A program made the translations under genes and the position numbers. A DNA stretch of 64,000 bases from Afipia clevelandensis ATCC 49720 (lineage in GTDB: Bacteria; Pseudomonadota; Alphaproteobacteria; Rhizobiales; Xanthobacteraceae): positions 3,150,926 through 3,214,925 of the forward strand of contig NZ_KB375281.1 in assembly GCF_000336555.1 (NCBI RefSeq), read 5' to 3'. The notes beneath the pieces are model-generated. The model saw only the letters and a list, made by a program, of their open reading frames with translations, was not told where the DNA came from and did no database searches. Of this stretch, positions 1 through 64,000 are shown piece after piece. Within the stretch, counting starts at the first letter, position 1, and every line of letters begins with the position of its first letter.

Positions 1-505
1 CCTTGAAGCAGGACTCCGCGATATGATGGTTGTTCTCGCCATAGAGCGTTTCGACATGCAGCGTTACGCCGGCGTTCATGGCGAAGGCGTTGAACCATTC
101 GCGCACCAGCTCGGTATCGAATTCGCCGATCTTGTCGCGCGGAAACTCGGCCTTGAACACCAGCACCGGCCGCCCCGAAATGTCGATCACCACGCGCGAG
201 AGCGTCTCGTCCATCGGCATGTGGACGCCGGCATAGCGGGTGATGCCCTTCATGTCGCCGAGCGCCTGCTTCACGGCCTGGCCGAGTGCAATGCCGACAT
301 CCTCCGTGGTGTGGTGATAGTCGATATGGAGGTCACCATCCGCCTGCACGGTGATGTCGATGCGGGAATGACGCGCCAGCAGGTCCAGCATATGATCGAA
401 GAAGCCGATCCCGGTCGCGATGTTGGACACACCGGTGCCGTCCAGGTTGACCGACACCATGATGTCGGTTTCCTTGGTCTTGCGCTTGATGGTGGCGGTG
501 CGCAT
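1..505 (-). CDS. hisB: Imidazoleglycerol-phosphate dehydratase (C-terminus cut by window edge)
   Basis: Converts imidazole-glycerol phosphate to imidazole-acetol phosphate in histidine biosynthesis, a cytosolic Mn-dependent reaction. The minus strand from an ATG at 505-503 reads [20 protein letters not shown] and continues for 168 residues without a stop to the window edge; full-length bacterial monofunctional HisB is about 195-200 residues, so roughly 30 are missing. Visible family motifs are the metal-binding [11 protein letters not shown] and [13 protein letters not shown] segments and, near the cut, the second metal site NHHIAES. There is no phosphatase domain fused at the N-terminus, unlike the enterobacterial bifunctional protein. 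It is divergent from hslV across a 190-bp gap; the rest of the his operon would lie outside the window on the left. Confidence 0.96.
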
Positions 506-695
506 GAAATGTGCTCTCCGAACGCCGTCCTCTGGAAAGAAGCGTCCTTTTAACAGGCACATGACGCCTTCGCTACTGCGGGATGACGCGATTTTCGCGT
601 GAGTTTTCAGATATGGTGACCGGAAATCGCCGCTTCCCGGCCCGATTGCAACCGGCGGCCCCAGCGCCTAGATCAGGCCCCTCAAAGAGGTAATC

Positions 696-1247
696 ATGCA
701 GGCATCACAGGCTGAAATCTGGCACGGGACCACCATCCTGACGGTCCGCAAGGGCGGCAAGGTGGTGATCGGGGGCGACGGGCAGGTTTCCATCGGCCAG
801 ACGGTCATCAAGTCCAACGCCAAAAAGGTCCGCAAGCTCGGCAAGGGCGACGTGATCGGCGGCTTCGCCGGCGCCACCGCCGATGCATTCACGCTGTTCG
901 AGCGGCTCGAAGCCAAGCTCGAACAGTATCCGGGCCAATTGACCCGCGCGGCCGTCGAGCTTGCCAAGGACTGGCGCACCGACCGCTATCTGCGCCGCCT
1001 GGAGGCCATGATGATCGTGGCCGACAAGGACGTCTCGCTTGTGCTGACCGGCACCGGCGACGTGCTCGAGCCGGAACAGGGCGTGATGGCGATCGGCTCC
1101 GGCGGCAACTATGCGCTGGCGGCGGCTCGTGCATTGGCCGACTCCGACAAGGATGCCGAGACCATCGTGCGCCGCGCGCTCGATATCGCCGCCGATATCT
1201 GTGTCTATACCAATCGCAATGTCACCCTCGAAACGCTGACCGCATGA
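696..1247 (+). CDS. hslV: ATP-dependent protease HslVU, peptidase subunit HslV (ClpQ)
   Basis: Proteolytic core of the HslVU (ClpYQ) heat-shock protease, an N-terminal-nucleophile threonine peptidase of the proteasome fold that degrades misfolded proteins unfolded by HslU. The 183-residue product has the family segments [34 protein letters not shown] and [16 protein letters not shown]. The active Thr, which is residue 2 in E. coli, is at position 12 here, behind an 11-residue extension [11 protein letters not shown] that would have to be removed; such extensions occur in other alphaproteobacterial HslV proteins. A GAGGT ribosome site stands 5 nt before the ATG. The stop overlaps the start of the next gene by ATGA, and hslU follows after that gene, so all three look cotranscribed. 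Confidence 0.97.
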
Positions 1248-1852
1248 GCGCGGCGGAGAACGCTTTGGCACCTTCCGCGCGCGGACTGTCGCCCCGCCAG
1301 GGTTTGCTGTTCGCCGTCCTGCTGCTCGCGCTGCAGGCCGCGATCCTTTACGCCATGGGCCGGGTGCCGATCTGCACATGCGGCACGATCAAGCTCTGGC
1401 ATGGCGTGGTGCTGAGTTCGGAGAACTCGCAGCACATCACGGACTGGTACACGTTCTCCCATATCATCCATGGCTTCCTGTTCTACGGTCTGACCTGGCT
1501 GCTGCTGCCGCGCCTATCGTGGGTCGCGCGCCTCCTGATCGCCATGCTGATCGAGGGCGGCTGGGAATTGCTGGAGAACTCGCCGGTCATCATCGAACGT
1601 TACCGTGCCGGCACGATCTCGCTCGACTATTACGGCGACAGCATCGTCAATTCGATCTCGGATACACTGGCGATGATCGGCGGCTTCATCGCCGCGCGAA
1701 AACTGCCGGTGATCGCGACCGTGCTGATCGCCATCGTGTTTGAAATCGCCGTCGGGCTGCATATCCGCGACAACCTGACGCTGAATATCATCATGCTGAT
1801 CCATCCGTTCGATGCGATACGGCAATGGCAGAGCGGGCCGCCGATCATCTAG
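1244..1852 (+). CDS. DUF2585 (UPF0314) family integral membrane protein
   Basis: A 202-residue inner-membrane protein of unknown function. It has a hydrophobic segment near residues 20-40, a second around 70-90 and two more in the C-terminal third (about 140-180). Between them lies a conserved soluble stretch with [30 protein letters not shown] and [13 protein letters not shown], the signature of the UPF0314/DUF2585 family found in Rhizobiales. Paired acidic residues in EGGWELLEN and DYYGDS resemble membrane-embedded polar sites, but no activity is known to me. It overlaps hslV by four bases (ATGA) and precedes hslU by 50 bp, so translation is probably coupled to hslV. Family assignment is by motif recall; function is not assigned. 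Confidence 0.88.
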
Positions 1853-1902
1853 GCTTCGTCACGCCGCTTGCGATCAAGCTCACTCAACAATAGTTAAGAG
1901 CC

Positions 1903-3204
1903 ATGACAGACTTCTCTCCTCGCGAAATTGTTTCCGAACTCGACCGCTTCATTGTCGGACAGGGCGACGCCAAGCGCGCCGTCGCCATTGCGCTGCGTAA
2001 CCGCTGGCGGCGGCAGCAACTGACCGGCTCGCTGCGCGAGGAAGTCCTGCCGAAGAATATTTTGATGATCGGTCCGACCGGTGTCGGCAAGACCGAGATC
2101 GCGCGGCGGCTTGCGCGCCTCGCCAACGCACCGTTCATCAAGGTGGAAGCGACGAAGTTCACCGAAGTCGGCTATGTCGGCCGCGATGTCGAGCAGATCG
2201 TCCGCGATCTTGTCGAGGTCGCGATCCTGCAAACCCGCGAGCGCAAGCGCAAGGATGTGCAGGCCCGCGCGCAGCAGGCCGCCGAGGACCGTGTGCTCGA
2301 TGCGCTGGTCGGCGCCAATGCCGGCGCCACGACACGCGATTCATTCCGCAGAAAATTGCGGGCGGGCGAACTGAACGAGAAGGAAATCGAGATCGAGACA
2401 CAAGCGTCCGGCGGCGCGCCGATGTTCGAGATTCCCGGCATGCCCGGCGCACAGATCGGCGCGATCAACATCGGAGATATTTTCGGCAAGATGGGCGGGC
2501 GCACCAAGACCCGCCGCCTGACGGTCGCGGATTCCCACGAAGTCCTGGTCAACGAGGAGAGCGACAAGCTGCTCGACAGCGAGCAGGTGACGCAGGAGGC
2601 CGTGCAGGCGGTCGAGAACAACGGCATCGTATTTCTGGATGAAATCGACAAGATTTGCGTACGCGATGGCGCAAGGGCGGGCGATGTCTCACGCGAGGGC
2701 GTGCAGCGCGACCTGTTGCCGCTGATCGAAGGCACCACCGTCTCGACCAAGCATGGCGCGGTGAAGACCGACCACATCCTTTTCATTGCGTCGGGCGCAT
2801 TCCATATCGCCAAGCCGTCCGACCTGTTGCCCGAACTGCAGGGCCGCCTGCCGATCCGTGTCGAGTTGCAGGCGCTGACCCGCGACGACATGCGCCGCAT
2901 CCTGACCGAGCCGGAAGCCTCCCTGCTCAAGCAGTATGTCGCGCTGATGCAGACGGAGGGCGTCACGCTGAATATCACCGATGACGCGATTGATGCACTC
3001 GCGGACGTCGCCGTGGCGGTGAACTCGACGGTGGAGAACATCGGCGCGCGGCGGTTGCAGACGGTGATGGAGCGCGTGCTGGATGAGACCTCATTCCACG
3101 CGCCGGACATGAATGGGCAGGCCGTCACCATCGATGCAGCCTATGTACAGAAGCACATCGGCGATCTGGCGAAGAACACGGATCTCAGCCGGTTTATTTT
3201 GTGA
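1903..3204 (+). CDS. hslU: ATP-dependent protease HslVU, ATPase subunit HslU (ClpY)
   Basis: AAA+ unfoldase that binds HslV and feeds it unfolded substrates in the cytosol. The 433-residue length is normal for the family. The N-terminal [20 protein letters not shown] signature is followed by Walker A GPTGVGKT (57-64), the pore loop region GYVGRDVEQ (90-98), a variable I-domain rich in Lys/Glu/Gln (about 110-220), Walker B IVFLDEID (242-249) and a C-terminal AAA+ subdomain. The protein ends in RFIL, the hydrophobic tail known to insert into HslV and activate it. It is the last gene of the hslV-DUF2585-hslU set and converges on the Smr gene across a 213-bp gap containing a palindromic repeat pair. 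Confidence 0.98.
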
Positions 3205-3252
3205 CCGACTAACGCAAGCCCCGCTTTCCAGTCGAACTTGCCAACATTCGAT

Positions 3253-3377
3253 GTCGTCCCCGCGAAGGCGGGGACCCATAACCACCACATTTGGTGATGA
3301 CATCGCGTAGATCGCTTTTACGACTTTGCCCGCTCGGCAGATCAGGGAGTATGGGTCCCCGCCTTCGCGGGGACGAC
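3253..3377. repeat. Inverted pair of GC-rich palindromic repeats (family R2)
   Basis: Two 25-bp cores, at 3253-3277 (GTCGTCCCCGCGAAGGCGGG followed by GACCC) and 3353-3377 (the exact reverse complement), flank 75 bp between convergent hslU and the Smr gene. Each core is itself a near-palindrome (CCCCGC-GAAG-GCGGGG type), and the pair can fold into one long hairpin. A third copy is at 18834-18859. They look like REP-type elements and may terminate transcription from both sides. Confidence 0.85.
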
Positions 3378-3417
3378 ACCGAGTTTGCTGAACTTCGCCG
3401 TAGAACGGCAGACGCGA

Positions 3418-3996
3418 TTACCGCGCCCGCCGCACCCGCACATAGAGCGCGCCCTCACCGCCGTGGCCGATATGCGCTTCGTCGAATCCGATCACCAGGC
3501 CACGGAATTCCGGCAGACTGAGCCATTGCGGTACCTGACGGCGCAGCACGCCGCGCTCCGACTCGGAGCCGCTCTTGCCCTTGCCGGTGATGATCAGGAC
3601 GACGCTCAATCCGCCTTCCTGCGCGTGATGCAGAAAGTCCCGCAGCACGCGATGCGCCCGGCTCTGCGTCATGCCGTGCAGATCGAGCCGCGCGTCGATG
3701 TCCTTCCGTCCGCGCGAGAGCTTTGACCGCTCCCTCCGCCCGAGCGGGGCCAGCGGTGGCGCCGGAGGGGCGACCGGAGTTTTGTGGACCGGCGGCAGAG
3801 ATTTCAGCCGAAGCACCGGTTCTGTCTTTGCCGGCGTCTCATCGACGGCGTCATGAGCCGTTTTGACCGGACGCGCACGCTTGCGCAGCGGCCTCGCCTG
3901 CTTCGCCACGCTTTCCCAGAGTTCGGCTTCTTCGCGCGTGAGCGCGCGCTTGCGCCGGGACACGGGAGGAGGATCGAGATTGCGCGGACGTTTCAT
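3418..3996 (-). CDS. Smr (MutS2 C-terminal type) domain protein
   Basis: A 192-residue protein with a basic, Pro-rich N-terminal half (Arg/Lys clusters at about 1-45 and 85-100) and an Smr domain from about residue 100 to the end. The Smr signatures LDLHGMTQSRAH and LIITGKGKSG are both present; the LDLHG and GxGxxS loops are the nucleic-acid-contacting or nicking elements of the family. Stand-alone Smr proteins are thought to act as DNA or RNA endonucleases; in E. coli the relative SmrB works in ribosome rescue. The start codon overlaps the mltA stop as ATGA, so the protein is probably made by translational coupling with MltA. The substrate is not known from sequence. Confidence 0.9.
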   Translation of the reverse strand: MKRPRNLDPPPVSRRKRALTREEAELWESVAKQARPLRKRARPVKTAHDAVDETPAKTEPVLRLKSLPPVHKTPVAPPAPPLAPLGRRERSKLSRGRKDIDARLDLHGMTQSRAHRVLRDFLHHAQEGGLSVVLIITGKGKSGSESERGVLRRQVPQWLSLPEFRGLVIGFDEAHIGHGGEGALYVRVRRAR

Positions 3997-5747
3997 CGGC
4001 GATGGCGATGCCGCCGGTAATGCCTTGAGCGGCGCGGCGTGGCGGATTTCACGGCTGACGGCGCGGCAGCTTCTGGTGCGGTTTTGGGGCGCGCGTCCGG
4101 CAACGGCACAGCCTGCGCAACGGGGGGAACCACAGCAGCGGCAGGTGTTGAAGGCGTAGCCGCGGACGGCGCGACCTGTGGAGCCTGGACCGCAGGCGCC
4201 TCTTTCGGCGCCACGGTCTTGTTGGCGTCGGCGGGCTGGTCCTTCGGCGAGGTCTTTTGTTCAGATTTTGAAGAATCAGTCTTTGAAGGATCAGCTTTGG
4301 GCTGATCTTTCGCAGCCTCCTTCGGCGCATCCGCCGCTGCTTCCTTCGCAGGCCCGGTCTGCGGAAACAGTTTGGCGATGGTGGCCGACGGCCGCTCGTC
4401 CGGCAGCGGCACGGTCTTGCCGCGCGGCGAGGGATCGAGACTTTTCGGCAGCAGCATCACAAACCGCGCCGGATTTTTCAGGCGGCCCGCGATGCGGCCA
4501 GCCTCCGCCCCTGCTCCGAAATAGATGTCCGCGCGCGCCGGCCCAATGATCGCGGAGCCGGTGTCCTGCGCAATCATCAGTTTGCGGAACGGCGTGTTCG
4601 ACGTCTCGGATTCAATCGGCAGCTTGCCTTCGATAAAGAACGGCGTGCCATAGACATGCAGCGACTTGTCGACGGCGATGGAGCGCCCTGCCGTGAGCGG
4701 CACGCCCTGCGCCCCGACCGCTTCGTCATCCGCCGCAAGCTTCACCTCGCGGAAGAACACATAGGAGCGGTTGAACCGGCGCAACTCCTTCGCCGCATCC
4801 GGATTCTGCTCCATATATTCGCGGATCTTCTGCATCGACATCTGCTCTTTCGGCACGATGTTGCGCTCGATGAGCACGCGGCCGACGGGCGTGTAGGGAT
4901 AGCCGTTATGCGCATCGTAATTGATGCGCACCATGGATCCATCCTCGAGCCTGATCCGCGCCGAGCCCTGAATCTGGATGAACAGAAGATCGGTCTGGCT
5001 TTTCAGCCAGACCACCTCAAGCCCGCGCCCCGCAATCGCGCCGTCCTCGATCTCGGCGCGGTCATAGTAAGGCACCAGCTTGCGCCGTCCGATCTTGCGG
5101 AACACCTGACCCTTGTTCGGCATGCTGGCGCTGGCCTGCGAATAGCCGCGCACGAACAGGTTCGACGGCCGCCGGTAGACCGGCACGTTATAGACATCGG
5201 TCTGGGTGCGCGAACCATCGACGATGGGCTCGTAGTAGCCGGTGACAAAACCCGCATCCTCGCCGATGCGCGAGATTTGCAGCGGCGTAAAGTTCTTTTC
5301 GAAGAATTCACGCGCCCTGGCGCTGTCGGCGATGTTGTCAGCGCGCGCCGCGATGCAGGGATCGCGCAGAGATGTGCCGAGCGCCTTGCTGTCGTTGAGC
5401 GCGCCTTTCTGCGCAGCGATCGGCTTGCAGCTTGCGCGAAACGTCTTGAACGCAGGGAGCTGATCGTCGTCGGTCCAGCCGGCGACCTCATTCCATGTCA
5501 GCGGCTCGTACTGTCCACCCGGAATCTCCAGCGGCCAATCGACTGGCGCACGTTTTCCGAGTTCATGATGGGGGCCGTGAGATGTGTGATGACGGCCCGC
5601 AGGTCTCGCCTGAGCGTTCACCGTCATTACAAGGGCGAGAACAAATCCCGCGGCTGCGGCGCCAGGCCACGAACAAAGGCGCGCGCCGGACCGCCCGGCG
5701 CATGAGCCGGGCGATGTCGCGTCCTTACTGTCCGCTTTCCGTCCCAA
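3993..5747 (-). CDS. mltA: Membrane-bound lytic murein transglycosylase A (MltA family)
   Basis: Cleaves peptidoglycan glycan strands at the outer face of the inner membrane or periplasm. The MltA and 3D domains are recognisable: VTGYYEPIVDGSRT, RGLEVVWLKSQTDLLFIQIQ and the catalytic-Asp segment DTGSAIIGPARADIYFG. The frame stays open to 5834. I prefer a TTG start at 5747-5745 (preceded by GGAAG) because it places a basic n-region before the hydrophobic AAAAGFVLALVM and an AQA cleavage site. The first usable internal ATG (in ALVMTVNAQ) would destroy the signal peptide. This start lies inside the Tim44-like gene (23-bp overlap). Unusual is a tail of about 120 residues rich in Ala, Pro and Lys that ends in RRSRHYRRHRHRR. 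The stop overlaps the Smr start. Confidence 0.88.
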   Translation of the reverse strand: MGRKADSKDATSPGSCAGRSGARLCSWPGAAAAGFVLALVMTVNAQARPAGRHHTSHGPHHELGKRAPVDWPLEIPGGQYEPLTWNEVAGWTDDDQLPAFKTFRASCKPIAAQKGALNDSKALGTSLRDPCIAARADNIADSARAREFFEKNFTPLQISRIGEDAGFVTGYYEPIVDGSRTQTDVYNVPVYRRPSNLFVRGYSQASASMPNKGQVFRKIGRRKLVPYYDRAEIEDGAIAGRGLEVVWLKSQTDLLFIQIQGSARIRLEDGSMVRINYDAHNGYPYTPVGRVLIERNIVPKEQMSMQKIREYMEQNPDAAKELRRFNRSYVFFREVKLAADDEAVGAQGVPLTAGRSIAVDKSLHVYGTPFFIEGKLPIESETSNTPFRKLMIAQDTGSAIIGPARADIYFGAGAEAGRIAGRLKNPARFVMLLPKSLDPSPRGKTVPLPDERPSATIAKLFPQTGPAKEAAADAPKEAAKDQPKADPSKTDSSKSEQKTSPKDQPADANKTVAPKEAPAVQAPQVAPSAATPSTPAAAVVPPVAQAVPLPDARPKTAPEAAAPSAVKSATPRRSRHYRRHRHRR

Positions 5748-6426
5748 CCAGCTTCCAGTTCGGATCGCGCGAGGTGATGTCACGGGCGAAGGTCCAGACA
5801 TCTGTGACATCGGTGAGCTTTTCCGCATTGCCATCGACGACGGCGCCAGCCTTGTCGCGAGTCACCGAGATCATCTGGGACACGAAGCGGATGGTGATCT
5901 GCGCGGCGCGATCACGGACCTCCGCATTTACGATCTCGGCCTTGTCGATCGAAGCGAACCGCGTCTCGACTTTCTCGCCGCGCTGCTCGCGCTCCTTGAT
6001 GGCGGCCTCAAAGCCTTCATAGACCTCGGACGAGAGGAGGTCCTTCAACGCCCGGCGGTCGCCATTGGCGAAAGCCAGCACGATCATCTCGTAGGCGCTC
6101 TTCGCGCCGCTGACGAAATGCTGCGCGTCGAATGAGGAGTCGGCAGCGGCGATCTGGTCCAGGCCGCGCGCCAGCGCGGAGCCGGACTCAGCGATGCCCT
6201 TCCAGCGATCGGCCGGAACTGCAGGTTCAGCGGACGGAGCCAGCGGTGCCGGGTCGATGGTCTTGCCCGGCATTGGCACGACGTTGTCCGGCGCGCCGCG
6301 CAGAACATCGCGGGCCGCGCGGTCAAACGGCGGGCGTTCGTCACCGGTGCGCTGGCCCAGCACGTTGCGCAGCCGCAGGAAGATAAAGACGGCCAAGGCC
6401 AGAAAAATGATGGTGTAAATATCCAC
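5725..6426 (-). CDS. Tim44-like domain inner-membrane protein
   Basis: A 233-residue protein with one N-terminal membrane helix (VDIYTIIFLALAVFIFLRL) and a periplasm- or cytosol-facing Tim44-like domain of about 150 residues (from SFDAQHFVSGAKSAYEMIVL to VWTFARDITSRDPNWKLVGT). The family is related to mitochondrial Tim44 and to bacterial TimA, implicated in membrane protein handling. I chose the GTG at 6426-6424 because conserved homology begins exactly there (DIYTIIFLALAVF). The frame is open to 6570, but that extension is Arg/Cys-rich and unlike the family. It is the first gene of a minus-strand run Tim44-like, mltA, smr, in which every pair overlaps. It is divergent from secB. Confidence 0.87.
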   Translation of the reverse strand: MDIYTIIFLALAVFIFLRLRNVLGQRTGDERPPFDRAARDVLRGAPDNVVPMPGKTIDPAPLAPSAEPAVPADRWKGIAESGSALARGLDQIAAADSSFDAQHFVSGAKSAYEMIVLAFANGDRRALKDLLSSEVYEGFEAAIKEREQRGEKVETRFASIDKAEIVNAEVRDRAAQITIRFVSQMISVTRDKAGAVVDGNAEKLTDVTDVWTFARDITSRDPNWKLVGTESGQ

Positions 6427-6799
6427 GTCGCATTCACTTTCTGATCGGTACTGCACGCCACCCGCGCGGCTTCCCCGATGAACAGCGTTATACGGGCGAT
6501 CGCAGCTCACATGTAGGCACGAAATCCGATCCAGCCAACATCGCACGATGCCGCGCCCCGGGCAGCCCAAAAGACCGAATTTGGGCTTCTATGGCGCCGA
6601 TTTAGCGCGATTCTACCCGATCCGGCGGTCGCGGCCAACCGAAAGGCGGCAGAATGGGCCTATCGTCCTTGTCGAATGAGGCAAGGCTATGATAGCCACT
6701 CGCCCCGACAAGGGCCTTGCCTCCAAAGACGCTTCGCAGGCAGTTCCCGCCGGATGGCTTCCGCGGCAATCCGTAATTTCCCATTCTCGGAGCACACTC
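6427..6799. other. Divergent intergenic region between Tim44-like gene and secB
   Basis: This 373-bp stretch must hold the promoters of both divergent genes. I see no supported coding region. From memory, an fxsA-like gene commonly lies here between Tim44-like and secB in related alphaproteobacteria; no FxsA-like translation is visible in this stretch. No clear terminator or operator is visible. Confidence 0.55.
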
Positions 6800-7282
6800 A
6801 TGACCAACGGCAACGGCGCACCTCTTGAGAATGCGGCTCCGCCCCAGTTCAATGTCCTCGCGCAGTACATCAAGGATTTCTCGTTCGAGAATCCGAACTC
6901 CCCGGCGTCGCTGGCCGCGCAGGAGCAGCAGCCCACCATCAACATCCAGATCAATGTGTCCGCGACCGCGGTTGCCGAACACGACTATGAAGTCTCGCTG
7001 TCCATCGAGGGCAAGGCCGAAAACGAGAATTTCACGCTGTTCGGCTTTGAGCTGATCTATGCGGGCGTGTTCCGCATCCAGAACGTGCCGCAGGAGAGCA
7101 TGCATCCGTTCGTCATGATCGAGTGCCCGCGCCTGCTGTTCCCGTTCGCACGCGAAATCGTGGCCTCCTCGGTACGCGCCGGCGGATTCCCGCCGCTGAT
7201 GCTCGATCCGGTGGATTTCGTCGGTCTCTATCGCCAGAACATGGCGCGCCAGGCCGAACAGCAGCAGGGCAAGCCGAGCTAA
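6800..7282 (+). CDS. secB: Protein-export chaperone SecB
   Basis: Cytosolic tetrameric chaperone that keeps preproteins unfolded and passes them to SecA. The 160-residue product has the expected pattern: [90 protein letters not shown]. The frame is open upstream to 6689, but the family start [18 protein letters not shown] fits the ATG at 6800. The acidic C-terminal SecA-contact tail is replaced by a Gln/Lys tail ([10 protein letters not shown]). It stands alone on the plus strand, divergent from Tim44-like/mltA and convergent with dnaQ. Its position beside dnaQ-coaE-maf is the classic alphaproteobacterial origin-flanking order. Confidence 0.97.
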
Positions 7283-7333
7283 GGCGCCGCCCCCACGCAG
7301 CGAGGCAAATTCGCCTCGCTCAGTTTTCCTTGT

Positions 7334-8029
7334 TCAGTTTTCCTTGGTGTATTCGTTCCAGTACGGCGTGCCGCCGAGCGTGGCGACAAAGGCCGCATGC
7401 GCGGCGATGTCGGCTTCCGTCACCCGCGGCGCAAGCGGTACCTCACGCTGCCGGCGCGGCGTATCGGCTGGCCCGACAGAAAATGACTGGCGCGTCTCGG
7501 ACAGAATCAACTGCGACTGCCGCGCGCCGATCAGATCAATATAGACTTCCGCAAGCAGCTCGGCGTCGAGCAGCGCGCCGTGCTTGGTGCGGCGGGAATT
7601 GTCGATCGAATAGCGCGAGCACAGATCGTCGAGGCGGTTGGACACGCCGGGATGCTTGCGCCGGGCCAGCGTCAGCGTATCGACCAGACGATCGCGTGGA
7701 ATCGCGGCGCGCGCGACGCGATCGAGCTCCGCGTTGATGAAGCCGATATCGAACATCGCATTGTGAATGACCAGCGGCGCCTCGCCGATGAAGGCCAGAA
7801 AATCCTCGACCACCGATGCGAACAATGGCTTGTCGGAGAGGAACTCGCTGGACAGCCCGTGAACGTTGAAGGCTTCCTGCGGCATGTCGCGTTCGGGATT
7901 GAGATAGACATGATATGTCTGGCCCGTCGGCATGCGATTGACCATCTCGACACAGCCGATTTCCACCAGACGATCGCCGCGCAGCGGATCGAGGCCGGTG
8001 GTTTCGGTATCGAGAACGATTTCGCGCAT
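7334..8029 (-). CDS. dnaQ: DNA polymerase III epsilon subunit (3'-5' proofreading exonuclease)
   Basis: Proofreading subunit of the replicative polymerase. The 231-residue protein has all DEDDh exonuclease motifs: Exo I DTETTGLDP (residues about 7-15), Exo II HNAMFDIGFINAEL and Exo III with catalytic His and Asp in KHGALLDAELLAEVY. The C-terminal region (RVTEADIAAHAAFVATLGG) is the alpha-subunit and beta-clamp binding tail. The frame is open upstream to 8152, but MREIVLDTET at 8029 is the family start and is preceded by GGGTAGCTCC. It is the last gene of ppsR-maf-coaE-dnaQ, with 28 bp separating it from coaE. Confidence 0.97.
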   Translation of the reverse strand: MREIVLDTETTGLDPLRGDRLVEIGCVEMVNRMPTGQTYHVYLNPERDMPQEAFNVHGLSSEFLSDKPLFASVVEDFLAFIGEAPLVIHNAMFDIGFINAELDRVARAAIPRDRLVDTLTLARRKHPGVSNRLDDLCSRYSIDNSRRTKHGALLDAELLAEVYIDLIGARQSQLILSETRQSFSVGPADTPRRQREVPLAPRVTEADIAAHAAFVATLGGTPYWNEYTKEN

Positions 8030-8057
8030 GGAGCTACCCGGATAAGCGCGGCCCGAA

Positions 8058-8657
8058 TCAGGCCCGCCGCCTCGGCATTTTAACGACTTCCCGGAGGATT
8101 TCACTGATCCGCTCGCGCACCGGATCGAGACCGTGGGACGTGTCCACCACAAAATCGGCGCGACTGCGCTTCTCGGCGTCGGGCAACTGGCGGGCGAGGA
8201 TCGCGTCCAGTTTGTCCGGCGTCATGTTCTCCCGCGCCAGAATACGCTCGCGCTGAACCTGCGGGTCGGTCGTCACCACCACCACCGCATCGACGCGGTT
8301 CTCTCCGCCGGTTTCATAGAGCAGCGGCACATCGAGCACGGCCACCGGAGCCCCGGACGCTTCGGCATCGCTCAGGAACTTGAGCTGATGGCTGCGCAGC
8401 ATCGGATGCACAATGGTCTCTAGGCGCTTCATCGCCTCGGCGTTGTTCACCACCATCGCCGACAGCTTCTGCCGGTCCACCTTGCCGTTGGCGGTGCTGC
8501 CGGGAAACGCGGCTTCGACCGCCGGCACCGCCTCGCCCTCGTAGATCTTATGGACGGTGGCGTCGGCGTCATAGACCGGCACGCCCGCCTCCTGAAACAG
8601 CTTCGCCGTGGTGGATTTCCCCATCCCGATCGAACCCGTCAAACCCAGCAACAACAT
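8058..8657 (-). CDS. coaE: Dephospho-CoA kinase
   Basis: Catalyses the last step of coenzyme A biosynthesis, phosphorylation of the 3'-hydroxyl of dephospho-CoA by ATP. The 199-residue protein begins [20 protein letters not shown] with the P-loop GSIGMGKST at 8-16. It contains the substrate segment [14 protein letters not shown], the lid-type HPMLRSH and [17 protein letters not shown], all standard for CoaE. Gaps are 14 bp to maf upstream and 28 bp to dnaQ downstream, so it lies in one transcription unit with them. Confidence 0.97.
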
Positions 8658-8671
8658 GGAGAACTCTTCCG

Positions 8672-9280
8672 TTATACGGCCAGCAGATTCCGGCTGCGCA
8701 GAAAATCAAACAGCGGCAGCAGCGGCAACCCCAGAATCGTGAAGTGGTCGCCCTCGATGCGTGCGAACAGGTGCACGCCGGTGCGCTCGAGCTGGTAGGC
8801 GCCGACGCTGGAGAGCACAGCGTCACCGGCTTCCGCCAGATAGGCCGTTATCTCGGCGTCTGTGAGAGGCCGCATGGTCATCCGCGCCACGCTGACATCG
8901 CAGAACAGCACTGTTCCATCCTTCGCAACAGCGACCGCGCTTTGGAGCGCGTGCATCTGGCCGGAGAGTGTCCTGATCTGGGCGGCGGCGGCGGCGCGAT
9001 CTGTGGGCTTGCTGAAAAGCCGCTCGCCAAGTGCGAGCGTCTGATCCGCGCCAACGACATAACGGCCGGGATTCTTCACCGAGATGAACTTCGCTTTCTC
9101 CGCGGCAAGCAGTGCTGCGATCTTTCCGGGATCGGCCAGACCCGAGTCTTGCTGAATTCCGCGTTCGTCGATGTCCGCAGGCATGGTCTCAACCGCAATT
9201 CCCGCATTCACCAGCAGACTCTTTCGCACAGCGCTTTGCGACGCGAGAATCAGAGGCTGCCGCTCACGCCAGATGGTCAC
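8672..9280 (-). CDS. maf: Maf/Ham1-family nucleoside triphosphate pyrophosphatase
   Basis: Hydrolyses non-canonical or modified nucleoside triphosphates (dTTP/UTP or m7GTP classes) to monophosphates and is linked to septum inhibition in some bacteria. The 202-residue protein starts with the Maf P-loop-like signature [19 protein letters not shown]. It also has [26 protein letters not shown] and the [13 protein letters not shown] and [12 protein letters not shown] segments. Which substrate class it prefers cannot be decided safely by eye. Its ATG overlaps the ppsR stop (ATGA), indicating coupled translation, and coaE follows 14 bp downstream. Confidence 0.93.
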
Positions 9281-10116
9281 GACTGCGATGCTTTCTGGCG
9301 CTGGCGATCCGCATACAGCTTCATGATGGCCGCGGCAGTTTCTTCAATCGAGCGGCGCGTGACATCCAGCAGTGCCCAGTCGAACTTCGCACTGAGCTTA
9401 CGCGCGAAGGCGACTTCCTCGGTGACGGACTGACGGTCGATGTAGGTGTCTTCACCGGTCTTGCCGATGCCAAGCAAGCGATTCTGCCTCACCTGAATGA
9501 GACGTTCCGGCGTCGCATGAAGGCTGACCACCAGCGGCTTCTTCAATGTTTCAAGCTGATGCGGAATCGGAATTCCCGGCACCAGCGGCACGTTGGCCGT
9601 GCGCACGCCGCGATTGGCGAGATAGATCGAGGTCGGCGTTTTCGAGGTGCGCGAGACACCGACAAGAACCACGTCGGCCTCCTCGAGGCCTTCCACATGC
9701 TGACCGTCGTCATGCATCATGGTGTAGTTCAGCGCGTCGATACGCTTGAAGTATTCGGCATTGAGGGTGTGCTGCGCGCCGACCCGCGGCGAGGTCTCCC
9801 GCCCGAGATAGGCGCGAAACAGCTCCATCACAGGACCGATGATCGAGAGGCTTGGAATGTTAATTTCCCGGCACTTCGCTTCGAGCCGCTCCACGAGATC
9901 CTTCTCAAGCAGCGTGAACAGCACAATGCCCGGCGTCTCCTCGATTTCCGCAAGAACGCGGTCGAGTTGTTTCTGGCTGCGGACCAGCGGATAGACATGC
10001 TCCACCGGCGACACATTGGAATACTGCGCGGCCACCGCGCGCGCCACCGTGATCAGCGTCTCACCCGTCGAATCGGAAATCATATGCAGATGAAAGTAGC
10101 TGCCGGAGGTAGGCAT
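9277..10116 (-). CDS. ppsR: Pyruvate, phosphate dikinase regulatory protein (DUF299, ADP-dependent kinase/phosphorylase)
   Basis: Bifunctional regulator that inactivates PPDK or PEP synthase by ADP-dependent phosphorylation and reactivates it by Pi-dependent dephosphorylation. The 279-residue protein has the family signatures [11 protein letters not shown] near the N-terminus, the P-loop GVSRTSKT (153-160) and the downstream [20 protein letters not shown] and [14 protein letters not shown]. It corresponds to the origin-linked gene called RP001 in Rickettsia prowazekii. It is the first gene of ppsR-maf-coaE-dnaQ and is transcribed away from the gene-free stretch proposed as oriC; two GANTC methylation sites lie within 15 bp upstream of its start codon. 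Confidence 0.95.
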
Positions 10117-10230
10117 GGTGATTCGAATCCGTTTCCGCTTAATCCGGCGGCTGTGAAAAGCTGTGAGTCCCTGTGGGCATCGTCACCTCAATCCGGCGGC
10201 GAACAGACCCCCTTGGGATAACCGGCTCTT

Positions 10231-10239
10231 TCATTCACA
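10231..10239. promoter_or_regulatory. DnaA-box-like 9-mer
   Basis: TCATTCACA differs by one base from the consensus TTATNCACA. The plus strand shows the TCATTCACA orientation. It shares its only deviation with the site at 10401-10409. Confidence 0.5.
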
Positions 10240-10400
10240 GCACTGATTTCGGGATGAACATCTGGCTTTCGGCAGAATGGTAGCGGGGTTGTGTGGATTT
10301 GTCTCGGGATAATCCCGCATCTCGGCGCTCAAGCACTTGAACCATCGGCCAATTCCTTGCCGCAGGCGAACGATCCAACAGCGGGCATAAAACCGCCGGG

Positions 10401-10409
10401 TGTGGATGA
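10401..10409. promoter_or_regulatory. DnaA-box-like 9-mer, opposite orientation
   Basis: TGTGGATGA is the reverse complement of TCATCCACA, one mismatch from TTATNCACA. It lies about 50 bp left of the AT-rich block. A weaker two-mismatch site, TGTGGATTT, is at 10292-10300. Confidence 0.5.
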
Positions 10410-10457
10410 GTGCTGGACAAGATCGGGAGAGCGATGCGCGAACGCTAATCACGGTTA

Positions 10458-10500
10458 CACTTAATCAAACCAAGAATCTAAAAAGGATTTTTTAAGAAAG
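10458..10500. other. AT-rich block, possible DNA-unwinding element
   Basis: A run of about 43 bp with several A and T tracts (TTAATCAAACC, then CTAAAAAGGATTTTTTAAGA) is far richer in A+T than the surrounding GC-rich DNA. It includes one GANTC site at 10474-10478. The location beside DnaA-like boxes is what an origin unwinding element would look like. Confidence 0.5.
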
Positions 10501-10656
10501 TCGTGCTTGCGGACAAACCTGTTCTCACGTCATCTACCGATGCTGATCAACACATCGAGCCGTGTCCGGTTCCTGCTATCAGGCGACAATCACCAGCTTT
10601 GAAACATCGAAGGCTTCGCAGCTAAAGAGCTTGGCAATTAAGGTTTGCGATTTCCA

Positions 10657-11079
10657 ATGTACGAATGGATCAAGGCACTGCATGTGATCGCGGTCATCTC
10701 CTGGATGGCCGGCATGCTCTATCTGCCGCGGCTGTTCGTCTATCACTGTGACGCGGAGATCGGCTCAAAGCAGTCCGAGACGTTCAAGGTGATGGAGCGC
10801 CGCCTGCTCAAGGCGATTATCAATCCTGCCATGGCGGTGACCTGGCTGGCCGGTTTGTGGCTCGCCTGGCAGGGCGGCTGGTACGTTTCGGGCTGGTTTC
10901 ACGCCAAATTCCTGCTGGTGCTGATCCTGTCGGGCGTCCATGGCTTTTTCAGCGCGCGGGTACGGGATTTCGCCAATGATGCGAACACCAGAAGCCAAAA
11001 ATTCTATCGCATTATCAATGAAGTACCGACGATTCTGATGATCGGGATCGTCATTCTGGTGATTGTGAAGCCGTTTTAG
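10657..11079 (+). CDS. hemJ: Protoporphyrinogen IX oxidase HemJ
   Basis: Oxidises protoporphyrinogen IX to protoporphyrin IX in heme synthesis; HemJ is the oxygen-independent-looking membrane enzyme used by most alphaproteobacteria. The 140-residue protein has four hydrophobic segments. The start MYEWIKALHVIAVISWMAGM with conserved His and Trp, then YLPRLFVYH, is the HemJ signature and includes the putative heme-ligating His. The ATG at 10657 matches the family; an in-frame TTG at 10645 would add four residues and lacks a well-placed ribosome site. It is the first plus-strand gene to the right of the candidate origin, and rho follows after 267 bp. Confidence 0.93.
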   Translation: MYEWIKALHVIAVISWMAGMLYLPRLFVYHCDAEIGSKQSETFKVMERRLLKAIINPAMAVTWLAGLWLAWQGGWYVSGWFHAKFLLVLILSGVHGFFSARVRDFANDANTRSQKFYRIINEVPTILMIGIVILVIVKPF

Positions 11080-11346
11080 GTCCAAAACGCTGCGATCTCG
11101 CGACAATCGCCTCCTTGCGTGAGACCAGACGATTTTCTATATTCGCGGCATCCCACCCAACGCAGGCGGATGTGGTTGAGTCCCGGTCTCACTGTTGGAC
11201 CGGCCGCCACTTCAGGTTCGAAGCCTCCCGGCACCTTTCTCGCTCAAGACCTGCGGACTTTCGATCGTACCTTTAGTCCGTATGTCGTCAGCAGACTGAA
11301 CCCTCCCCTCCCCTTTCTCCCTTACTTGCTCCACAGGACAACCCCG

Positions 11347-12612
11347 ATGCGGGAAATCAAACTACAAGACCTCAAATCCAAAACTCCGGCGGAGCTTGTC
11401 TCCTTCGCGGAAGAGAACGGGGTCGAAAACGCCAGCACCATGCGCAAGCAGGAGCTGATGTTCGCCATTCTCAAGCAGCTTGCGATCGCGGAAACCGACA
11501 TCATCGGCGAAGGCGTCGTCGAGGTTCTCTCCGATGGCTTCGGCTTCCTGCGCTCGTGGGACGCGAACTATCTGCCAGGGCCCGATGACATTTATGTTTC
11601 GCCTTCGCAGATCCGCCGCTTCGGATTGCGCACCGGCGACACTATCGAAGGTCATATTCGTAGCCCGAAGGAAGGCGAGCGCTACTTCGCCCTACTCAAG
11701 GTCAACACGCTGAATTTCGAGGACCCTGAAAAGTCCAAGCACAAGGTCAATTTCGACAACCTGACGCCGCTGTTTCCCGACGAGCGGTTCAAGCTCGAGA
11801 TCGACGATCCGACCCGCAAGGATTTGTCGCCGCGCGTCATCGACATCGTAGCCCCTATCGGCAAAGGCCAGCGCGCGTTGATCGTCGCGCCGCCGCGCAC
11901 GGGTAAAACCGTGCTGATGCAGAACATCGCCCATTCGATCACGGCCAATCATCCGGAATGCTATCTGATCGTTCTTCTGATCGACGAACGTCCGGAAGAA
12001 GTCACCGACATGCAGCGTTCGGTGAAGGGTGAAGTTGTGTCTTCAACCTTCGACGAACCCGCGGTGCGTCACGTTCAGGTCGCCGAGATGGTGATCGAGA
12101 AGGCCAAGCGTCTGGTCGAACATGGACGCGATGTTGTGATCCTGCTCGATTCGATCACGCGACTTGGCCGCGCCTACAACACCGTCGTGCCGTCATCCGG
12201 CAAGGTGCTGACCGGTGGTGTCGATGCGAACGCCCTGCAGCGTCCGAAGCGTTTCTTCGGCGCCGCGCGCAACATCGAAGAGGGCGGATCGCTGACCATC
12301 ATCGCAACGGCTCTGGTCGATACCGGCAGCCGCATGGATGAAGTGATCTTTGAAGAGTTCAAGGGCACCGGTAACTCCGAACTCATTCTCGACCGCAAGG
12401 TCGCCGACAAACGCACCTTCCCCGCCATCGACATCGCGCGCTCCGGCACGCGCAAGGAAGAGCTCATCACCGATCCGCAGTTGCTCAAGAAGATGTACGT
12501 GCTGCGCCGGATCCTCAATCCGATGGGCTCGATGGATGCGATCGAGTTCCTGCTCGACAAGCTCCGCAACACCAAGAACAACGCCGAGTTCTTCGATTCG
12601 ATGAACACCTGA
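11347..12612 (+). CDS. rho: Transcription termination factor Rho
   Basis: Hexameric RNA-dependent ATPase that terminates transcription. The 421-residue protein has the N-terminal helical and cold-shock-like RNA-binding domain ([24 protein letters not shown] at 64-70, [16 protein letters not shown]). It is followed by the RecA-type ATPase with Walker A APPRTGKT (181-188), the Walker B region [11 protein letters not shown] and the R-loop/Q-loop segment [23 protein letters not shown]. The frame is open upstream to 11119, but homology starts at the ATG at 11347. A 267-bp leader precedes it, long enough for the autogenous control known in other bacteria, though I see no definite attenuator. An intrinsic terminator follows. 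Confidence 0.98.
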
Positions 12613-12646
12613 TCTGATCGCCAGATATTCGCGAATCAGCCTTTCA

Positions 12647-12673
12647 ATGCCCGGCCTTCGTGCCGGGCATTTT
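12647..12673 (+). terminator. Intrinsic terminator after rho
   Basis: ATGCCCGGC at 12647-12655 pairs with GCCGGGCAT at 12662-12670 around a six-base loop, followed by a short T run. It stands about 35 bp after the rho stop. Confidence 0.85.
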
Positions 12674-12826
12674 GCTGGGATCAGCGATCAGAAATTGTGC
12701 GCCGCAACATATGTAATATTGCGGGAGTGGCGCAGTATATTGCGATGCAACAACAGCGGATTTTCTGCGGGCAAAGGCAAAGCGGGATTTTCATTGCCTG
12801 CTTTTGCGGTGTTCGCCAAATAGGCG

Positions 12827-14161
12827 ATGCAGTCCTCTGATCAGACCATCTTCGCCCTGTCGTCCGGCCGCGCGCCGTCAGCTATTGCCATTCTTCGCGT
12901 GTCGGGCCCGCAGGCCCGCATGGCTGTCGAGCGGCTGTGCGGAAAACTGCCCTCGCCTCGTTTTGCCCGGTTCACGACGCTCCGTGATCTCGACGGCAGC
13001 GCCATCGACGAATCGGTGACCCTCTGGTTTCCCGGACCGCACAGCGCCACCGGCGAGGACGTCGCCGAATTTCATGTTCATGGCGGACGCGCGGTGATCG
13101 CCGCGATGTTCGATGCGCTCGGCGCAATCGACGGTCTGCGTCCGGCGGAGCCGGGTGAATTCACGCGACGCGCGTTCGAGAACGGCAAGCTCGATCTCAC
13201 CGAAGCCGAAGGGCTCGACGATTTGATTCATGCCGATACGGATCGTCAGCGCCGTCAGGCATTACGGCATCTGAAAGGATTGCTCGGTGCAAAGGCTGAG
13301 ACATGGCGACAACAGATTATCGAAGCGTCTGCGTTGATCGAAGCGGGAATTGATTTCTCCGATGAAGGCGACGTGTCTGAAGAGCTGATCGCACCTGCAT
13401 TGAAAAAGATCGCGGCGCTGAAATCTGAAATCGAAGAAACCCTTTATTTATCGGCGCAAAGTGAACGCCTGCGCGAAGGTCTCACCGTTGCCATCGCCGG
13501 ACCGCCGAATGCCGGCAAGTCGACGCTGCTCAATCGTCTTGCGCGGCGTGAAGCGGCGATCGTGTCGCCGCATGCCGGCACGACACGCGATGTCATCGAA
13601 GTGCATCTTGATCTCGATGGTTATCCGGTGACGGTGATAGACACCGCAGGCGTGCGCGAGACCCATGATCCGGTCGAACAGGAAGGCGTGCGCCGCGCGC
13701 GCGACCGTGCGCGCACATCGGATCTTGTCCTTTGGCTTGTCGATGCAAGTGACAGAGGCGCGACGTTGCCGGAAAATGAAGACGATCACGCGCCGGTCTG
13801 GATTGTGCGCAACAAGGTCGATCTGGCCGGTGATGGGAATGCAAACGCGGCGAGGGCGCAGTTCGATATTTCCGCGTCGCGCGGCGACGGCGTCTCTGAG
13901 CTGATGGCCGCCCTGGTGTCCTACGCCCAGGACTATTTCGGGTCCGGGGAAATGGCGCTGGTGAGCCGGGCGCGGCACCGGACGTTGTTGCGGGAGACGG
14001 TCGAAGCTCTGGACCGGGCAGGGCGCTCGGCCGACAAGGGCGATGAACTGTTGGCCGAAGAGCTACGAATCGCGATTCATTCATTGGGCCGCCTGACGGG
14101 GCGAGTCGACGTCGAGGACATCCTCGATGTGATATTTCGCGAGTTCTGCATCGGGAAGTAG
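12827..14161 (+). CDS. mnmE: tRNA uridine-5-carboxymethylaminomethyl modification GTPase MnmE
   Basis: GTPase that with MnmG installs the cmnm5 or nm5 group on U34 of certain tRNAs. The 444-residue protein has the N-terminal tetrahydrofolate-binding domain ([21 protein letters not shown]), a helical domain, and an inserted G domain with G1 GPPNAGKS (225-232), G2 GTTRD (251-255), G3 DTAG and G4 NKVD. It ends with the conserved FCIGK motif whose Cys is needed for modification. Codons around 13240-13480 are somewhat richer in AT than the rest. Its partner mnmG is next, separated by a gap that carries three parS sites. Confidence 0.97.
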
Positions 14162-14201
14162 GCCTCTGGCCGACTGTTGGTTCCAGATCGGCCATTGGCC
14201 C

Positions 14202-14217
14202 TGTTTCACGTGAAACG
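14202..14217. promoter_or_regulatory. parS: parS centromere site 1
   Basis: TGTTTCACGTGAAACG matches the 16-bp universal ParB-binding palindrome TGTTTCACGTGAAACA at 15 of 16 positions. It lies in the mnmE-mnmG gap, upstream of parAB. Confidence 0.93.
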
Positions 14218-14229
14218 AGTTTTCTGCGT

Positions 14230-14245
14230 TGTTTCACGTGAAACA
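14230..14245. promoter_or_regulatory. parS: parS centromere site 2
   Basis: A perfect TGTTTCACGTGAAACA palindrome, 12 bp after site 1. ParB loads here as a CTP-dependent clamp. Confidence 0.96.
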
Positions 14246-14265
14246 GCTTCCCAAGATCGCCTCTG

Positions 14266-14281
14266 TGTTTCACGTGAAACA
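14266..14281. promoter_or_regulatory. parS: parS centromere site 3
   Basis: A perfect TGTTTCACGTGAAACA palindrome, 20 bp after site 2 and 55 bp before the mnmG start codon, so bound ParB could also affect mnmG transcription. Confidence 0.96.
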
Positions 14282-14336
14282 GGTCTGAGCGATTTCCGTC
14301 TTTCAGCTTTCGCACCAAAGCGATAGAAGTGCGGCC

Positions 14337-16202
14337 ATGCAGACATTCGATGTCATTGTGATCGGGGGAGGCCACGCCGGCTGCGAAGCTGCGGCGGCGT
14401 CCGCTCGTAGAGGTGCAAAGACAGCGCTGGTGACCCATCAGTTCGCGACCGTCGGCGCCATGTCCTGCAATCCTGCGATCGGGGGCCTTGGAAAGGGTCA
14501 TCTGGTCCGGGAAATCGACGCGCTGGACGGCCTGATGGGCCGGATCGCGGATCGCGGCGGCATCCAGTTCCGGGTTTTGAACCGCCGTAAGGGTCCGGCG
14601 GTGCGCGGTCCCCGCGCCCAGATCGACCGCAAGCTCTATGCGGCGGCGATGCAGGCACAAATTCGGGATACACCGAATCTGACTGTCATCGAGGGCGAGG
14701 CGGACGAGCTTTTGCTTGCCGGCGGCCGTATCAGCGGCGTTCGTCTGGCTGATGGCCAGGAATTCGCCGTTGGCGCTGTGGTTGTGACCACCGGGACCTT
14801 TTTGCGCGGCCTAATCCATCTTGGCGAAAAGAACTGGCCCGCAGGACGGGTCGGGGAGGCTCCCGCCATGGGTCTCTCAAGGTCTTTCGAGCGCGCCGGC
14901 TTTGTGCTCGGCCGGCTTAAGACCGGGACGCCGCCGCGCCTCGATGGTTCGACCATTGACTGGTCCGCAGTCGAAATGCAGCCCGGCGACGACCCGATCG
15001 AGCCGTTTTCGGTGCTGACGGACCGGATTACGACCCCGCAGATCGAATGCGGGATCACCCGGACCACCAACGCGACCCATGAGATCATCCGGGCCAATGT
15101 TCATCGCTCGCCGATGTATTCCGGCCAGATCAAGAGCAGTGGGCCGCGTTATTGCCCCTCCATTGAAGACAAGATCGTCCGCTTCGGTGACCGCGACGGC
15201 CACCAGATCTTTCTGGAGCCGGAAGGGCTCGACGACAGCACGGTTTATCCCAACGGCATCTCCACATCGCTGCCGGAAGAGGTTCAGCAGGCCATTCTGG
15301 CCAGCATCCCGGGCCTCGAGCGGGTGAAAATGGTCCGCCCGGGCTATGCCATCGAGTACGACCACGTTGATCCACGTGAACTGGAGCCGACCCTGCAGAC
15401 CCGGCGGGTGCCGGGGCTTTTCCTGGCCGGACAGATCAACGGCACCACCGGTTATGAAGAGGCGGGTGCTCAGGGGCTGGTCGCCGGACTGAACGCGGCG
15501 ATCCTGGCCGGAGGCGGGGAGCCTGCGGTATTCGACCGGGCCGACGGCTATCTCGGGGTGATGATCGACGATCTGACTTCCCGCGGCATCACCGAGCCCT
15601 ATCGGATGTTTACGTCGCGGGCGGAGTATCGCCTGACCCTGAGGGCCGACAACGCCGACCAACGCCTTACCGATCGCGGTCTTGAACTGGGCTGCGTCGG
15701 CGCGGAGCGGGCAGGGCGGCATGCCACCAAGATGGCTGCGCTGAATGCGGCCAAGTCGCTGGCGAAATCGCTGTCCGTGACCCCCAACGAGGCTGCCAGG
15801 CACGGCATTTCGCTCAACCGGGATGGCCAGCGCCGCTCGGCTTTTGAAATGCTGGCTTATCCGGACATTGAATGGACCAATCTCGTTTCGATCTGGCCGC
15901 AGCTTGGCGGGATTGACCCGAAGATCGCGGTCCATCTGGAAATCGACGCCAAATACGACGTCTATCTGGAGCGGCAGGCCGCCGACGTTCAAGCCTTCCG
16001 CCGCGACGAGAATCTCGTCATCACCGATGTCGACTATCAGGCAGTGCCCGGCCTCTCCAATGAAGCCCGGCAGAAGCTTGAGACGGTGCGGCCTCGAACC
16101 ATCGGACAGGCTGGCCGGATCGAGGCCATGACGCCGGCGGCGCTGGCGATCCTGGCGGCCTATCTGCGCCGCGAGGCCCGCCGCTCCTCCGCTTCGGCCT
16201 GA
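14337..16202 (+). CDS. mnmG: tRNA uridine-5-carboxymethylaminomethyl modification enzyme MnmG (GidA)
   Basis: FAD- and NADH-dependent partner of MnmE in wobble-uridine modification. The 621-residue protein starts with the Rossmann FAD motif [16 protein letters not shown] (about 7-21) and has [32 protein letters not shown], the [11 protein letters not shown] signature and the C-terminal tRNA-binding domain with [16 protein letters not shown] and [12 protein letters not shown]. Length and motifs are typical. The only separation from rsmG is 2 bp, so the two are cotranscribed. The upstream gap holds parS sites 1-3. Confidence 0.98.
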
Positions 16203-16204
16203 TC

Positions 16205-16861
16205 ATGGCCAAGCCAGCTCCGGTTTCCATCTCCGCTTTCGACAAGGCGGCTGCGCTGAAGCTCACTCCTGTTTCACGTGAAACAGAGGCCCGGCTGGAT
16301 CGCTACGTGGATTTGCTCGTAGCGTGGCAGGCCAAGACCAATCTGATCGCGCCCTCGACCCTGCCGCAGCTCTGGACCCGGCATATTTCCGATTCGCTGC
16401 AGCTTCTGGATCTCGCGCCCAACGCCCGGCGGTGGCTCGACTTCGGCAGCGGGGGCGGATTTCCCGGCGTGGTGCTGGCCTGCGCCATGGCGGAGCATCC
16501 GGGGGCGAGCGTTCAGCTTGTGGAGCGGATCGCCAAGAAGGCCGCGTTCCTGCGCGAGGCTCTGCGCGTGACCGGCGCGCTGGGCTCCGTTGTCCTCGCT
16601 GACATCGGGGATTATGTGGATAGCCTGTCAGAGCCGGTCGATTGCGTCACAGCGCGTGCGGTCGCTCCTCTACATATGTTGCTGGGTTTCGCGGCGCCTC
16701 TGGTGCAGCGGGGCGCCAAAGCCTTGTTCCTGAAGGGACAAGATGTAGAGGCTGAATTGACGGAAGCTACTAAATACTGGAATATAGAGCCTCTTCTTCA
16801 TCCCAGCCGCACCGGCGGACACGGCTGGATCGTCGAACTCAATAAAATTGAGCGGCGATAA
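16205..16861 (+). CDS. rsmG: 16S rRNA (guanine-527-N7)-methyltransferase RsmG (GidB)
   Basis: Methylates N7 of G527 in 16S rRNA using S-adenosylmethionine; loss gives low-level streptomycin resistance. The 218-residue protein has the signature TEARLDRYVDLLVAWQAKTN, the SAM site WLDFGSGGGFPGVVLACA and the catalytic-region segment VTARAVAPLHMLLGFAAPL. A perfect parS site lies inside the reading frame at 16270-16285 and is translated as PVSRET, so codon choice there is constrained by ParB binding. It follows mnmG by 2 bp; parA begins within or just after its end. Confidence 0.97.
   Translation: MAKPAPVSISAFDKAAALKLTPVSRETEARLDRYVDLLVAWQAKTNLIAPSTLPQLWTRHISDSLQLLDLAPNARRWLDFGSGGGFPGVVLACAMAEHPGASVQLVERIAKKAAFLREALRVTGALGSVVLADIGDYVDSLSEPVDCVTARAVAPLHMLLGFAAPLVQRGAKALFLKGQDVEAELTEATKYWNIEPLLHPSRTGGHGWIVELNKIERR
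16270..16285. promoter_or_regulatory. parS: parS centromere site 4, inside rsmG
   Basis: A perfect TGTTTCACGTGAAACA palindrome inside the rsmG coding sequence, about 2 kb right of sites 1-3 and 0.6 kb before parA. Intragenic parS sites in this gene family are known in several bacteria. Confidence 0.96.
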
Positions 16862-16880
16862 CCGTCCGCAGCAGCAAGGC

Positions 16881-17750
16881 ATGGCCAGGCACATGGTTGG
16901 CATCGACGGAATTTTTCAGGACGACAACAGCGCTGCGGCAGCCAAGCCGGGTCACCCCCGGATTCTGGCGCTGGCGAACCAGAAGGGCGGCGTCGGCAAG
17001 ACCACGACCGCCATCAATCTCGGAACGGCGCTGGCCGCCATCGGCGAGCGGGTGCTGATCGTCGATCTCGATCCGCAGGGCAACGCCTCGACCGGCCTTG
17101 GCATCGACCGCCGCAACCGTAACTGCTCGACCTATGACGTGCTGATCGGCGAAGCCAAGCTGCGCGAAGCCATCATTCCGACCGCGGTGCCTCGCCTGCA
17201 CATCGCGCCGTCGACCATGGACCTGTCGGGCCTCGAGCTTGAGCTCGGCACCACGCGCGACCGTGCGTTTCGTCTGCGCGATGCGATTGCCGATCTGAAC
17301 GTCAATGTCGAGCCAGACACCGATTACACCTATGTGCTGGTCGATTGTCCGCCGTCGCTTAATCTCATCACCGTGAACGCCATGGCGGCGTCACACGCGA
17401 TTCTGGTGCCGCTGCAGTGTGAGTTCTTCGCGCTCGAAGGCCTGTCGCAATTGCTGCAGACGGTAGAGCAGGTGCGTTCGACGCTGAATCCGACGCTGTC
17501 GATTCACGGCATAGTGCTGACCATGTTCGACTCGCGCAACAACCTGTCGAACCAGGTCGTCGCCGACGTGCGCCAGTTCATGGGCAGCAAGGTCTACAAC
17601 ACCATGATCCCGCGCAACGTGCGCATCTCCGAAGCGCCGTCCTACGGCAAGCCGGTGCTGGTCTACGATCTCAAATGCGTCGGCAGCGATGCGTATCTCA
17701 AACTCGCGACCGAAGTGATTCAGCGCGAGCGTGAACTGCGCTCGCATTAA
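16881..17750 (+). CDS. parA: Chromosome partitioning ATPase ParA
   Basis: Walker-type ATPase that binds DNA non-specifically and pulls ParB-parS complexes toward the pole. From the ATG at 16881 the protein has 289 residues, with the deviant Walker A KGGVGKTT at 35-42, LIVDLDPQGNASTGLGI (A'), DYTYVLVDCPPSLNLIT (Walker B) and the DNA-binding MIPRNVRISEAPSYGKP. The frame is open to a TTG at 16848 inside rsmG; neither start has an ideal ribosome site, so the exact N-terminus is uncertain. parB is the natural partner but is separated by 172 bp carrying a palindromic repeat. Confidence 0.96.
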   Translation: MARHMVGIDGIFQDDNSAAAAKPGHPRILALANQKGGVGKTTTAINLGTALAAIGERVLIVDLDPQGNASTGLGIDRRNRNCSTYDVLIGEAKLREAIIPTAVPRLHIAPSTMDLSGLELELGTTRDRAFRLRDAIADLNVNVEPDTDYTYVLVDCPPSLNLITVNAMAASHAILVPLQCEFFALEGLSQLLQTVEQVRSTLNPTLSIHGIVLTMFDSRNNLSNQVVADVRQFMGSKVYNTMIPRNVRISEAPSYGKPVLVYDLKCVGSDAYLKLATEVIQRERELRSH

Positions 17751-17760
17751 GTTTTTCGCC

Positions 17761-17838
17761 GTCATTGCAAGTGCAGTGAAGCAATCCATTCTTGAACGAA
17801 AACTGGATTGCTTCGTCGCTAACGCTCCTCGCAATGAC
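17761..17838. repeat. Palindromic dispersed repeat (family R1), between parA and parB
   Basis: A 78-bp element with inverted ends GTCATTGC and GCAATGAC and a central GAAGCAATCCA/TGGATTGCTTC pairing. It begins 10 bp after the parA stop and could act as a terminator or RNA-stability element. Other copies: 25742, 40961, 49621 (short), 55285 and 61618. Confidence 0.87.
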
Positions 17839-17922
17839 AGATAAAGATGGTCCTCGGGTCGTCGTCTCTGGGTTGATTTGATCTAGTTTGGAGTGCGTGG
17901 GTTGGGTGCAAGGGAAGCGGCT

Positions 17923-18804
17923 ATGGCTGAGGAGCGTTCGCGACTGGGTCGCGGTCTTGCAAGTCTGATTGGCGATGTCGGCGGGGAGGCGGCTCATGTC
18001 GAGCGTCCGTCGCGCACGCCGCGCCGCGTGCCGATTGAATTTCTGAAAGCCAATCCGCGCAATCCGCGCCGCACATTTTCCGATGCGGAGCTGGACGAGC
18101 TGTCATCCTCGATCAAGCAGCATGGCGTGATCCAGCCGATTGTCGTGCGTCCGGTGAAGGGCGCGGCGGATCGCTATGAAATCATCGCCGGTGAGCGCCG
18201 CTGGCGCGCGTCGCAGCGCGCCGGCCTGCATGACGTGCCGATCGTCACTGTTGAAGTCACCGACAGCGCCGCGCTTGAAATCGCGATCATCGAGAACGTA
18301 CAGCGCTCGGACCTGAACGCGATGGAAGAAGCGCAGGGCTATCACGCGCTCGCCACCGAATACAAACACAGCGCCGACGACATCGCGAAACTCGTCGGCA
18401 AGAGCCGCAGCCATGTCGCCAACATGATGCGCCTGACCAGGCTGCCGGATCAGGTTCAGGCTTACATTGCCGAAGGCAAACTCTCGGCAGGCCACGCGCG
18501 TGCGCTGATCAATCTGCCGGATCCGGCGGCGGCTGCGAAGCGCATTGTCGAGGAAGGTCTCAACGTGCGTCAGACCGAAGCGCTGGCGCATGAGGAAGGC
18601 GTTCCGGAGCGCAAGCCACAGAAGACGCGCGGCGCGGCAACCGCCAAGGACTCGGACACCATCGCGCTCGAAAAGCGCGTCAGCGATGTGCTCGGCCTCA
18701 AGGTCAGCGTCGATCATCGCAATCCCGGCGGCACGGTTCAGATCAAGTACAAGGATCTCGATCAGCTCGACGAGATTTTGCGGCGGCTGGAAGCGGGCAA
18801 GTAA
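17923..18804 (+). CDS. parB: Chromosome partitioning protein ParB (CTPase clamp)
   Basis: Binds parS, loads as a CTP-gated sliding clamp and nucleates the partition complex. The 293-residue protein has the N-terminal ParA-contact region RSRLGRGLASLIGD, a ParB/Srx CTPase domain with the catalytic and binding motif GERRWRA (90-96), NVQRSDLNAMEEAQGY, a helix-turn-helix (about 150-172, KLVGKSRSHVANMMRLTRLP) and a C-terminal dimerisation domain ending LDEILRRLEAGK. The family start MAEERSRLGRG fits the ATG at 17923, though the frame is open from 17893. Its four cognate sites lie 1.6-3.7 kb upstream. Confidence 0.97.
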   Translation: MAEERSRLGRGLASLIGDVGGEAAHVERPSRTPRRVPIEFLKANPRNPRRTFSDAELDELSSSIKQHGVIQPIVVRPVKGAADRYEIIAGERRWRASQRAGLHDVPIVTVEVTDSAALEIAIIENVQRSDLNAMEEAQGYHALATEYKHSADDIAKLVGKSRSHVANMMRLTRLPDQVQAYIAEGKLSAGHARALINLPDPAAAAKRIVEEGLNVRQTEALAHEEGVPERKPQKTRGAATAKDSDTIALEKRVSDVLGLKVSVDHRNPGGTVQIKYKDLDQLDEILRRLEAGK

Positions 18805-18833
18805 ATCGGAAGCGAGCAGCGATCTACCTTCCG

Positions 18834-18859
18834 GTCGTCCCCGCCTTCGCGGGGACGAC
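18834..18859. repeat. GC-rich palindromic repeat (family R2), between parB and holA
   Basis: A 26-bp perfect-ended palindrome with GTCGTCCCCG and CGGGGACGAC arms around CCTTCG. It lies 30 bp after parB and 33 bp before the convergent holA stop, where it may terminate both transcripts. It is the same element as at 3253-3377. Confidence 0.85.
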
Positions 18860-18891
18860 ATTGCATGTGATGCAAGCCGTATCTCGAATCG

Positions 18892-19920
18892 TTATCCCCG
18901 CCGCCGCGCATTCACGGCAATCGCCAGCAATGCGCGCTGCGCAATCACTTCCGCCAAGGACGATTGCTTGCGCATGTCGAACGCCGCATCAGCGAGTTGC
19001 GCCATCGCCCGCGCCATGCGCTCGGAACTGGCGTTTCGCAGCGCCGTCTCGACCAGTGGCTTGCGCGAAAAATGCAGCCGGGGAAATCCGCTCTCAAGGG
19101 CTTCGTATTCGCTGCGGCCTTCATCGACCGAGAGCCGCGCCTTGTGCAGCAAGGCGGCATGACGCTGCGCCGACATGATGATGAGGCCGGGATAAGTCCC
19201 CGCCGCCATGGCTTTGGCGAACAGCGTTTCGACATCGGCGGCGCGGCCGGCGAAGGCATTGTCCACGATGGGATCGAGCGCGAGCCCCGACGCATCGGTG
19301 ACAATCGCGACCACATCCTCGAGCGTGACTTCGCCCTTGCCATGGGCGTAAAGCGCGACTTTCCGGATTTCATTGCGCGAGGCCTGACGGTCGCCGCCGA
19401 GCAGCGATGTCAGCGCCGCGCGGGCGTCGGCTGCGATTCTCAGATTTGAAGCGCGCAGTTCGTCGTCGATCAGTTTTGCGAGATCGCGCTCGGTGTCGGC
19501 GTAGCAGGCAATCGCGACGGCGGTCTTCGCCTTTTCGCAGGCCTTGCGCAGAGGCGCGTCCGGGCGAAGCTCACCGGCCTCGATCACGATGCGGCAATCG
19601 CTCAGTTGCATCTCCGCCAGCGTGTCGATGCCGCTGGCGAAACTGCGCGTGCCTGCGCGAATACGAATGGCGCGGCGGCCGCCGAACAGCGGCACCGTCA
19701 TGGCTTCGTCGACCAGACGCGAGGGCTCGGCGGCAAGCTCGTCGCCATCCATGCGCACAAGCGAGAAGGGATCGTTGGGATCGTCAACGGCGGACGCCAT
19801 CAAGGCGTCGGCTCGCTCGCGGACAAGGCCGGTGTCGGGGCCATAGAGCAGGATGATCGGCCGCGACGGATCGGGCCGGGCCAGAAATGCGTCGATTTCT
19901 TTCCCGCGAAGCGCGACCAC
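18892..19920 (-). CDS. holA: DNA polymerase III delta subunit
   Basis: Clamp-loader subunit that opens the beta sliding clamp. The 342-residue protein has the delta-family opening IDAFLARPDPSRPIILLYGPDTGLVRERADAL, the clamp-binding and AAA-like segment PFSLVRMDGDELAAEPSRLVDEA and the C-terminal collar segments IIMSAQRHAALLHKARL and LADAAFDMRKQSSLAEVIAQRALLAIA. It is the distal gene of leuS-lptE-holA (24-bp gap to lptE), an order conserved in alphaproteobacteria. It converges on parB. Confidence 0.95.
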   Translation of the reverse strand: MVALRGKEIDAFLARPDPSRPIILLYGPDTGLVRERADALMASAVDDPNDPFSLVRMDGDELAAEPSRLVDEAMTVPLFGGRRAIRIRAGTRSFASGIDTLAEMQLSDCRIVIEAGELRPDAPLRKACEKAKTAVAIACYADTERDLAKLIDDELRASNLRIAADARAALTSLLGGDRQASRNEIRKVALYAHGKGEVTLEDVVAIVTDASGLALDPIVDNAFAGRAADVETLFAKAMAAGTYPGLIIMSAQRHAALLHKARLSVDEGRSEYEALESGFPRLHFSRKPLVETALRNASSERMARAMAQLADAAFDMRKQSSLAEVIAQRALLAIAVNARRRG

Positions 19921-19944
19921 GATTATCCCGCGGCTGTTGTCAGA

Positions 19945-20499
19945 TCAGGTGCCGGCAATGAAGAACGATGCAAGGCGCTGATTGATGTTGTCCGCGATCA
20001 CCTTGGCGGCGCGGTCTTCCGCATCGCGCAGGGCGCGCGAGCGGGCGAAGCGCTGTGCCTGACCCGGGATGTCATACGACACGCGCGAGAACGTGGTGCC
20101 GGTCAGCACTGTCTTGTCGGTGGCGTTGTCCTTTAGTTCGTACACCACATCGATACCGTAGTTTTCGATGTCAGGCCGCGCGGTGGTCGGATCGACGATG
20201 ATCGACAGGCGAGTGGTGGTCAGCCGCATCAGCAGGCGGTGGGTGGTCGGGCCGCCGGTGGCGCTGCCGTACATGCTGAACATCAGGTTGTTGCGAATCT
20301 CGACGCCAAGCCGCGCTTCGCGCGAGCCGTTGGGCAGGTTCAGCGGAGGAACTTCGACACCCTGCAGCTTTTCCCGGAGCGCCGACCCGCCGGTGGCGCT
20401 GCGCTCGCCATACATCGGCTGGAAGCACCCGGCCGTCAGGGCCGCAAGGGCGGCCACGGCAACGAACCGGGCAGCGATGCGCGTACTAAACCACGACAT
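19945..20499 (-). CDS. lptE: LPS-assembly lipoprotein LptE
   Basis: Outer-membrane lipoprotein that plugs LptD and helps insert lipopolysaccharide. The 184-residue precursor has a type II signal peptide: basic start, hydrophobic [12 protein letters not shown] and lipobox LTAGC, giving a lipid-modified Cys at about residue 25. The mature part has the LptE pattern [16 protein letters not shown] and [15 protein letters not shown] followed by [27 protein letters not shown]. The start overlaps the end of leuS by 14 bp and holA follows after 24 bp. The leuS-lptE-holA linkage supports the identity. Confidence 0.93.
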
Positions 20500-23116
20500 T
20501 CACGATCCTCTGCGGAACAATCTTGATCAAGCGAGGTGGGTCACCCTTCAGGGCAAATTTTACAGCATCAATCGCCAAAACGGCAGCCCTTATTTCGGCC
20601 TCCGATGCATTTGAAGTCACTGTAACTTCAGCCTTTTTCTTGCCGTTAATCTGCACAGGCAGTGTGACGGTGTCCTCTACAAGCAAGCTGGGGTCGACTT
20701 CTGGCCATTTTGCCTCAGAGACGAAACCTACCTGACCAAGCGCTTTCCAGCATTCCTCGGCTAAGTGAGGCATCATTAACGAGATCATCTTGACCAAGAT
20801 GACGACAGCCTCGCGAACAGCGGAAAATGATTGCGGCCCCGCTACCTTTCCTGGCTCGACAACGGTCCTCAGAAAACTCACGAACTCATAAATCTGGGCA
20901 ACCGCTGTATTGAATCCTAAGCGCTCGATGTTGTCGCTGACTCGAGCTAGGCGCTTATTTGTAATTCGTCGAATAGCTAGGGCTTGTTCAGAGTCCGAAA
21001 GACCGGACTTGTCAGAAAACGTCGGATTTATTTGTGTTGAGGTGAATACATTCACCAGCCGCCAGACCCGCTGCACGAAACGGCTCGCGCCCTGGACGCC
21101 TTCCTCGCTCCAGATCACGTCACGGTCGGGCGGCGAGTCCGACAGCATGAACCAGCGCGCGGTGTCGGCGCCGTAGGTGCCGATGATGTCGTCGGGATCG
21201 ACCGTGTTGCGCTTCGACTTCGACATCTTCTCGATCGGGCCGATTTCGACAGTCTCTTTGGTCGTCAGCAAGGTCGCGCGGCGCTTGTCGCCGACGGTCT
21301 CGATATTGATCTCGGCAGGGGACGCGAAGGTGCCGTCCTGCTTCTTGTAGGTCTCGTGCACCACCATGCCCTGGGTGAACATGCCTGCGAACGGCTCGTC
21401 CATGGCGATATGACCGGTGGCTTTCATCGCGCGGGTGAAGAAGCGCGAATAGAGCAGATGCAGGATCGCATGCTCGACGCCGCCGATATACTGGTCCACC
21501 GGCATCATGCGGTTGGCGACCGCCGGCGTGGTCGGCGCGTTCTCGTTCCATGGATCGGTGAAGCGCGCGAAGTACCAGGACGAATCGACGAACGTGTCCA
21601 TCGTGTCGGTTTCGCGCGTGGCTGGGCCGCCGCACTGCGGGCAGGTGACGTGCTTCCAGGTCGGATGATGGTCGAGCGCGTTGCCCGGTTTGTCGAAGGT
21701 GACATCCTCCGGCAGCACCACCGGCAAATCGGCAGCGGGCACCGGGACCACATCGCACTTCGGGCAATGGATGACGGGGATCGGGCAGCCCCAGTACCGC
21801 TGGCGCGAAATGCCCCAGTCGCGCAGGCGGAAATTCACCTGCCGTTCGGCGACAGGCGCGTTGCCTCGCGTTTCGGTTTCGAGACGCCTTGCAACTTCTT
21901 CCTTCGCCGCCTCGATGGTCATGCCGTCGAGGAAGCGCGAATTGATCATCCGGCCATCGCCGTCATAGGCCGTGGTGGTGATGACGAAGCTCGCAGGGTC
22001 TTGGCCTTCGGGGCACACCACCGGCGTGGTGCCGAGATTGTACTTGTTGACGAAGTCGAGGTCGCGCTGATCGTGCGCGGGACAGCCGAAGATTGCGCCG
22101 GTGCCGTACTCCATCAGAACGAAGTTCGCGACATAGACCGGCAGCTTCCAGTCCGGATCGAACGGATGCACGGCCTTGATGCCGGTGTCGAAGCCCTGCT
22201 TCTCCGCCGTGTCGATGATTTCCTGCGCGGTGCCCTGACGCTTGGTTTCGGCGACGAACTCGGCCAGCTTCGGATTCTTCAGCGCAGCCGCCTGAGCCAG
22301 CGGATGATCCGCCGCAATCGCCATGAACTTCGCGCCGAACAGCGTGTCCGGGCGCGTGGTGAAGATGCGCAGTTCGCTTTCGCCGCTCGGTGCTGTTGCT
22401 GTGTCTAGTGCGAAGCGGATGAGCAGGCCCTCGGAGCGGCCGATCCAGTTGCGCTGCATGAGGCGCACCTTGTCCGGCCAGCGGTCAAGCGTATCCAGCG
22501 CGTCGAGCAGATCCTGCGAATACTTCGTGATCTTGAAGACCCACTGGTTCATCTCGCGCTGCTCGACCACCGCGCCGGACCGCCAGCCCTTGCCGTCGAT
22601 CACCTGCTCGTTGGCGAGCACGGTCATGTCGACCGGGTCCCAGTTGATCTTGCGCTTTTCCCGCTCGGCCAGCCCGGCGTTCAGGAAATCCAGAAACATC
22701 TTTTGTTGATGCTTGTAGTAGCTCGGATCGCAGGTCGCGAATTCGCGCGACCAGTCGAGCGACAGCCCCATGGTCTGGAGCTGCTTTTTCATCGTGGCGA
22801 TGTTTTCGTAGGTCCACGCCTTCGGCGCGACCTTGCGTTCGATCGCGGCATTTTCGGCGGGCAGACCAAAAGCGTCCCAGCCCATCGGATGCAGCACGTT
22901 GTGGCCCTTGGCGCGCATGTAGCGCGCGACCACGTCGCCCATGGTGTAATTGCGGACATGGCCCATATGGATGCGTCCCGACGGATACGGGAACATCTCG
23001 AGCACGTAGTATTTCGGCCTTGGATCGTCGTTGCGGGTCGCGAAGATCGCGCGCTCGTCCCAGATCTTCTGCCACCGCGGTTCGGATTCGCGGGCGTTGT
23101 AGCGTTCGGTGCTCAT
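20486..23116 (-). CDS. leuS: Leucyl-tRNA synthetase
   Basis: Class Ia synthetase that charges tRNA-Leu and edits mischarged products. The 876-residue protein has HIGH as HMGH (50-53, in [14 protein letters not shown]), the CP1 editing domain and KMSKS within [15 protein letters not shown]. The frame is open to 23149, but the family start [15 protein letters not shown] is at 23116. Most of the gene is about 70% GC. From about 21060 to its end at 20486 (residues about 686-876, anticodon-binding and C-terminal domains) it drops to 45-48% GC within a few bases, without any frame break or loss of family motifs. This suggests gene-internal replacement by a foreign allele. lptE overlaps the 3' end by 14 bp. 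Confidence 0.97.
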
Positions 23117-23229
23117 CAGGTCAGTCGTCTGCCAAGAGGGGGAATTCAAGGCCGGAGACTAGCCACAAAAGACCGCGACGGGTCAACGCTTTAGGGCGCG
23201 AATCGGCCCTGCGCAGCCTGTTCGGGACA

Positions 23230-24921
23230 TTAGCCTGCGAGCGAAACCGCCGACGGGGCGGGCCGGATCAGCCCATGGGCGACCACCATGTTCCGTCCCT
23301 GCCGTTTTGCCGCATAAAGCGCTGCGTCGGCGGCCTCGATCAGGTCGTCCTCGGGCTGGGCGTCGCCCGGCGTCACGGTCGCGGTGCCGATGCTGACCGT
23401 GACAGTCCTGCCGGGGCTGGTGCGGTGGGGAATTGCGAGACCTTCCACAGCGGCGCGGACTTGCTCGCCGACCCTCAGGGCATCGGCGGTGTCGCCGCCT
23501 GGCAGCAGCAGACAGAATTCCTCGCCGCCATAACGGGCGGCAAAGCCATCACATGAATTGGAGAGGTCCGCCAGCGTTTGGCCGATGCGCTTGAGGCAAG
23601 CATCGCCCTCCGGGTGTCCGTAGGTGTCGTTAAACAGCTTGAAGTGATCGACGTCGATCATCAGAACTGAAAGCTGCGCGTTGGACTGCAGCGCCTTCAT
23701 CCACTCAAATTCGAGCCGGCTCTGGAAGCCGCGGCGATTGGCGAGACCCGAGACAAGGTCGTGGGACGCAATCACCGTCAAGCGATCGTTGGCGGCGGTC
23801 ATTTCACGTTCGCGCTCGGACAGTTGCGAGGCCATCGTGTCGAAGGCCCGGGCGAGCGGAACGAATTCCGCAGGCAGTGTGGCGCTGGAGGCGCGCGCCG
23901 AAAGTTCGCCGCGGCCGAACCGGTTGGCCATCTCCGTCATCTTGCGCACCGGTCGCATGATCAGACGCTCACCGGCGAACCAGGCGCCGAGCAGGGTGAA
24001 GAGACCAACCAGCGCGAGCTGAATATAGGCCGTTCTGATCTCGCCGTTGATACCGCGCAGCATCGTCGCCTGATCGATGCTAACGATCATACGTGCGCGC
24101 GTTCCCGCGACACGGGCGAATGAGACAGCCTTTTTCTCGCCGTTCGCGGATTCAAAGGAGATCGAGCCGTACTCCCGGTCGAGATTGATCTCGCGAAACG
24201 TGACGGCTTCGAGCAGGGACGTATCCTTCAGCGGGCGTCCAATCAGGTCGATTGTGCTTTCCGGCGCTGCCAGGATTGTGCCGCTGCCATCCACGAGCAG
24301 CACCGACATGCCTGGGCGCAGGTTACGGTTGCTGATGAGCTGCGACATCCACTTCAGGTCGATGGAGGCGATGACAAGGGCCTCGCTGTTGCCTTCGATA
24401 GCCGAAACCGGATAGGCGGCGACGATGGTCGGCGTGCCGGAGGGCCGTGCAAGGATATAGTCACTTACGACGAATTCATGGGTTTCCATCGCGCGCTGGA
24501 AATAATCGCGGTCGTGGACATTTGCGCCGACGAAAGCGGATTGCGTCGAGCACTGGATGATGCCGTTCGAGTCCACGAGATTCAGCGAACGGATCCATGG
24601 CAGGTCCACGCGCAGGCTGGCGCGCATGATGGCGCAGCCACGGCCCTGCTGCGCGGCCGATGCGTAGATGTAGGCGGAGGATTTGAGGACGGCTTGCACC
24701 GTGGAAATGATTTCACGCTGTGCGTCGGCGGTGTGCCTGGCGAGTTCGGACAGTTCGTTGGCCGCCTGCACCACCTGCCTGGAGCGGGATTCTTCGAGCA
24801 GACGGACCCGGTCGAGCATCAGCGGGACGACCAGAATCAGCGCCAGAATCACAAGGCGCGCGCGAATCCCGAGCAGCGCCTTGAGTTTTGACGTGTTGCG
24901 GCCGAAGCTGGCGATTGACAT
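23230..24921 (-). CDS. Membrane diguanylate cyclase (Cache-type sensor, HAMP, GGDEF)
   Basis: Predicted to make cyclic di-GMP from GTP in response to a periplasmic signal. The 563-residue protein has a first membrane helix (LVILALILVVPLML, about 25-40), a periplasmic double-Cache-like domain (about 60-290, with DRDYFQRAMETHEFVVSDYI and ASIDLKWMSQLI), a second membrane helix (QLALVGLFTLLGAWFAGE), a HAMP linker and a GGDEF domain with active motif GGEEF at 465-469. The RxxD inhibitory site expected upstream of GGEEF is not present (NSCD at that place), so product inhibition may be weak. The start at 24921 has AAGGGA 6 bp upstream; the frame is open to 25071. A terminator-like hairpin precedes it. 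Confidence 0.92.
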   Translation of the reverse strand: MSIASFGRNTSKLKALLGIRARLVILALILVVPLMLDRVRLLEESRSRQVVQAANELSELARHTADAQREIISTVQAVLKSSAYIYASAAQQGRGCAIMRASLRVDLPWIRSLNLVDSNGIIQCSTQSAFVGANVHDRDYFQRAMETHEFVVSDYILARPSGTPTIVAAYPVSAIEGNSEALVIASIDLKWMSQLISNRNLRPGMSVLLVDGSGTILAAPESTIDLIGRPLKDTSLLEAVTFREINLDREYGSISFESANGEKKAVSFARVAGTRARMIVSIDQATMLRGINGEIRTAYIQLALVGLFTLLGAWFAGERLIMRPVRKMTEMANRFGRGELSARASSATLPAEFVPLARAFDTMASQLSEREREMTAANDRLTVIASHDLVSGLANRRGFQSRLEFEWMKALQSNAQLSVLMIDVDHFKLFNDTYGHPEGDACLKRIGQTLADLSNSCDGFAARYGGEEFCLLLPGGDTADALRVGEQVRAAVEGLAIPHRTSPGRTVTVSIGTATVTPGDAQPEDDLIEAADAALYAAKRQGRNMVVAHGLIRPAPSAVSLAG

Positions 24922-24952
24922 TGGTATTCCCTTGCCCCACGCCAATCCTACG

Positions 24953-24978
24953 AAAAAAGGGTTCAAAGACCCTTTTTT
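24953..24978. terminator. Bidirectional terminator-like hairpin between divergent genes
   Basis: AAAAAAGGGT (24953-24962) and ACCCTTTTTT (24969-24978) form a perfect 10-bp stem with a six-base loop and a T run on both strands. It lies in the 107-bp gap between the divergent GGDEF gene and yggS, about 30 bp upstream of the GGDEF start codon, so it is not at the 3' end of either gene. Confidence 0.75.
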
Positions 24979-25028
24979 GATTTCGTTAAAAATCGAATGA
25001 TCTCCATATTTGACGAAGGTTTGCCGCG

Positions 25029-25718
25029 ATGGATGAGCAAAAGGTGTCGCCGGTAACATCCGATTCACCAAACGGCTTCGCCGAAGTGGAGCGCGAGATT
25101 GCCCGTGCCTGCCGCGATGCGGGGCGCGAGCGATCGTCGGTGACGCTGGTCGCAGTCTCGAAAACCTTCAGCGGCGATGCCATCGAGCCGGTGATCCAGG
25201 CCGGCCAGAAGGTTTTCGGTGAAAACCGCGTGCAGGAAGCCAAATCAAAGTGGCCGGACCTGATGGCGAAGCATCCGGGCCTCGCATTGCATCTGATCGG
25301 ACCGCTGCAGTCGAACAAGGCGAAGGAAGCGGTGGCGCTGTTCGGTGCCATTCACTCGGTGGATCGCGCGAGCCTGTGCGAAGCGCTGGCGAAAGAGATC
25401 GTTAAGCAAGACCGGCATCCGGAATTATTCGTTCAGTTGAACACCGGCGAAGAACCGCAGAAGGCCGGCGTCGCCCCGGCAGACGCCGATGCGTTCATTG
25501 CAAGCTGCCGCGATGTGTATGGTCTGAAGATTTCAGGGTTGATGTGCATTCCACCGGTGGACGAACCACCTGCTGCTCATTTTGCACTTACGGCCAAGAT
25601 TGCCGCGCGCAACGGACTTCCATTGTTGTCGATGGGCATGAGCGCGGATTTTGAAACCGCGATTCAGCTCGGCGCGACCCATGTGCGGGTCGGCTCCGCG
25701 ATCTTCGGGAAACGGTAG
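25029..25718 (+). CDS. yggS: Pyridoxal-phosphate homeostasis protein (YggS/PLPBP)
   Basis: PLP-binding protein of the alanine-racemase fold that balances B6 vitamers and amino-acid pools; it has no known enzymatic reaction. The 229-residue protein has the PLP lysine K45 in LVAVSKTF, FGENRVQEAKSKWPDL, LHLIGPLQSNKAKEAV, LFVQLNTGEEPQKAG, GLMCIPP and the C-terminal phosphate-binding LSMGMSADFETAIQLGATHVRVGSAIFG. Length and motifs are typical. It is divergent from the GGDEF gene and followed by an R1 repeat before the convergent L,D-transpeptidase. Confidence 0.96.
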   Translation: MDEQKVSPVTSDSPNGFAEVEREIARACRDAGRERSSVTLVAVSKTFSGDAIEPVIQAGQKVFGENRVQEAKSKWPDLMAKHPGLALHLIGPLQSNKAKEAVALFGAIHSVDRASLCEALAKEIVKQDRHPELFVQLNTGEEPQKAGVAPADADAFIASCRDVYGLKISGLMCIPPVDEPPAAHFALTAKIAARNGLPLLSMGMSADFETAIQLGATHVRVGSAIFGKR

Positions 25719-25741
25719 AGTCCGCACAAGTAGCTACATCA

Positions 25742-25851
25742 TCATTGCGAGGAGCCATTAGCGCGTTTACGCGCGTCTTCGACGCGCTTTAGCGACGAAG
25801 CAATCCAGTTCCTTTTTCAGGAGTGGATTGCTTCGCTTCGCGCGCAATGAC
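25742..25851. repeat. Palindromic dispersed repeat (family R1), long copy
   Basis: TCATTGCGAGGAG at the left and CGCGCAATGA at the right bound a 110-bp copy, between convergent yggS and the L,D-transpeptidase gene. It has an extra internal hairpin (AGCGCG to CGCGCT, 25760-25790) compared with the other copies. Confidence 0.85.
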
Positions 25852-25866
25852 GAGCGGCTTACAACT

Positions 25867-26415
25867 TTACCCGATCACAATTTTGGTTCGCGGCCCGATC
25901 CGTTCCAGCAAGCGCAACATCGCGCTGCGCGTCAGCCCGACACAGCCTGCGGTCGGTCCGAAGCTCTCGCGGGCGAGATGAATGAACACGGCGCTGCCGC
26001 GCTTTGGAATCCGAGGACGTGTGTTGTGGTCGATCTCGATAATGAAATCGTACAGGTGATCGGCGCGCATCAGTCGGTCGCCGTCATCGCCGGCCTTGCG
26101 AGTGACGGCGCGGTTGTAATGCCGGTCGGAAGGGTCCTCGGACCAGGCGTCGGTGGGTGTAATCGCACGGACCGGCAGAAACGTCTTCGGCCGGGGATGA
26201 CGGTCGGCCCGCCACCACAGCCGGACCGGCTGGAAGACGCCGCGCGGGGTGCCGCCGTCGCCCTCGAACTTGTTGGCCTTGATTCCCCCGCGTCCCAACG
26301 CCACCGGCAGGACCTGCGCTCCTGCGGTCAGCCAGCCCTGAGTCGGGCGGCCGGCGGCGGCATGAACCGCAATCATGGATAATGGCCGATCACGGAACGG
26401 TGTTCTATAAGCCAT
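25867..26415 (-). CDS. L,D-transpeptidase (YkuD) family protein, no signal peptide
   Basis: A 182-residue YkuD-fold protein. The catalytic signature is FIHLARESFGPTAGCVGL, with His in IHLA and the nucleophile Cys in TAGCVGL. The family makes 3-3 crosslinks in peptidoglycan or attaches proteins to it; this subgroup (RDRPLSMIAVHA, ALGRGGIKANKFEGDGGTPRG) is usually annotated only as a YkuD protein. No secretion signal is obvious at the chosen start (ATG 26415). The frame extends to 26538 but without similarity to the family. It is divergent from the cenR-like regulator. Whether it acts in the cytosol or is exported by another route cannot be told from sequence. Confidence 0.85.
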   Translation of the reverse strand: MAYRTPFRDRPLSMIAVHAAAGRPTQGWLTAGAQVLPVALGRGGIKANKFEGDGGTPRGVFQPVRLWWRADRHPRPKTFLPVRAITPTDAWSEDPSDRHYNRAVTRKAGDDGDRLMRADHLYDFIIEIDHNTRPRIPKRGSAVFIHLARESFGPTAGCVGLTRSAMLRLLERIGPRTKIVIG

Positions 26416-26577
26416 TGGAAAGCCTAGATTTCCCCTATTTGCTCTCACCGGCTGCGCACAAACGCAGCTTGCGCTTTTACCCGCAAATGCTCTATTTCGC
26501 CGAGGCTTTGAGATGCGCCCGTCCGGGATCGCTCTCAAATGCCTCTTTTACAAGCCAAATTTTAAAGGACCGGATCA

Positions 26578-27264
26578 ATGGCCAACGCCCGCAAGATCCT
26601 GATCGTGGATGACGATACCGATCTGCGCGATGCCCTTGTGGAGCAATTGTCGCTGCATGAGGAATTCGAGGCTTCCGCGGTCGATACCGGTGCAAAGGGT
26701 GCGCTGGCCGCCAAGAGCAATTCGCCCGATCTGGTTCTGATGGATGTCGGTCTGCCTGATACCGATGGGCGCGAAGTGGTACGCAGCCTGCGCAAGGGCG
26801 GCTTCAAGTCGCCGATCATCATGCTGACCGGTCACGACACTGATTCGGACACCATCCTCGGCCTCGAATCCGGCGCGAACGACTATGTGGCAAAGCCATT
26901 CCGCTTCGCCGTGCTGCTGGCGCGCATCCGCGCGCAGCTTCGCCAGCACGAAGCCAGCGAGGACGCCGTGTTCACGGTCGGCCCCTATAGCTTCCGTCCG
27001 GGCTCCAAGATGCTGACCGGCGCCAATGCCAAGAAGGTGCGGCTCACCGAGAAGGAGACCGCGATCCTGCGGTTCCTCTATCGGGCCGGCCAGATGCCGG
27101 TGTCGCGCGAGACCCTGCTGCAGGAAGTCTGGGGCTACAATTCAGGTGTCACCACCCACACCCTGGAAACGCATATCTATCGCCTGCGCCAGAAGGTGGA
27201 GAAGGACGCGGCCAACCCCGAAATTCTTGTGACTGAGTCCGGGGGCTATAAGCTGGTGCCATGA
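26578..27264 (+). CDS. cenR: OmpR-type response regulator, CenR/OtpR-like
   Basis: DNA-binding response regulator. The 228-residue protein has a receiver domain with acidic pocket D11/D12, phospho-acceptor D56 (LVLMDVGLPDTDG), Thr at LTGHD and K106 in YVAKPF. A winged-helix domain has RLTEKETAILRFLYRAG and VWGYNSGVTTHTLETHIYRLRQKVE. These segments match the CenR (Caulobacter) and OtpR (Brucella) regulators of envelope integrity as I remember them, and the closeness to parAB fits. No histidine kinase is adjacent. A cyclic-nucleotide-binding protein follows 18 bp downstream, presumably in the same operon. The start MANARKILIVDDD is clear. The symbol is a recall-based assignment. Confidence 0.82.
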   Translation: MANARKILIVDDDTDLRDALVEQLSLHEEFEASAVDTGAKGALAAKSNSPDLVLMDVGLPDTDGREVVRSLRKGGFKSPIIMLTGHDTDSDTILGLESGANDYVAKPFRFAVLLARIRAQLRQHEASEDAVFTVGPYSFRPGSKMLTGANAKKVRLTEKETAILRFLYRAGQMPVSRETLLQEVWGYNSGVTTHTLETHIYRLRQKVEKDAANPEILVTESGGYKLVP

Positions 27265-27282
27265 GTCGAATCACGGCGCTCA

Positions 27283-27723
27283 ATGGCCATTGAAGACGAC
27301 ATCGCCCTGTTCACGCGCGTCCCGACATTGAATTTGTTGGGCGGAGCTGCCTTGCAGGTGCTCGCGATCGGCGCCGAGCAGCGCGATTATAGTTTCGGCG
27401 AAAAGCTGTTCGTGCAGGGCGATCCGGCGGATTCCGGTTTCATCGTCCGGCGCGGCGCGTTTCGTGTCGCGTCCGATGACGGGCAGGAAGCGGTGGCCGG
27501 CGAGAATGTGCTGATCGGCGAACTGGCGCTTGTCGTCGCGATGCCACGGCCCGCGACTGCGGTTGCGCTCGAGCCATCGTCGGTGCTGCGGATTTCGCGC
27601 AGTCTGTTTCAGCGTGTACTTGAAAGCCACCCCGAGGCGGCACGTCGTCTGCGCGATGATTTCGCCGCGCGCTCCAATGCCGCGCTGGGCGCCATGACGC
27701 GCGTCGGCGCGACGCTGCGCTAG
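27283..27723 (+). CDS. Single-domain cyclic-nucleotide-binding (Crp-like sensor) protein
   Basis: A 146-residue protein consisting of one cNMP-binding beta-roll: FGEKLFVQGDPADSGFIVRRG (strands before the phosphate cassette), GENVLIGELALVVAMPRPATAVAL (cassette region, with GEL and the Arg/Thr of the PRPATA segment) and a C-helix to the end. There is no helix-turn-helix, so it is not a Crp/Fnr regulator by itself. The cassette has PRPATA where nucleotide binders usually have RSA or R[ST]A, so ligand binding is plausible but not certain. It is 18 bp behind the CenR-like regulator and converges on xthA, suggesting an accessory to that regulator. Function is unknown. Confidence 0.85.
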   Translation: MAIEDDIALFTRVPTLNLLGGAALQVLAIGAEQRDYSFGEKLFVQGDPADSGFIVRRGAFRVASDDGQEAVAGENVLIGELALVVAMPRPATAVALEPSSVLRISRSLFQRVLESHPEAARRLRDDFAARSNAALGAMTRVGATLR

Positions 27724-27740
27724 CGCAGGTTTTCCTGACA

Positions 27741-28556
27741 TCAAACATCGAGAACCGCCGTCACCGGGACATGATCCGATGGCCGCTCCCAGCCGCGGGC
27801 ATCGCGGGTGATCCTGAAATCGCGAACGCTGTCGCCAAGCGCCTTCGAGACCCAGATATGATCGAGGCGGCGGCCCTTGTTGGCGGCGACCCAGTCGGCG
27901 GAGCGGTAGCTCCACCATGTATAGACTTTCTCCGAGAGCGGAATGCATTGGCGGGCGATGTCGATCCAGTCGCCCTGCGACTGCACCGCAAGCAGCTTCT
28001 CGCATTCGATTGGCGTGTGCGAGACAATCTTCAGAAGCTGCTTGTGCGACCACACGTCATGCTCATGCGGCGCGACATTGAGATCGCCGACAAGGATATG
28101 CCGGTCATCGGCTTTCGGATGCAGCGGCGCGCAATCCCGCATTTCGTCGAGAAATGACAGCTTGTGCTCGAATTTGGGATTGAGCACAGGGTCCGGAATG
28201 TCGCCGCCGGCGGGGACATAGAAATTATGCAGGGTGAGCGGCTTTGCGATCTGCGCCTGCTGTCCGAAGGCGACCGAGATATGCCGTGAATCGACCTTGC
28301 CGCAGAAGGTGCGCACGTCGCGCGATTCAAAGGGAATCTTCGAGACGATGGCGACGCCGTGATAGCCCTTCTGACCGTTGAGCGCGATATGCTCGTAACC
28401 CAGCCGCTTGAAGCGCTTCAGCGGAAAGGCATCGTCGATGCACTTGGTTTCCTGAAGGCACAGCACATCGGGCCGCACGGCCTTGATGAACTTGGCGACC
28501 AGGTCGATGCGCAGGCGCACCGAATTGATATTCCAGGTGGTGAGGGTGAGGCGCAT
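27741..28556 (-). CDS. xthA: Exodeoxyribonuclease III / AP endonuclease
   Basis: Base-excision-repair enzyme that cleaves abasic sites and has 3'-5' exonuclease activity. The 271-residue protein carries the EEP-family residues: TWNINSVR, QETKCIDDAFP (metal Glu), the catalytic Tyr-Asp-Asn region YVPAGGD and VGDLNVAPHEHDVWSHK, and the C-terminal GRRLDHIWVSKAL and PSDHVPV (catalytic His). Length fits XthA. It converges on the cNMP-binding gene with 17 bp between; a LolA-like gene lies upstream 93 bp away on the same strand. Confidence 0.95.
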   Translation of the reverse strand: MRLTLTTWNINSVRLRIDLVAKFIKAVRPDVLCLQETKCIDDAFPLKRFKRLGYEHIALNGQKGYHGVAIVSKIPFESRDVRTFCGKVDSRHISVAFGQQAQIAKPLTLHNFYVPAGGDIPDPVLNPKFEHKLSFLDEMRDCAPLHPKADDRHILVGDLNVAPHEHDVWSHKQLLKIVSHTPIECEKLLAVQSQGDWIDIARQCIPLSEKVYTWWSYRSADWVAANKGRRLDHIWVSKALGDSVRDFRITRDARGWERPSDHVPVTAVLDV

Positions 28557-28649
28557 GATCGCAGGCGGCGAGGAAAGACAGAGAAACCGTTAGCCGGTTT
28601 TGTCCGCCCGCTCCAGTGCGGTCATGCCGATATGCACCAATAGACGGCG

Positions 28650-29429
28650 CTAGTTCTGGTTGGTCTGATAGTTGGTGTAGTCGATCTTGAACATGGCAGG
28701 ATCGAGCTTCTTGGTGGTGTCGAGATTATAGACCGCGACGGTGGTGTCGTAGCCCTGCGGATCGGTCACGGTCCATTGCTTGAGCTGATTGTCCTTGGCG
28801 CCGATCATCAGCATCAGGCGGCTGGTGCCGACCAGCGGCTGCTTTTCCTCGATGGTCACGCTGATGAACATGTCGTCGGAGCCGACGCCCACGACATTGG
28901 TGTCACGCATGAGATCAATGCGGTCGGCCAGAAGGAAGCGCAGCGGCGTCTGCGACAGCGGATAGACGTCCTGCGTCGCCAGCCGGCGGTCACGGACGAT
29001 CACCGAAGACCCATCGGCGACCAGCGCGATGGGCGAGGGATCGTCATACTCAAACCGGATCTTGCCGGGCTTCTGAATGTAGAAGTCGCCGGTCGAGCGC
29101 GTGCCGTCGGGGCCAACCTGCACGAAGTTGCCCGAGACATTCACGAGCGAGGAGAGATAGCTGCTGACCTTGGCGGCGAGCGCCTTCTGGTTGGCGTCGA
29201 AATTCGGCGTGTTGCCGCTGAACAGATTGCGTAGATCCGGAATGATCGGTGTTGGTGGCGCGGCGGCGGAAGGCGCCGGGATGGTGGGATTTGGCAGCGC
29301 CTGCTTGGGGACCGGTGTATCGGCGCGCTTCGGCGCGGGCTTCGGTGTGGGGACAGCCTGGGCCGACGCCGCCGGAATCATGATCGCGGCAGCGATGGCG
29401 GCGGCGAGGGCAGCCGCCATCAATCTCAC
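28650..29429 (-). CDS. lolA: LolA-like outer-membrane lipoprotein carrier family protein
   Basis: Likely periplasmic carrier that takes lipoproteins from LolCDE to the outer membrane. From a GTG at 29429 the 259-residue precursor starts with a signal peptide (VRLMAAALAAAIAAAIMIPAASA, shown to its AxA site in parts), followed by a Pro/Ala-rich linker of about 50 residues. The LolA fold follows: KVSSYLSSLVNVSGNFVQ, GTRSTGDFYIQKPGKIRFEY, LVADGSSVIVRDRRL, TPLRFLLADRIDL and MFKIDY. The linker is longer than in E. coli LolA. Start is uncertain (GTG 29429 or ATG 29420). Upstream 152 bp is ftsK, matching the common alphaproteobacterial ftsK-lolA-xthA order. Confidence 0.88.
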   Translation of the reverse strand: MRLMAAALAAAIAAAIMIPAASAQAVPTPKPAPKRADTPVPKQALPNPTIPAPSAAAPPTPIIPDLRNLFSGNTPNFDANQKALAAKVSSYLSSLVNVSGNFVQVGPDGTRSTGDFYIQKPGKIRFEYDDPSPIALVADGSSVIVRDRRLATQDVYPLSQTPLRFLLADRIDLMRDTNVVGVGSDDMFISVTIEEKQPLVGTSRLMLMIGAKDNQLKQWTVTDPQGYDTTVAVYNLDTTKKLDPAMFKIDYTNYQTNQN

Positions 29430-29581
29430 ATGGAGAAAATGATGTGCGGTGAGCGGGTTGCGGCAGACCGGCTGATGGCGATGAAGGTGTCTCAACGGTC
29501 CGTCCTGTGGGATGCCTTGTGATCTGTCCGCCGGGGCTAACCCCAAGCTATGGCGATTTCGCGGCTGCGAATAGGGTGGAT

Positions 29582-32044
29582 TTAGCCGAAGCGTTCTTCT
29601 TCCTCACCCACCAGAATCTCGCGTTTTCCGGCGTGGTTGGCCTGGCCGACGATGCCTTCCAGCTCCATCCGCTCCATCAGCGTTGCGGCCCGGTTGTAGC
29701 CGATCTGCAGGCGGCGCTGAATGTAGCTGGTCGAGGCCTTGCGGTCGCGCTTGACGATGGCCACCGCCTGCTGGAACAGGTCGCCTTCTCCGCCATTGGC
29801 GCCCATGCTGGTACCGTCGAAAACCGGATTGCCGTCCTCGTCGGTGTCCTCTTCCGCGGTGACCGCCTCGAGATATTCCGGCTGGCCCTGCGCCTTGAGG
29901 TGACGGACGATCTTTTCGACTTCCTCGTCCGACACGAACGGGCCGTGGACGCGGCTGATGCGTCCGCCGCCAGCCATATATAGCATGTCGCCCTGGCCGA
30001 GCAGTTGCTCCGCGCCCATTTCGCCGAGCAGCACGCGGCTGTCGATCTTCGAGGTGACCTGGAAGGAAATGCGGGTCGGGAAGTTCGCCTTGATGGTGCC
30101 GGTGATGACGTCGACTGACGGGCGTTGCGTGGCGAGAATTACGTGGAGACCCGCAGCGCGCGCCATCTGCGCAAGGCGCTGCACCGCGCCTTCGATGTCC
30201 TTGCCTGCGACCATCATCAGGTCGGCCATTTCGTCGACAATGATGACGATATAGGGCAGCGGTTCGAGCTCGAGCTTCTCTTCCTCGTAGATCGCCTTGC
30301 CGGTTTCCTTGTCGAAGCCGGTCTGCACGGTGCGGGTCAGTTCCTCGCCCTTGGCCTTCGCCTCGGCAACGCGGGTGTTGTAGCCGTCGATGTTGCGCAC
30401 ACCGAGCTTCGCCATGTTCTTGTAGCGTTGCTCCATCTCGCGCACCGCCCATTTCAGCGCGACGACAGCCTTCTTCGGATCGGTCACGACCGGCGTCAGC
30501 AGATGCGGAATGCCGTCATAGACCGAGAGTTCGAGCATCTTCGGATCGACCATGATCAGGCGGCACTGATCCGGACGCAGGCGATAGAGCAGCGACAGGA
30601 TCATGGTGTTGATGCCGACCGACTTGCCCGAGCCGGTGGTGCCGGCGATCAGAAGATGCGGCATGCGCGCCAGATCGACGATCACCGGCTCACCGCCGAT
30701 GGTCTTGCCGAGGCACAGTGGCAGCTTCGCGGTGCTGCCGGTTGCTTCCTTCGCGTTGAGCAGTTCGCGCAGGTAAACCGTCTCGCGCTTGACGTTCGGC
30801 AGTTCGATGCCGATGGCGTTGCGCCCGGAGACGACCGCGACACGCGCCGAGACCGCGCTCATGGAGCGCGCGATATCATCGGCAAGGCCGATCACGCGCG
30901 AGGACTTGATGCCCGGCGCCGGTTCGAGTTCGTAGAGCGTCACGACGGGGCCGGGGCTGGCTTTCACGATCTCGCCGCGCACGCCGAAATCCTGAAGCAC
31001 GCCTTCGAGCGAGCGCGAATTTTCTTCAAGCTCGTCCTTGCTCAGGGTCTGGCGATCGGATGCCTTCGGAGCGGCGAGGACGGAGATCGGCGGCAGAACG
31101 AAGACACCCTTGCGGCCGGACGGCTTCGGCTCGGGGCGCTTGCGGGGGCGGGGCGCGGGCTCCTCGTCCTCCTCCTCCTCTTCCTCCTCGTCTTCTTCCT
31201 CTTCGTCGTGTTCGTCCTGTTCCTGCGGCACCAGCGACGGGGCGCGCCGCCCGCCACCGAGGTTTGGCTCCATGCGCTCGAACGAGCGGGCGGAGGAGGA
31301 TTCCGTGCGTCCGACGGCCATGGCGAACAGCGCGGCGGCCATCCGCGCAATGCGCGCCTTCGCGCTCATCGCCGCATGAACCAGCCATCCGAGCGAGACG
31401 GAGCCCCGATCGTTGTCGTCTTCGTCTTCATCCTCGTCGATCATCGGCGGGCGGGTGCGCTCGAGGATTTTTTCCTTGGCGCCCGCGCCGCAGGCGAAGG
31501 CGAAACTTCCGATCATGGCCGCGAACAGGATCATGCCGAGCACGATTCGGTAGATCGTGCCGGGCGGGCCGAACACCACCGCAGGAAAGCGCACCAGCGC
31601 ATCGCCGACAACGCCGCCAAGCCCGGTCGGCAGTGGCCATGCGCCGCTGCGCGGCAGGCAGCTTGCAAATCCGGCGGCGATCACCGCGCACAGAACCCAG
31701 CAGGCGACACGCAGCGCCTCACGGTCGAACAGGCGATGGGTCACCAGCCGCCAGCCCCACACGGCGACCGGCAGCACCAGCATGATCGAGCCGAGCCCGA
31801 GAATCTGCATCAGGAGATCGGCGCCGATGGCGCCGGGACGGCCCATCAGGTTGCGGATGGCGCCGGAGGTTGCGTGGCTGAGACTCGGGTCCTGCACCGA
31901 CCAGGTCATCAGCGCCGCGGCCACGACACAGGACAATGCGATCACGCCGAGACCGGTCAGTTCGCGCAGGCGGCGCGCGAGCATTTCGCGGATCGGATCG
32001 GAGATCTGGCCGACGATGGGAATGACACGTTCGATCGCTGGCAT
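29582..32044 (-). CDS. ftsK: DNA translocase FtsK
   Basis: Septum-anchored, DNA-pumping ATPase that clears and sorts chromosome termini during division. The 820-residue protein has four N-terminal membrane helices (about 30-50, 75-100, 112-130 and 165-188). A charged linker includes a nearly unbroken Asp/Glu run at about 278-295. The motor has Walker A GTTGSGKS (468-475), [18 protein letters not shown], Walker [14 protein letters not shown] and [15 protein letters not shown]-terminal gamma winged helix ([24 protein letters not shown]) reads KOPS-type sites. The frame needs no start adjustment. The aminotransferase upstream ends 5 bp before it, so they are cotranscribed; lolA follows. Confidence 0.97.
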
Positions 32045-32049
32045 GACGA

Positions 32050-33288
32050 CTAACCTTGCGGCTCGCTCAAAACCTCGACCATGCGATGCAGGGCCTCGGC
32101 GGTGGTTTCACTGTCTTGCACCATGGCGACGCGGATATAGCCGGTGCCGGGATTGGTGTTGTCGGATTGCGGACGGGCCAGATAGCTACCGGGGATGACA
32201 CGCACGCCGCCGTCCTTGAAAAGTTTGACGGTGGCCGCTTCATCGCCGCCATGGGCGGAGACATCGAGCCAGATGCAGAAGCCGCCTGCGGGGCGCTTGT
32301 AACCGAAGCGGTTGCCGAGAATCTGGTCGGCGAGATCGAACTTGATCCGGTACAGCTTGCGGTTTTCCTCGACATGCGCTTCGTCGCCGTAGGCGGCGAC
32401 GGCGACATGCTGCAGCGGCACCGGCACTTGAGGCGCTGCGACATTGCGCAGCTCATGGAAGCGCGCGAGAAACCTTGCATCGCCTGCGGCGAAGCCGACG
32501 CGCATGCCCGGCAGGTTCGAGCGCTTCGAGAGCGACTGGAAGGCGACGACGTTGGCGAAGTCATGGCCCGCGGAGGCGAGCATGCTGCCCGGCGCGTCGT
32601 GGGTGTAGATTTCCGAATAGCATTCGTCGCTGAGCACGATGAAGCCGTAGCGGTCGGCGAGCTGCTTCACGCGATCAAAGTAGGCGCGCGAGGCGACGGC
32701 GCCCTGCGGGTTCGCGGGCGAGGCGAGATAGAACGCGACGGTGCGCTCAAGCGTCTCGGTGCTTAGGGAATCGAGATCGGGCAGGAAGCCGTTGGCGCGA
32801 ACGGTCGGCAGGAACACCGCTTCGCATCCGGCGGCGCGGGCGCCTGCGGCGTAGGCCGGATAGAACGGGTTGGGCATCAGGATTGCAGGCGTGCCCTTGC
32901 GTGGCGCGACATAGCGGGCGGCGGCGATGGCCGCGAAAAACAGGCCCTCGCGGCTGCCATTGAGCACCAGGACTTCGGTTTCCGGATCGACGGCGCGGGG
33001 CAGTCCGAACCGCTTCGTGGTCCAGCTTGCCGCCGCCTGCCGGAACGGCTCAATCCCCTTGGCGATCGGGTATCGCCCAAAGTCTTTGATATGTTTCGCT
33101 AAAACCGGCCCGACAAAATCGGGCACCGGATGCTGCGGCTCGCCCAGCGACATGTTGATCAGGGGTCTGCCGGGCTTGTAGGGGCTGAGGAGGTCGGCCA
33201 GCCGGGCGAAGGGCGAGCGCTCGCTGGCCGATGCGCCACCTTGGGCGCCGGCAGCGTCGGCCGGGCGGGAAGAAGCGGTTATGGCCAT
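32050..33288 (-). CDS. Class I/II aminotransferase, probably succinyldiaminopimelate aminotransferase-like (DapC type)
   Basis: A PLP-dependent fold type I aminotransferase of 412 residues. Visible are [60 protein letters not shown] (the NPQG loop), [10 protein letters not shown] and the Schiff-base lysine in [17 protein letters not shown]. The YCP-type residues resemble DapC enzymes (lysine and peptidoglycan precursor pathway), but substrate specificity cannot be fixed by eye. The start at the ATG at 33288 gives [11 protein letters not shown]; the frame is open to 33360. It lies 5 bp upstream of ftsK. A 309-bp gap separates it from the amtB transcript on the same strand. Confidence 0.88.
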
Positions 33289-33464
33289 TCGGAAAACGCC
33301 AGCACTTTCGGTCCGTTGGTCCCCTCGGGACGGTCCCGGGGAGCGCGCGGATTTGATCACATCACCATAGGTGGGGCGAGGTTAAGACGCGATTAACCAT
33401 CGTCCGTCGGGCGCATTTTCGCCGTCTTGGAACCGGGCTGGCGGATATGCCGAACCCAAAGAAA

Positions 33465-33490
33465 AGGGCTCCAGCTTGCGCTGGAGCCCT
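33465..33490 (-). terminator. Intrinsic terminator of the glnK-amtB operon
   Basis: On the minus strand AGGGCTCCAGC, a GCAA loop and GCTGGAGCCCT form an 11-bp stem followed by TTTCTTT. It lies about 110 bp after the amtB stop. Confidence 0.88.
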
Positions 33491-33543
33491 CCGACGGACG
33501 GGGCATTGCCGGGTTTGTGCCCCAACCGTTGTCCTTGTTTCAG

Positions 33544-33590
33544 AGCATGACCTTTTCGGAAAACCGGTTCCCACTTTTCCGGGTCATGCT
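33544..33590. repeat. Dispersed repeat with AGCATGACC/GGTCATGCT inverted ends
   Basis: A 47-bp element with perfect 9-bp inverted ends and an internal CTTTTCGGAAAACCGG segment, directly after the amtB stop. From memory this type recurs in Rhizobiales genomes; a second copy is not seen in this window. Confidence 0.6.
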
Positions 33591-33597
33591 GGCTCGC

Positions 33598-35040
33598 TTA
33601 CATGTTGTAGGCACGCTCGGTGTGGTCGGTGATGTCGAGGCCTTCGCGCTCGGCATCGACCGGAACCCGCAGGCCCACGATCACGTCGACGATCTTGTAG
33701 ATGATCGCCGAACCGATGCCCGAGAACAGCAGCGTGGTGCCCACGCCCCAGCTCTGCGAGATCATCTGCGTGACCATGTCGTAATCGCCGACTTTGCCGG
33801 TGACGTAATCGAGGACACCGGTGCCGCCGAGGGCAGGGTTGACCAGGATGCCGGTGCCGAGAGCGCCGACGATGCCGCCGATGCAGTGGACGCCGAACAC
33901 GTCGAGGGAGTCGTCATAGCCGAGCGCGTTCTTCACAACCGTACAGAAGAACAGGCAGACCACGCCGACGACAAGGCCGAGAATGATCGCGCCCATCGGG
34001 CCCGAAAATCCGCAGGCCGGAGTGACGGCGACAAGACCGGCGACCGCACCCGACAACGCGCCGAGAACTGACGGATGGCCCTTGATCATCCACTCCGCGA
34101 ACATCCAGGACAGGGCCGCGGCAGCGGTTGCCAGGAAGGAGTTGGTCATTGCGAGCGCAGCACCGCCCGAGGCTTCGAGGTTCGATCCTGCATTGAAGCC
34201 GAACCAGCCCACCCAGAGCAGCGAGGCGCCGATCATGGTCATGGTCAGCGAGTGCGGGGCCATCAGCTCCTTGCCGTAGCCGGTGCGCTTGCCGATCAGC
34301 AGAGCGCCGACGAGACCTGCGATACCGGCGTTGATGTGCACCACCGTGCCGCCCGCGAAGTCGAGAGCGCCCTTCTTGAAGAGGAAGCCGGCATCCGCCA
34401 TCACTTCGTCCAGTTTCGCCTGCGCTGCAGTCTTGGCTGCACCGTCAGCCGCGGCAGCGACTGCCTTGGCGGCATCGGTGATCGCGTCCGGTCCGGCCCA
34501 GTACCAAACCATGTGGGCCATCGGGAAGTAGATCAGCGTCACCCAGAGCGGGATGAACAGCGCGATCGCCGAGAACTTCATGCGTTCGGCAAAGGCGCCG
34601 ACGATGAGGGCCGGTGTGATCGCCGCGAACGTCATCTGGAAGCAGAAGTAGATCATTTCCGAGATGTTGGCGTCGACCGAGAACGTTGCCGCCATCGAGT
34701 CAGTCGTGATGCCGGACATGAAGGCTTTGGAGAAGCCGCCGATGAAATCCGAACCGCCGGTGAATGCGAGGCTGTAGCCGTAGAGAGCCCAAATCACGCA
34801 GACGATGCAGACGGTGTAGAAGACCTGCATCAAAACCGACAGCATGTTCTTGGAGCGGACAAGGCCGCCGTAGAACAGTGCGAGGCCCGGGATGGTCATC
34901 AACAGCACGAGAACCGTTGCTGTCATCATCCAGGCATTATCGCCCTTGTTGACCGTTGGCGCGGCGTAGGCCGCTGTCGTAGCGAAGAGGCCGACGGCGA
35001 GAGTTGCCAATCCCGCGCTGGTGGGACGCTTGAACGTCAT
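33598..35040 (-). CDS. amtB: Ammonium transporter AmtB (first tandem copy)
   Basis: Trimeric inner-membrane ammonium channel gated by GlnK. The 480-residue precursor has a signal peptide (LATLAVGLFATTAAYAA) and eleven predicted membrane helices. The family signatures are DNAWMMTATVLVLLMTIPGLALFYGGLVR, FAAITPALIVGAFAERMKFSA, the pore-lining DFAGGTVVHINAG (twin-His region), WVGWFGFNAGS and DVFGVHCIGGIVGALGTGI. An extra Ala-rich loop (AAKAVAAAADGAAKTAAQ) sits before the pore helix. The start has AGGAG upstream. glnK is 37 bp upstream on the same strand, so sensor and channel are coexpressed, and a terminator follows. Confidence 0.96.
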   Translation of the reverse strand: MTFKRPTSAGLATLAVGLFATTAAYAAPTVNKGDNAWMMTATVLVLLMTIPGLALFYGGLVRSKNMLSVLMQVFYTVCIVCVIWALYGYSLAFTGGSDFIGGFSKAFMSGITTDSMAATFSVDANISEMIYFCFQMTFAAITPALIVGAFAERMKFSAIALFIPLWVTLIYFPMAHMVWYWAGPDAITDAAKAVAAAADGAAKTAAQAKLDEVMADAGFLFKKGALDFAGGTVVHINAGIAGLVGALLIGKRTGYGKELMAPHSLTMTMIGASLLWVGWFGFNAGSNLEASGGAALAMTNSFLATAAAALSWMFAEWMIKGHPSVLGALSGAVAGLVAVTPACGFSGPMGAIILGLVVGVVCLFFCTVVKNALGYDDSLDVFGVHCIGGIVGALGTGILVNPALGGTGVLDYVTGKVGDYDMVTQMISQSWGVGTTLLFSGIGSAIIYKIVDVIVGLRVPVDAEREGLDITDHTERAYNM

Positions 35041-35077
35041 TTGTATGTACTCCTGATAAGATGAGGTTTGCGCGAAA

Positions 35078-35470
<393 letters not shown>

Positions 35471-35519
35471 TCACCGCGCGAAGACAGATCACTCCACGGG
35501 CACAGCCGGGTCCCATAGA

Positions 35520-35535
35520 ATCAAATGCCGTGCCA
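35520..35535 (-). promoter_or_regulatory. Candidate sigma-54 promoter of glnK-amtB
   Basis: On the minus strand TGGCAC-N5-TTGA matches TGGCAC-N5-TTGC with a perfect -24 element and one mismatch at -12. It is about 105 bp before glnK in the 330-bp gap that otherwise holds only the terminator of the second amtB (35704-35725). No clear NtrC operator was identified. Confidence 0.6.
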
Positions 35536-35703
35536 ACACCGCCAAAATCGCTAACAGTTTATGAATCCGGAGGTTTTCGGCCCGGAGGGGGGTGCGCAGG
35601 AAACAGGCTGCGGGGTGCCGCCTAAAACAGCGACAGAAATGCCAAAAACATAGGCAGGACAGACTGCGGACACATTCATGCCCAGCGGAGGGGCAAAAGG
35701 TAT

Positions 35704-35725
35704 CTCCGCCCGGCTGTGGGCGGAG
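35704..35725 (-). terminator. Terminator-like hairpin after the second amtB
   Basis: CTCCGCCC (35704-35711) and GGGCGGAG (35718-35725) form an 8-bp stem 22 bp after the amtB stop. On the minus strand CCTTTTGCC follows, a weak T run. Confidence 0.65.
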
Positions 35726-35746
35726 GAATCCGGTCGGATTGGCGGC

Positions 35747-37057
35747 CTACTGCAGCGCTTCGCCGTGCTGGGTAATGTCGAGACCCTCGACCTCATGCTC
35801 GTGCGACACCCGCAGACCCGACAGCATGTCGACCGCCTTGAGCAGGATAAAGGTCATGCCGCCGGTCCAGACGAACACAACCGCCACGCCATAAATCTGC
35901 GTCAAAAGCAGTTTCGGGTTGCCCTCAAGCAGTCCCGAAGTTCCGCCAATGGCAGCCGTGGCGAAAATTCCGGTCATCAGGGTGCCGAGCAACCCGCCGA
36001 TGCCGTGAATGCCGAACACGTCGAGGGTGTCGTCATAGCTGAAACGATGCTTGAGGCTGGTGCAGGCCCAATAGCAAACCGCGCCGGCGATGATGCCGAT
36101 CACGATGCCATGCCATGGCTCGACGAAACCGGAGGCGGGCGTGATGGTGCCAAGACCAGCCACCGCGCCGGAGATCATGCCGAGCACCGATGGCTTGCGG
36201 CGCGTGGCCCATTCGATCGCGGTCCAGGTCAGCGCGCCGGCGCAGGCGGCAAGATGGGTCGAGAAGATCGCCATCACCGCGCGCGAATTCGCCTGCAATG
36301 CCGAGCCGCCGTTGAAGCCGAACCAGCCGACCCATAACAGGCCGGTGCCGATCACCGCGAGCGAGAGATCGTAAGGCGAGAGATTCTCGGTGCCATAGCC
36401 GCGGCGGCGGCCCATCACCAGCGCTGCGACAAGTCCGGCCGTGCCTGCACTGAGATGCACCACAAGACCGCCGGCGAAATCGAGCACGCCGGCCTGTGCA
36501 AGGAAGCCGCCGCCCCACACCCAGTGTGCGAGCGGGATGTAGACGAAGGTGAACCAGCCGATCGAGAACAGCACATAGGATGAAAACCGCATGCGGTCTG
36601 CGACCGATCCGGCGACCAGCGCAACGGTGATGACAGCGAACGTCATCTGGTAGAGCGTGAACAGCGCTTCGGGAATGGTCTTTGCGGCGCTGTTGACGCC
36701 GTCCATCGTCATGCCCGACAGCAGGATGCGGTCCAGCGAACCGAGCCAGGCGCCGTCACCGGCGAACACGAGGCTGTAACCGTACATCACCCAGAGAATG
36801 GAAATCAGTGCCACCGCGATCAGGCTTTGCGCCATTGTCGCCAGCACGTTCTTCTTGCGCACCATGCCGGCATAAAACAGCGCAAGGCCTGGAATGGTCA
36901 TCATCAGAACCAGCGCGGTGGACGTGATCATCCACGCCGTATCCGCCGCGTCGATCTTGGTGTCCTGTGCAAGAGCCGGCGTCGCCAGCATGAAAGAAAG
37001 ACTCGCGGCAGAAACCACAGTCGCACAGCGTGCGACCGCAGGCAGCAATCTCAACAT
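35747..37057 (-). CDS. amtB: Ammonium transporter AmtB (second tandem copy)
   Basis: A second ammonium channel, 436 residues, clearly homologous to but diverged from the copy at 33598. It has a signal peptide (VVSAASLSFMLATPALA), DTAWMITSTALVLMMTIPGLALFYAG, FAVITVALVAGSVADRMRFSS, the pore segment DFAGGLVVHLSAGTAG, WVGWFGFNGGSAL and DVFGIHGIGGLLGTLMTGI. The second pore-lining His (GIHGIGG) is present. The Ala-rich loop of the first copy is missing. The ATG at 37057 is preceded by GGGGGA. It lies 79 bp behind its own glnK, so this is a tandem duplication of the glnK-amtB pair. Confidence 0.96.
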   Translation of the reverse strand: MLRLLPAVARCATVVSAASLSFMLATPALAQDTKIDAADTAWMITSTALVLMMTIPGLALFYAGMVRKKNVLATMAQSLIAVALISILWVMYGYSLVFAGDGAWLGSLDRILLSGMTMDGVNSAAKTIPEALFTLYQMTFAVITVALVAGSVADRMRFSSYVLFSIGWFTFVYIPLAHWVWGGGFLAQAGVLDFAGGLVVHLSAGTAGLVAALVMGRRRGYGTENLSPYDLSLAVIGTGLLWVGWFGFNGGSALQANSRAVMAIFSTHLAACAGALTWTAIEWATRRKPSVLGMISGAVAGLGTITPASGFVEPWHGIVIGIIAGAVCYWACTSLKHRFSYDDTLDVFGIHGIGGLLGTLMTGIFATAAIGGTSGLLEGNPKLLLTQIYGVAVVFVWTGGMTFILLKAVDMLSGLRVSHEHEVEGLDITQHGEALQ

Positions 37058-37136
37058 GGCAATCCCCCCGGCCAGGAAGACCTTGCGGCATCGTGCACGT
37101 GCCGCTGCAGTCGCTTGGTATATGTTTCTCAGAAAA

Positions 37137-37475
37137 TCAAAGTGCGTCGTTGTCGGTTTCGCCGGTGCGAATGCGCACGGCATTTTCAATCGGTGTAACG
37201 AAAACCTTGCCGTCGCCGATCTGACCGGTGCGCGCGCTGGCGGTGATCACCTCGACAGCCTGGTCGGCCAGATCGCTGCCCACGGCGATCTCGATCCGCA
37301 GCTTGGGCAGGAAATTCACGATGTACTCGGCGCCCCGGTAAATTTCGGTATGGCCCTTCTGGCGGCCGAAGCCCTTCACCTCGGTGACAGTCATGCCGTG
37401 AACGCCGATCGCGGTCAGGGCCAGACGGACCTCTTCGAGCTTGAAGGGTTTGATGACGGCGGTGATCAGCTTCAT
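37137..37475 (-). CDS. glnK: PII nitrogen regulatory protein GlnK (second copy)
   Basis: A 112-residue PII protein, [20 protein letters not shown] to VRIRTGETDNDAL. It is like the copy at 35078 in all functional loops: T-loop [17 protein letters not shown] with the uridylylation Tyr, B-loop [14 protein letters not shown] and C-loop VRIRTGE. The frame is open to 37514, but the family start is the ATG at 37475. It is the first gene of the upstream glnK-amtB pair. I found no sigma-54 promoter with correct -24/-12 spacing in the 254 bp before it, so control may differ from that of the other pair. Confidence 0.96.
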   Translation of the reverse strand: MKLITAVIKPFKLEEVRLALTAIGVHGMTVTEVKGFGRQKGHTEIYRGAEYIVNFLPKLRIEIAVGSDLADQAVEVITASARTGQIGDGKVFVTPIENAVRIRTGETDNDAL

Positions 37476-37729
37476 GGTCGCTCTTCGTCCTTGATGTCTG
37501 CGCGGCAGCGCCATGCGTCTTTACGCGCGCGCGCGGAAATCCGCTACCTTTTTGGGCAAGACGACAGAAAAATATGCAGGCAGAGCCGAAAACCGTTGCG
37601 GCGCTGCGCGGTCCGTTTGTAGCATCAGCTCTCTTGGGGCTGAGACCGATCGCGATCCGCTGATGCGCCGTGGAGCAGGAGCTTTGCGGCCGGTCCGGTG
37701 CTCCATCTTCCGAGGGAAAAGGACCAGTC

Positions 37730-38659
37730 ATGTCGGGCCGATCTTGGTTTGTTGCCGCCGGAGATAAGCAGGAAGGTCCTTATTCCGAGGAAGAATTCCG
37801 CGACCTGATCGCGCGCGGGCATGTTCGGGCCGACACCTATGTGTGGGCCGACGGTATGCAGGACTGGAAATATGCCGGCGACATTCCGGGTCTTCTGTCG
37901 CCCGGCCGCATGCCGCCGGTTCTTCCGCGCGCGGCCGTTCCTGGACCGGCAACGGCGGCTTACGGCTATGCCGACAGCGGCGCGGCGGGTGCGCTGGATT
38001 CCGATTTTCCGTTCCTGGAGTTTGTCTGGCGAAGCCTTGTTTTCTGCGTCGGCTCGCTTTTCGTCATTCCGCTGCCATGGCTGCTGGTCTGGTATCTGAA
38101 GTGGCTGGTGCCATGCGTGCGGGTGCCGGGCCGTCCGAACCTCAGTTTCGAGGGAACGGCGATGGCGGTCGTGCCGTGGTATTTCGGCGCGGTCGTTCTT
38201 GCGATCGCCGTTGCGATGCTCGGAAGCGAGCTGCTCAACAACCTGATGATCATCGTTCAGGTCGCGCTCTATTGGCTTTTCATCAAGTGGGCGGTTGCCA
38301 ACCTCGCGTCCAACGGACAGCCGCTCGGACTGAGCTTTTCCGGAACGGTCTGGGCCTATCTCGGCTGGAATCTGCTGGTGGTTGTTTCCATCCTCACCAT
38401 CATCGGCTGGGCCTGGGTCTATTCGGCATGGACGCGGTGGATGTGCAAGAACATCCAGGGCACGCGCCGCTCCGTGATTTTCAATGGCACCGGGCTGGAA
38501 ATTCTCTGGCGCGGATTAGTCACGATCATCGGCTGCGTGCTGGTGATTCCGATTCCGTGGGTCGTGCGCTGGTACATGCAGTGGTTCATCTCGCAACTCG
38601 CGGTGGTGCCGCGCGATGCATCATCCGAGCGCATGATCGAGGCGCCGCGCGCGCCATAG
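37730..38659 (+). CDS. GYF-domain (DUF4339) multi-pass membrane protein
   Basis: A 309-residue protein with an N-terminal GYF_2-type domain (SWFVAAGDKQEGPYSEEEF, YVWADGMQDWKYAGDI; about 5-60). After a Pro/Ala linker comes a membrane part with about six hydrophobic segments and repeated Trp-rich motifs (IPLPWLLVWYLKW near 125 and IPIPWVVRWYMQW near 285). The two motifs suggest an internal duplication of a DUF898-like module. GYF domains bind proline-rich peptides, so the N-terminus may be a cytosolic docking module. It is divergent from glnK and converges on tesB. Function is unknown. The start at 37730 fits the domain boundary. Confidence 0.82.
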   Translation: MSGRSWFVAAGDKQEGPYSEEEFRDLIARGHVRADTYVWADGMQDWKYAGDIPGLLSPGRMPPVLPRAAVPGPATAAYGYADSGAAGALDSDFPFLEFVWRSLVFCVGSLFVIPLPWLLVWYLKWLVPCVRVPGRPNLSFEGTAMAVVPWYFGAVVLAIAVAMLGSELLNNLMIIVQVALYWLFIKWAVANLASNGQPLGLSFSGTVWAYLGWNLLVVVSILTIIGWAWVYSAWTRWMCKNIQGTRRSVIFNGTGLEILWRGLVTIIGCVLVIPIPWVVRWYMQWFISQLAVVPRDASSERMIEAPRAP

Positions 38660-38673
38660 CGCGCGGGCCCATC

Positions 38674-39558
38674 CTAGCCTGCCGGCTTTTGCTTGCGCTC
38701 GCGCAACGAGCCTTCCTGCGCGACGGACGCAACCAGCGTGCCGTCCTGCTTGAAGATCATGCCGCGCGTGAGACCGCGCCCGCCCTGCGCGCTCGGCGAA
38801 TCCTGAGCATAGAGCAGCCATTCGTCGGCACGGAACGGGCGATGAAACCACATCGCATGATCGAGGCTCGCCGGCATCATGCGCTGATCGAACAGGGTGC
38901 GGCCATAGCGCGCCATCGCGGCATCCAGCAGCGAGAAGTCCGAAGCGTAGGCCAGCGCGCACATGTGCAGCGCCGGATCGTCCGGCAGTTTCGCGACGGT
39001 GCGAATCCAGACGTGGATACGGCCGTCGTCGATTTTCTGGCCGAAGTAGCGGCCAAGCTCCACCGGGCGCAATTCGATAGGCCGGTCGGATTCGTAATAG
39101 CGGCGAATGAAGTCCGGCATTTCCTTGAACATCGGCTGCTTGGATACTTCTTCCGCAGTCAGTTTCTCCGGCGGGGGGACGTCGGGCATCCGGTCCTGAT
39201 GATTGAAGGACTCTTCCTCGACGGCATGGAACGACACCATGATCGAAAAGATCGCGTTGCCGTGCTGGATGGCGGTGACGCGCCGCGTCGAATAGCTCTT
39301 GCCGTCGCGCAGCCGCTCGACTTCGTAGATGATCGGAATCTGCGGGTCGCCCGGCAGAATGAAATAGCAGTGCAGCGAATGCGGCAGCCGCTTCTCGACA
39401 TTCTCGACGGTCCGGCAGGCCGCGACCATCGCCTGACCGATCACCTGGCCGCCGAACACGCGCTGCCAGCGCGTTTTCGGACTGACGCCGCGGAACATGT
39501 TGACCTCTAACTGCTCGATATCGAGGATCGACAACAGATCAATCAGGCTTTTCGACAT
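38674..39558 (-). CDS. tesB: Acyl-CoA thioesterase II (TesB)
   Basis: Hydrolyses acyl-CoA to free fatty acid and CoA, usually with broad chain-length range. The 294-residue protein has two fused hot-dog domains: RVFGGQVIGQAMVAACRTV and SLHCYFILPGDPQIPIIYEVERLRDGKSYSTR in the first, and ALAYASDFSLLDAAM (catalytic Asp) with LDHAMWFHRPFRADEWLLYAQDSPSAQGGRGLTRG (Ser/Thr and Gln of the catalytic triad) in the second, quoted here in its family form. It is divergent from the UbiH-like gene 177 bp away. Confidence 0.96.
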   Translation of the reverse strand: MSKSLIDLLSILDIEQLEVNMFRGVSPKTRWQRVFGGQVIGQAMVAACRTVENVEKRLPHSLHCYFILPGDPQIPIIYEVERLRDGKSYSTRRVTAIQHGNAIFSIMVSFHAVEEESFNHQDRMPDVPPPEKLTAEEVSKQPMFKEMPDFIRRYYESDRPIELRPVELGRYFGQKIDDGRIHVWIRTVAKLPDDPALHMCALAYASDFSLLDAAMARYGRTLFDQRMMPASLDHAMWFHRPFRADEWLLYAQDSPSAQGGRGLTRGMIFKQDGTLVASVAQEGSLRERKQKPAG

Positions 39559-39735
39559 TCACAATGTTCCGATCTTCGGTATGGCGGGGCGCGCGACGAT
39601 TTCCGGTCAGCCGCAAACCCTGATAAACAGCGCAGGCCTCTCTTCGGGCCTATTCTCGGGGCATATTTCCCCCATGGCCGGGCCCGAGGCAAGGGCGGCG
39701 GCCAAACGAATTGCACGTATGAAAGTCCGGATGTC

Positions 39736-40956
39736 ATGTCGTCACAACGCAGCATCGTGATCGCAGGCGGCGCTTTTGCCGGTCTGGTACTGGCTCTGGC
39801 CTTACGTCAGGGACTTGGGCCTGAGATTCCGATTGTCGTGGCCGATCCGGCCTTCGCCATGAGGCCGAGCCGCGATCCGCGCGCCTCCGCGATCGTTGCC
39901 GCCTGCCGCCGCCTGTTCGAGGTGATCGGTGTCTGGGATCAAGTCGCCGAGACGGCGCAGCCGATCCTCGACATGGTGGTGACCGACTCGCGTCTCGAAG
40001 ATGCGACCCGCCCGATCTTCCTGACTTTCGGCGGCGAGGTTGAGCCGGGCGAACCGTTTGCGCACATGGTCGAGAACCGGCACCTGATCAACGCACTGGC
40101 GACGCGCGCCGAAGCCGAAGGCATCGAACTGAATGCGGTCGCGGTCTCGTCCTATGATGTGTACGGCGAAGGCACGCGGGTCAGCCTGAGCGATGGCCGC
40201 GTCATCGACGCGAGCCTGCTTGTGGCCGCGGACGGCGCGAAATCGAAGCTGCGCGAACGCGCAGGCATCGCCACCCATGGCTGGGATTACGATCAGTCCG
40301 GCATCGTGGTGACCGTCGGGCATGAGCGCGATCATCAGGGGCGCGCGGAAGAACATTTTCTCCCCGCAGGTCCGTTTGCCATTCTGCCGCTGAAGGGCAA
40401 CCGCTCGTCGCTGGTCTGGACCGAAAGCCGCGGCGAGGCCGCGCGGATCATCGAACTGCCCGAGGCAGAGTTTCAGACTGAACTGGAAACTCGTTTCGGA
40501 CTTCATCTCGGCGATGTGAAAGCGCTCGACAGGCCGCGCGCCTTTCCGCTCGGCTACTTTGTTGCGCGCTCGTTTATTGCGGATCGCCTCGCACTGGTTG
40601 GCGACGCCGCGCATGTGATTCACCCCATCGCTGGACAGGGTCTCAACATGGGCCTGAAGGATGCGGCGGCGCTTGCGGAAGTGGTCGTGGATGCGGCGCG
40701 GCTCGGGATTGATCCGGGACAGGCCGATGTGCTGGAGCGCTATCAGCGCTGGCGGCGTTTTGACACCGTGGCGATGGGCGTCGCCACCAACTCGCTGAAC
40801 ATGCTGTTCTCGAACAAGTCGACGCTGCTGCGCACGGTGCGCGACATCGGCCTCGGCCTTGTCGATCGCGTACCACCGTTGAAAAGCGCGTTCATCCGGC
40901 AGGCGGCGGGTCTCTCCGGTGAGGTGCCGCGGCTGTTGCGCGGCGAGGCGCTCTAG
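39736..40956 (+). CDS. UbiH/UbiF/Coq6-type FAD-dependent monooxygenase
   Basis: Probable ubiquinone-ring hydroxylase. The 406-residue protein begins with a Rossmann motif (IVIAGGAFAGLVLALAL), has the DG-type motif LLVAADGAKSKLRERAGI in the middle and the second FAD-binding GD motif LALVGDAAHVIHPIAGQGLNMGLKDAAALAE near 285-315, which is the UbiH family signature. An Ala takes the place of the usual third residue pair in the dinucleotide loop (GGAFAG). Which ring position (C5, C6 or C1) is hydroxylated cannot be read from sequence. It is divergent from tesB. An R1 repeat follows its stop. Confidence 0.9.
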   Translation: MSSQRSIVIAGGAFAGLVLALALRQGLGPEIPIVVADPAFAMRPSRDPRASAIVAACRRLFEVIGVWDQVAETAQPILDMVVTDSRLEDATRPIFLTFGGEVEPGEPFAHMVENRHLINALATRAEAEGIELNAVAVSSYDVYGEGTRVSLSDGRVIDASLLVAADGAKSKLRERAGIATHGWDYDQSGIVVTVGHERDHQGRAEEHFLPAGPFAILPLKGNRSSLVWTESRGEAARIIELPEAEFQTELETRFGLHLGDVKALDRPRAFPLGYFVARSFIADRLALVGDAAHVIHPIAGQGLNMGLKDAAALAEVVVDAARLGIDPGQADVLERYQRWRRFDTVAMGVATNSLNMLFSNKSTLLRTVRDIGLGLVDRVPPLKSAFIRQAAGLSGEVPRLLRGEAL

Positions 40957-40960
40957 CGCC

Positions 40961-41036
40961 GTCATTGCGAGGAGCGGAAGCGACGACGCAATCCAGCTTT
41001 CTCAGGAGTAGATTGCTTCGCTTCGCTCGCAATGAC
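40961..41036. repeat. Palindromic dispersed repeat (family R1)
   Basis: A 76-bp copy with GTCATTGCGAGGAGC left end and GCTCGCAATGAC right end, filling the gap between the convergent UbiH-like and NTF2-like genes almost completely. Confidence 0.87.
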
Positions 41037-41040
41037 GAAG

Positions 41041-41445
41041 TTATCCGGCCGCTGCTGCTGCTTTCGCCAGTTGCTCGCCCATCAGGCGATGCAGCAGGTT
41101 CATCGCTTTCAGCGGGCGGACCATCACCTTGAAATGCGTGATCTGGCTTCCGTCTTCGCTGAAGGTGATGATGTCGACGCCGTTGATCTTGATGCCTTCG
41201 ACCTCGTTCTCGAATTCCAGCACGGCGCCGTTCTCGTTGCGCCATTCGCCGAGATACTTGAAGCCGGGACCGCCAAGCACCGTCCCGGCGCTCGCCAGAT
41301 ATTTGAACGTGATGTCGCGTCCGCGCTGGGGCGTATGGACGACCGGACTTTCAAACACGGCATCGGGATGCAGCAGGTCCCACAATACTTTCTCATCGGG
41401 AGACTTGATGAATTGGTGCCAGCGTTCGAGAGCGTGATGTTGCAT
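41041..41445 (-). CDS. NTF2-like (SnoaL/ketosteroid-isomerase fold) protein
   Basis: A 134-residue single-domain protein. ALERWHQFIKSPDEKVLWDLLHPDAVFESPVVHTP and the following strands (FKYLGEWRNENGAVLEFENEVEG, VDIITFSEDGSQITHFKVMVRPLKAM) have the cone-like NTF2 fold pattern used by many small isomerases, hydrolases and binding proteins. No catalytic Asp/Tyr set can be assigned with confidence. The start at 41445 follows GGAG; the frame is open to 41520. It is the last gene of the minus-strand run cnoX-like, LON, Trm112-like, NTF2-like, although the 71-bp gap leaves room for its own promoter. Confidence 0.8.
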   Translation of the reverse strand: MQHHALERWHQFIKSPDEKVLWDLLHPDAVFESPVVHTPQRGRDITFKYLASAGTVLGGPGFKYLGEWRNENGAVLEFENEVEGIKINGVDIITFSEDGSQITHFKVMVRPLKAMNLLHRLMGEQLAKAAAAAG

Positions 41446-41516
41446 CGGGCATCTCCGGGAGAGTGATGATCGGCAAGGCGTTGCGCCGGGGGATGCGACG
41501 CCGATTGAGTCTGCGC

Positions 41517-41714
41517 TCAATCGAGCCGGCGGGCTTCTTCCGGCAGCATGATCGGAATGCCGTCGCGGATCGGATAGGCCAGCTTGGCGGAGCGCGAAAT
41601 CAGTTCCTGCCGTGCGCTGTCAAACTCCAGCGGCCCCTTGGTCTGCGGGCACACCAGGATTTCCAGCAGCTTCGGATCGACACTGCTTTCGGGGCGGTCA
41701 CTGGCGGTGGTCAT
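41517..41714 (-). CDS. Trm112 / UPF0434 family protein
   Basis: A 65-residue protein with the Trm112-like pattern [45 protein letters not shown]. In eukaryotes Trm112 activates several methyltransferases. The bacterial relatives (E. coli YcaR type) are uncharacterised or proposed partners of methyltransferases. Only one Cys (in VCP) is present, so the zinc site of the eukaryotic protein is not complete. It lies 64 bp after the LON-domain gene on the same strand. Confidence 0.9.
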
Positions 41715-41778
41715 CGGGGTTCTCCGGCAATCAACTGAGGGGACACTAGCATGGCGCTGCGCAAATCGAAGGGGTGAC

Positions 41779-42453
41779 TTATTGCAGCGGCGGATCGCCT
41801 GAAGTCTGCTTCTTGGCGAGATCCATCTCGGTCACGGCGATCAGGATTTCGGCGCGGGTCTTGAGATCCGGCGCTTCGAGCAACGCCTGTTTTTCGGCAG
41901 GCCCGTAAGGCGACATCATCGCCAGCGCATTGACCAGCGCTTCGTTCGGCGCGCTTTCGATGCCGTCCCAGTCCACCTTGAGCTGGTTGGCCTCGAGAAA
42001 CTGCGTCAGCGCTTCGAGCAAAGCCTTGCGGTCGACGAAGTCCTCACCCTTGCGGGCGGTGAAATCGTCGATGAAGGGGCTGAAGTCCACGCTGCACTGG
42101 CGATAGGGTGTCAGCACGGTTTTTTCTTCCAGCACCTTGAAGCGTGCGACTCCGGTAAGTTCGAGGATGTAACGGCCGTCGCCGGATTCGGCGAGCTGGG
42201 TGATGCGGCCGACGCAGCCGACCTTGAACAGGATCGGCCGTTCGCTGCTTTGGGAGTGGCTGACGTCGGGCTGGATCATTCCGATCAGGCGGTGGCCGTC
42301 GCGGAAGGCGTCGTCCACCATCTGCAGATAGCGCGGCTCAAAGATATTGAGGGGCATCTGCCCGCGCGGCAGCAGCAGCGCGCCCGGCAGCGGAAACACC
42401 GGGATGACCTTCGGCAGATCGGCGGGCCCACGATATTCAGCGTTGATTGGCAT
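41779..42453 (-). CDS. LON N-terminal-domain (ASCH/PUA-like) protein
   Basis: A 224-residue protein that is essentially only the substrate-recognition N-domain of Lon: [37 protein letters not shown] (quoted in family form), [28 protein letters not shown], then a helical part to the end. There is no AAA+ or protease domain, so it is not a protease. Alphaproteobacteria commonly carry this stand-alone gene next to a thioredoxin-TPR protein, as here (33 bp after cnoX). It may be a substrate adaptor, which is inference. Confidence 0.9.
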
Positions 42454-42486
42454 CCGCGTCCCTCAACTCAGGTGCAACACGCTCCG

Positions 42487-43407
42487 TCAGGAGAACAGGA
42501 CCGTCGACAGATGCTTGCGGCTGTCAACCGTCGCGTCATCTTCCGGACCCCACGCCTCGAAGAACTGCACCAGCTTCTTGCGCGCGCCGTCGTCGTCCCA
42601 CTTGCGGTCACGCTTGACGATCTCCAGCAGGTGATTGGCAGCCTCGCCGCGTTTGCCCGCGGCATTGAGCGCGACCGCAAGATCGAAACGCGCCTGATGA
42701 TCCAGCGGATTTGCGGCGACTTTCTGCTCAAGCTCATTGACCGGGCCAAGATCCTTGGCCTGCTCGGCAAGGTCGATCATGGTCTGTACGGCGGAAATCG
42801 CGGCATCGCCGCGTTTCGACTCCGGCACCATGGCCAGCGTCTGCTTGGCCTGGTCGAGCGCTCCTGCCGTGACATAGCAACGGGCAAGTCCGGCCAGCGC
42901 GGTGAGGTTGGTGGCATCGACCGACAGGACCTCGGCATAGATCGAGGCGGCGGTGGCGGGGTCGCCCGCCGCCATGGCCGCTTCAGCCTCGTTCAGAATT
43001 TCAGAGATGTCGCCTTCCGGGGAGGGCATGCCTTTGGTCAGCTTGTCGATGAAGCCCGTGACCTGGCTTTCGGGCACGGCGCCCATGAAGCCATCGGCCG
43101 GCTGGCCGTTGACGAAGGCGATCACGGCAGGAATCGACTGGATGCCCATCTGGCCCGGGATCGCCGGATGTTCGTCGATGTTCATCTTGACCAGCTTGAC
43201 CTTGCCCTTGGCGGCGCGGACGGCCTTCTCGATCACCGGCGTCAACTGCTTGCAGGGGCCGCACCAGGGCGCCCAGAAGTCGATCAGCACCGGCTGGCGC
43301 TTCGACTCCTCAATGACGTCCTTCACGAAGGTCTGGGTCGTGGTGTCCTTGATCAGGTCCGGCGGCAATCCTGCCCCGGCTCCGGTGCCTTGGTCGACTA
43401 TGGTCAC
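42487..43407 (-). CDS. Thioredoxin-TPR chaperedoxin, CnoX/YbbN family
   Basis: A 306-residue protein: thioredoxin domain (about 20-125) with active-site WCGPC in FWAPWCGPCKQLTPVIE, VKMNIDEHPAIPGQMGIQSIPAVIAFVNG with cis-Pro, then TPR-like helices (about 140-306). In E. coli CnoX holds oxidised proteins and passes them to GroEL and DnaK; there its CXXC is degenerate (SXXC), whereas here both Cys are kept and the domain may also reduce disulfides. Homology starts at the GTG at 43407-43405 with GAGG upstream; the frame is open to 43575. It leads the set cnoX-LON-Trm112-NTF2. Confidence 0.92.
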   Translation of the reverse strand: MTIVDQGTGAGAGLPPDLIKDTTTQTFVKDVIEESKRQPVLIDFWAPWCGPCKQLTPVIEKAVRAAKGKVKLVKMNIDEHPAIPGQMGIQSIPAVIAFVNGQPADGFMGAVPESQVTGFIDKLTKGMPSPEGDISEILNEAEAAMAAGDPATAASIYAEVLSVDATNLTALAGLARCYVTAGALDQAKQTLAMVPESKRGDAAISAVQTMIDLAEQAKDLGPVNELEQKVAANPLDHQARFDLAVALNAAGKRGEAANHLLEIVKRDRKWDDDGARKKLVQFFEAWGPEDDATVDSRKHLSTVLFS

Positions 43408-43774
43408 GTGATCCTCGCCTGACGCATGTTCTGGATAGAGTTGAGCTGCTTCTAGCACGGTCCGGCGCTTTTCCGGCAGCCTCATCCGCCGCACGGGAAA
43501 TAGCCGATATGCAAGAAGGCGCGATTTTCGCGTGGCCCCGGCAGCGACCGAGGGCCGAAAACGGCGCAAAGCCACAGATGGAGGTCCTTTGGCCCGTTTT
43601 CAATCGGTCCGGCAGCGGCTCGGCGGCGGGTAGGCCGATGAAAACATTGATTTGGCCGGAAAATCACCGGAACCGGTGGGCAGAATTAATGAGATGTGCC
43701 CTGTTGCATTGCATGGCGGCATTTGGCATAGGATGGCCCGGCGGTGCGCTTCGCGCCCGCCCATTCTCTGTGAT
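43408..43774. other. Intergenic region between the cnoX-like gene and tRNA-Gly
   Basis: These 367 bp hold the divergent promoters of the cnoX-like gene and tRNA-Gly. A convincing small gene is not visible. No terminator or repeat from the R1 or R2 families occurs here. Confidence 0.6.
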
Positions 43775-43849
<75 letters not shown>

Positions 43850-43908
43850 GAAATTCTCGAATGAGAATCTTGGCCGATAGTAACGCAGGATCGTTGCCGT
43901 CGAATGAC

Positions 43909-43932
43909 AAGCCGCCGCAAGGCGGCTTTGTC
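43909..43932 (+). terminator. Intrinsic terminator after tRNA-Gly
   Basis: AAGCCGCC, a GCAA loop and GGCGGCTT form an 8-bp stem followed by a T-rich stretch. It lies 60 bp after the tRNA. Confidence 0.8.
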
Positions 43933-44058
43933 GTTTCTGCCCGTTCTCGCGATGCATTGACGGATCACAACAGGGACTGAGGCAGCCGGTCGCGGATTGG
44001 CGAGCAAGCGTGATTTCCGGAGTCTGCGGGATTCCGGTTCGCGTTTCTTGCACTCGGC

Positions 44059-44937
44059 TTATGAGGCCGTCGCCGACAGCTTGTCCTGTGTCTTCGTCTC
44101 GAAGTCGGATGCGTCGTGGCGTTCATGAAGCTGATGGGCGGGATCGCCCTGTACGCGGTTGACCATGCGCCCGCGCTTCACGGCAGGGCGCGCGGCAATC
44201 GCATCCGTCCAACGCAGAACGTTCTTGTAGTCCTGCACCGAGAGGAATTCGCCTGCGCCGTAGAGCAGGCCTTTCACCAAGCCGCCATACCAGGGGAAGG
44301 TCGCGATGTCGGCAATGGTGTAGTCGCTACCTGCCAGATACTCGCTCTCCGCCAGCCGGCGGTCGAGCACGTCAAGCTGACGTTTCACCTCCATGGCGAA
44401 GCGGTCGATGGCGTATTCGATTTTCGTTGGCGCGTAGGCGTAAAAATGGCCGAGGCCGCCGCCGAGATATGGCGCGCTGCCCATCTGCCAGAACAGCCAT
44501 GACAGGCATTCGGCGCGTGGCGCAGCCTCGCGCGGCAGAAAGGCTCCGAACTTTTCCGCAAGATGAACGAGGATCGCGCCGGATTCGAACACGCGGATCG
44601 GTTTGTCACCTGAACGATCCATCAGTGCGGGAATCTTGGAGTTCGGGTTGATCCCGACAAAGCCGCTGCCGAACTGATCGCCGTCGCCAATACGGATCAA
44701 CCAGGCGTCGTATTCCGCGCCCTTGTGGCCCAGCGCCAGCAGCTCCTCCAGCATGATCGTTACTTTCTGGCCGTTTGGCGTCGCCAGCGAGTAAAGCTGC
44801 ATCGGATGCTTGCCGACCGGGAGGTCCTTGTCATGGGTCGGACCGGCGATCGGGCGGTTGATGTTAGCGAAACGCCCGCCGTTGGCCTTGTTCCAGGTCC
44901 AGACCTTGGGCGGGGTGTAGTCGTGTGAATCGGTCAT
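44059..44937 (-). CDS. yghU: Glutathione transferase, YghU-type (disulfide-bond reductase)
   Basis: A 292-residue glutathione S-transferase of the YghU/Nu class, known to have strong disulfide-bond reductase and peroxidase activity with two bound glutathiones. The N-terminal extension PPKVWTWNKANGGRFANINRP is class-specific. It is followed by the thioredoxin-fold domain (HPMQLYSLATPNGQKVTIMLEELL, with the TPNGQ site) and PALMDRSGDKPIRVFESGAIL. The C-terminal helical domain contains WLFWQMGSAPYLGGGLGHFY and SDYTIADIATFPWY. Its minus-strand terminus is 209 bp after tRNA-Gly. It stands alone. Confidence 0.95.
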   Translation of the reverse strand: MTDSHDYTPPKVWTWNKANGGRFANINRPIAGPTHDKDLPVGKHPMQLYSLATPNGQKVTIMLEELLALGHKGAEYDAWLIRIGDGDQFGSGFVGINPNSKIPALMDRSGDKPIRVFESGAILVHLAEKFGAFLPREAAPRAECLSWLFWQMGSAPYLGGGLGHFYAYAPTKIEYAIDRFAMEVKRQLDVLDRRLAESEYLAGSDYTIADIATFPWYGGLVKGLLYGAGEFLSVQDYKNVLRWTDAIAARPAVKRGRMVNRVQGDPAHQLHERHDASDFETKTQDKLSATAS

Positions 44938-44999
44938 GTCGAAAGCCCTGTTCCGGCACTGGATTAGGCCGGGACGGCACTCTCCGCAAGCGCGAGCGA

Positions 45000-45929
45000 T
45001 CAGGGCCGCTGCGATTCGTAAGCCTTCAGATGCGTATAGACGATCCGCAGCAGCGTTACGTTCAGCGCGCCCTTTTTGTTGGTCTCGGCGCGATGGATCA
45101 GGTCGCCGATGATCTGGTCCGCCTCGATCCGGGCATTGCTGCGGATGTCGCGCAGCATCGACGCGGTCATTTGGGAGCCGGGCGCGAACAGCAGGCCATC
45201 GGTACGATTGATGAATTCCGCCCGCGGCGCATGGCCCGCCGCTTCGGCCACCGACGCGATCTCGGCGCGCAGTCCGCGGATGAATTGCTCACCACCCGGT
45301 GCGCCGGTGATGACTCCGGCCGCCGCACGCATCAGCGAGGTCGCCCCTGCGAGCGTCGCGAGGAAGACCCACTTCTCATACATTTCCTGCATGATGGCAT
45401 CGCTGGCGCGGGCTTCAAACATTGCGCCCTGCAATGCCGCTTCGATTCGTTTGGCACGATCGCCCTTCGGCGTGCCGCGCTCGCCGAACGACATCGACTG
45501 CATCGGCGCGAGATGATGGATCACGCCGTCGGCGTCGAGCATCGAAGCGATCTGACATTGTCCGCCCATCACGCGGTCGATGCCGAACTTCGCGTCCAGC
45601 ACATCGAGATGTTTCATGCCGTTGAGGAAGGGAATGATCGCGGTGTCGGGACCGACCGCGGCGGCGAATGACGAAACCGCATCGTCGAGGTCGTAGGCCT
45701 TGCAGCTCAGGATGATGACATCGAACGGCGTGGTGATCTTGTCCGCGACGATGGTCGGCGGATTCTTGAGCGTGACATCGCCGGCGGGGCTCTTGATGAC
45801 AAGGCCGTTCTTCGCCAGCAGCTCGGCGCGCTTCGGGCGCACCAGAAACGTCACGTCGCGGCCTGCCTGCAGCAGCCTGCCGCCGAAATATCCGCCGGTT
45901 GCACCGGCGCCGATCACGAGAATCCGCAT
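45000..45929 (-). CDS. Ketopantoate reductase family protein (PanE/ApbA-like)
   Basis: A 309-residue NADPH-dependent reductase of the 6-phosphogluconate-dehydrogenase superfamily. GAGATGGYFGGRLLQAGRDV is the dinucleotide loop. ILSCKAYDLDDAV includes the catalytic Lys, and the C-terminal helical domain has EKWVFLATLAGATSLMR and NRTDGLL. Members reduce 2-dehydropantoate or other 2-keto acids. The neighbours (SDR, solute-binding protein) suggest a catabolic rather than pantothenate role, so I do not call it panE. It is the last gene of the SBP-SDR-KPR run, 152 bp after the SDR, with a strong hairpin in the gap. Confidence 0.88.
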   Translation of the reverse strand: MRILVIGAGATGGYFGGRLLQAGRDVTFLVRPKRAELLAKNGLVIKSPAGDVTLKNPPTIVADKITTPFDVIILSCKAYDLDDAVSSFAAAVGPDTAIIPFLNGMKHLDVLDAKFGIDRVMGGQCQIASMLDADGVIHHLAPMQSMSFGERGTPKGDRAKRIEAALQGAMFEARASDAIMQEMYEKWVFLATLAGATSLMRAAAGVITGAPGGEQFIRGLRAEIASVAEAAGHAPRAEFINRTDGLLFAPGSQMTASMLRDIRSNARIEADQIIGDLIHRAETNKKGALNVTLLRIVYTHLKAYESQRP

Positions 45930-46030
45930 GCCAAATCCACTTCTTGCTGAGTGTTAGACGCGATCCGGAGACTGTGCATCAGGACCGGATCGGCCTCCTT
46001 GATGAGCGCGCGATCCTTGCTCAAATCGCA

Positions 46031-46061
46031 ACGCCTGCGCAAGCAGGGCTCGCGCAGGCGT
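46031..46061. terminator. Strong hairpin between the SDR and ketopantoate-reductase-like genes
   Basis: ACGCCTGCGC (46031-46040) and GCGCAGGCGT (46052-46061) form a perfect 10-bp stem with an 11-base loop, 20 bp after the SDR stop. It lacks a following T run on the minus strand, so it may be a processing or partial-termination site. Confidence 0.5.
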
Positions 46062-46081
46062 GATGCTCGGCAGCTATGCGC

Positions 46082-46819
46082 TTACCATTTCTCGCCGAAG
46101 GGGCGGATTTCCAGCTCGAACGTCCACGCACTGCGCGACTGTTGATAGAGCAGCCAGTAGGATTCCGCGACGGACGACGGCGGCATCAGGAGATCGGGAT
46201 TGTCCAGCGCGCCCGGACCGTTGGCTTCGATGCGGCGCTGACGCACCCATTCGGTATCGACGCCGGAGTCGATGATCAGATGCGCAACATGGATGTTCTT
46301 CGGTCCGAGCTCGCGGGCCGTCGCCTGCGCCACCGCGCGCAGGCCGAACTTGGCGCTGGCGAAGGCCGCGTAGCCCGGGCCGCCGCGCAGACTGGCAGTG
46401 GCGCCGGTGAAGAAAATATTGCCCTTTCCACGCGGCAGCATCACCCGTGCCGCTTCGCGTCCGGCCAGGAAACCGGAGTAGCACGCCATCTCCCAGACCT
46501 TGCGAAAGACGCGCTCGGTGGTGTCGAGGATCGGGAAATTGACATTGGCGCCGATGTTGAAGATGCAGACTTCGAGCGGTGCATGCTTGTCGGCATCGGT
46601 GATGAAGGAGACGATTTCATCTTCCTTGCGGGCATCGAGCGAGCGCGCGTGAATCTCGCCGCCTGCAGCCTCGATCTCCTTCACCAGCGGCGCGAGCTTC
46701 TCGCCGTTGCGGCGGCCTGCAAACACCGTAAATCCCTCGGAAGCGAATTTCTTGGCGATCTCGCCGCCGATGTAGTCGCCGGCGCCGATAACGGCCACAG
46801 TTGCGTTTCGTTTGGCCAA
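46082..46819 (-). CDS. Short-chain dehydrogenase/reductase with degenerate catalytic triad
   Basis: A 245-residue Rossmann-fold protein. The dinucleotide motif GAGDYIGGEIAKKFASEGF is at 12-30, FNIGAN replaces NNAG at about 87-92, and the catalytic region reads FFTGATASLRGGPGYAAFASAK. When this is aligned to the SDR consensus, the catalytic Ser falls on A140 and the catalytic Tyr on F153; only Lys157 is kept. DSGVDTEWVRQRR follows. It is therefore either an SDR with another mechanism or a non-catalytic binder. It lies between a solute-binding protein gene (71 bp upstream) and a ketopantoate-reductase-like gene, all on the minus strand. Confidence 0.88.
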   Translation of the reverse strand: MAKRNATVAVIGAGDYIGGEIAKKFASEGFTVFAGRRNGEKLAPLVKEIEAAGGEIHARSLDARKEDEIVSFITDADKHAPLEVCIFNIGANVNFPILDTTERVFRKVWEMACYSGFLAGREAARVMLPRGKGNIFFTGATASLRGGPGYAAFASAKFGLRAVAQATARELGPKNIHVAHLIIDSGVDTEWVRQRRIEANGPGALDNPDLLMPPSSVAESYWLLYQQSRSAWTFELEIRPFGEKW

Positions 46820-46890
46820 GACAGCCTCCCTGTTCAGATGGTGATGCGCGGCGGAGATGTTTCCGCCGCGCGCGGTTCAAGTCAATTCAG

Positions 46891-48102
46891 TTACTTCGCG
46901 TCGTCGTCGATCAATCCGCCGACAAGGTCCCAGGCTTTGCCGTTCCAGCGCTGCAGATTGAGCTGGGTGTACATCTTGTTGTTGGTGGTGCTGGTGTTCA
47001 CGACAATTCCCGGCAAAGACATCGGCAGGGCCAGGCCCTTGATGTTGCGGGTCTGCTTGAGGATGTTCTCGCGGGACAGATCGTTGCCGCACTGCTTGAG
47101 CAGGGTTTCGAGAATGACGCCCTGATGCAAGCCGGTGAAGTAGTTGCTGTCGGCATGGTCCGCGCCCGGCATGTGCTTTTCCATAAATGCGCGATACAGC
47201 TTCACGCCCGGATCGTTGGCCCATTTCGTATCGTCTGGATCCTTGCGATAGGTCGCGGTCATCACGCCGGTCGAGATGTCGAGGCCTGCGGGGGCAAGGA
47301 CGGCCGCGATCGAACTTGAAATCAGGTTGGTGATGAACAGCGGCTTCCAGCCGGATTCGTGGGTCTTGCGGATCGCCTGCGCGGCGAACTTCGGCGTGCC
47401 GGCGAACAGCATGACAGTCGCGCCGCTGCTCTTCAGCGACACGATCTGCGAGTCGATGGTCGGCTGGCTGACCTCATAGCTGGACGTCACGACCTTGCTG
47501 TCGAATGCTTCTTTCAACTCGGCCTTGAAGCCATTGACGAAATCTTTGCCGAGATCGTCGTTCTGATAGAGGATCGCGATCTTGGCGTCCGGCATTTCCT
47601 TGGCGAGATAGCGGGCGTAGGCGCGAGACTCGGTATCGTAGCTCGGCAGCCCGGTGGTGATCATCGGGTATTCTTTGTAGTCCGTGAAGCGCGTTGCGCC
47701 GGTTACGATGAACGCCTGCGGGATTTTCTTTGCCGCAAGATACTTTGCGATGGCGAGATTGCTCGGCGTGCCGAGAGTCGAGAACATGAAGGCGACTTCG
47801 TCGGATTCCACCAGCTTGCGGGTGTGCTCCACGGCCTTGGGCGGGCTGTAGGAATCGTCCATCGCGATGAGGTTGATCTTGCGGCCGTTGATGCCGCCCT
47901 TCTCGTTGATGAGATCGACATAGGCGATCAGGGATTTTCCGACCGCGCCGAGCGCCGAGGCCGGGCCGCTGAACGGAAACACCGCGCCGACCTTGATCTC
48001 CGTCGCCGTGACGCCGGGCGCATCGGCGGCCATCGCCGGGAGCGGCAGTCCGGCAAGCAACAGGGCGGCCGCGGTGGCCTTGAGTGCTGTTCTCCTCAGC
48101 AT
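46891..48102 (-). CDS. Periplasmic branched-chain-amino-acid-type substrate-binding protein (ABC transporter)
   Basis: Predicted periplasmic receptor of a Liv/HAAT-type ABC importer. The 403-residue precursor has a signal peptide (MLRRTALKATAAALLLAGL, cleavage near AMA-A) and the Peripla_BP_6 fold: KVGAVFPFSGPASALGAVGKSL, EKGGINGRKINLIAMDDSYSPPKAVEHTRKL (shown in family form), FSTLGTPSNLAIAKYL and AILYQNDDLGKDFVNGFKAEL. Related proteins bind amino acids, aromatic acids or phenolics; the ligand is unknown. No permease or ATPase gene is next to it, so it would rely on a transporter elsewhere. AGGAG precedes the ATG at 48102. It is divergent from an HxlR regulator. Confidence 0.93.
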   Translation of the reverse strand: MLRRTALKATAAALLLAGLPLPAMAADAPGVTATEIKVGAVFPFSGPASALGAVGKSLIAYVDLINEKGGINGRKINLIAMDDSYSPPKAVEHTRKLVESDEVAFMFSTLGTPSNLAIAKYLAAKKIPQAFIVTGATRFTDYKEYPMITTGLPSYDTESRAYARYLAKEMPDAKIAILYQNDDLGKDFVNGFKAELKEAFDSKVVTSSYEVSQPTIDSQIVSLKSSGATVMLFAGTPKFAAQAIRKTHESGWKPLFITNLISSSIAAVLAPAGLDISTGVMTATYRKDPDDTKWANDPGVKLYRAFMEKHMPGADHADSNYFTGLHQGVILETLLKQCGNDLSRENILKQTRNIKGLALPMSLPGIVVNTSTTNNKMYTQLNLQRWNGKAWDLVGGLIDDDAK

Positions 48103-48178
48103 GGATCGTCTCCTCTGATTGGTTGTTGTTGGGCCCGGACCCGCACGGGGTCCCTCGGCCATCCCATCGACCAATAGG

Positions 48179-48193
48179 GTTCTAATAAAGAAC
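48179..48193. promoter_or_regulatory. Candidate operator, inverted repeat GTTCT-N5-AGAAC
   Basis: GTTCTAATAAAGAAC is a 5-5-5 inverted repeat in the divergent gap of the binding-protein and HxlR genes. Winged-helix HxlR dimers bind such repeats, but the site is unproven. Confidence 0.4.
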
Positions 48194-48268
48194 TGTCAAT
48201 GCAATCGGGTGAGGCAGGAAACTTACCGCAACGCACAAAACAAATGCTTCGCGGATTTCGCGGTCGGC

Positions 48269-48283
48269 GGTATAGTGCATACC
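48269..48283. promoter_or_regulatory. Candidate operator, inverted repeat GGTAT-N5-ATACC
   Basis: GGTATAGTGCATACC is a 5-5-5 inverted repeat about 50 bp upstream of the HxlR start. It could mediate autoregulation. Confidence 0.45.
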
Positions 48284-48333
48284 AAATCGGAATTGATCGC
48301 TGTCGCTCCCTCGTGACAGCGGGGAGATACGGC

Positions 48334-48831
48334 ATGAAATGGGATCGTCTCGACGAGGAAGCCTGTTCGATGTCACGCACGGTATCCGTGATCGGTGACC
48401 GCTGGACGCTTCTGATCCTGCGCGATTGTTTCCGGCGCATCCGGCGCTTCGATGAATTTCAGTCACGCCTCGGCATCACGCGGCATCTGTTGGCCGAGCG
48501 GCTGCGCAAGCTGGTGCGGCAGGGAGTCTTGCGCAAGGTCGTCTATCAGGAGCGGCCGAAGCGTTACGAATACATTCTGACCCAGAAGGGTCTCGAACTG
48601 CATCCGATCATGATGGCGATCGTGCATTGGGGCGATGTGCATATGGCGGACGAACGGGGCCGGCCTGTGCTGCATCAGCATAAGACCTGCGGCCACCATT
48701 TCGATCCGGTGATGACCTGTTCGGTGTGCAATGAACCGCTGACGGCCAAGGAGGTGCATGTGCATCCGGGGCCCGGCGCCGACAAATCGAAAACCCTGCT
48801 GCCGTCGCTCGAACAGCAGGCCATGGACTGA
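48334..48831 (+). CDS. HxlR-family winged-helix regulator with C-terminal Cys/His cluster
   Basis: A 165-residue DNA-binding protein. The HxlR core at about 8-105 begins with the redox-type Cys in DEEACSMSRTVSVIGDRWTLLILRD (shown in family form) and has RRFDEFQSRLGITRHLLAERLRKLVRQGVLRKVVY with the recognition helix, then YILTQKGLELHPIMMAIVHWGD. Beyond the core lies a 60-residue tail with HQHKTCGHHFDPVMTCSVCN, a possible CxxH/CxxC metal site. The start at 48334 has GGGAG upstream; the frame is open further 5'. It is divergent from the solute-binding protein gene, which it probably regulates. Whether it is activator or repressor is unknown. Confidence 0.9.
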   Translation: MKWDRLDEEACSMSRTVSVIGDRWTLLILRDCFRRIRRFDEFQSRLGITRHLLAERLRKLVRQGVLRKVVYQERPKRYEYILTQKGLELHPIMMAIVHWGDVHMADERGRPVLHQHKTCGHHFDPVMTCSVCNEPLTAKEVHVHPGPGADKSKTLLPSLEQQAMD

Positions 48832-48937
48832 GTTCGCCTCGCGGGAGCCCGCGCCTGTGCGAGGGTTACCTCTCGACTTTTGACGGCATGACTGTCACGA
48901 CTGGGACGTCCCTTGGCGACGTACAGGAGCGGCCAGC

Positions 48938-49603
48938 ATGCTCACGGTTCATCATCTCAACAATTCCCGCTCGCAGCGCGTGCTCTGGCTGCTGGAAGAG
49001 CTGGAGGTGCCTTACGAGATCGTGCGCTATCAGCGCCTGCCCTCGATGCTGGCGCCCAAGGAGCTGCGCGCCATTCATCCCTTGGGCAAGTCGCCGGTCA
49101 TCACCGACAACGGCAACACCATCGCGGAGTCTGGCGCCATCGTCGAGTATATCGTCGACACCTATGGCAACGGTCGCCTGATCCCGCCGCCAAAAACACC
49201 GGAGCGTCTGCGCTATACGTACTGGCTGCACTATGCGGAAGGCTCGGCCATGCCTCTGCTGTTGCAGAAGCTGCTGTTCACGCTGGCGCCGAAGCGCGTG
49301 CCGGGCCTGTTGCGTCCGGTCATCAAGCCGGTGTTCGACAAGATGCTCGGCACCCTGGTCGATCCGCAGCTCAGGCAGCACATCGCCTTCTGGGAAGGCG
49401 AGCTGTCAAAGAGCGAATGGTTCGCGGGCGCTGAGTTTACCGCCGCCGACATCCAGATGAGCTTTCCGCTGGAAGCCGCGTCCTCCCGCGCCGGTCTTGA
49501 TGCAAGCTATCCAAAGGCATGGGCGTGGCTCGAGCGTATCCACGCCCGCCCGGCCTATCAGCGTGCGCTGGAGAAGGGCGGGCCGTATCAGGTCGGGCGA
49601 TAG
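48938..49603 (+). CDS. Glutathione S-transferase family protein
   Basis: A 221-residue GST with an N-terminal thioredoxin-fold domain (TVHHLNNSRSQRVLWLLEEL with the Ser/Arg site, PLGKSPVITDNGNTIAESGAIVEYIV) and a C-terminal helical domain (FWEGELSKSEWFAGAEFTAADIQMSFPLEA). The SxSRVLWLLEELxxPYE pattern is that of the beta/theta-like bacterial group. It is 106 bp behind the HxlR gene and may be cotranscribed with it. An R1 repeat remnant follows, before the convergent amidohydrolase. Substrate unknown. Confidence 0.93.
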   Translation: MLTVHHLNNSRSQRVLWLLEELEVPYEIVRYQRLPSMLAPKELRAIHPLGKSPVITDNGNTIAESGAIVEYIVDTYGNGRLIPPPKTPERLRYTYWLHYAEGSAMPLLLQKLLFTLAPKRVPGLLRPVIKPVFDKMLGTLVDPQLRQHIAFWEGELSKSEWFAGAEFTAADIQMSFPLEAASSRAGLDASYPKAWAWLERIHARPAYQRALEKGGPYQVGR

Positions 49604-49620
49604 GACGGTGGTACCCTTCT

Positions 49621-49661
49621 GTCATTGCCAGGAGCGCTTGCTTCGCTTTGCTCGCAATTGC
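49621..49661. repeat. Truncated R1 repeat
   Basis: GTCATTGCCAGGAGC at the left and GCTCGCAATTGCA at the right flank a copy missing the central AAGCAATCCA arms; about 41 bp against 76-110 bp elsewhere. It lies between the convergent GST and amidohydrolase genes. Confidence 0.7.
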
Positions 49662-49666
49662 AGGCC

Positions 49667-50557
49667 TTACGCCACCGCAGGAAATCCGAACAGCCGCTGC
49701 GGATTATCGACAAGGATGCGGTTGCGCAGCATGCTGTCCGGCACCCAATCGGCCAAAAGGTCAAGCAGATCCGACACCCCCATCATCACGCCCCAGTTGG
49801 CGACATGCGGCCAGTCCGATCCCCACACACAGCGATCCGGCGCGGCCGCGACAAGATTGTTTGCGAAGGGAATCGTATCGCGATAGGGCGGGCCTTCGAC
49901 GGTGTTGCGATAGGCGCCGGACAGGCGCACCCATGCGCCGTCGCGCACCAGTGACAGCAACGTCTTGAAACCTTCGTTCTCGATTCCGCATGTGGTCGGG
50001 AAATGGCCCATATGGTCGATCAGGAAGGGCACCGGCAGTTTCGTCAGCCGCGGTGCGAGTTCAGGCAACTGCCGCGCGTCGACCAGAAACTGCAGATGCC
50101 AGCCCATTTCCTTGCAGAGTGAAGCATAGCTTTCGACCTGCTCGAAACCGATGCCGCCGCCATAGAGCACATTGATGCGCAGGCCCACCACGCCGGCATC
50201 CTTCAGCTCATGCTTGTCCTTGTCGGGACAATCGAGCGGGATCACCGCGATGCCGCGCAGCCGCTGGCGATGAGCGCGCAGCGCATTCACCATCAGGCGG
50301 TTGTCGGTGCCGTGCACACTGACCTGCGTCAGTACGCCATACGTCATGCCGGTGGTATCCAGCATGGCGATGTAGCTTTGCGCGGTGGCTTCCGGCGGCG
50401 TGTAGCTGCGCTCCGGCATGAAGGGATAATCCGGCGGCAGGCCGATCACATGGGCATGGGTATCGACAGCGCCGCGCGGCACCTTGAAGCGGGTTGGACC
50501 GCTTTGACGCGGCTGAGGCCCCGGACATGACGGGGCCTCCTTGATTGGCTGGTTCAT
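49667..50557 (-). CDS. Amidohydrolase 2 family protein (PDC-hydrolase-like)
   Basis: A 296-residue TIM-barrel amidohydrolase. Metal- and substrate-site segments are VDTHAHVIGLPPDYPF, MTYGVLTQVSVHGTDNRLM, GVVGLRINVLYGGG, FLIDHMGHFPTTCG and the C-terminal WGSDWPHVANWG. This is the pattern of the PF04909 family, including 2-pyrone-4,6-dicarboxylate hydrolase and other lactonases of aromatic or sugar-acid catabolism. Substrate is not determined. I chose the ATG at 50557, 4 bp after the MFS stop; an in-frame ATG at 50569 would overlap that gene. Its tight link to the MFS gene suggests the transporter brings in its substrate or a precursor. Confidence 0.88.
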   Translation of the reverse strand: MNQPIKEAPSCPGPQPRQSGPTRFKVPRGAVDTHAHVIGLPPDYPFMPERSYTPPEATAQSYIAMLDTTGMTYGVLTQVSVHGTDNRLMVNALRAHRQRLRGIAVIPLDCPDKDKHELKDAGVVGLRINVLYGGGIGFEQVESYASLCKEMGWHLQFLVDARQLPELAPRLTKLPVPFLIDHMGHFPTTCGIENEGFKTLLSLVRDGAWVRLSGAYRNTVEGPPYRDTIPFANNLVAAAPDRCVWGSDWPHVANWGVMMGVSDLLDLLADWVPDSMLRNRILVDNPQRLFGFPAVA

Positions 50558-50561
50558 TGAA

Positions 50562-51860
50562 TCAGGCATCGGCGTGAAGAATCCTGCCCCGGGTTTCCGG
50601 CAGCGCGAAGGCTGCGAGGAAGAACAATCCGTAGGCGGCGACCGCGAAGATGCAGATCGCGTTGCCGAGCGTTGTGGATGTCGAGAGCCAGCCCACCAGG
50701 AACGGAAACAGCGCGCCGATGCCGCGGCCGAAATTGTAGCAGAAGCCCTGTCCCGAACCGCGCAGTCGCGTCGGGAACAGTTCGGTGAGGAACGCGCCCA
50801 TCCCCGAGAAGTAACCGGAGGCGAAAAAGCCAAGCGGGAAGCCGAGCAGCCACAGCACTTCGTTGGTCAGCGGCAACTGCGTGTAGGCAAGGACGACCAC
50901 CATCGCGCCCAGCGAGAAGGTCAGGAACAGGTTACGCCGCCCGATCCTGTCGGCCAGCCACGCGCCGACCAGATAGCCGATGAACGAGCCGATAATCAGC
51001 GCCGCAAGATAGCCGGTCGAGCCGACGATCGAGAGCTTGCGCTCGGTGGTGAGGAAGCGCGGCACCCAGAACGTGATGGCATAGTAGCCGCCCTGGCAGC
51101 CCGTTGCCGCGAGAGATGCGAGGATCGTGGTCTTCGCGATGGGTCCCGAGAAGATTTCCCAGAGCGCCGGGCTGTCGCCAGAGGTCTTCTGCTTCGCCAG
51201 CGTTTCCGCCGCGACCTTCGGCTCCTCCACATAACGCCGCAGGAAGAACACCAGAATCGCCGGCAGCGCACCGATGGCGAACATCCAGCGCCAGGCCACG
51301 TCCGCCGGCAGATACGAGAACAGCACCGCCTGCGACAACACGGCGAGACCCCAGCCGACGGCCCAGCCCGATTGCACCGAGCCCACTGCGCGTCCGCGAT
51401 ATTGCGGGCGGATCACTTCGCCCATCAGCACGGCGCCCGCAGCCCATTCGCCGCCAAAGCCGAGCCCGAGGAGCGCGCGCGCCACCAGAAGCTGATCGAA
51501 ATTCTGCACAAAGGCGCAGACCAGCGAGAAGAACGAGAACCAGATGATGGTGATCTGCAATGTCTTCACGCGGCCGATGCGGTCGCAGAGATAACCGGCC
51601 AGCCATCCGCCGATGGCGGAGGCCAGCAGCGTCACGGTGCCGGCAAGACCGGCGGTGCCGGGATCGACCTTCCACATCGTGATGATGGTGCCGATCACCA
51701 GCGGATAGATCATGAAGTCCATGCCGTCGAGGGACCAGCCCGCGAAGCAGGCCCAGAAGGTGCGCCGCTCCGGTTTGTTCATGTCGCGGTAGAACGCGAG
51801 AAGGCTGGTGTCTTCGATCGCCGCGACGTCCATCGCGCCGGGCTGTTGAGCCGTACTCAT
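50562..51860 (-). CDS. MFS transporter, metabolite:H+ symporter type
   Basis: A 432-residue, 12-helix major-facilitator protein. FWACFAGWSLDGMDFMIYPL is helix 1 with the conserved Asp. GWLAGYLCDRIGRVKTLQI is the loop 2-3 signature (GxLxDRxGR-like), repeated in half two as GAWLADRIGRRNLFL. LGLGFGGEWAAGAVLMGEVI and the LPETRGRIL tail fit the sugar/aromatic-acid symporter branch. The start at 51860 (MSTAQQPGAM) follows GGGGAG; the frame extends to 51935. It is the first gene of the two-gene MFS-amidohydrolase operon. Confidence 0.92.
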   Translation of the reverse strand: MSTAQQPGAMDVAAIEDTSLLAFYRDMNKPERRTFWACFAGWSLDGMDFMIYPLVIGTIITMWKVDPGTAGLAGTVTLLASAIGGWLAGYLCDRIGRVKTLQITIIWFSFFSLVCAFVQNFDQLLVARALLGLGFGGEWAAGAVLMGEVIRPQYRGRAVGSVQSGWAVGWGLAVLSQAVLFSYLPADVAWRWMFAIGALPAILVFFLRRYVEEPKVAAETLAKQKTSGDSPALWEIFSGPIAKTTILASLAATGCQGGYYAITFWVPRFLTTERKLSIVGSTGYLAALIIGSFIGYLVGAWLADRIGRRNLFLTFSLGAMVVVLAYTQLPLTNEVLWLLGFPLGFFASGYFSGMGAFLTELFPTRLRGSGQGFCYNFGRGIGALFPFLVGWLSTSTTLGNAICIFAVAAYGLFFLAAFALPETRGRILHADA

Positions 51861-52014
51861 GTGGTGCTCCCCAAAATCTGCGGCTCTGTTGTGGCCCTGC
51901 GTTCGCCGCACGACGTCAGGGTTCAGGCTTCGCAACGCATTGCGGCCTGCGGCAAGTTTACGCAGATCATTTTACCTGTCATCAGCCAAATGCGGGTCGC
52001 GCGTCTGAATGGCT

Positions 52015-53751
52015 CTAATATCCGGCTGCTTCCGCGCCGCGTGTGCGCGGGTCGGGCGCGCCGAGCAGGCCATCCGCCGTCACGGCAATGGAATTGGCCG
52101 AGGTCTGGCCGAGCGGCGCGATGATCTTGTGTCCACGCTCACGCAGCGCAGCAAGGACGGTGTCGGAAAATCCGCGCTCGACGCGCACTTCATCCGGCAG
52201 CCATTGATGATGCAGGCGCGGCGCCGAGACCGCCGCTGCAATGTTCATGTCAAAGTCGATGGCGTTGACCAGAACCTGCAGCACCGCCGAGATAATGCGG
52301 CTGCCGCCAGGCGAACCGGTCACCAGCACGGGCTTGCCGTCCTTCAGCACGATGGTTGGTGTCATGGATGACAGCGGACGCTTGCCGGGGCCGGGCAGGT
52401 TGGCCTCGAAGCCGACAAGGCCGTAGGCGTTCGACGCGCCGGGCGCGGCGGTGAAATCGTCCAGTTCGTTGTTGAGCAGAACGCCGGTGCCGTCCGCAAC
52501 CAGGCCGACACCGTAACTGAAGTTCAGCGTGTAGGTGTTGCTCACGGCATTGCCCTCCGAATCCACCACGGAATAGTGCGTGGTGTTGCTGCCTTCGCGC
52601 GGGCCGGTTGCCTCGCTCGAGGGCATTGCGTGAGACATGTCGATGGTGGCGCGCTGCCTGGCTGCGTAGTCCTTGCCGATCAACTGGACTGTCGGCGCGT
52701 TGACGAAGGCCGGATCGCCAAGATAACGCGCGCGATCCGCATAGGCGCGTTTCATCGCTTCAATGGAGACATGCAGCGCATCCGCAGATCCGGCGCCCAT
52801 CTCGCGCAGCTTGTAGCCTTCGAGGATGTTGAGCGTTTCGATCAGCACCGTGCCGCCCGAGGAGGGCAGCGGCATCGAGACGATATCGAAGCCGCGATAG
52901 GTGCCGCGCATTGGATTGCGGATGATCGGCTGATAGGTCTTGAGGTCGTCGCGGGTGATGATGCCGCCCGCGGCCTGAATTGCGGCGGCGAGCTTCTCGG
53001 CAACGGGCCCCTCGTAAAAGCCGCTGACGCCTTGCGCGGCAATCGCTTCCAACGTTGCTGCAAGATCACTCTGGATCAGGCGGTCGCCGGGCTGCAACGA
53101 GGTGCCGTCAGCGCGCGAGAAAATCTTTTGACTCGATGGCCATTTCGCCAGCCGCCGGTGCCAGTCCGGCAGCGTGTCCGCGTTATCGTCAGCGAGCACG
53201 AAGCCGTCACGCGCGAGCGGAATGGCCGGCGCGATCAGGTCTGCGAGCTTGAATTTTCCCGAGCCGTATTTTTCCAGCGCCAGCGCGAGGCCGGCGACCG
53301 TGCCGGGTACGCCGATGCCGAGCGCCTGATCGCGCGAATTCTTGGTATCCGGCTTGCCGTCGTCCCCGAGAAACATGTCGCGTGTCGCGGCCGCCGGCGC
53401 GCTCTCGCGATAGTCGATGGCAACATCCATGCCGCTGGCCAGATGCACCATCATGAATCCGCCGCCACCGATATTTCCGGCACGGGGATATGTGACGGCC
53501 ATGGCAAAGCCGGTGGCGACAGCGGCATCGACCGCGTTGCCGCCGCGCGCCAGGATGTCGCGGCCGATCTGCGCCGCGATCTTTTCCTGCGCGACCACCA
53601 TGCCGTGTTTCGCGGCAACCGGCCGAACCGTCTCGATCGCAGGCGGCGCATAGTAGCCATGCCGCGAGTCCTGAGCGAACGATGCTGCGGACGACAGTCC
53701 GATGACGCAGAGCGCCAAGGCGAGTGCGCCGCGCTTGGTAAACAGAGCCAT
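52015..53751 (-). CDS. ggt: Gamma-glutamyltransferase (periplasmic)
   Basis: Ntn-hydrolase that cleaves or transfers the gamma-glutamyl group of glutathione in the periplasm. The 578-residue precursor has a signal peptide (ALALALCVIGLSSAASFAQ), then the large subunit (MVVAQEKIAAQIGRDILARGGNAVDAAVAT and NIGGGGFMMVHL, shown in family form). The autocleavage site TTHYSVVDSEGNAVSNTYTLN has the nucleophile Thr as the second T of NTTHYS. GSPGGSRIISAVLQVLVN forms the oxyanion region. The ATG at 53751 gives a good signal sequence; the frame is open to 53871. It is divergent from a UMF1-type transporter gene. Confidence 0.95.
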   Translation of the reverse strand: MALFTKRGALALALCVIGLSSAASFAQDSRHGYYAPPAIETVRPVAAKHGMVVAQEKIAAQIGRDILARGGNAVDAAVATGFAMAVTYPRAGNIGGGGFMMVHLASGMDVAIDYRESAPAAATRDMFLGDDGKPDTKNSRDQALGIGVPGTVAGLALALEKYGSGKFKLADLIAPAIPLARDGFVLADDNADTLPDWHRRLAKWPSSQKIFSRADGTSLQPGDRLIQSDLAATLEAIAAQGVSGFYEGPVAEKLAAAIQAAGGIITRDDLKTYQPIIRNPMRGTYRGFDIVSMPLPSSGGTVLIETLNILEGYKLREMGAGSADALHVSIEAMKRAYADRARYLGDPAFVNAPTVQLIGKDYAARQRATIDMSHAMPSSEATGPREGSNTTHYSVVDSEGNAVSNTYTLNFSYGVGLVADGTGVLLNNELDDFTAAPGASNAYGLVGFEANLPGPGKRPLSSMTPTIVLKDGKPVLVTGSPGGSRIISAVLQVLVNAIDFDMNIAAAVSAPRLHHQWLPDEVRVERGFSDTVLAALRERGHKIIAPLGQTSANSIAVTADGLLGAPDPRTRGAEAAGY

Positions 53752-53869
53752 AACCTTACTCCGGCAAACCGCCTCTACGGAAAATCGCGATAGCAATTGG
53801 ACCGCCGCACTATATGGTTTCGCGGCAACCACGGCCAATCTCCGGATTGATTCGGCAGGAAATTCGATC

Positions 53870-55261
53870 ATGGCTCAAGCCGTTCCGGCGCATGACAGTC
53901 ACGCATCCGCGTTACCGCAGACCTATCCGCCGCGTTCGGCAATCATCGGCTGGGTTCTGTTCGACTGGGCGGCCCAGCCATATTTCACGCTGATCACTAC
54001 ATTCGTGTTCGCGCCCTATTTCGCCTCGCGCGTCGCCTCCGATCCGGTCACGGGTCAGGCGAGTTGGGGATACGCGACGGCGGCGGCGGGTCTGGTCATC
54101 GCCTTGCTGTCGCCGGTGCTCGGCGCCATCGCCGATGCGGGCGGACGCCGCAAGCCGTGGATCGCGGTGTTCGGCGCGCTTCTGGTGATCGGTTCGTCGC
54201 TCATGTGGATCGGCAAGCCTGGCGATCCGTCGATCATCGTTCCGCTGCTGATCGCCTACGGGATCGCGACCGTCGGCGTCGAATTCGCGACCGTGTTCAA
54301 CAATGCGATGATGCCGACGCTGGTCCCGCCCGAGCGCATCGGACGATTGTCCGGCACCGGCTGGGCAACGGGATATGTCGGCGGAATCCTGAGTCTTGTT
54401 CTCGTGCTCGGGTTCATGGCGGCGAACCCTTCGACCGGCAAAACCCTGTTCGGACTGACGCCGATTCTCGGCCTCAATCCCGCAGCGTTTGAAGGCGACC
54501 GGCTGACCGGCCCGCTGACCGCGATCTGGTTCATGATCTTCGTGCTGCCGATGTTTCTGCTGACGCCCGATCATGCGGCGAAGGCACCGGCGCGCGGCGC
54601 TGTGCGTCAGGGCCTGCAGGAGCTGCGCGAAACGCTGGCGCGGCTGCCGAAGACGCCCTCTCTGCTGGCGTTCCTGATCGCCAACATGATCTATATGGAC
54701 GGCCTTGTCTCGCTGTTCGCTTTCGGCGGCATCTATGCGGCAGGCACGTTCGGCTGGAATACGATCCAGATCGGCACCTTCGGAATTCTGCTGGCGATCT
54801 CAGGCACGTTCGGTGCGTGGCTCGGCGGACGATTGGATGACAGGCTCGGTCCGAAAAAGGTGGTGGCCGGAAGCCTCGTGATCCTTCTCGCCGCGCTCGC
54901 CGCGATTCTCCTGATCGACCGCGATGCGATCTTCTTCATTCCGGTGCCGCCGCCGGTGCCGAACGGACCGCTGTTTGCTGCGCCGGCGGAGAAGGCCTAT
55001 CTCGCGCTCGGCTTTCTGATCGGCCTTGCCGCAGGTCCGATGCAGGCGGCGTCGCGCACCATGCTGATCCGTCTCGCGCCGAAAGACCGCATCACGCAAT
55101 GCTTCGGACTGTTTGCGCTCACGGGCAAGGTCACCGCGTTCTTCGGGCCGCTGCTGATCGGACTGGTGACCGATGCGGCAAACAGCCAGAAGGCCGGAAT
55201 GGCCGTTCTGGTGATCTTCTTCACGGCGGGCCTATTTTTGCTGAAGAGAGTTCGGGCCTAG
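53870..55261 (+). CDS. MFS transporter, UMF1 (Atg22-like) family
   Basis: A 463-residue membrane protein with about 11-12 helices. SAIIGWVLFDWAAQPYFTLITTFVFAPYFAS (shown in family form) is the UMF1/Atg22 helix 1 signature with FDWAxxPY. SPVLGAIADAGGRRKPWI and LGGRLDDRLGPKK are the conserved loops; LAAGPMQAASRTMLIRLAPKDRITQCFG matches the family C-terminal half. In yeast Atg22 exports amino acids from vacuoles; bacterial substrates are unknown. ATG at 53870; the frame is open to 53702 inside the ggt region. It converges on purH over an R1 repeat. Confidence 0.9.
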   Translation: MAQAVPAHDSHASALPQTYPPRSAIIGWVLFDWAAQPYFTLITTFVFAPYFASRVASDPVTGQASWGYATAAAGLVIALLSPVLGAIADAGGRRKPWIAVFGALLVIGSSLMWIGKPGDPSIIVPLLIAYGIATVGVEFATVFNNAMMPTLVPPERIGRLSGTGWATGYVGGILSLVLVLGFMAANPSTGKTLFGLTPILGLNPAAFEGDRLTGPLTAIWFMIFVLPMFLLTPDHAAKAPARGAVRQGLQELRETLARLPKTPSLLAFLIANMIYMDGLVSLFAFGGIYAAGTFGWNTIQIGTFGILLAISGTFGAWLGGRLDDRLGPKKVVAGSLVILLAALAAILLIDRDAIFFIPVPPPVPNGPLFAAPAEKAYLALGFLIGLAAGPMQAASRTMLIRLAPKDRITQCFGLFALTGKVTAFFGPLLIGLVTDAANSQKAGMAVLVIFFTAGLFLLKRVRA

Positions 55262-55284
55262 AGCCAGGCGTGAAATCAGCACCC

Positions 55285-55364
55285 GTCATTGCGAGGAGCA
55301 CTTGCGACGAAGCAATCCAGCTTTTTGGATTTAGAGTGGATTGCTTCGCTTCGCTCGCAATGAC
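55285..55364. repeat. Palindromic dispersed repeat (family R1)
   Basis: An 80-bp copy with GTCATTGCGAGGAGC and GCTCGCAATGAC ends, between the UMF1 transporter and the convergent purH, which ends three bases to the right. Confidence 0.87.
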
Positions 55365-55367
55365 GAT

Positions 55368-56960
55368 CTAATGCTTGAAATGCCGCGTGCCGGTGAAGAC
55401 CATGGCGATGCCATGGGCATCGGCGGCCTCGATCACCTCATTGTCGCGCATCGAACCGCCCGGCTGGACAACCGCAGTCGCCCCGGCCTCGATCGCCACC
55501 AAGAGTCCGTCGGCGAACGGGAAGAAGGCGTCGGACGCCACCACCGAACCTTTGGTCATCGGCGCGGCCAGTCCCAGTTCTTTCGCGGCATCTTCCGCCT
55601 TGCGCGCGGCGATTCGCGCGGAATCGACGCGGCTCATCTGGCCCGCGCCGATGCCGACAGTGGCGAGATCTTTTGCGTAGATGATGGTGTTGGATTTCAC
55701 ATGCTTGGCGACACGGAAGGCAAAACGCAGGTCGTTCAGTTCGGCTTCGGTCGGTGCGCGCCTGGTGACAGTCCTGAAGGTCATGTCGTCGACCACGGCG
55801 TTGTCGCGTGACTGCACCAGCAGCCCGCCGGCGACGGTCTTGGTCATCAGCCCGGCAGCGCGCGGATCGGGCAGGCCGCCCGCGAGCAGAAGGCGCAGAT
55901 TCTTGCGCTTGCCGATAATGGCGATGGCTTCGTCGGTTGCGTCGGGCGCGATAATGACTTCGGTGAAGATGCCGGCCACTGCATTGGCCGCATCCGCATC
56001 GAGCTTGCGGTTGAAGGCGATGATGCCGCCGTAAGCCGACGTCGAATCGCAGGCGAGCGCCTTGCGATAGGCGGCGGCGAGATCCGCGCCCTCGGCGACG
56101 CCGCAGGGATTGGCATGCTTGACAATGACGCAGGCCGCGGTGCGCTTGGCATCGAATTCCGCGACGGCTTCGTAGGCGGCATCGGTGTCGTTGATATTGT
56201 TGTAGGACAGTTCCTTGCCCTGCAACTGGCGCGCGGTGGCGACGCCGGGACGGCGTTCCGGCGACTTGTAGAACGATGCCTGCTGGTGCGGGTTTTCGCC
56301 ATAGCGCAGCGCCTGAATCAGCTTGCCGCCGAAGGCGCGGAAATCCGGCGCTTCGATTTTCAGTTGATCGGCGAACCAGTTCGAGATCGCGGCATCGTAG
56401 GCGGCCGTGCGCGCATAGGCTTTCTGCGCGAGTTTTTTGCGCAGCGACAGAGTTGTTGCGCCGTTGTTGCCGGCGAGTTCATCCAGCACGGCCTGATAGT
56501 CGGACGCCTCGACCACCACGGCGACGTCGTGATGATTTTTCGCCGCCGCGCGGATCATGGCCGGGCCGCCGATATCGATGTTCTCGATGCAGTCTTCTTC
56601 GGACGCGCCTTTATCGACGGTCGCCTCGAACGGATAGAGATTGACCACCAGAAGATCGATCGGCGCGATGCCGTGATCCTTCATGCTGCGGGTGTGATCG
56701 GCGTTGTCGCGGATCGCGAGCAGGCCGCCATGGACATTCGGATGCAGCGTCTTCACCCGCCCGTCCATCATCTCGGGAAAGCCGGTCAAATCCGACACGT
56801 CGCGGACCTTCAGCCCGGCGTCGGCGATGGCCCTGGCGGTGCCGCCGGTGGAAACCAGATCGATGCCCCGGTCTGAAAGCGCGCGGGCGAATTCGATCAG
56901 CCCGGATTTGTCGGAAACGGAAAGAAGGGCGCGCGTCACGCGGCGCGGGTGGTCAGCCAT
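55368..56960 (-). CDS. purH: AICAR transformylase / IMP cyclohydrolase
   Basis: Bifunctional enzyme for the last two steps of IMP synthesis. The 530-residue protein has the N-terminal MGS-like cyclohydrolase domain ([53 protein letters not shown]). The C-terminal transformylase has [44 protein letters not shown] and the catalytic-region [15 protein letters not shown]. The ATG at 56960 matches the family; the frame is open to 56999. Heparinase and rsmB lie upstream on the same strand with 143 bp and 247 bp gaps. Confidence 0.98.
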
Positions 56961-57103
56961 GGAATGGGTCCTGGTTCGACGGATGCCGCCCGGTAGCACG
57001 GTTTTTCGCCGGGCAAAACCTCCAATCCATGTCGTTTTTGCAGCGAATTTTGCATGACCGCCGGTGTCGTGCCGGCGCAGGCCGGGACGAGGGGATTTGA
57101 TCC

Positions 57104-58858
57104 CTAAAGCGGCAATTCCGGCTCGCGGCGGGCATCGCGGCGGGCATTGGTGACAGACGCAGAGGCCGAGGAACGGCTGAAACTCCAGCGCACGCTTGGT
57201 GAGTCCGCGCGGTGCTGCCGGATCACGATCTGGGAGGTGCGGCGCGGCCCGTCGGACCCGGCGAGAAACACGCTGTCTTCCAGGTCGACCTTGTCGTTTG
57301 GGGCCTCGAAGGTCCAGACCTCTCGATTGGGCAGCACCAGCATCACGCCATGGGCGTCGGTGAGGCGGTTGGCCTTGACCGACGGGTGCAGGTGAAAGCG
57401 CAGCACGTAGTCGTCAGGTTTGTTGCGCGTTGACGAGCCCGAGGCGTTCAGCAGCGTGTCTTCGCCGTCGAGCCGGGTGCCGTCGGCGGACAGCGTCAGG
57501 CTGCGCTGATGCACGACGCCGAACTGCCGCGCATAGGCATCGTGGGTCGCGGTGAGCTGAATGCTGTCGTTATCCGCCTCGCGGACGACACCGACATTGG
57601 ACGGGCCGGAGACAATCGGCGCGCCCTGCAGCATCCGTTTCATCGCCGGCAGTTCGATGAACTGGCACGACGAGGTGTCGTGACAGATCAGGGTGGAATG
57701 CGCGGCCGTCGAGCGCGCGAAGGCGCGCCAGTTGTCGCGGCCGGTGGAGGGAATTCCGCAATTGACCACAATGCGGCCGGTGCCGGACGAGAGTTCGAAC
57801 GACAGGCATCCGGCATGGGCGTCGCGGCTCACCGCGGGCGGCGGCGGCGTGCCGGTGTCCATGATGAGAGCGGTCGCGCCGGCGTCGAGGCGCTGGAAGC
57901 CCGAATGCGGCATGTTCGACATCGGAGTGCCGTGGGTGTCGTCATAGGCCAGCAACGTCGCAAGCAGGCCCGAGGGCGCGCTGCTCATGCCGTTGAACAG
58001 TGCGAAGCTGCCGTCGCCGTGCCGGAAGAAGCGCAACATCGGCATCATGCGGTCGATAGCGTTGAGCAGCGCAGGCGGCGGTGCGATGTTGCGCGCGGTG
58101 TAAGTCTGGCGCAGGGGCAGCAGATCCGGCAGCAGTTCGATCAGTGCGCCGGGATTGCGTGAAATATGCCCTCCGTCGGGAAGCAACTGGCGCTGCAATT
58201 CGTCGGACAATTTGCGCGACGCCGACTTGATGTGCTTGGCCTGATTGGCGAGGCACAGCGAGGCATAACACAGCGCGATCAGCACCTGCAGGCGCGGCAC
58301 GCCGTCCGGAATATCCACCATCGTATAGCGCAGATAGCGAATCTCGCGGGTCAGGCTGCGCAGGAAGCGGCGATAGAATTTTCCGTCGGCATCGTTCAGC
58401 ACCAGCGGCGCTTGCGACAGCAGCGAGATCACCCGCCGCGCCAGCACGTCCGCGCGCCAGCCGATGCCGCGCTTGCGGATCGGCTTTGAAATCCAGTCGT
58501 CGATCAGCGCGCGGGCATTGGCGCGGGTGATCGCCGAATCGGCGGCGCGCAGATGGCGCAGCCAGCCGAAGCCGAGCAGGTTGGATTCCCAGTCGTCCGA
58601 CGGCGGATCGAGTTCAAAAATCGAGCGGCCGTGCGAGGTGACGATTTTGCCCGCGAACACGAAGCGCCCGGCATAGATTTCGGAGGCGCGGGTGGCGTCG
58701 ACGGTGCGCAGGTCGTTAGGTGCGATCAGCAACCGGTCGGTGCGGCCGGGCCAGAACCGCGACAGCGCGACCGATTGCCCGCTGGCGCGCGCCAGCACGG
58801 ACCGCGCGGCGCGGCCCAGCAAAAGCGATGAAATGCGTCGTCGGTAAGCGACCGCCAC
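57104..58858 (-). CDS. Heparinase II/III family protein
   Basis: A 584-residue protein with an N-terminal alpha-alpha toroid (about 60-330, [49 protein letters not shown]) and a C-terminal beta-sandwich Heparinase_II/III domain (about 340-560, [53 protein letters not shown]). The C-terminal His and Asp/Tyr residues resemble polysaccharide lyases, but no signal peptide is clear. In alphaproteobacteria this gene sits beside rsmB and purH and its substrate is unknown. The GTG at 58858 with AGGG upstream is my preferred start; the frame is open to 59017. Confidence 0.85.
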
Positions 58859-59105
58859 CTGCGCCCTGTCCCTGATCGCGCCGGCGGTGTCCCCGCCGCC
58901 AGCGCTGACCGTTCCCCATGAACCGAGTGAGACCCGCGCGGGATACCGTCTCCCGGCTGCGAGAATCTTTGCGCACCGTTGTAATCCGGAAATGCCCGCA
59001 AGGCACCCCCAACACATATCCCAGTAATTTCAGTGAAATCCGCCGATGAGGACCGCAAAAGCCAAGGAAGGCTTCGGGCAATCGCGAATCACTTGCCGCG
59101 CAGGG

Positions 59106-60449
59106 TCAGGATTTGACGAGGCGCGCGGCGAAGAAGCCGTCGAGGCCGCCGAGGCGCGAATCAGGATGGGCGAGATGGGAGGGCAGGGTGCGGATGTCGC
59201 CGTCGGCGGTCACGATTTCATCGAGCCCGGCGACTTCATCGCGGCCGACCGGCATGCGGCGCAGACCCGGTTCGCTGGCGAGAATGCTGGCGATGGCCTG
59301 CTCGCCCTCCTCGGGTTCCAGCGAACAGGTGCAGTAAACCAGAGTTCCGCCGGGCTTCAGCAGGGTGGCGGCCTTCTGCAGCATGCGCTTCTGGACCGCG
59401 GCGAGGGCGCCGATGTCGGACTCCTGTTTGAGCCAGGCCACATCCGGATGCCGCCGGATGGTGCCGGTTGCGGCACACGGCGCGTCGATCAGCACGCCGT
59501 CGAACAGGTCGCCGGATTGCCACTCGGTCGCGTCCGCAACCGCCGTCTCCGCCTCAAGCGAAAGGCGCGCCAGATTTTCGCGCAGACGCGCCACGCGGTT
59601 GGGCGAGCGGTCGACAGCGGTGACCCGCGCGCCGGCGTGAATCAGTTGCGCGGTCTTGCCCCCGGGCGCAGCGCAAAGATCCACAACGCTCTTGTCCTTG
59701 ATATCGCCGAACAGACGGGCCGGGATCGCGGCGGCGGCGTCCTGCACCCACCACGCGCCTTCGTTGAATCCGGGAAGCGTGGTGACCGAGCCATGCAGCA
59801 GCGTCCGCACCGTGCCGGTGGCGAGCGCTTCGCCATGCAGGCGCGCCGCCCAATTGTCCGGATCGGATTTGACGGTGAGGTCCAGCGCCGGCTCGACGCC
59901 GATGGCGGCGGCCATGGCGCGCGTGGTGTCTTCGCCATAGGCCGCGATCCAGCGCGCCACCAGCCACGGCGGCAGATCGAGCATCTGCGATTGCACTTCC
60001 TCGATCAGCGGCTGGCCTTCGCGCGCGCAGCGCCGCAGCACCGCGTTGACAAGGCCCGCGTACTTCGCCGCGCGCCGATCCGCCTGCACAAGGCGGACCG
60101 ATAGATCGACCGCGGCATGATCGGGAACATCCATCCACAGAATCTGCGCGGCGCCGATCAGAAGCGCGCTTTGCGCGCGGGGCGCGTCACTCGGAATGCC
60201 GCGGTCGAGCAGGCGCGACAGCACATGGCCGAGCGTGCCGAGCCGCCGCAGGATGGTTGCAACCAGGCGGCGCATCAGCGCGCGGTCGCGATCCGCAAGC
60301 GTTTTCAGTCCCGGATGTGCGCCCGGGCCGTCGAGCTGATCGTCGAGCATGCGATGCTTGTGCAGAACGCCGTCAAGAATGTCGGCCGCGATCCTGCGCG
60401 CTGCGAGGCCGGGTACCTCGGTGGGCGGGACAAATCTCGAAGGCTTCAT
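59106..60449 (-). CDS. rsmB: RsmB/NOP family 16S rRNA (cytosine-C5) methyltransferase
   Basis: SAM-dependent methyltransferase for a cytosine in 16S rRNA (C967 in E. coli). The 447-residue protein has an N-terminal NusB-like RNA-binding domain (AARRIAADILDGVLHKHRML, AADRRAAKYAGLVNAVLRR) and the catalytic domain: VVDLCAAPGGKTAQLIHAGA (SAM), LIDAPCAATGTIRRHPDVAW (motif IV, Cys for product release) and LVYCTCSLEPEEGEQ (motif VI, nucleophile Cys). The ATG at 60449 gives MKPSRFVPPTEVPGLA. The frame extends to 60515 with a Cys-rich stretch, less likely to be coding. Confidence 0.92.
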   Translation of the reverse strand: MKPSRFVPPTEVPGLAARRIAADILDGVLHKHRMLDDQLDGPGAHPGLKTLADRDRALMRRLVATILRRLGTLGHVLSRLLDRGIPSDAPRAQSALLIGAAQILWMDVPDHAAVDLSVRLVQADRRAAKYAGLVNAVLRRCAREGQPLIEEVQSQMLDLPPWLVARWIAAYGEDTTRAMAAAIGVEPALDLTVKSDPDNWAARLHGEALATGTVRTLLHGSVTTLPGFNEGAWWVQDAAAAIPARLFGDIKDKSVVDLCAAPGGKTAQLIHAGARVTAVDRSPNRVARLRENLARLSLEAETAVADATEWQSGDLFDGVLIDAPCAATGTIRRHPDVAWLKQESDIGALAAVQKRMLQKAATLLKPGGTLVYCTCSLEPEEGEQAIASILASEPGLRRMPVGRDEVAGLDEIVTADGDIRTLPSHLAHPDSRLGGLDGFFAARLVKS

Positions 60450-60689
60450 GCAGCAAAAACATTCTTTGGCGGGACAGGCGCAACGGATATCGCACCGGAG
60501 GCAAAGCTGTGACACCGGAATATGCCAAATGTAAGAATTGCGGCTTGCTCGAATTGTCTTGTCTTCAAAATGTAAACTGGTTCACAGACGGGCGGTCGCT
60601 GTCGTGATACGGATCGCCCGCGGGCCTTGATCAGGCGTCGCGCCTCTCTAGATTCCAGTTTCGGCTCTGACCATCCGGGAGTGTCAGCC

Positions 60690-60908
60690 ATGAATGATGA
60701 CCCGTCACGCTTACATCCTGTCGATGCCGATCCTGCCCCAGCGCGAAAGCCATTGTCGCCGCAGGCCCAGCGTGCGCTCGCCGAGGCCGAAGAACGGCGC
60801 AAGGCCGCGCAGGCCGATTCTCGGGCGAAAGAGATTCAGGGTCCGAAGGGGCCTGAACCCACCCGCTATGGCGATTGGGAAGTGAAGGGCATCGCTTCGG
60901 ACTTTTGA
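60690..60908 (+). CDS. DUF1674 protein (succinate dehydrogenase assembly factor 4 / SdhAF4-like)
   Basis: A 72-residue protein: a disordered Pro/Ala/Arg-rich first part and the conserved C-terminal motif RYGDWEVKGIASDF, which defines DUF1674 (eukaryotic SDHAF4/Sdh8). The mitochondrial member binds flavinated SdhA and shields it until complex II is assembled, so a similar role is inferred here. No sdh genes are in this window. The ATG at 60690 is the likely start; upstream ATGs in frame at 60627 would add an Arg-rich stretch not conserved in the family. It is divergent from rsmB. Confidence 0.86.
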   Translation: MNDDPSRLHPVDADPAPARKPLSPQAQRALAEAEERRKAAQADSRAKEIQGPKGPEPTRYGDWEVKGIASDF

Positions 60909-60969
60909 TCTTACGTAGGACTACGGATCGTACGGATCGCGCTTGCGGCCGGGTGTGTTTTAGTCCTAT

Positions 60970-60989
60970 TCTAGGTATATGATCCTAGA
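60970..60989. promoter_or_regulatory. Inverted repeat overlapping the nuclease start codon
   Basis: TCTAGG at 60970-60975 and CCTAGA at 60984-60989 flank eight bases that include the ATG (60979). It could be an operator or an RNA hairpin hiding the start. Confidence 0.4.
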
Positions 60990-61584
60990 TCGACCTATTC
61001 AAAGAACAGCGGGGCGTTCGCTACCACGCCGCCGGACCACGCCCGGTGCGCCGGTCTGGCCGTTCGCGCTGATTTTCGTGACCGGCATTGCGTGTGGAAC
61101 CGCGATCCCGGGCCGGGACCGCCTGCCGTGGGCGGGAGTTCCCGAACGGTCAGCCGGGCCAAGCGTCCCGCCGCCATTACCCTCGCCCACATGGAGCCGC
61201 GACGGCAATACCAGTGTGCGTCATTCCGTCGAGGTGATGCGTGTGATCGACGGCGACACGTTCGAGGCGCGGGTGCATCTGTGGCCCGGGCTCGAAATGA
61301 TAACGCGGGTGCGGCTGCGCGGGATCGACGCCCCGGAAATGAAGGGCGCATGCGCGGAGGAAATGCGCATGGCGGAAACGGCGAGCGAAGCGCTACGCGC
61401 GCAACTCGCCGATGGCGATGTGACGATCTTCAATATCGGACCTGACAAATACAACGGCCGCGTGGTGGCAGACGTTGCGACACGCCGCACGCCGAATGTG
61501 TCGTCGGCATTGCTGGCTGCCGGGCATGCGCGTCCCTATCAGGGCGGCAGACGCGGCGGGTGGTGCATGGCGTCAGCGAGATGA
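60979..61584 (+). CDS. Thermonuclease (SNase)-like protein with N-terminal membrane segment
   Basis: A 201-residue protein with a short basic start, one hydrophobic segment (VWPFALIFVTGIACGTAI, about 26-43), a Pro/Ser linker and an SNase-type OB-fold domain (about 80-190). The catalytic motifs RVIDGDTFEARV (Asp), TRVRLRGIDAPEMKG (Arg and metal Asp) and GPDKYNGRVVADV (Arg) match staphylococcal nuclease. It probably is a secreted or membrane-anchored Ca-dependent nuclease. The C-terminus is short (GWCMASAR). It is 70 bp after the SdhAF4-like gene; the ATG sits within an inverted repeat. Confidence 0.85.
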   Translation: MILDRPIQRTAGRSLPRRRTTPGAPVWPFALIFVTGIACGTAIPGRDRLPWAGVPERSAGPSVPPPLPSPTWSRDGNTSVRHSVEVMRVIDGDTFEARVHLWPGLEMITRVRLRGIDAPEMKGACAEEMRMAETASEALRAQLADGDVTIFNIGPDKYNGRVVADVATRRTPNVSSALLAAGHARPYQGGRRGGWCMASAR

Positions 61585-61617
61585 CGGTTGGCGAGGTTGC
61601 CGGCAGGAATTCGCAGC

Positions 61618-61695
61618 GTCATTGCGAGGAGCGCAGCGACGAAGCAATCGAGTCATTCCTTAAAGAATGGATTGCTTCGCTTCGCTCGCAATGAC
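61618..61695. repeat. Palindromic dispersed repeat (family R1)
   Basis: A 78-bp copy with GTCATTGCGAGGAGCG and GCTCGCAATGAC ends, between the convergent nuclease-like and L,D-transpeptidase genes. Confidence 0.87.
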
Positions 61696-61726
61696 GCGGC
61701 ATCTTGACATCGGAATGGTGCGGCAA

Positions 61727-62248
61727 TCACCGCGAGGTGACGATCACCGGCGTGCCGACCTCGACGCGGTTGAAGAGATCGCTGATGTCCTGATTGTACA
61801 TCCGCACACAGCCGTACGAAACATAGCCGCCGACCGAGTTTGGACGGTTGGTGCCGTGAATGGCGTACTCTCCCCCGGCCAGCGTCATGGCCGCAACGCC
61901 CATCGGATTGGACGGCGAGCCGCCGGGGATCACATCGGGAATGTTCGGATTGTCACGCTTCACATCCGCCGGTGGCGACCATGCGGGCTGGCGATACTTT
62001 CCGTCGATGCGGGTGGCGCCGGCCCATTGCTTGCCGGCCTTGCCGACCCCGACCGGATAACGCAGCGCCTGCCCTTCGCCGAGTATGAGATACAGCCGGC
62101 GTTCGTTGGTCTTCACCACGATAGTTCCCGGCGCATAGCCGTGGGGAGAAGCCACCACCGACGGCGCTGCCTGCGCGGTCATGCCGGACAATCCCGTTGC
62201 CGAAAATGCAACGGTGGCCGCCAGGATCATCGTCAGTTTACGCACCAT
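61727..62248 (-). CDS. Periplasmic L,D-transpeptidase (ErfK/YbiS type)
   Basis: A 173-residue secreted YkuD enzyme that can form 3-3 peptidoglycan crosslinks or attach Braun-type lipoprotein. It has a signal peptide (KLTMILAATVAFSATGLSG, AxA site near TAQA), an RRLYLILGEGQALRYPVGVG core and the catalytic motif HGTNRPNSVGGYVSYGCVRM with nucleophile Cys in SYGCVRM. Two ATGs (62251 and 62248) compete; GGAGG spacing favours 62248. It converges on the nuclease gene across an R1 repeat. A second YkuD gene of another subgroup is at 25867. Confidence 0.93.
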   Translation of the reverse strand: MVRKLTMILAATVAFSATGLSGMTAQAAPSVVASPHGYAPGTIVVKTNERRLYLILGEGQALRYPVGVGKAGKQWAGATRIDGKYRQPAWSPPADVKRDNPNIPDVIPGGSPSNPMGVAAMTLAGGEYAIHGTNRPNSVGGYVSYGCVRMYNQDISDLFNRVEVGTPVIVTSR

Positions 62249-62570
62249 CATCGCCTCCAGTTTGCCGGTCGTGCGGACTTTCGGGCACGCCATCCTGCCG
62301 GAGAGGTTTCAACAGCACCTTATCGCCGGGTGTAGAAGGCTGGCCGCGCGGCGCAAAAAAGAAAATTCCGGCGGCAAAGTAAATGCCCGGGAAACAACAC
62401 CCGGCTTCAAACGGCCCGGCGCAGGTGACATTTTTGTGAGATCGCGCGCCGGAGCCGATGGCTCCGGCGCGTTTTGCGGAACCTGCACGGGCGACGGTTA
62501 TCACCGCTCAAAAACACGGGGCCGCGCTGCATGGCAGAACGGCCCCGGCGTCTGTTCAAAGCCGAACGAC
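62249..62570. other. Intergenic region upstream of the L,D-transpeptidase
   Basis: These 322 bp hold the promoter of the L,D-transpeptidase, a strong GC palindrome at 62446-62470 (GCGCCGGAGCC, GAT, GGCTCCGGCGC) followed by GTTTT on the plus strand, and the acs terminator at 62510-62547. No gene is visible. Confidence 0.65.
62510..62547 (-). terminator. Intrinsic terminator after acs
   Basis: On the minus strand CGGGGCCG pairs with CGGCCCCG around a 15-base loop and is followed by TGTTTTTG. It lies about 25 bp after the acs stop. Confidence 0.7.
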
Positions 62571-64000
62571 TCAGGCGTTGGCCTTCTTGTTCTGGCGGTT
62601 GTTCACCAGATCGTCGACCACCATCGGATCGGCCAGCGTCGAGGTGTCGCCGAGGCTGCCGTATTCGTCTTCGGCGATCTTGCGCAGGATGCGGCGCATG
62701 ATCTTGCCCGAGCGTGTCTTCGGCAGGCCGGGCGCGAACTGGATCAGATCCGGCGAAGCGATCGGACCGATGTCCTTGCGCACCCATGCGACCAGTTCCT
62801 TGCGCAGGGTTTCGGTCGGCTCGACGCCCTGCATCAGCGTGACATAAGCGTAGATGCCCTGACCCTTGATGTCGTGCGGATAGCCGACCACGGCGGCCTC
62901 CGACACGGCGTCATGCGCCACCAGCGAGCTTTCGACTTCTGCCGTGCCCATGCGATGACCGGAGACGTTGATCACGTCATCGACGCGGCCGGTGATCCAG
63001 TAATAGCCGTCGGCATCGCGGCGGCAGCCGTCGCCGGTGAAGTACTTGTTCTTGTAGGTCGAGAAATAGGTCTGCTCGAACCGCGCGTGATCGCCATAGA
63101 CCGTGCGCATCTGGCCCGGCCACGATTTGGCGATGCAAAGATTGCCCTGCGCCTCGCCCTCGAGAACCTTGCCGTCGGCATCGACGATCTCCGGCACCAC
63201 GCCGAAGAACGGCTTGGTGGCCGAGCCCGGCTTCTGTGCGATGGCGCCGGGAAGCGGCGTAATCAAAATGCCGCCGGTTTCGGTCTGCCACCACGTATCC
63301 ACGATGGGGCAACGTGAATCGCCGACCACGCGGTAGTACCATTCCCATGCCTCGGGATTGATCGGTTCGCCCACCGAGCCGAGCAGGCGCAATGAGGCGC
63401 GCGAGGTTTTCTTCACCGGCTCGTCGCCGCCCTGCATCAGCGCGCGGATCGCGGTCGGCGCAGTGTAGAAGATGTTGACCTTGTGCTTGTCGATGACATT
63501 CCAGAAACGGGAATTGTCCGGATAGTTCGGCACGCCCTCGAACATCAGCGTGGTCGCGCCGTTGGCGAGCGGCCCATAGACGATGTAGCTGTGGCCGGTG
63601 ACCCAGCCCACGTCGGCGGTGCACCAGTAGATGTCGCCCTCGTGATAGTCGAACACATACTGATGCGTCATCGACGCGAAGGTGAGATAGCCGCCGGTGG
63701 TGTGCAGCACGCCCTTTGGCGTGCCGGTCGAACCGGACGTGTAGAGAATGAACAGCGGGTCTTCCGCATTCATCGGCTCCGCCGGGCAGTCGGTGTCGAC
63801 CATCGCGGCGGCTTCGTGGTGCCAGACGTCGCGCACGGGGTCCATGTCGATCTTGCCGCCGGTGCGCTTGACCACGACGACCCAATCGACACCGCCGCCG
63901 GCCTTGGCGATGGCTGCGTCGACATTGGCCTTCAGCGGCACCTTCTTGCCGCCACGCAGGCCTTCGTCCGCAGTGATGACAACTTTCGATTTGCAGTCGG
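62571..64000 (-). CDS. acs: Acetyl-CoA synthetase (N-terminus cut by window edge)
   Basis: Activates acetate to acetyl-CoA through acetyl-AMP. About 476 C-terminal residues are in the window; the full protein is about 650. Visible are the AMP-binding P-loop [20 protein letters not shown], the [21 protein letters not shown] and [20 protein letters not shown] segments, [37 protein letters not shown] (in family form, hinge Asp/Lys region) and [18 protein letters not shown] with the acetylatable catalytic Lys. The frame is open to 64000 (upstream residues [19 protein letters not shown]). A terminator follows the stop. Confidence 0.97.

Follow-up and report, generated by a model that had tools for sequence, protein, structure and literature searches.

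The window analyzed here, a stretch of 64 kb, comprises bases 3,150,926–3,214,925 of the single 4,399,548-bp contig that makes up this Afipia genome (Nitrobacteraceae, Hyphomicrobiales). Its ppsR and hemJ genes are separated by 540 bp, a length that proved exact, with ppsR starting at 10116 on the minus strand and hemJ probably at the ATG at 10657 (Table 1). An earlier note, made from the sequence alone, had taken this gap for a candidate chromosomal oriC between the two halves of an alphaproteobacterial origin neighborhood. Pfam and NCBIfam matches support the synteny it drew on, with dnaQ, coaE, maf and ppsR on the left and hemJ, rho, mnmE, mnmG, rsmG, parA and parB on the right. Its description of transcription as diverging on both sides holds for ppsR (minus) and hemJ (plus), but secB, though present, lies on the plus strand (6689–7282), so that not every gene on the left diverges from the gap.

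Table 1. Features of the putative origin region and of the neighboring parS sites, in window coordinates.
Feature	Position	Strand	Basis or remark
ppsR (DUF299/COG1806 kinase/pyrophosphorylase), left flank	9277..10116	-	Pfam/NCBIfam
ppsR-hemJ gap, proposed chromosomal oriC	10117..10656	.	skew, parS, box enrichment
Likely oriC core: DnaA-box region and unwinding element	10148..10515	.	conserved islands stop near 10515
Three TGTG (DnaA-box 3' core), weak boxes	10152, 10162, 10172; within 10152..10180	-	exactly 10 bp apart
TTATCCCAA, DnaA-box-like, 2 mismatches	10213..10221	-	box scan
Predicted DnaA box TCATTCACA	10231..10239	+	ATTCACAG common to 62/77 gaps
DnaA-box-like pair AAATCCACA (10292-10300) and TTATCCCGA (10304-10312)	10292..10312	-	conserved block TGTGTGGATTTGTCTYGGGATAA
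Predicted DnaA box TCATCCACA, 1 mismatch	10401..10409	-	box scan
Degenerate box CTAATCACG, directly left of unwinding element	10445..10453	+	relatives often AATCCAC or ATTCAC
Predicted AT-rich DNA unwinding element	10455..10499	.	least stable 40/60-bp stretches of window
AGAATCT (AGANTCT palindrome, GANTC CcrM-type site)	10473..10479	.	within unwinding element
hemJ, right flank	10657..11079	+	Pfam/NCBIfam; hemE missing between gap and hemJ
Three parS palindromes in mnmE-mnmG gap (predicted ParB centromere)	14202 (one mismatch), 14230, 14266; 14202..14281	.	
Fourth parS, inside rsmG	16270..16285	.	genome scan

Comparisons were made at three distances. The near set started from 81 sequences, the window and 80 named loci, the named nearest relatives being Afipia, Bradyrhizobium, Tardiphaga and Rhodopseudomonas. 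Three loci without hemJ were dropped, together with one locus (L118) whose gap of 1417 bp fell outside our filter of 80–900 bp, leaving 77 ppsR-hemJ gaps; these sequences are related, and counts over them are not independent. From the neighboring gaps we retained 76 of 76 between hemJ and rho, 61 of 75 between rho and mnmE, and 72 of 72 between mnmE and mnmG. The distant set holds 20 of the 29 relatives from outside the genus with a ppsR match (G033 and G035 were compared separately and seven were left out); three further relatives from outside the genus had no such match. The class set consists of 40 genomes, one per family and mostly the better matches among the 133 of 192 genomes that match ppsR, the other 59 having no such match. 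Four of the 40, in which hemE does not adjoin the gap, were counted apart.

The earlier note had listed two DnaA-box-like 9-mers with one mismatch and a weaker third. The box at 10401 is indeed one mismatch from TTATCCACA, whereas the box at 10231 is that close only to TTATNCACA and differs from TTATCCACA at two positions; the weaker box at 10292 (AAATCCACA, minus strand) has two mismatches. An exact TTATCCACA is absent from the 64-kb window. Two boxes with at most one mismatch within 250 bp are by themselves not unusual, there being five such pairs in 537 kb of the genome. In the set of 77 ppsR-hemJ gaps, NNATYCACA averages 1.95 copies per gap and dinucleotide-shuffled sequences 0.16; for the shorter TYCACA the figures are 4.44 and 0.49. 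Box cores are thus about tenfold over shuffles, in contrast to the three neighboring gaps, where NNATYCACA stays at expectation (hemJ-rho, 76 gaps, 0.03 vs. 0.04; rho-mnmE, 61 gaps, 0.02 vs. 0.04; mnmE-mnmG, 72 gaps, 0.06 vs. 0.05). Matches to TTATCCACA with up to one mismatch are rare in the near set, at 0.27 per gap compared to 0.08 after shuffling.

Individual boxes recur as well. The TGTG elements in 10152..10180 are conserved among relatives, and AAATCCAC from the paired block at 10292..10312 is present in 61 of the 77 gaps. Nearly every near gap (76 of 77, compared to 8.8 after shuffling) has a loose box (WATYMAM or WATCAC) at most 75 nt to the left of its last AGANTCY, and so have 9 of the 17 gaps of the distant set (2.6 after shuffling). 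Within the genome itself, a step-1 scan of 882 kb (20% of the total) yielded two 540-bp loci with at least four TYCACA. One is the ppsR-hemJ gap; the other, near 3.50 Mb, is GC-rich and apparently coding, as it falls within an open frame of 434 codons. In 537 kb scanned at a step of 20, only the ppsR-hemJ gap reaches this density. As expected of an oriC, the gap therefore holds a cluster of DnaA boxes that is above chance and conserved, although its boxes are non-canonical. Boxes resembling TTATCCACA are present in 31 of the 36 hemE-flanked gaps of other families (75 sites vs. 2.5 shuffled), where strict boxes are common, and the clade of the window seems, by this comparison, to have drifted to weak ones. 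Domain IV of the host DnaA matches the structure of E. coli domain IV (1j1v, 1.5e-25), and RPRQ, SLPEIG and FGGRDHTTVLHA are identical in the two proteins.

The AT-rich block described earlier contains the least stable stretches of the entire window at 40 steps (10460) and at 60 steps (10445); at 80 steps one other site, at 24943, is less stable. The stability computation thus places an AT-rich unwinding element beside the boxes, as in an oriC. From the start of the least stable 40 bp to the right-hand gene, the median distance is 51 bp in the distant set, where this gene is mostly hemE, and 163 bp in the near set. GANTC, of which three sites had been reported in the gap, occurs four times (10120, 10125, 10165, 10474). 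Nearly all near gaps (76 of 77; 7.6 after shuffling) contain the extended palindrome AGANTCT, as do 17 of 20 distant, order-level gaps (1.2), compared to 1 of 19 hemJ-rho control gaps (0.9). At class level it is found in 11 of 36 gaps (1.9), less often than within the order, which makes it chiefly an order feature and a testable conserved part of what we take to be the origins of the order.

In E. coli, AGATCT sits in the unwinding region and contains a Dam site. The likeness would thus lie in a palindrome holding the local adenine-methylation site, AGATCT there and AGANTCT here. AGATCT has been named as an ATP-DnaA box (PMC10225481); the two systems differ in that E. coli oriC has GATC (Dam) and the gap GANTC (CcrM type). 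It is conceivable, but in our view doubtful, that AGANTCT is an order-wide origin part through which CcrM methylation would act as a switch on melting and limit re-initiation, and would thereby correspond to AGATCT with its Dam site. The genome does encode a CcrM-type RAMA domain, which was also detected in 55 of the 60 relatives sampled. However, in a small set that includes drafts, AGANTCT occurred in 25 of 51 genomes in which a RAMA domain was detected and in 3 of 5 in which none was; being as frequent without the domain as with it, the palindrome gains no support for a methylation role from this comparison.

In the near set, DnaA-trios (CTA repeats, 3'-GAT-5', beside a box) are no commoner on the strand where they would be expected than in shuffled sequences (5 sites vs. 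5.9); the other strand has 14. DnaA-trio-like CTA repeats amounted to 3 vs. 0.7 shuffled in the 20 distant gaps and 18 vs. 2.7 in the 36 gaps of other families. The latter also contain a DnaA-trio-like element, CTAC.AC, with 20 sites on one strand and 2 on the other (shuffled 1.9); CTAC-rich repeats are scarce in the clade of the window (5 sites vs. 2.9).

Of the 20 distant relatives, 6 of which belong to the family of the present genome, 19 have hemE placed between ppsR and hemJ and a ppsR-hemE gap of 342–547 bp, and hemE is the right neighbor of the gap in 36 of the 40 other families (median gap 404.5 bp). The hemE of the present genome is located at 166,723, beside hemC and 1.4 Mb from the gap. 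A single near relative, Bradyrhizobium sp. U87765 (the L118 locus mentioned above), has kept hemE between ppsR and hemJ, the only hemE match among the 81 near sequences, and its gene order is the ancestral one. In the near set, the last 120–140 bp of the gap before hemJ show no conservation. Since hemE is in place in the distant relatives and absent here, and since this end of the gap is not conserved, the alignments suggest that the origin stayed beside ppsR and the adjoining hemE left. The oriC core is likely to comprise about 10150–10515, the left two thirds of the 540-bp gap, the rest being non-conserved DNA before hemJ.

The origin of Caulobacter crescentus, Cori, is situated between hemE and the COG1806/ppsR gene and has an AT-rich element (PMC1914354); its DnaA boxes are described as weak and non-canonical (PMC4468827). 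The gap of the window adjoins the same ppsR (COG1806) gene, likewise contains an AT-rich element, and has weak, non-canonical boxes of this kind, but unlike Cori it has hemE gone from its right side. Of two other Cori features, the CtrA site TTAA-N7-TTAA is absent from 9900–10800 at up to one mismatch, and the IHF consensus WATCAANNNNTTR has no match in the gap at the same threshold. In Hyphomonas, marker frequency is reported to peak near hemE (PMC6650430).

The diverging starts of ppsR and hemJ could also belong to a shared divergent promoter with DnaA-regulated sites, the true origin lying elsewhere in the same 10–20 kb. Promoters can carry DnaA boxes, as described for Caulobacter (PMC4468827), and the hemJ-rho gap is better conserved at the DNA level (mean 0.71, compared to 0.51) and has a small excess of TTATCCACA matches with at most one mismatch (0.13 vs. 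0.04). Yet ppsR has the box array and the unwinding element beside it both where hemE is the right neighbor and where hemJ is, the three neighboring gaps have no excess of NNATYCACA, and the conservation between hemJ and rho looks like that of a promoter and a transcribed leader. We consider such a promoter without an origin extremely improbable.

To place the locus within the chromosome, we computed GC skew for 40 stretches sampled around it and for 504 contiguous kb (3,030,926–3,534,925). Skew is negative from about 0.99 to 3.15 Mb and positive from about 3.165 Mb round to about 0.89 Mb in the sample, so that 38 of the 40 stretches have the sign expected for an origin at the ppsR-hemJ locus and a terminus opposite. 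With both switch points fitted freely on a 20-kb grid, the 40-stretch sample put the origin at 3.16–3.22 Mb and the terminus at 0.90–0.98 Mb (ranges within 0.1% of the best score). Across the contiguous region, skew is negative in each of the six 20-kb stretches that precede the window and positive in each of the 16 that follow it. The two sampled stretches of the wrong sign are 2,750,001–2,760,000 and 3,410,001–3,420,000; 20-kb stretches around 3.41 Mb are weakly positive, which makes the deviation there local. The same flip is seen in wide samples of two relatives (G013 and G028) and locally in a third (G015).

The earlier note had asked for a skew minimum in the gap. The sign does switch at the locus in this genome sample, but the cumulative minimum over the 504 kb falls at window position 13051, 2.4 kb to the right of the gap. 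At a resolution of about 3 kb at best, skew alone can therefore not separate the ppsR-hemJ from the mnmE-mnmG gap. The offset is consistent: relative to the start of ppsR, the local minimum lies at +2844, +1824 and +2572 in three complete relatives. It might be explained in part by rho, which is located there and whose four-fold sites are C-biased on the coding strand (−0.13, 76 genomes), a bias that would shift the minimum to the right; since mnmG (−0.06), rsmG (−0.06) and parB (−0.09), farther to the right, are negative too, this is an argument and not a proof. Gene-by-gene four-fold-site skew gave no finer placing of the switch.

At the opposite end, a search of the genome for an 18-base dif core (up to three mismatches allowed) gave one match, at 1,034,049 with one mismatch, whereas a 28-base dif pattern had none. 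This dif-like site lies 73 kb from the antipode and would divide the chromosome into arms of roughly 2.27 and 2.13 Mb.

Two other loci were considered as origins and rejected. The dnaA gene, at 3,392,619, is about 230 kb off, and the stretch bearing it has no locus with four TYCACA. Although the sampled stretch of the wrong sign at 3.41 Mb is near dnaA, the cumulative skew over the 504 kb climbs steadily through the gene. The hemE locus, 1.4 Mb off, has no such cluster in its stretch either.

The whole genome contains four parS sites (up to two mismatches allowed), all of them 3.5–5.6 kb from the ppsR-hemJ gap; parABS is close to Cori in Caulobacter as well. Most of these sites fall between mnmE and mnmG (14162–14336), where TGTTNCACGTGNAACA is found near parAB, as expected of parS. 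It is here that the published rule places the origin. According to the Ori-Finder report of 2008, TGTTTCACG is the DnaA box of Bradyrhizobiaceae, whose oriCs adjoin gidA and contain TGTTTCACGTGAAACA, a family rule given for ten genomes (PMC2275245); the genome report on Oligotropha (now Afipia) carboxidovorans OM5, to which the rule was applied, lists “4 DnaA box motifs (tgtttcacg)” (PMC3091675). Applied to the window, oriC would be the mnmE-mnmG gap, with TGTTTCACG as a Bradyrhizobiaceae-specific DnaA box clustered by gidA (mnmG). That gap is about as AT-rich as the one between ppsR and hemJ (GC 0.53 vs. 0.52), and the skew minimum at 13051 is closer to it, at 1.2 kb.

However, TGTTTCACGTGAAACA served as wild-type parS in a Hyphomonas ParB gel shift (PMC6650430) and falls within the parS consensus TGTTNCACGTGAAACA of a review (PMC7022226). 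Judged by its sequence, the Ori-Finder “DnaA box” TGTTTCACG is one half of parS. Its commonest count in the mnmE-mnmG gaps is four (33 of 72), that of full parS palindromes two (36 of 72, with none in 8 of 72), and it is absent from all 77 ppsR-hemJ gaps. Further, 48 of the 61 relatives searched contain TGTTNCACGTGNAACA, other families of the order among them, so that the pattern is not family-specific. The identity of parS, the distribution of TGTTTCACG and the lack of a DnaA-box excess between mnmE and mnmG lead us to read the published location as a centromere: on sequence grounds, it looks like a segregation site. A host DnaA whose domain IV resembles that of E. coli also argues against a special box, and we hold an origin between mnmE and mnmG to be very unlikely. 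The published assignment and the origin proposed at ppsR share a 5-kb neighborhood and a skew switch, but the former holds parS and the latter lies about 4 kb to its left. In one relative of the same family (G029), TGTTNCACGTGNAACA is present in 53 copies, compared to 0–5 in the other 60 genomes searched.

Taken together, the skew switch at the locus, the positions of the parS and dif-like sites, and a box enrichment that singles out the gap among its neighbors support the candidate oriC. We assign a probability of about 0.92 to the reading that its segment at about 10150–10515 is a DnaA-dependent chromosomal origin, the positional homolog of Caulobacter Cori after hemE had moved away. We prefer the ppsR-hemJ gap to its neighbors because of its box enrichment, its instability, its fixed place by ppsR across the class, the Caulobacter origin and the marker frequency in Hyphomonas. 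Its location, box enrichment, instability, conservation and synteny and the parS and dif-like positions come from computation; DnaA binding, melting, firing and any methylation role at the gap are what we infer.

In the process that we propose, DnaA-ATP would occupy the boxes, most of them weak, that are scattered over 10152–10453, and the DnaA oligomer would extend to the AT-rich element at 10455–10499 and melt it. DnaB helicases would then be loaded at the melted element, and two forks would run outward, one to either side and each in the direction in which the genes flanking the gap are transcribed. ParB would catch the newly copied parS sites 3.5–5.6 kb to the right. As the genome encodes a CcrM-type RAMA domain, GANTC in the melting element might be hemimethylated after each firing, which may help to time re-initiation.

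On this reading, a large family (Afipia, Bradyrhizobium, Rhodopseudomonas, Tardiphaga) would have its origin at ppsR, and a “DnaA box” published for the entire family would be explained as half a ParB site. A shift of the origin by 4 kb would have consequences for work with ARS plasmids, for the tagging of origins and for surveys of their structure. The TGTTTCACG motif is also one of three by which origins were called in a study retaining 101 Rhodobacteraceae genomes (PMC6699656), and by this reuse the error may have spread. Among the open-licence matches listed in our literature searches, we noticed no correction of the TGTTTCACG rule and no paper that treats oriC, Alphaproteobacteria, DnaA and hemJ together.

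A further element lies to the right of hemJ. The hemJ-rho gap (11080–11359) contains a sigma70-like promoter, CTTGCG ... TATATT, at about 11116–11144. A search of 9200–13000 against Rfam gave no match at E≤1. The rho leader that follows the promoter is well conserved in 76 sequences, with few compensatory changes, and may, from its sequence, be a candidate cis-acting RNA; its predicted helices pair 11165–11169 with 11253–11257 and 11172–11179 with 11209–11216.
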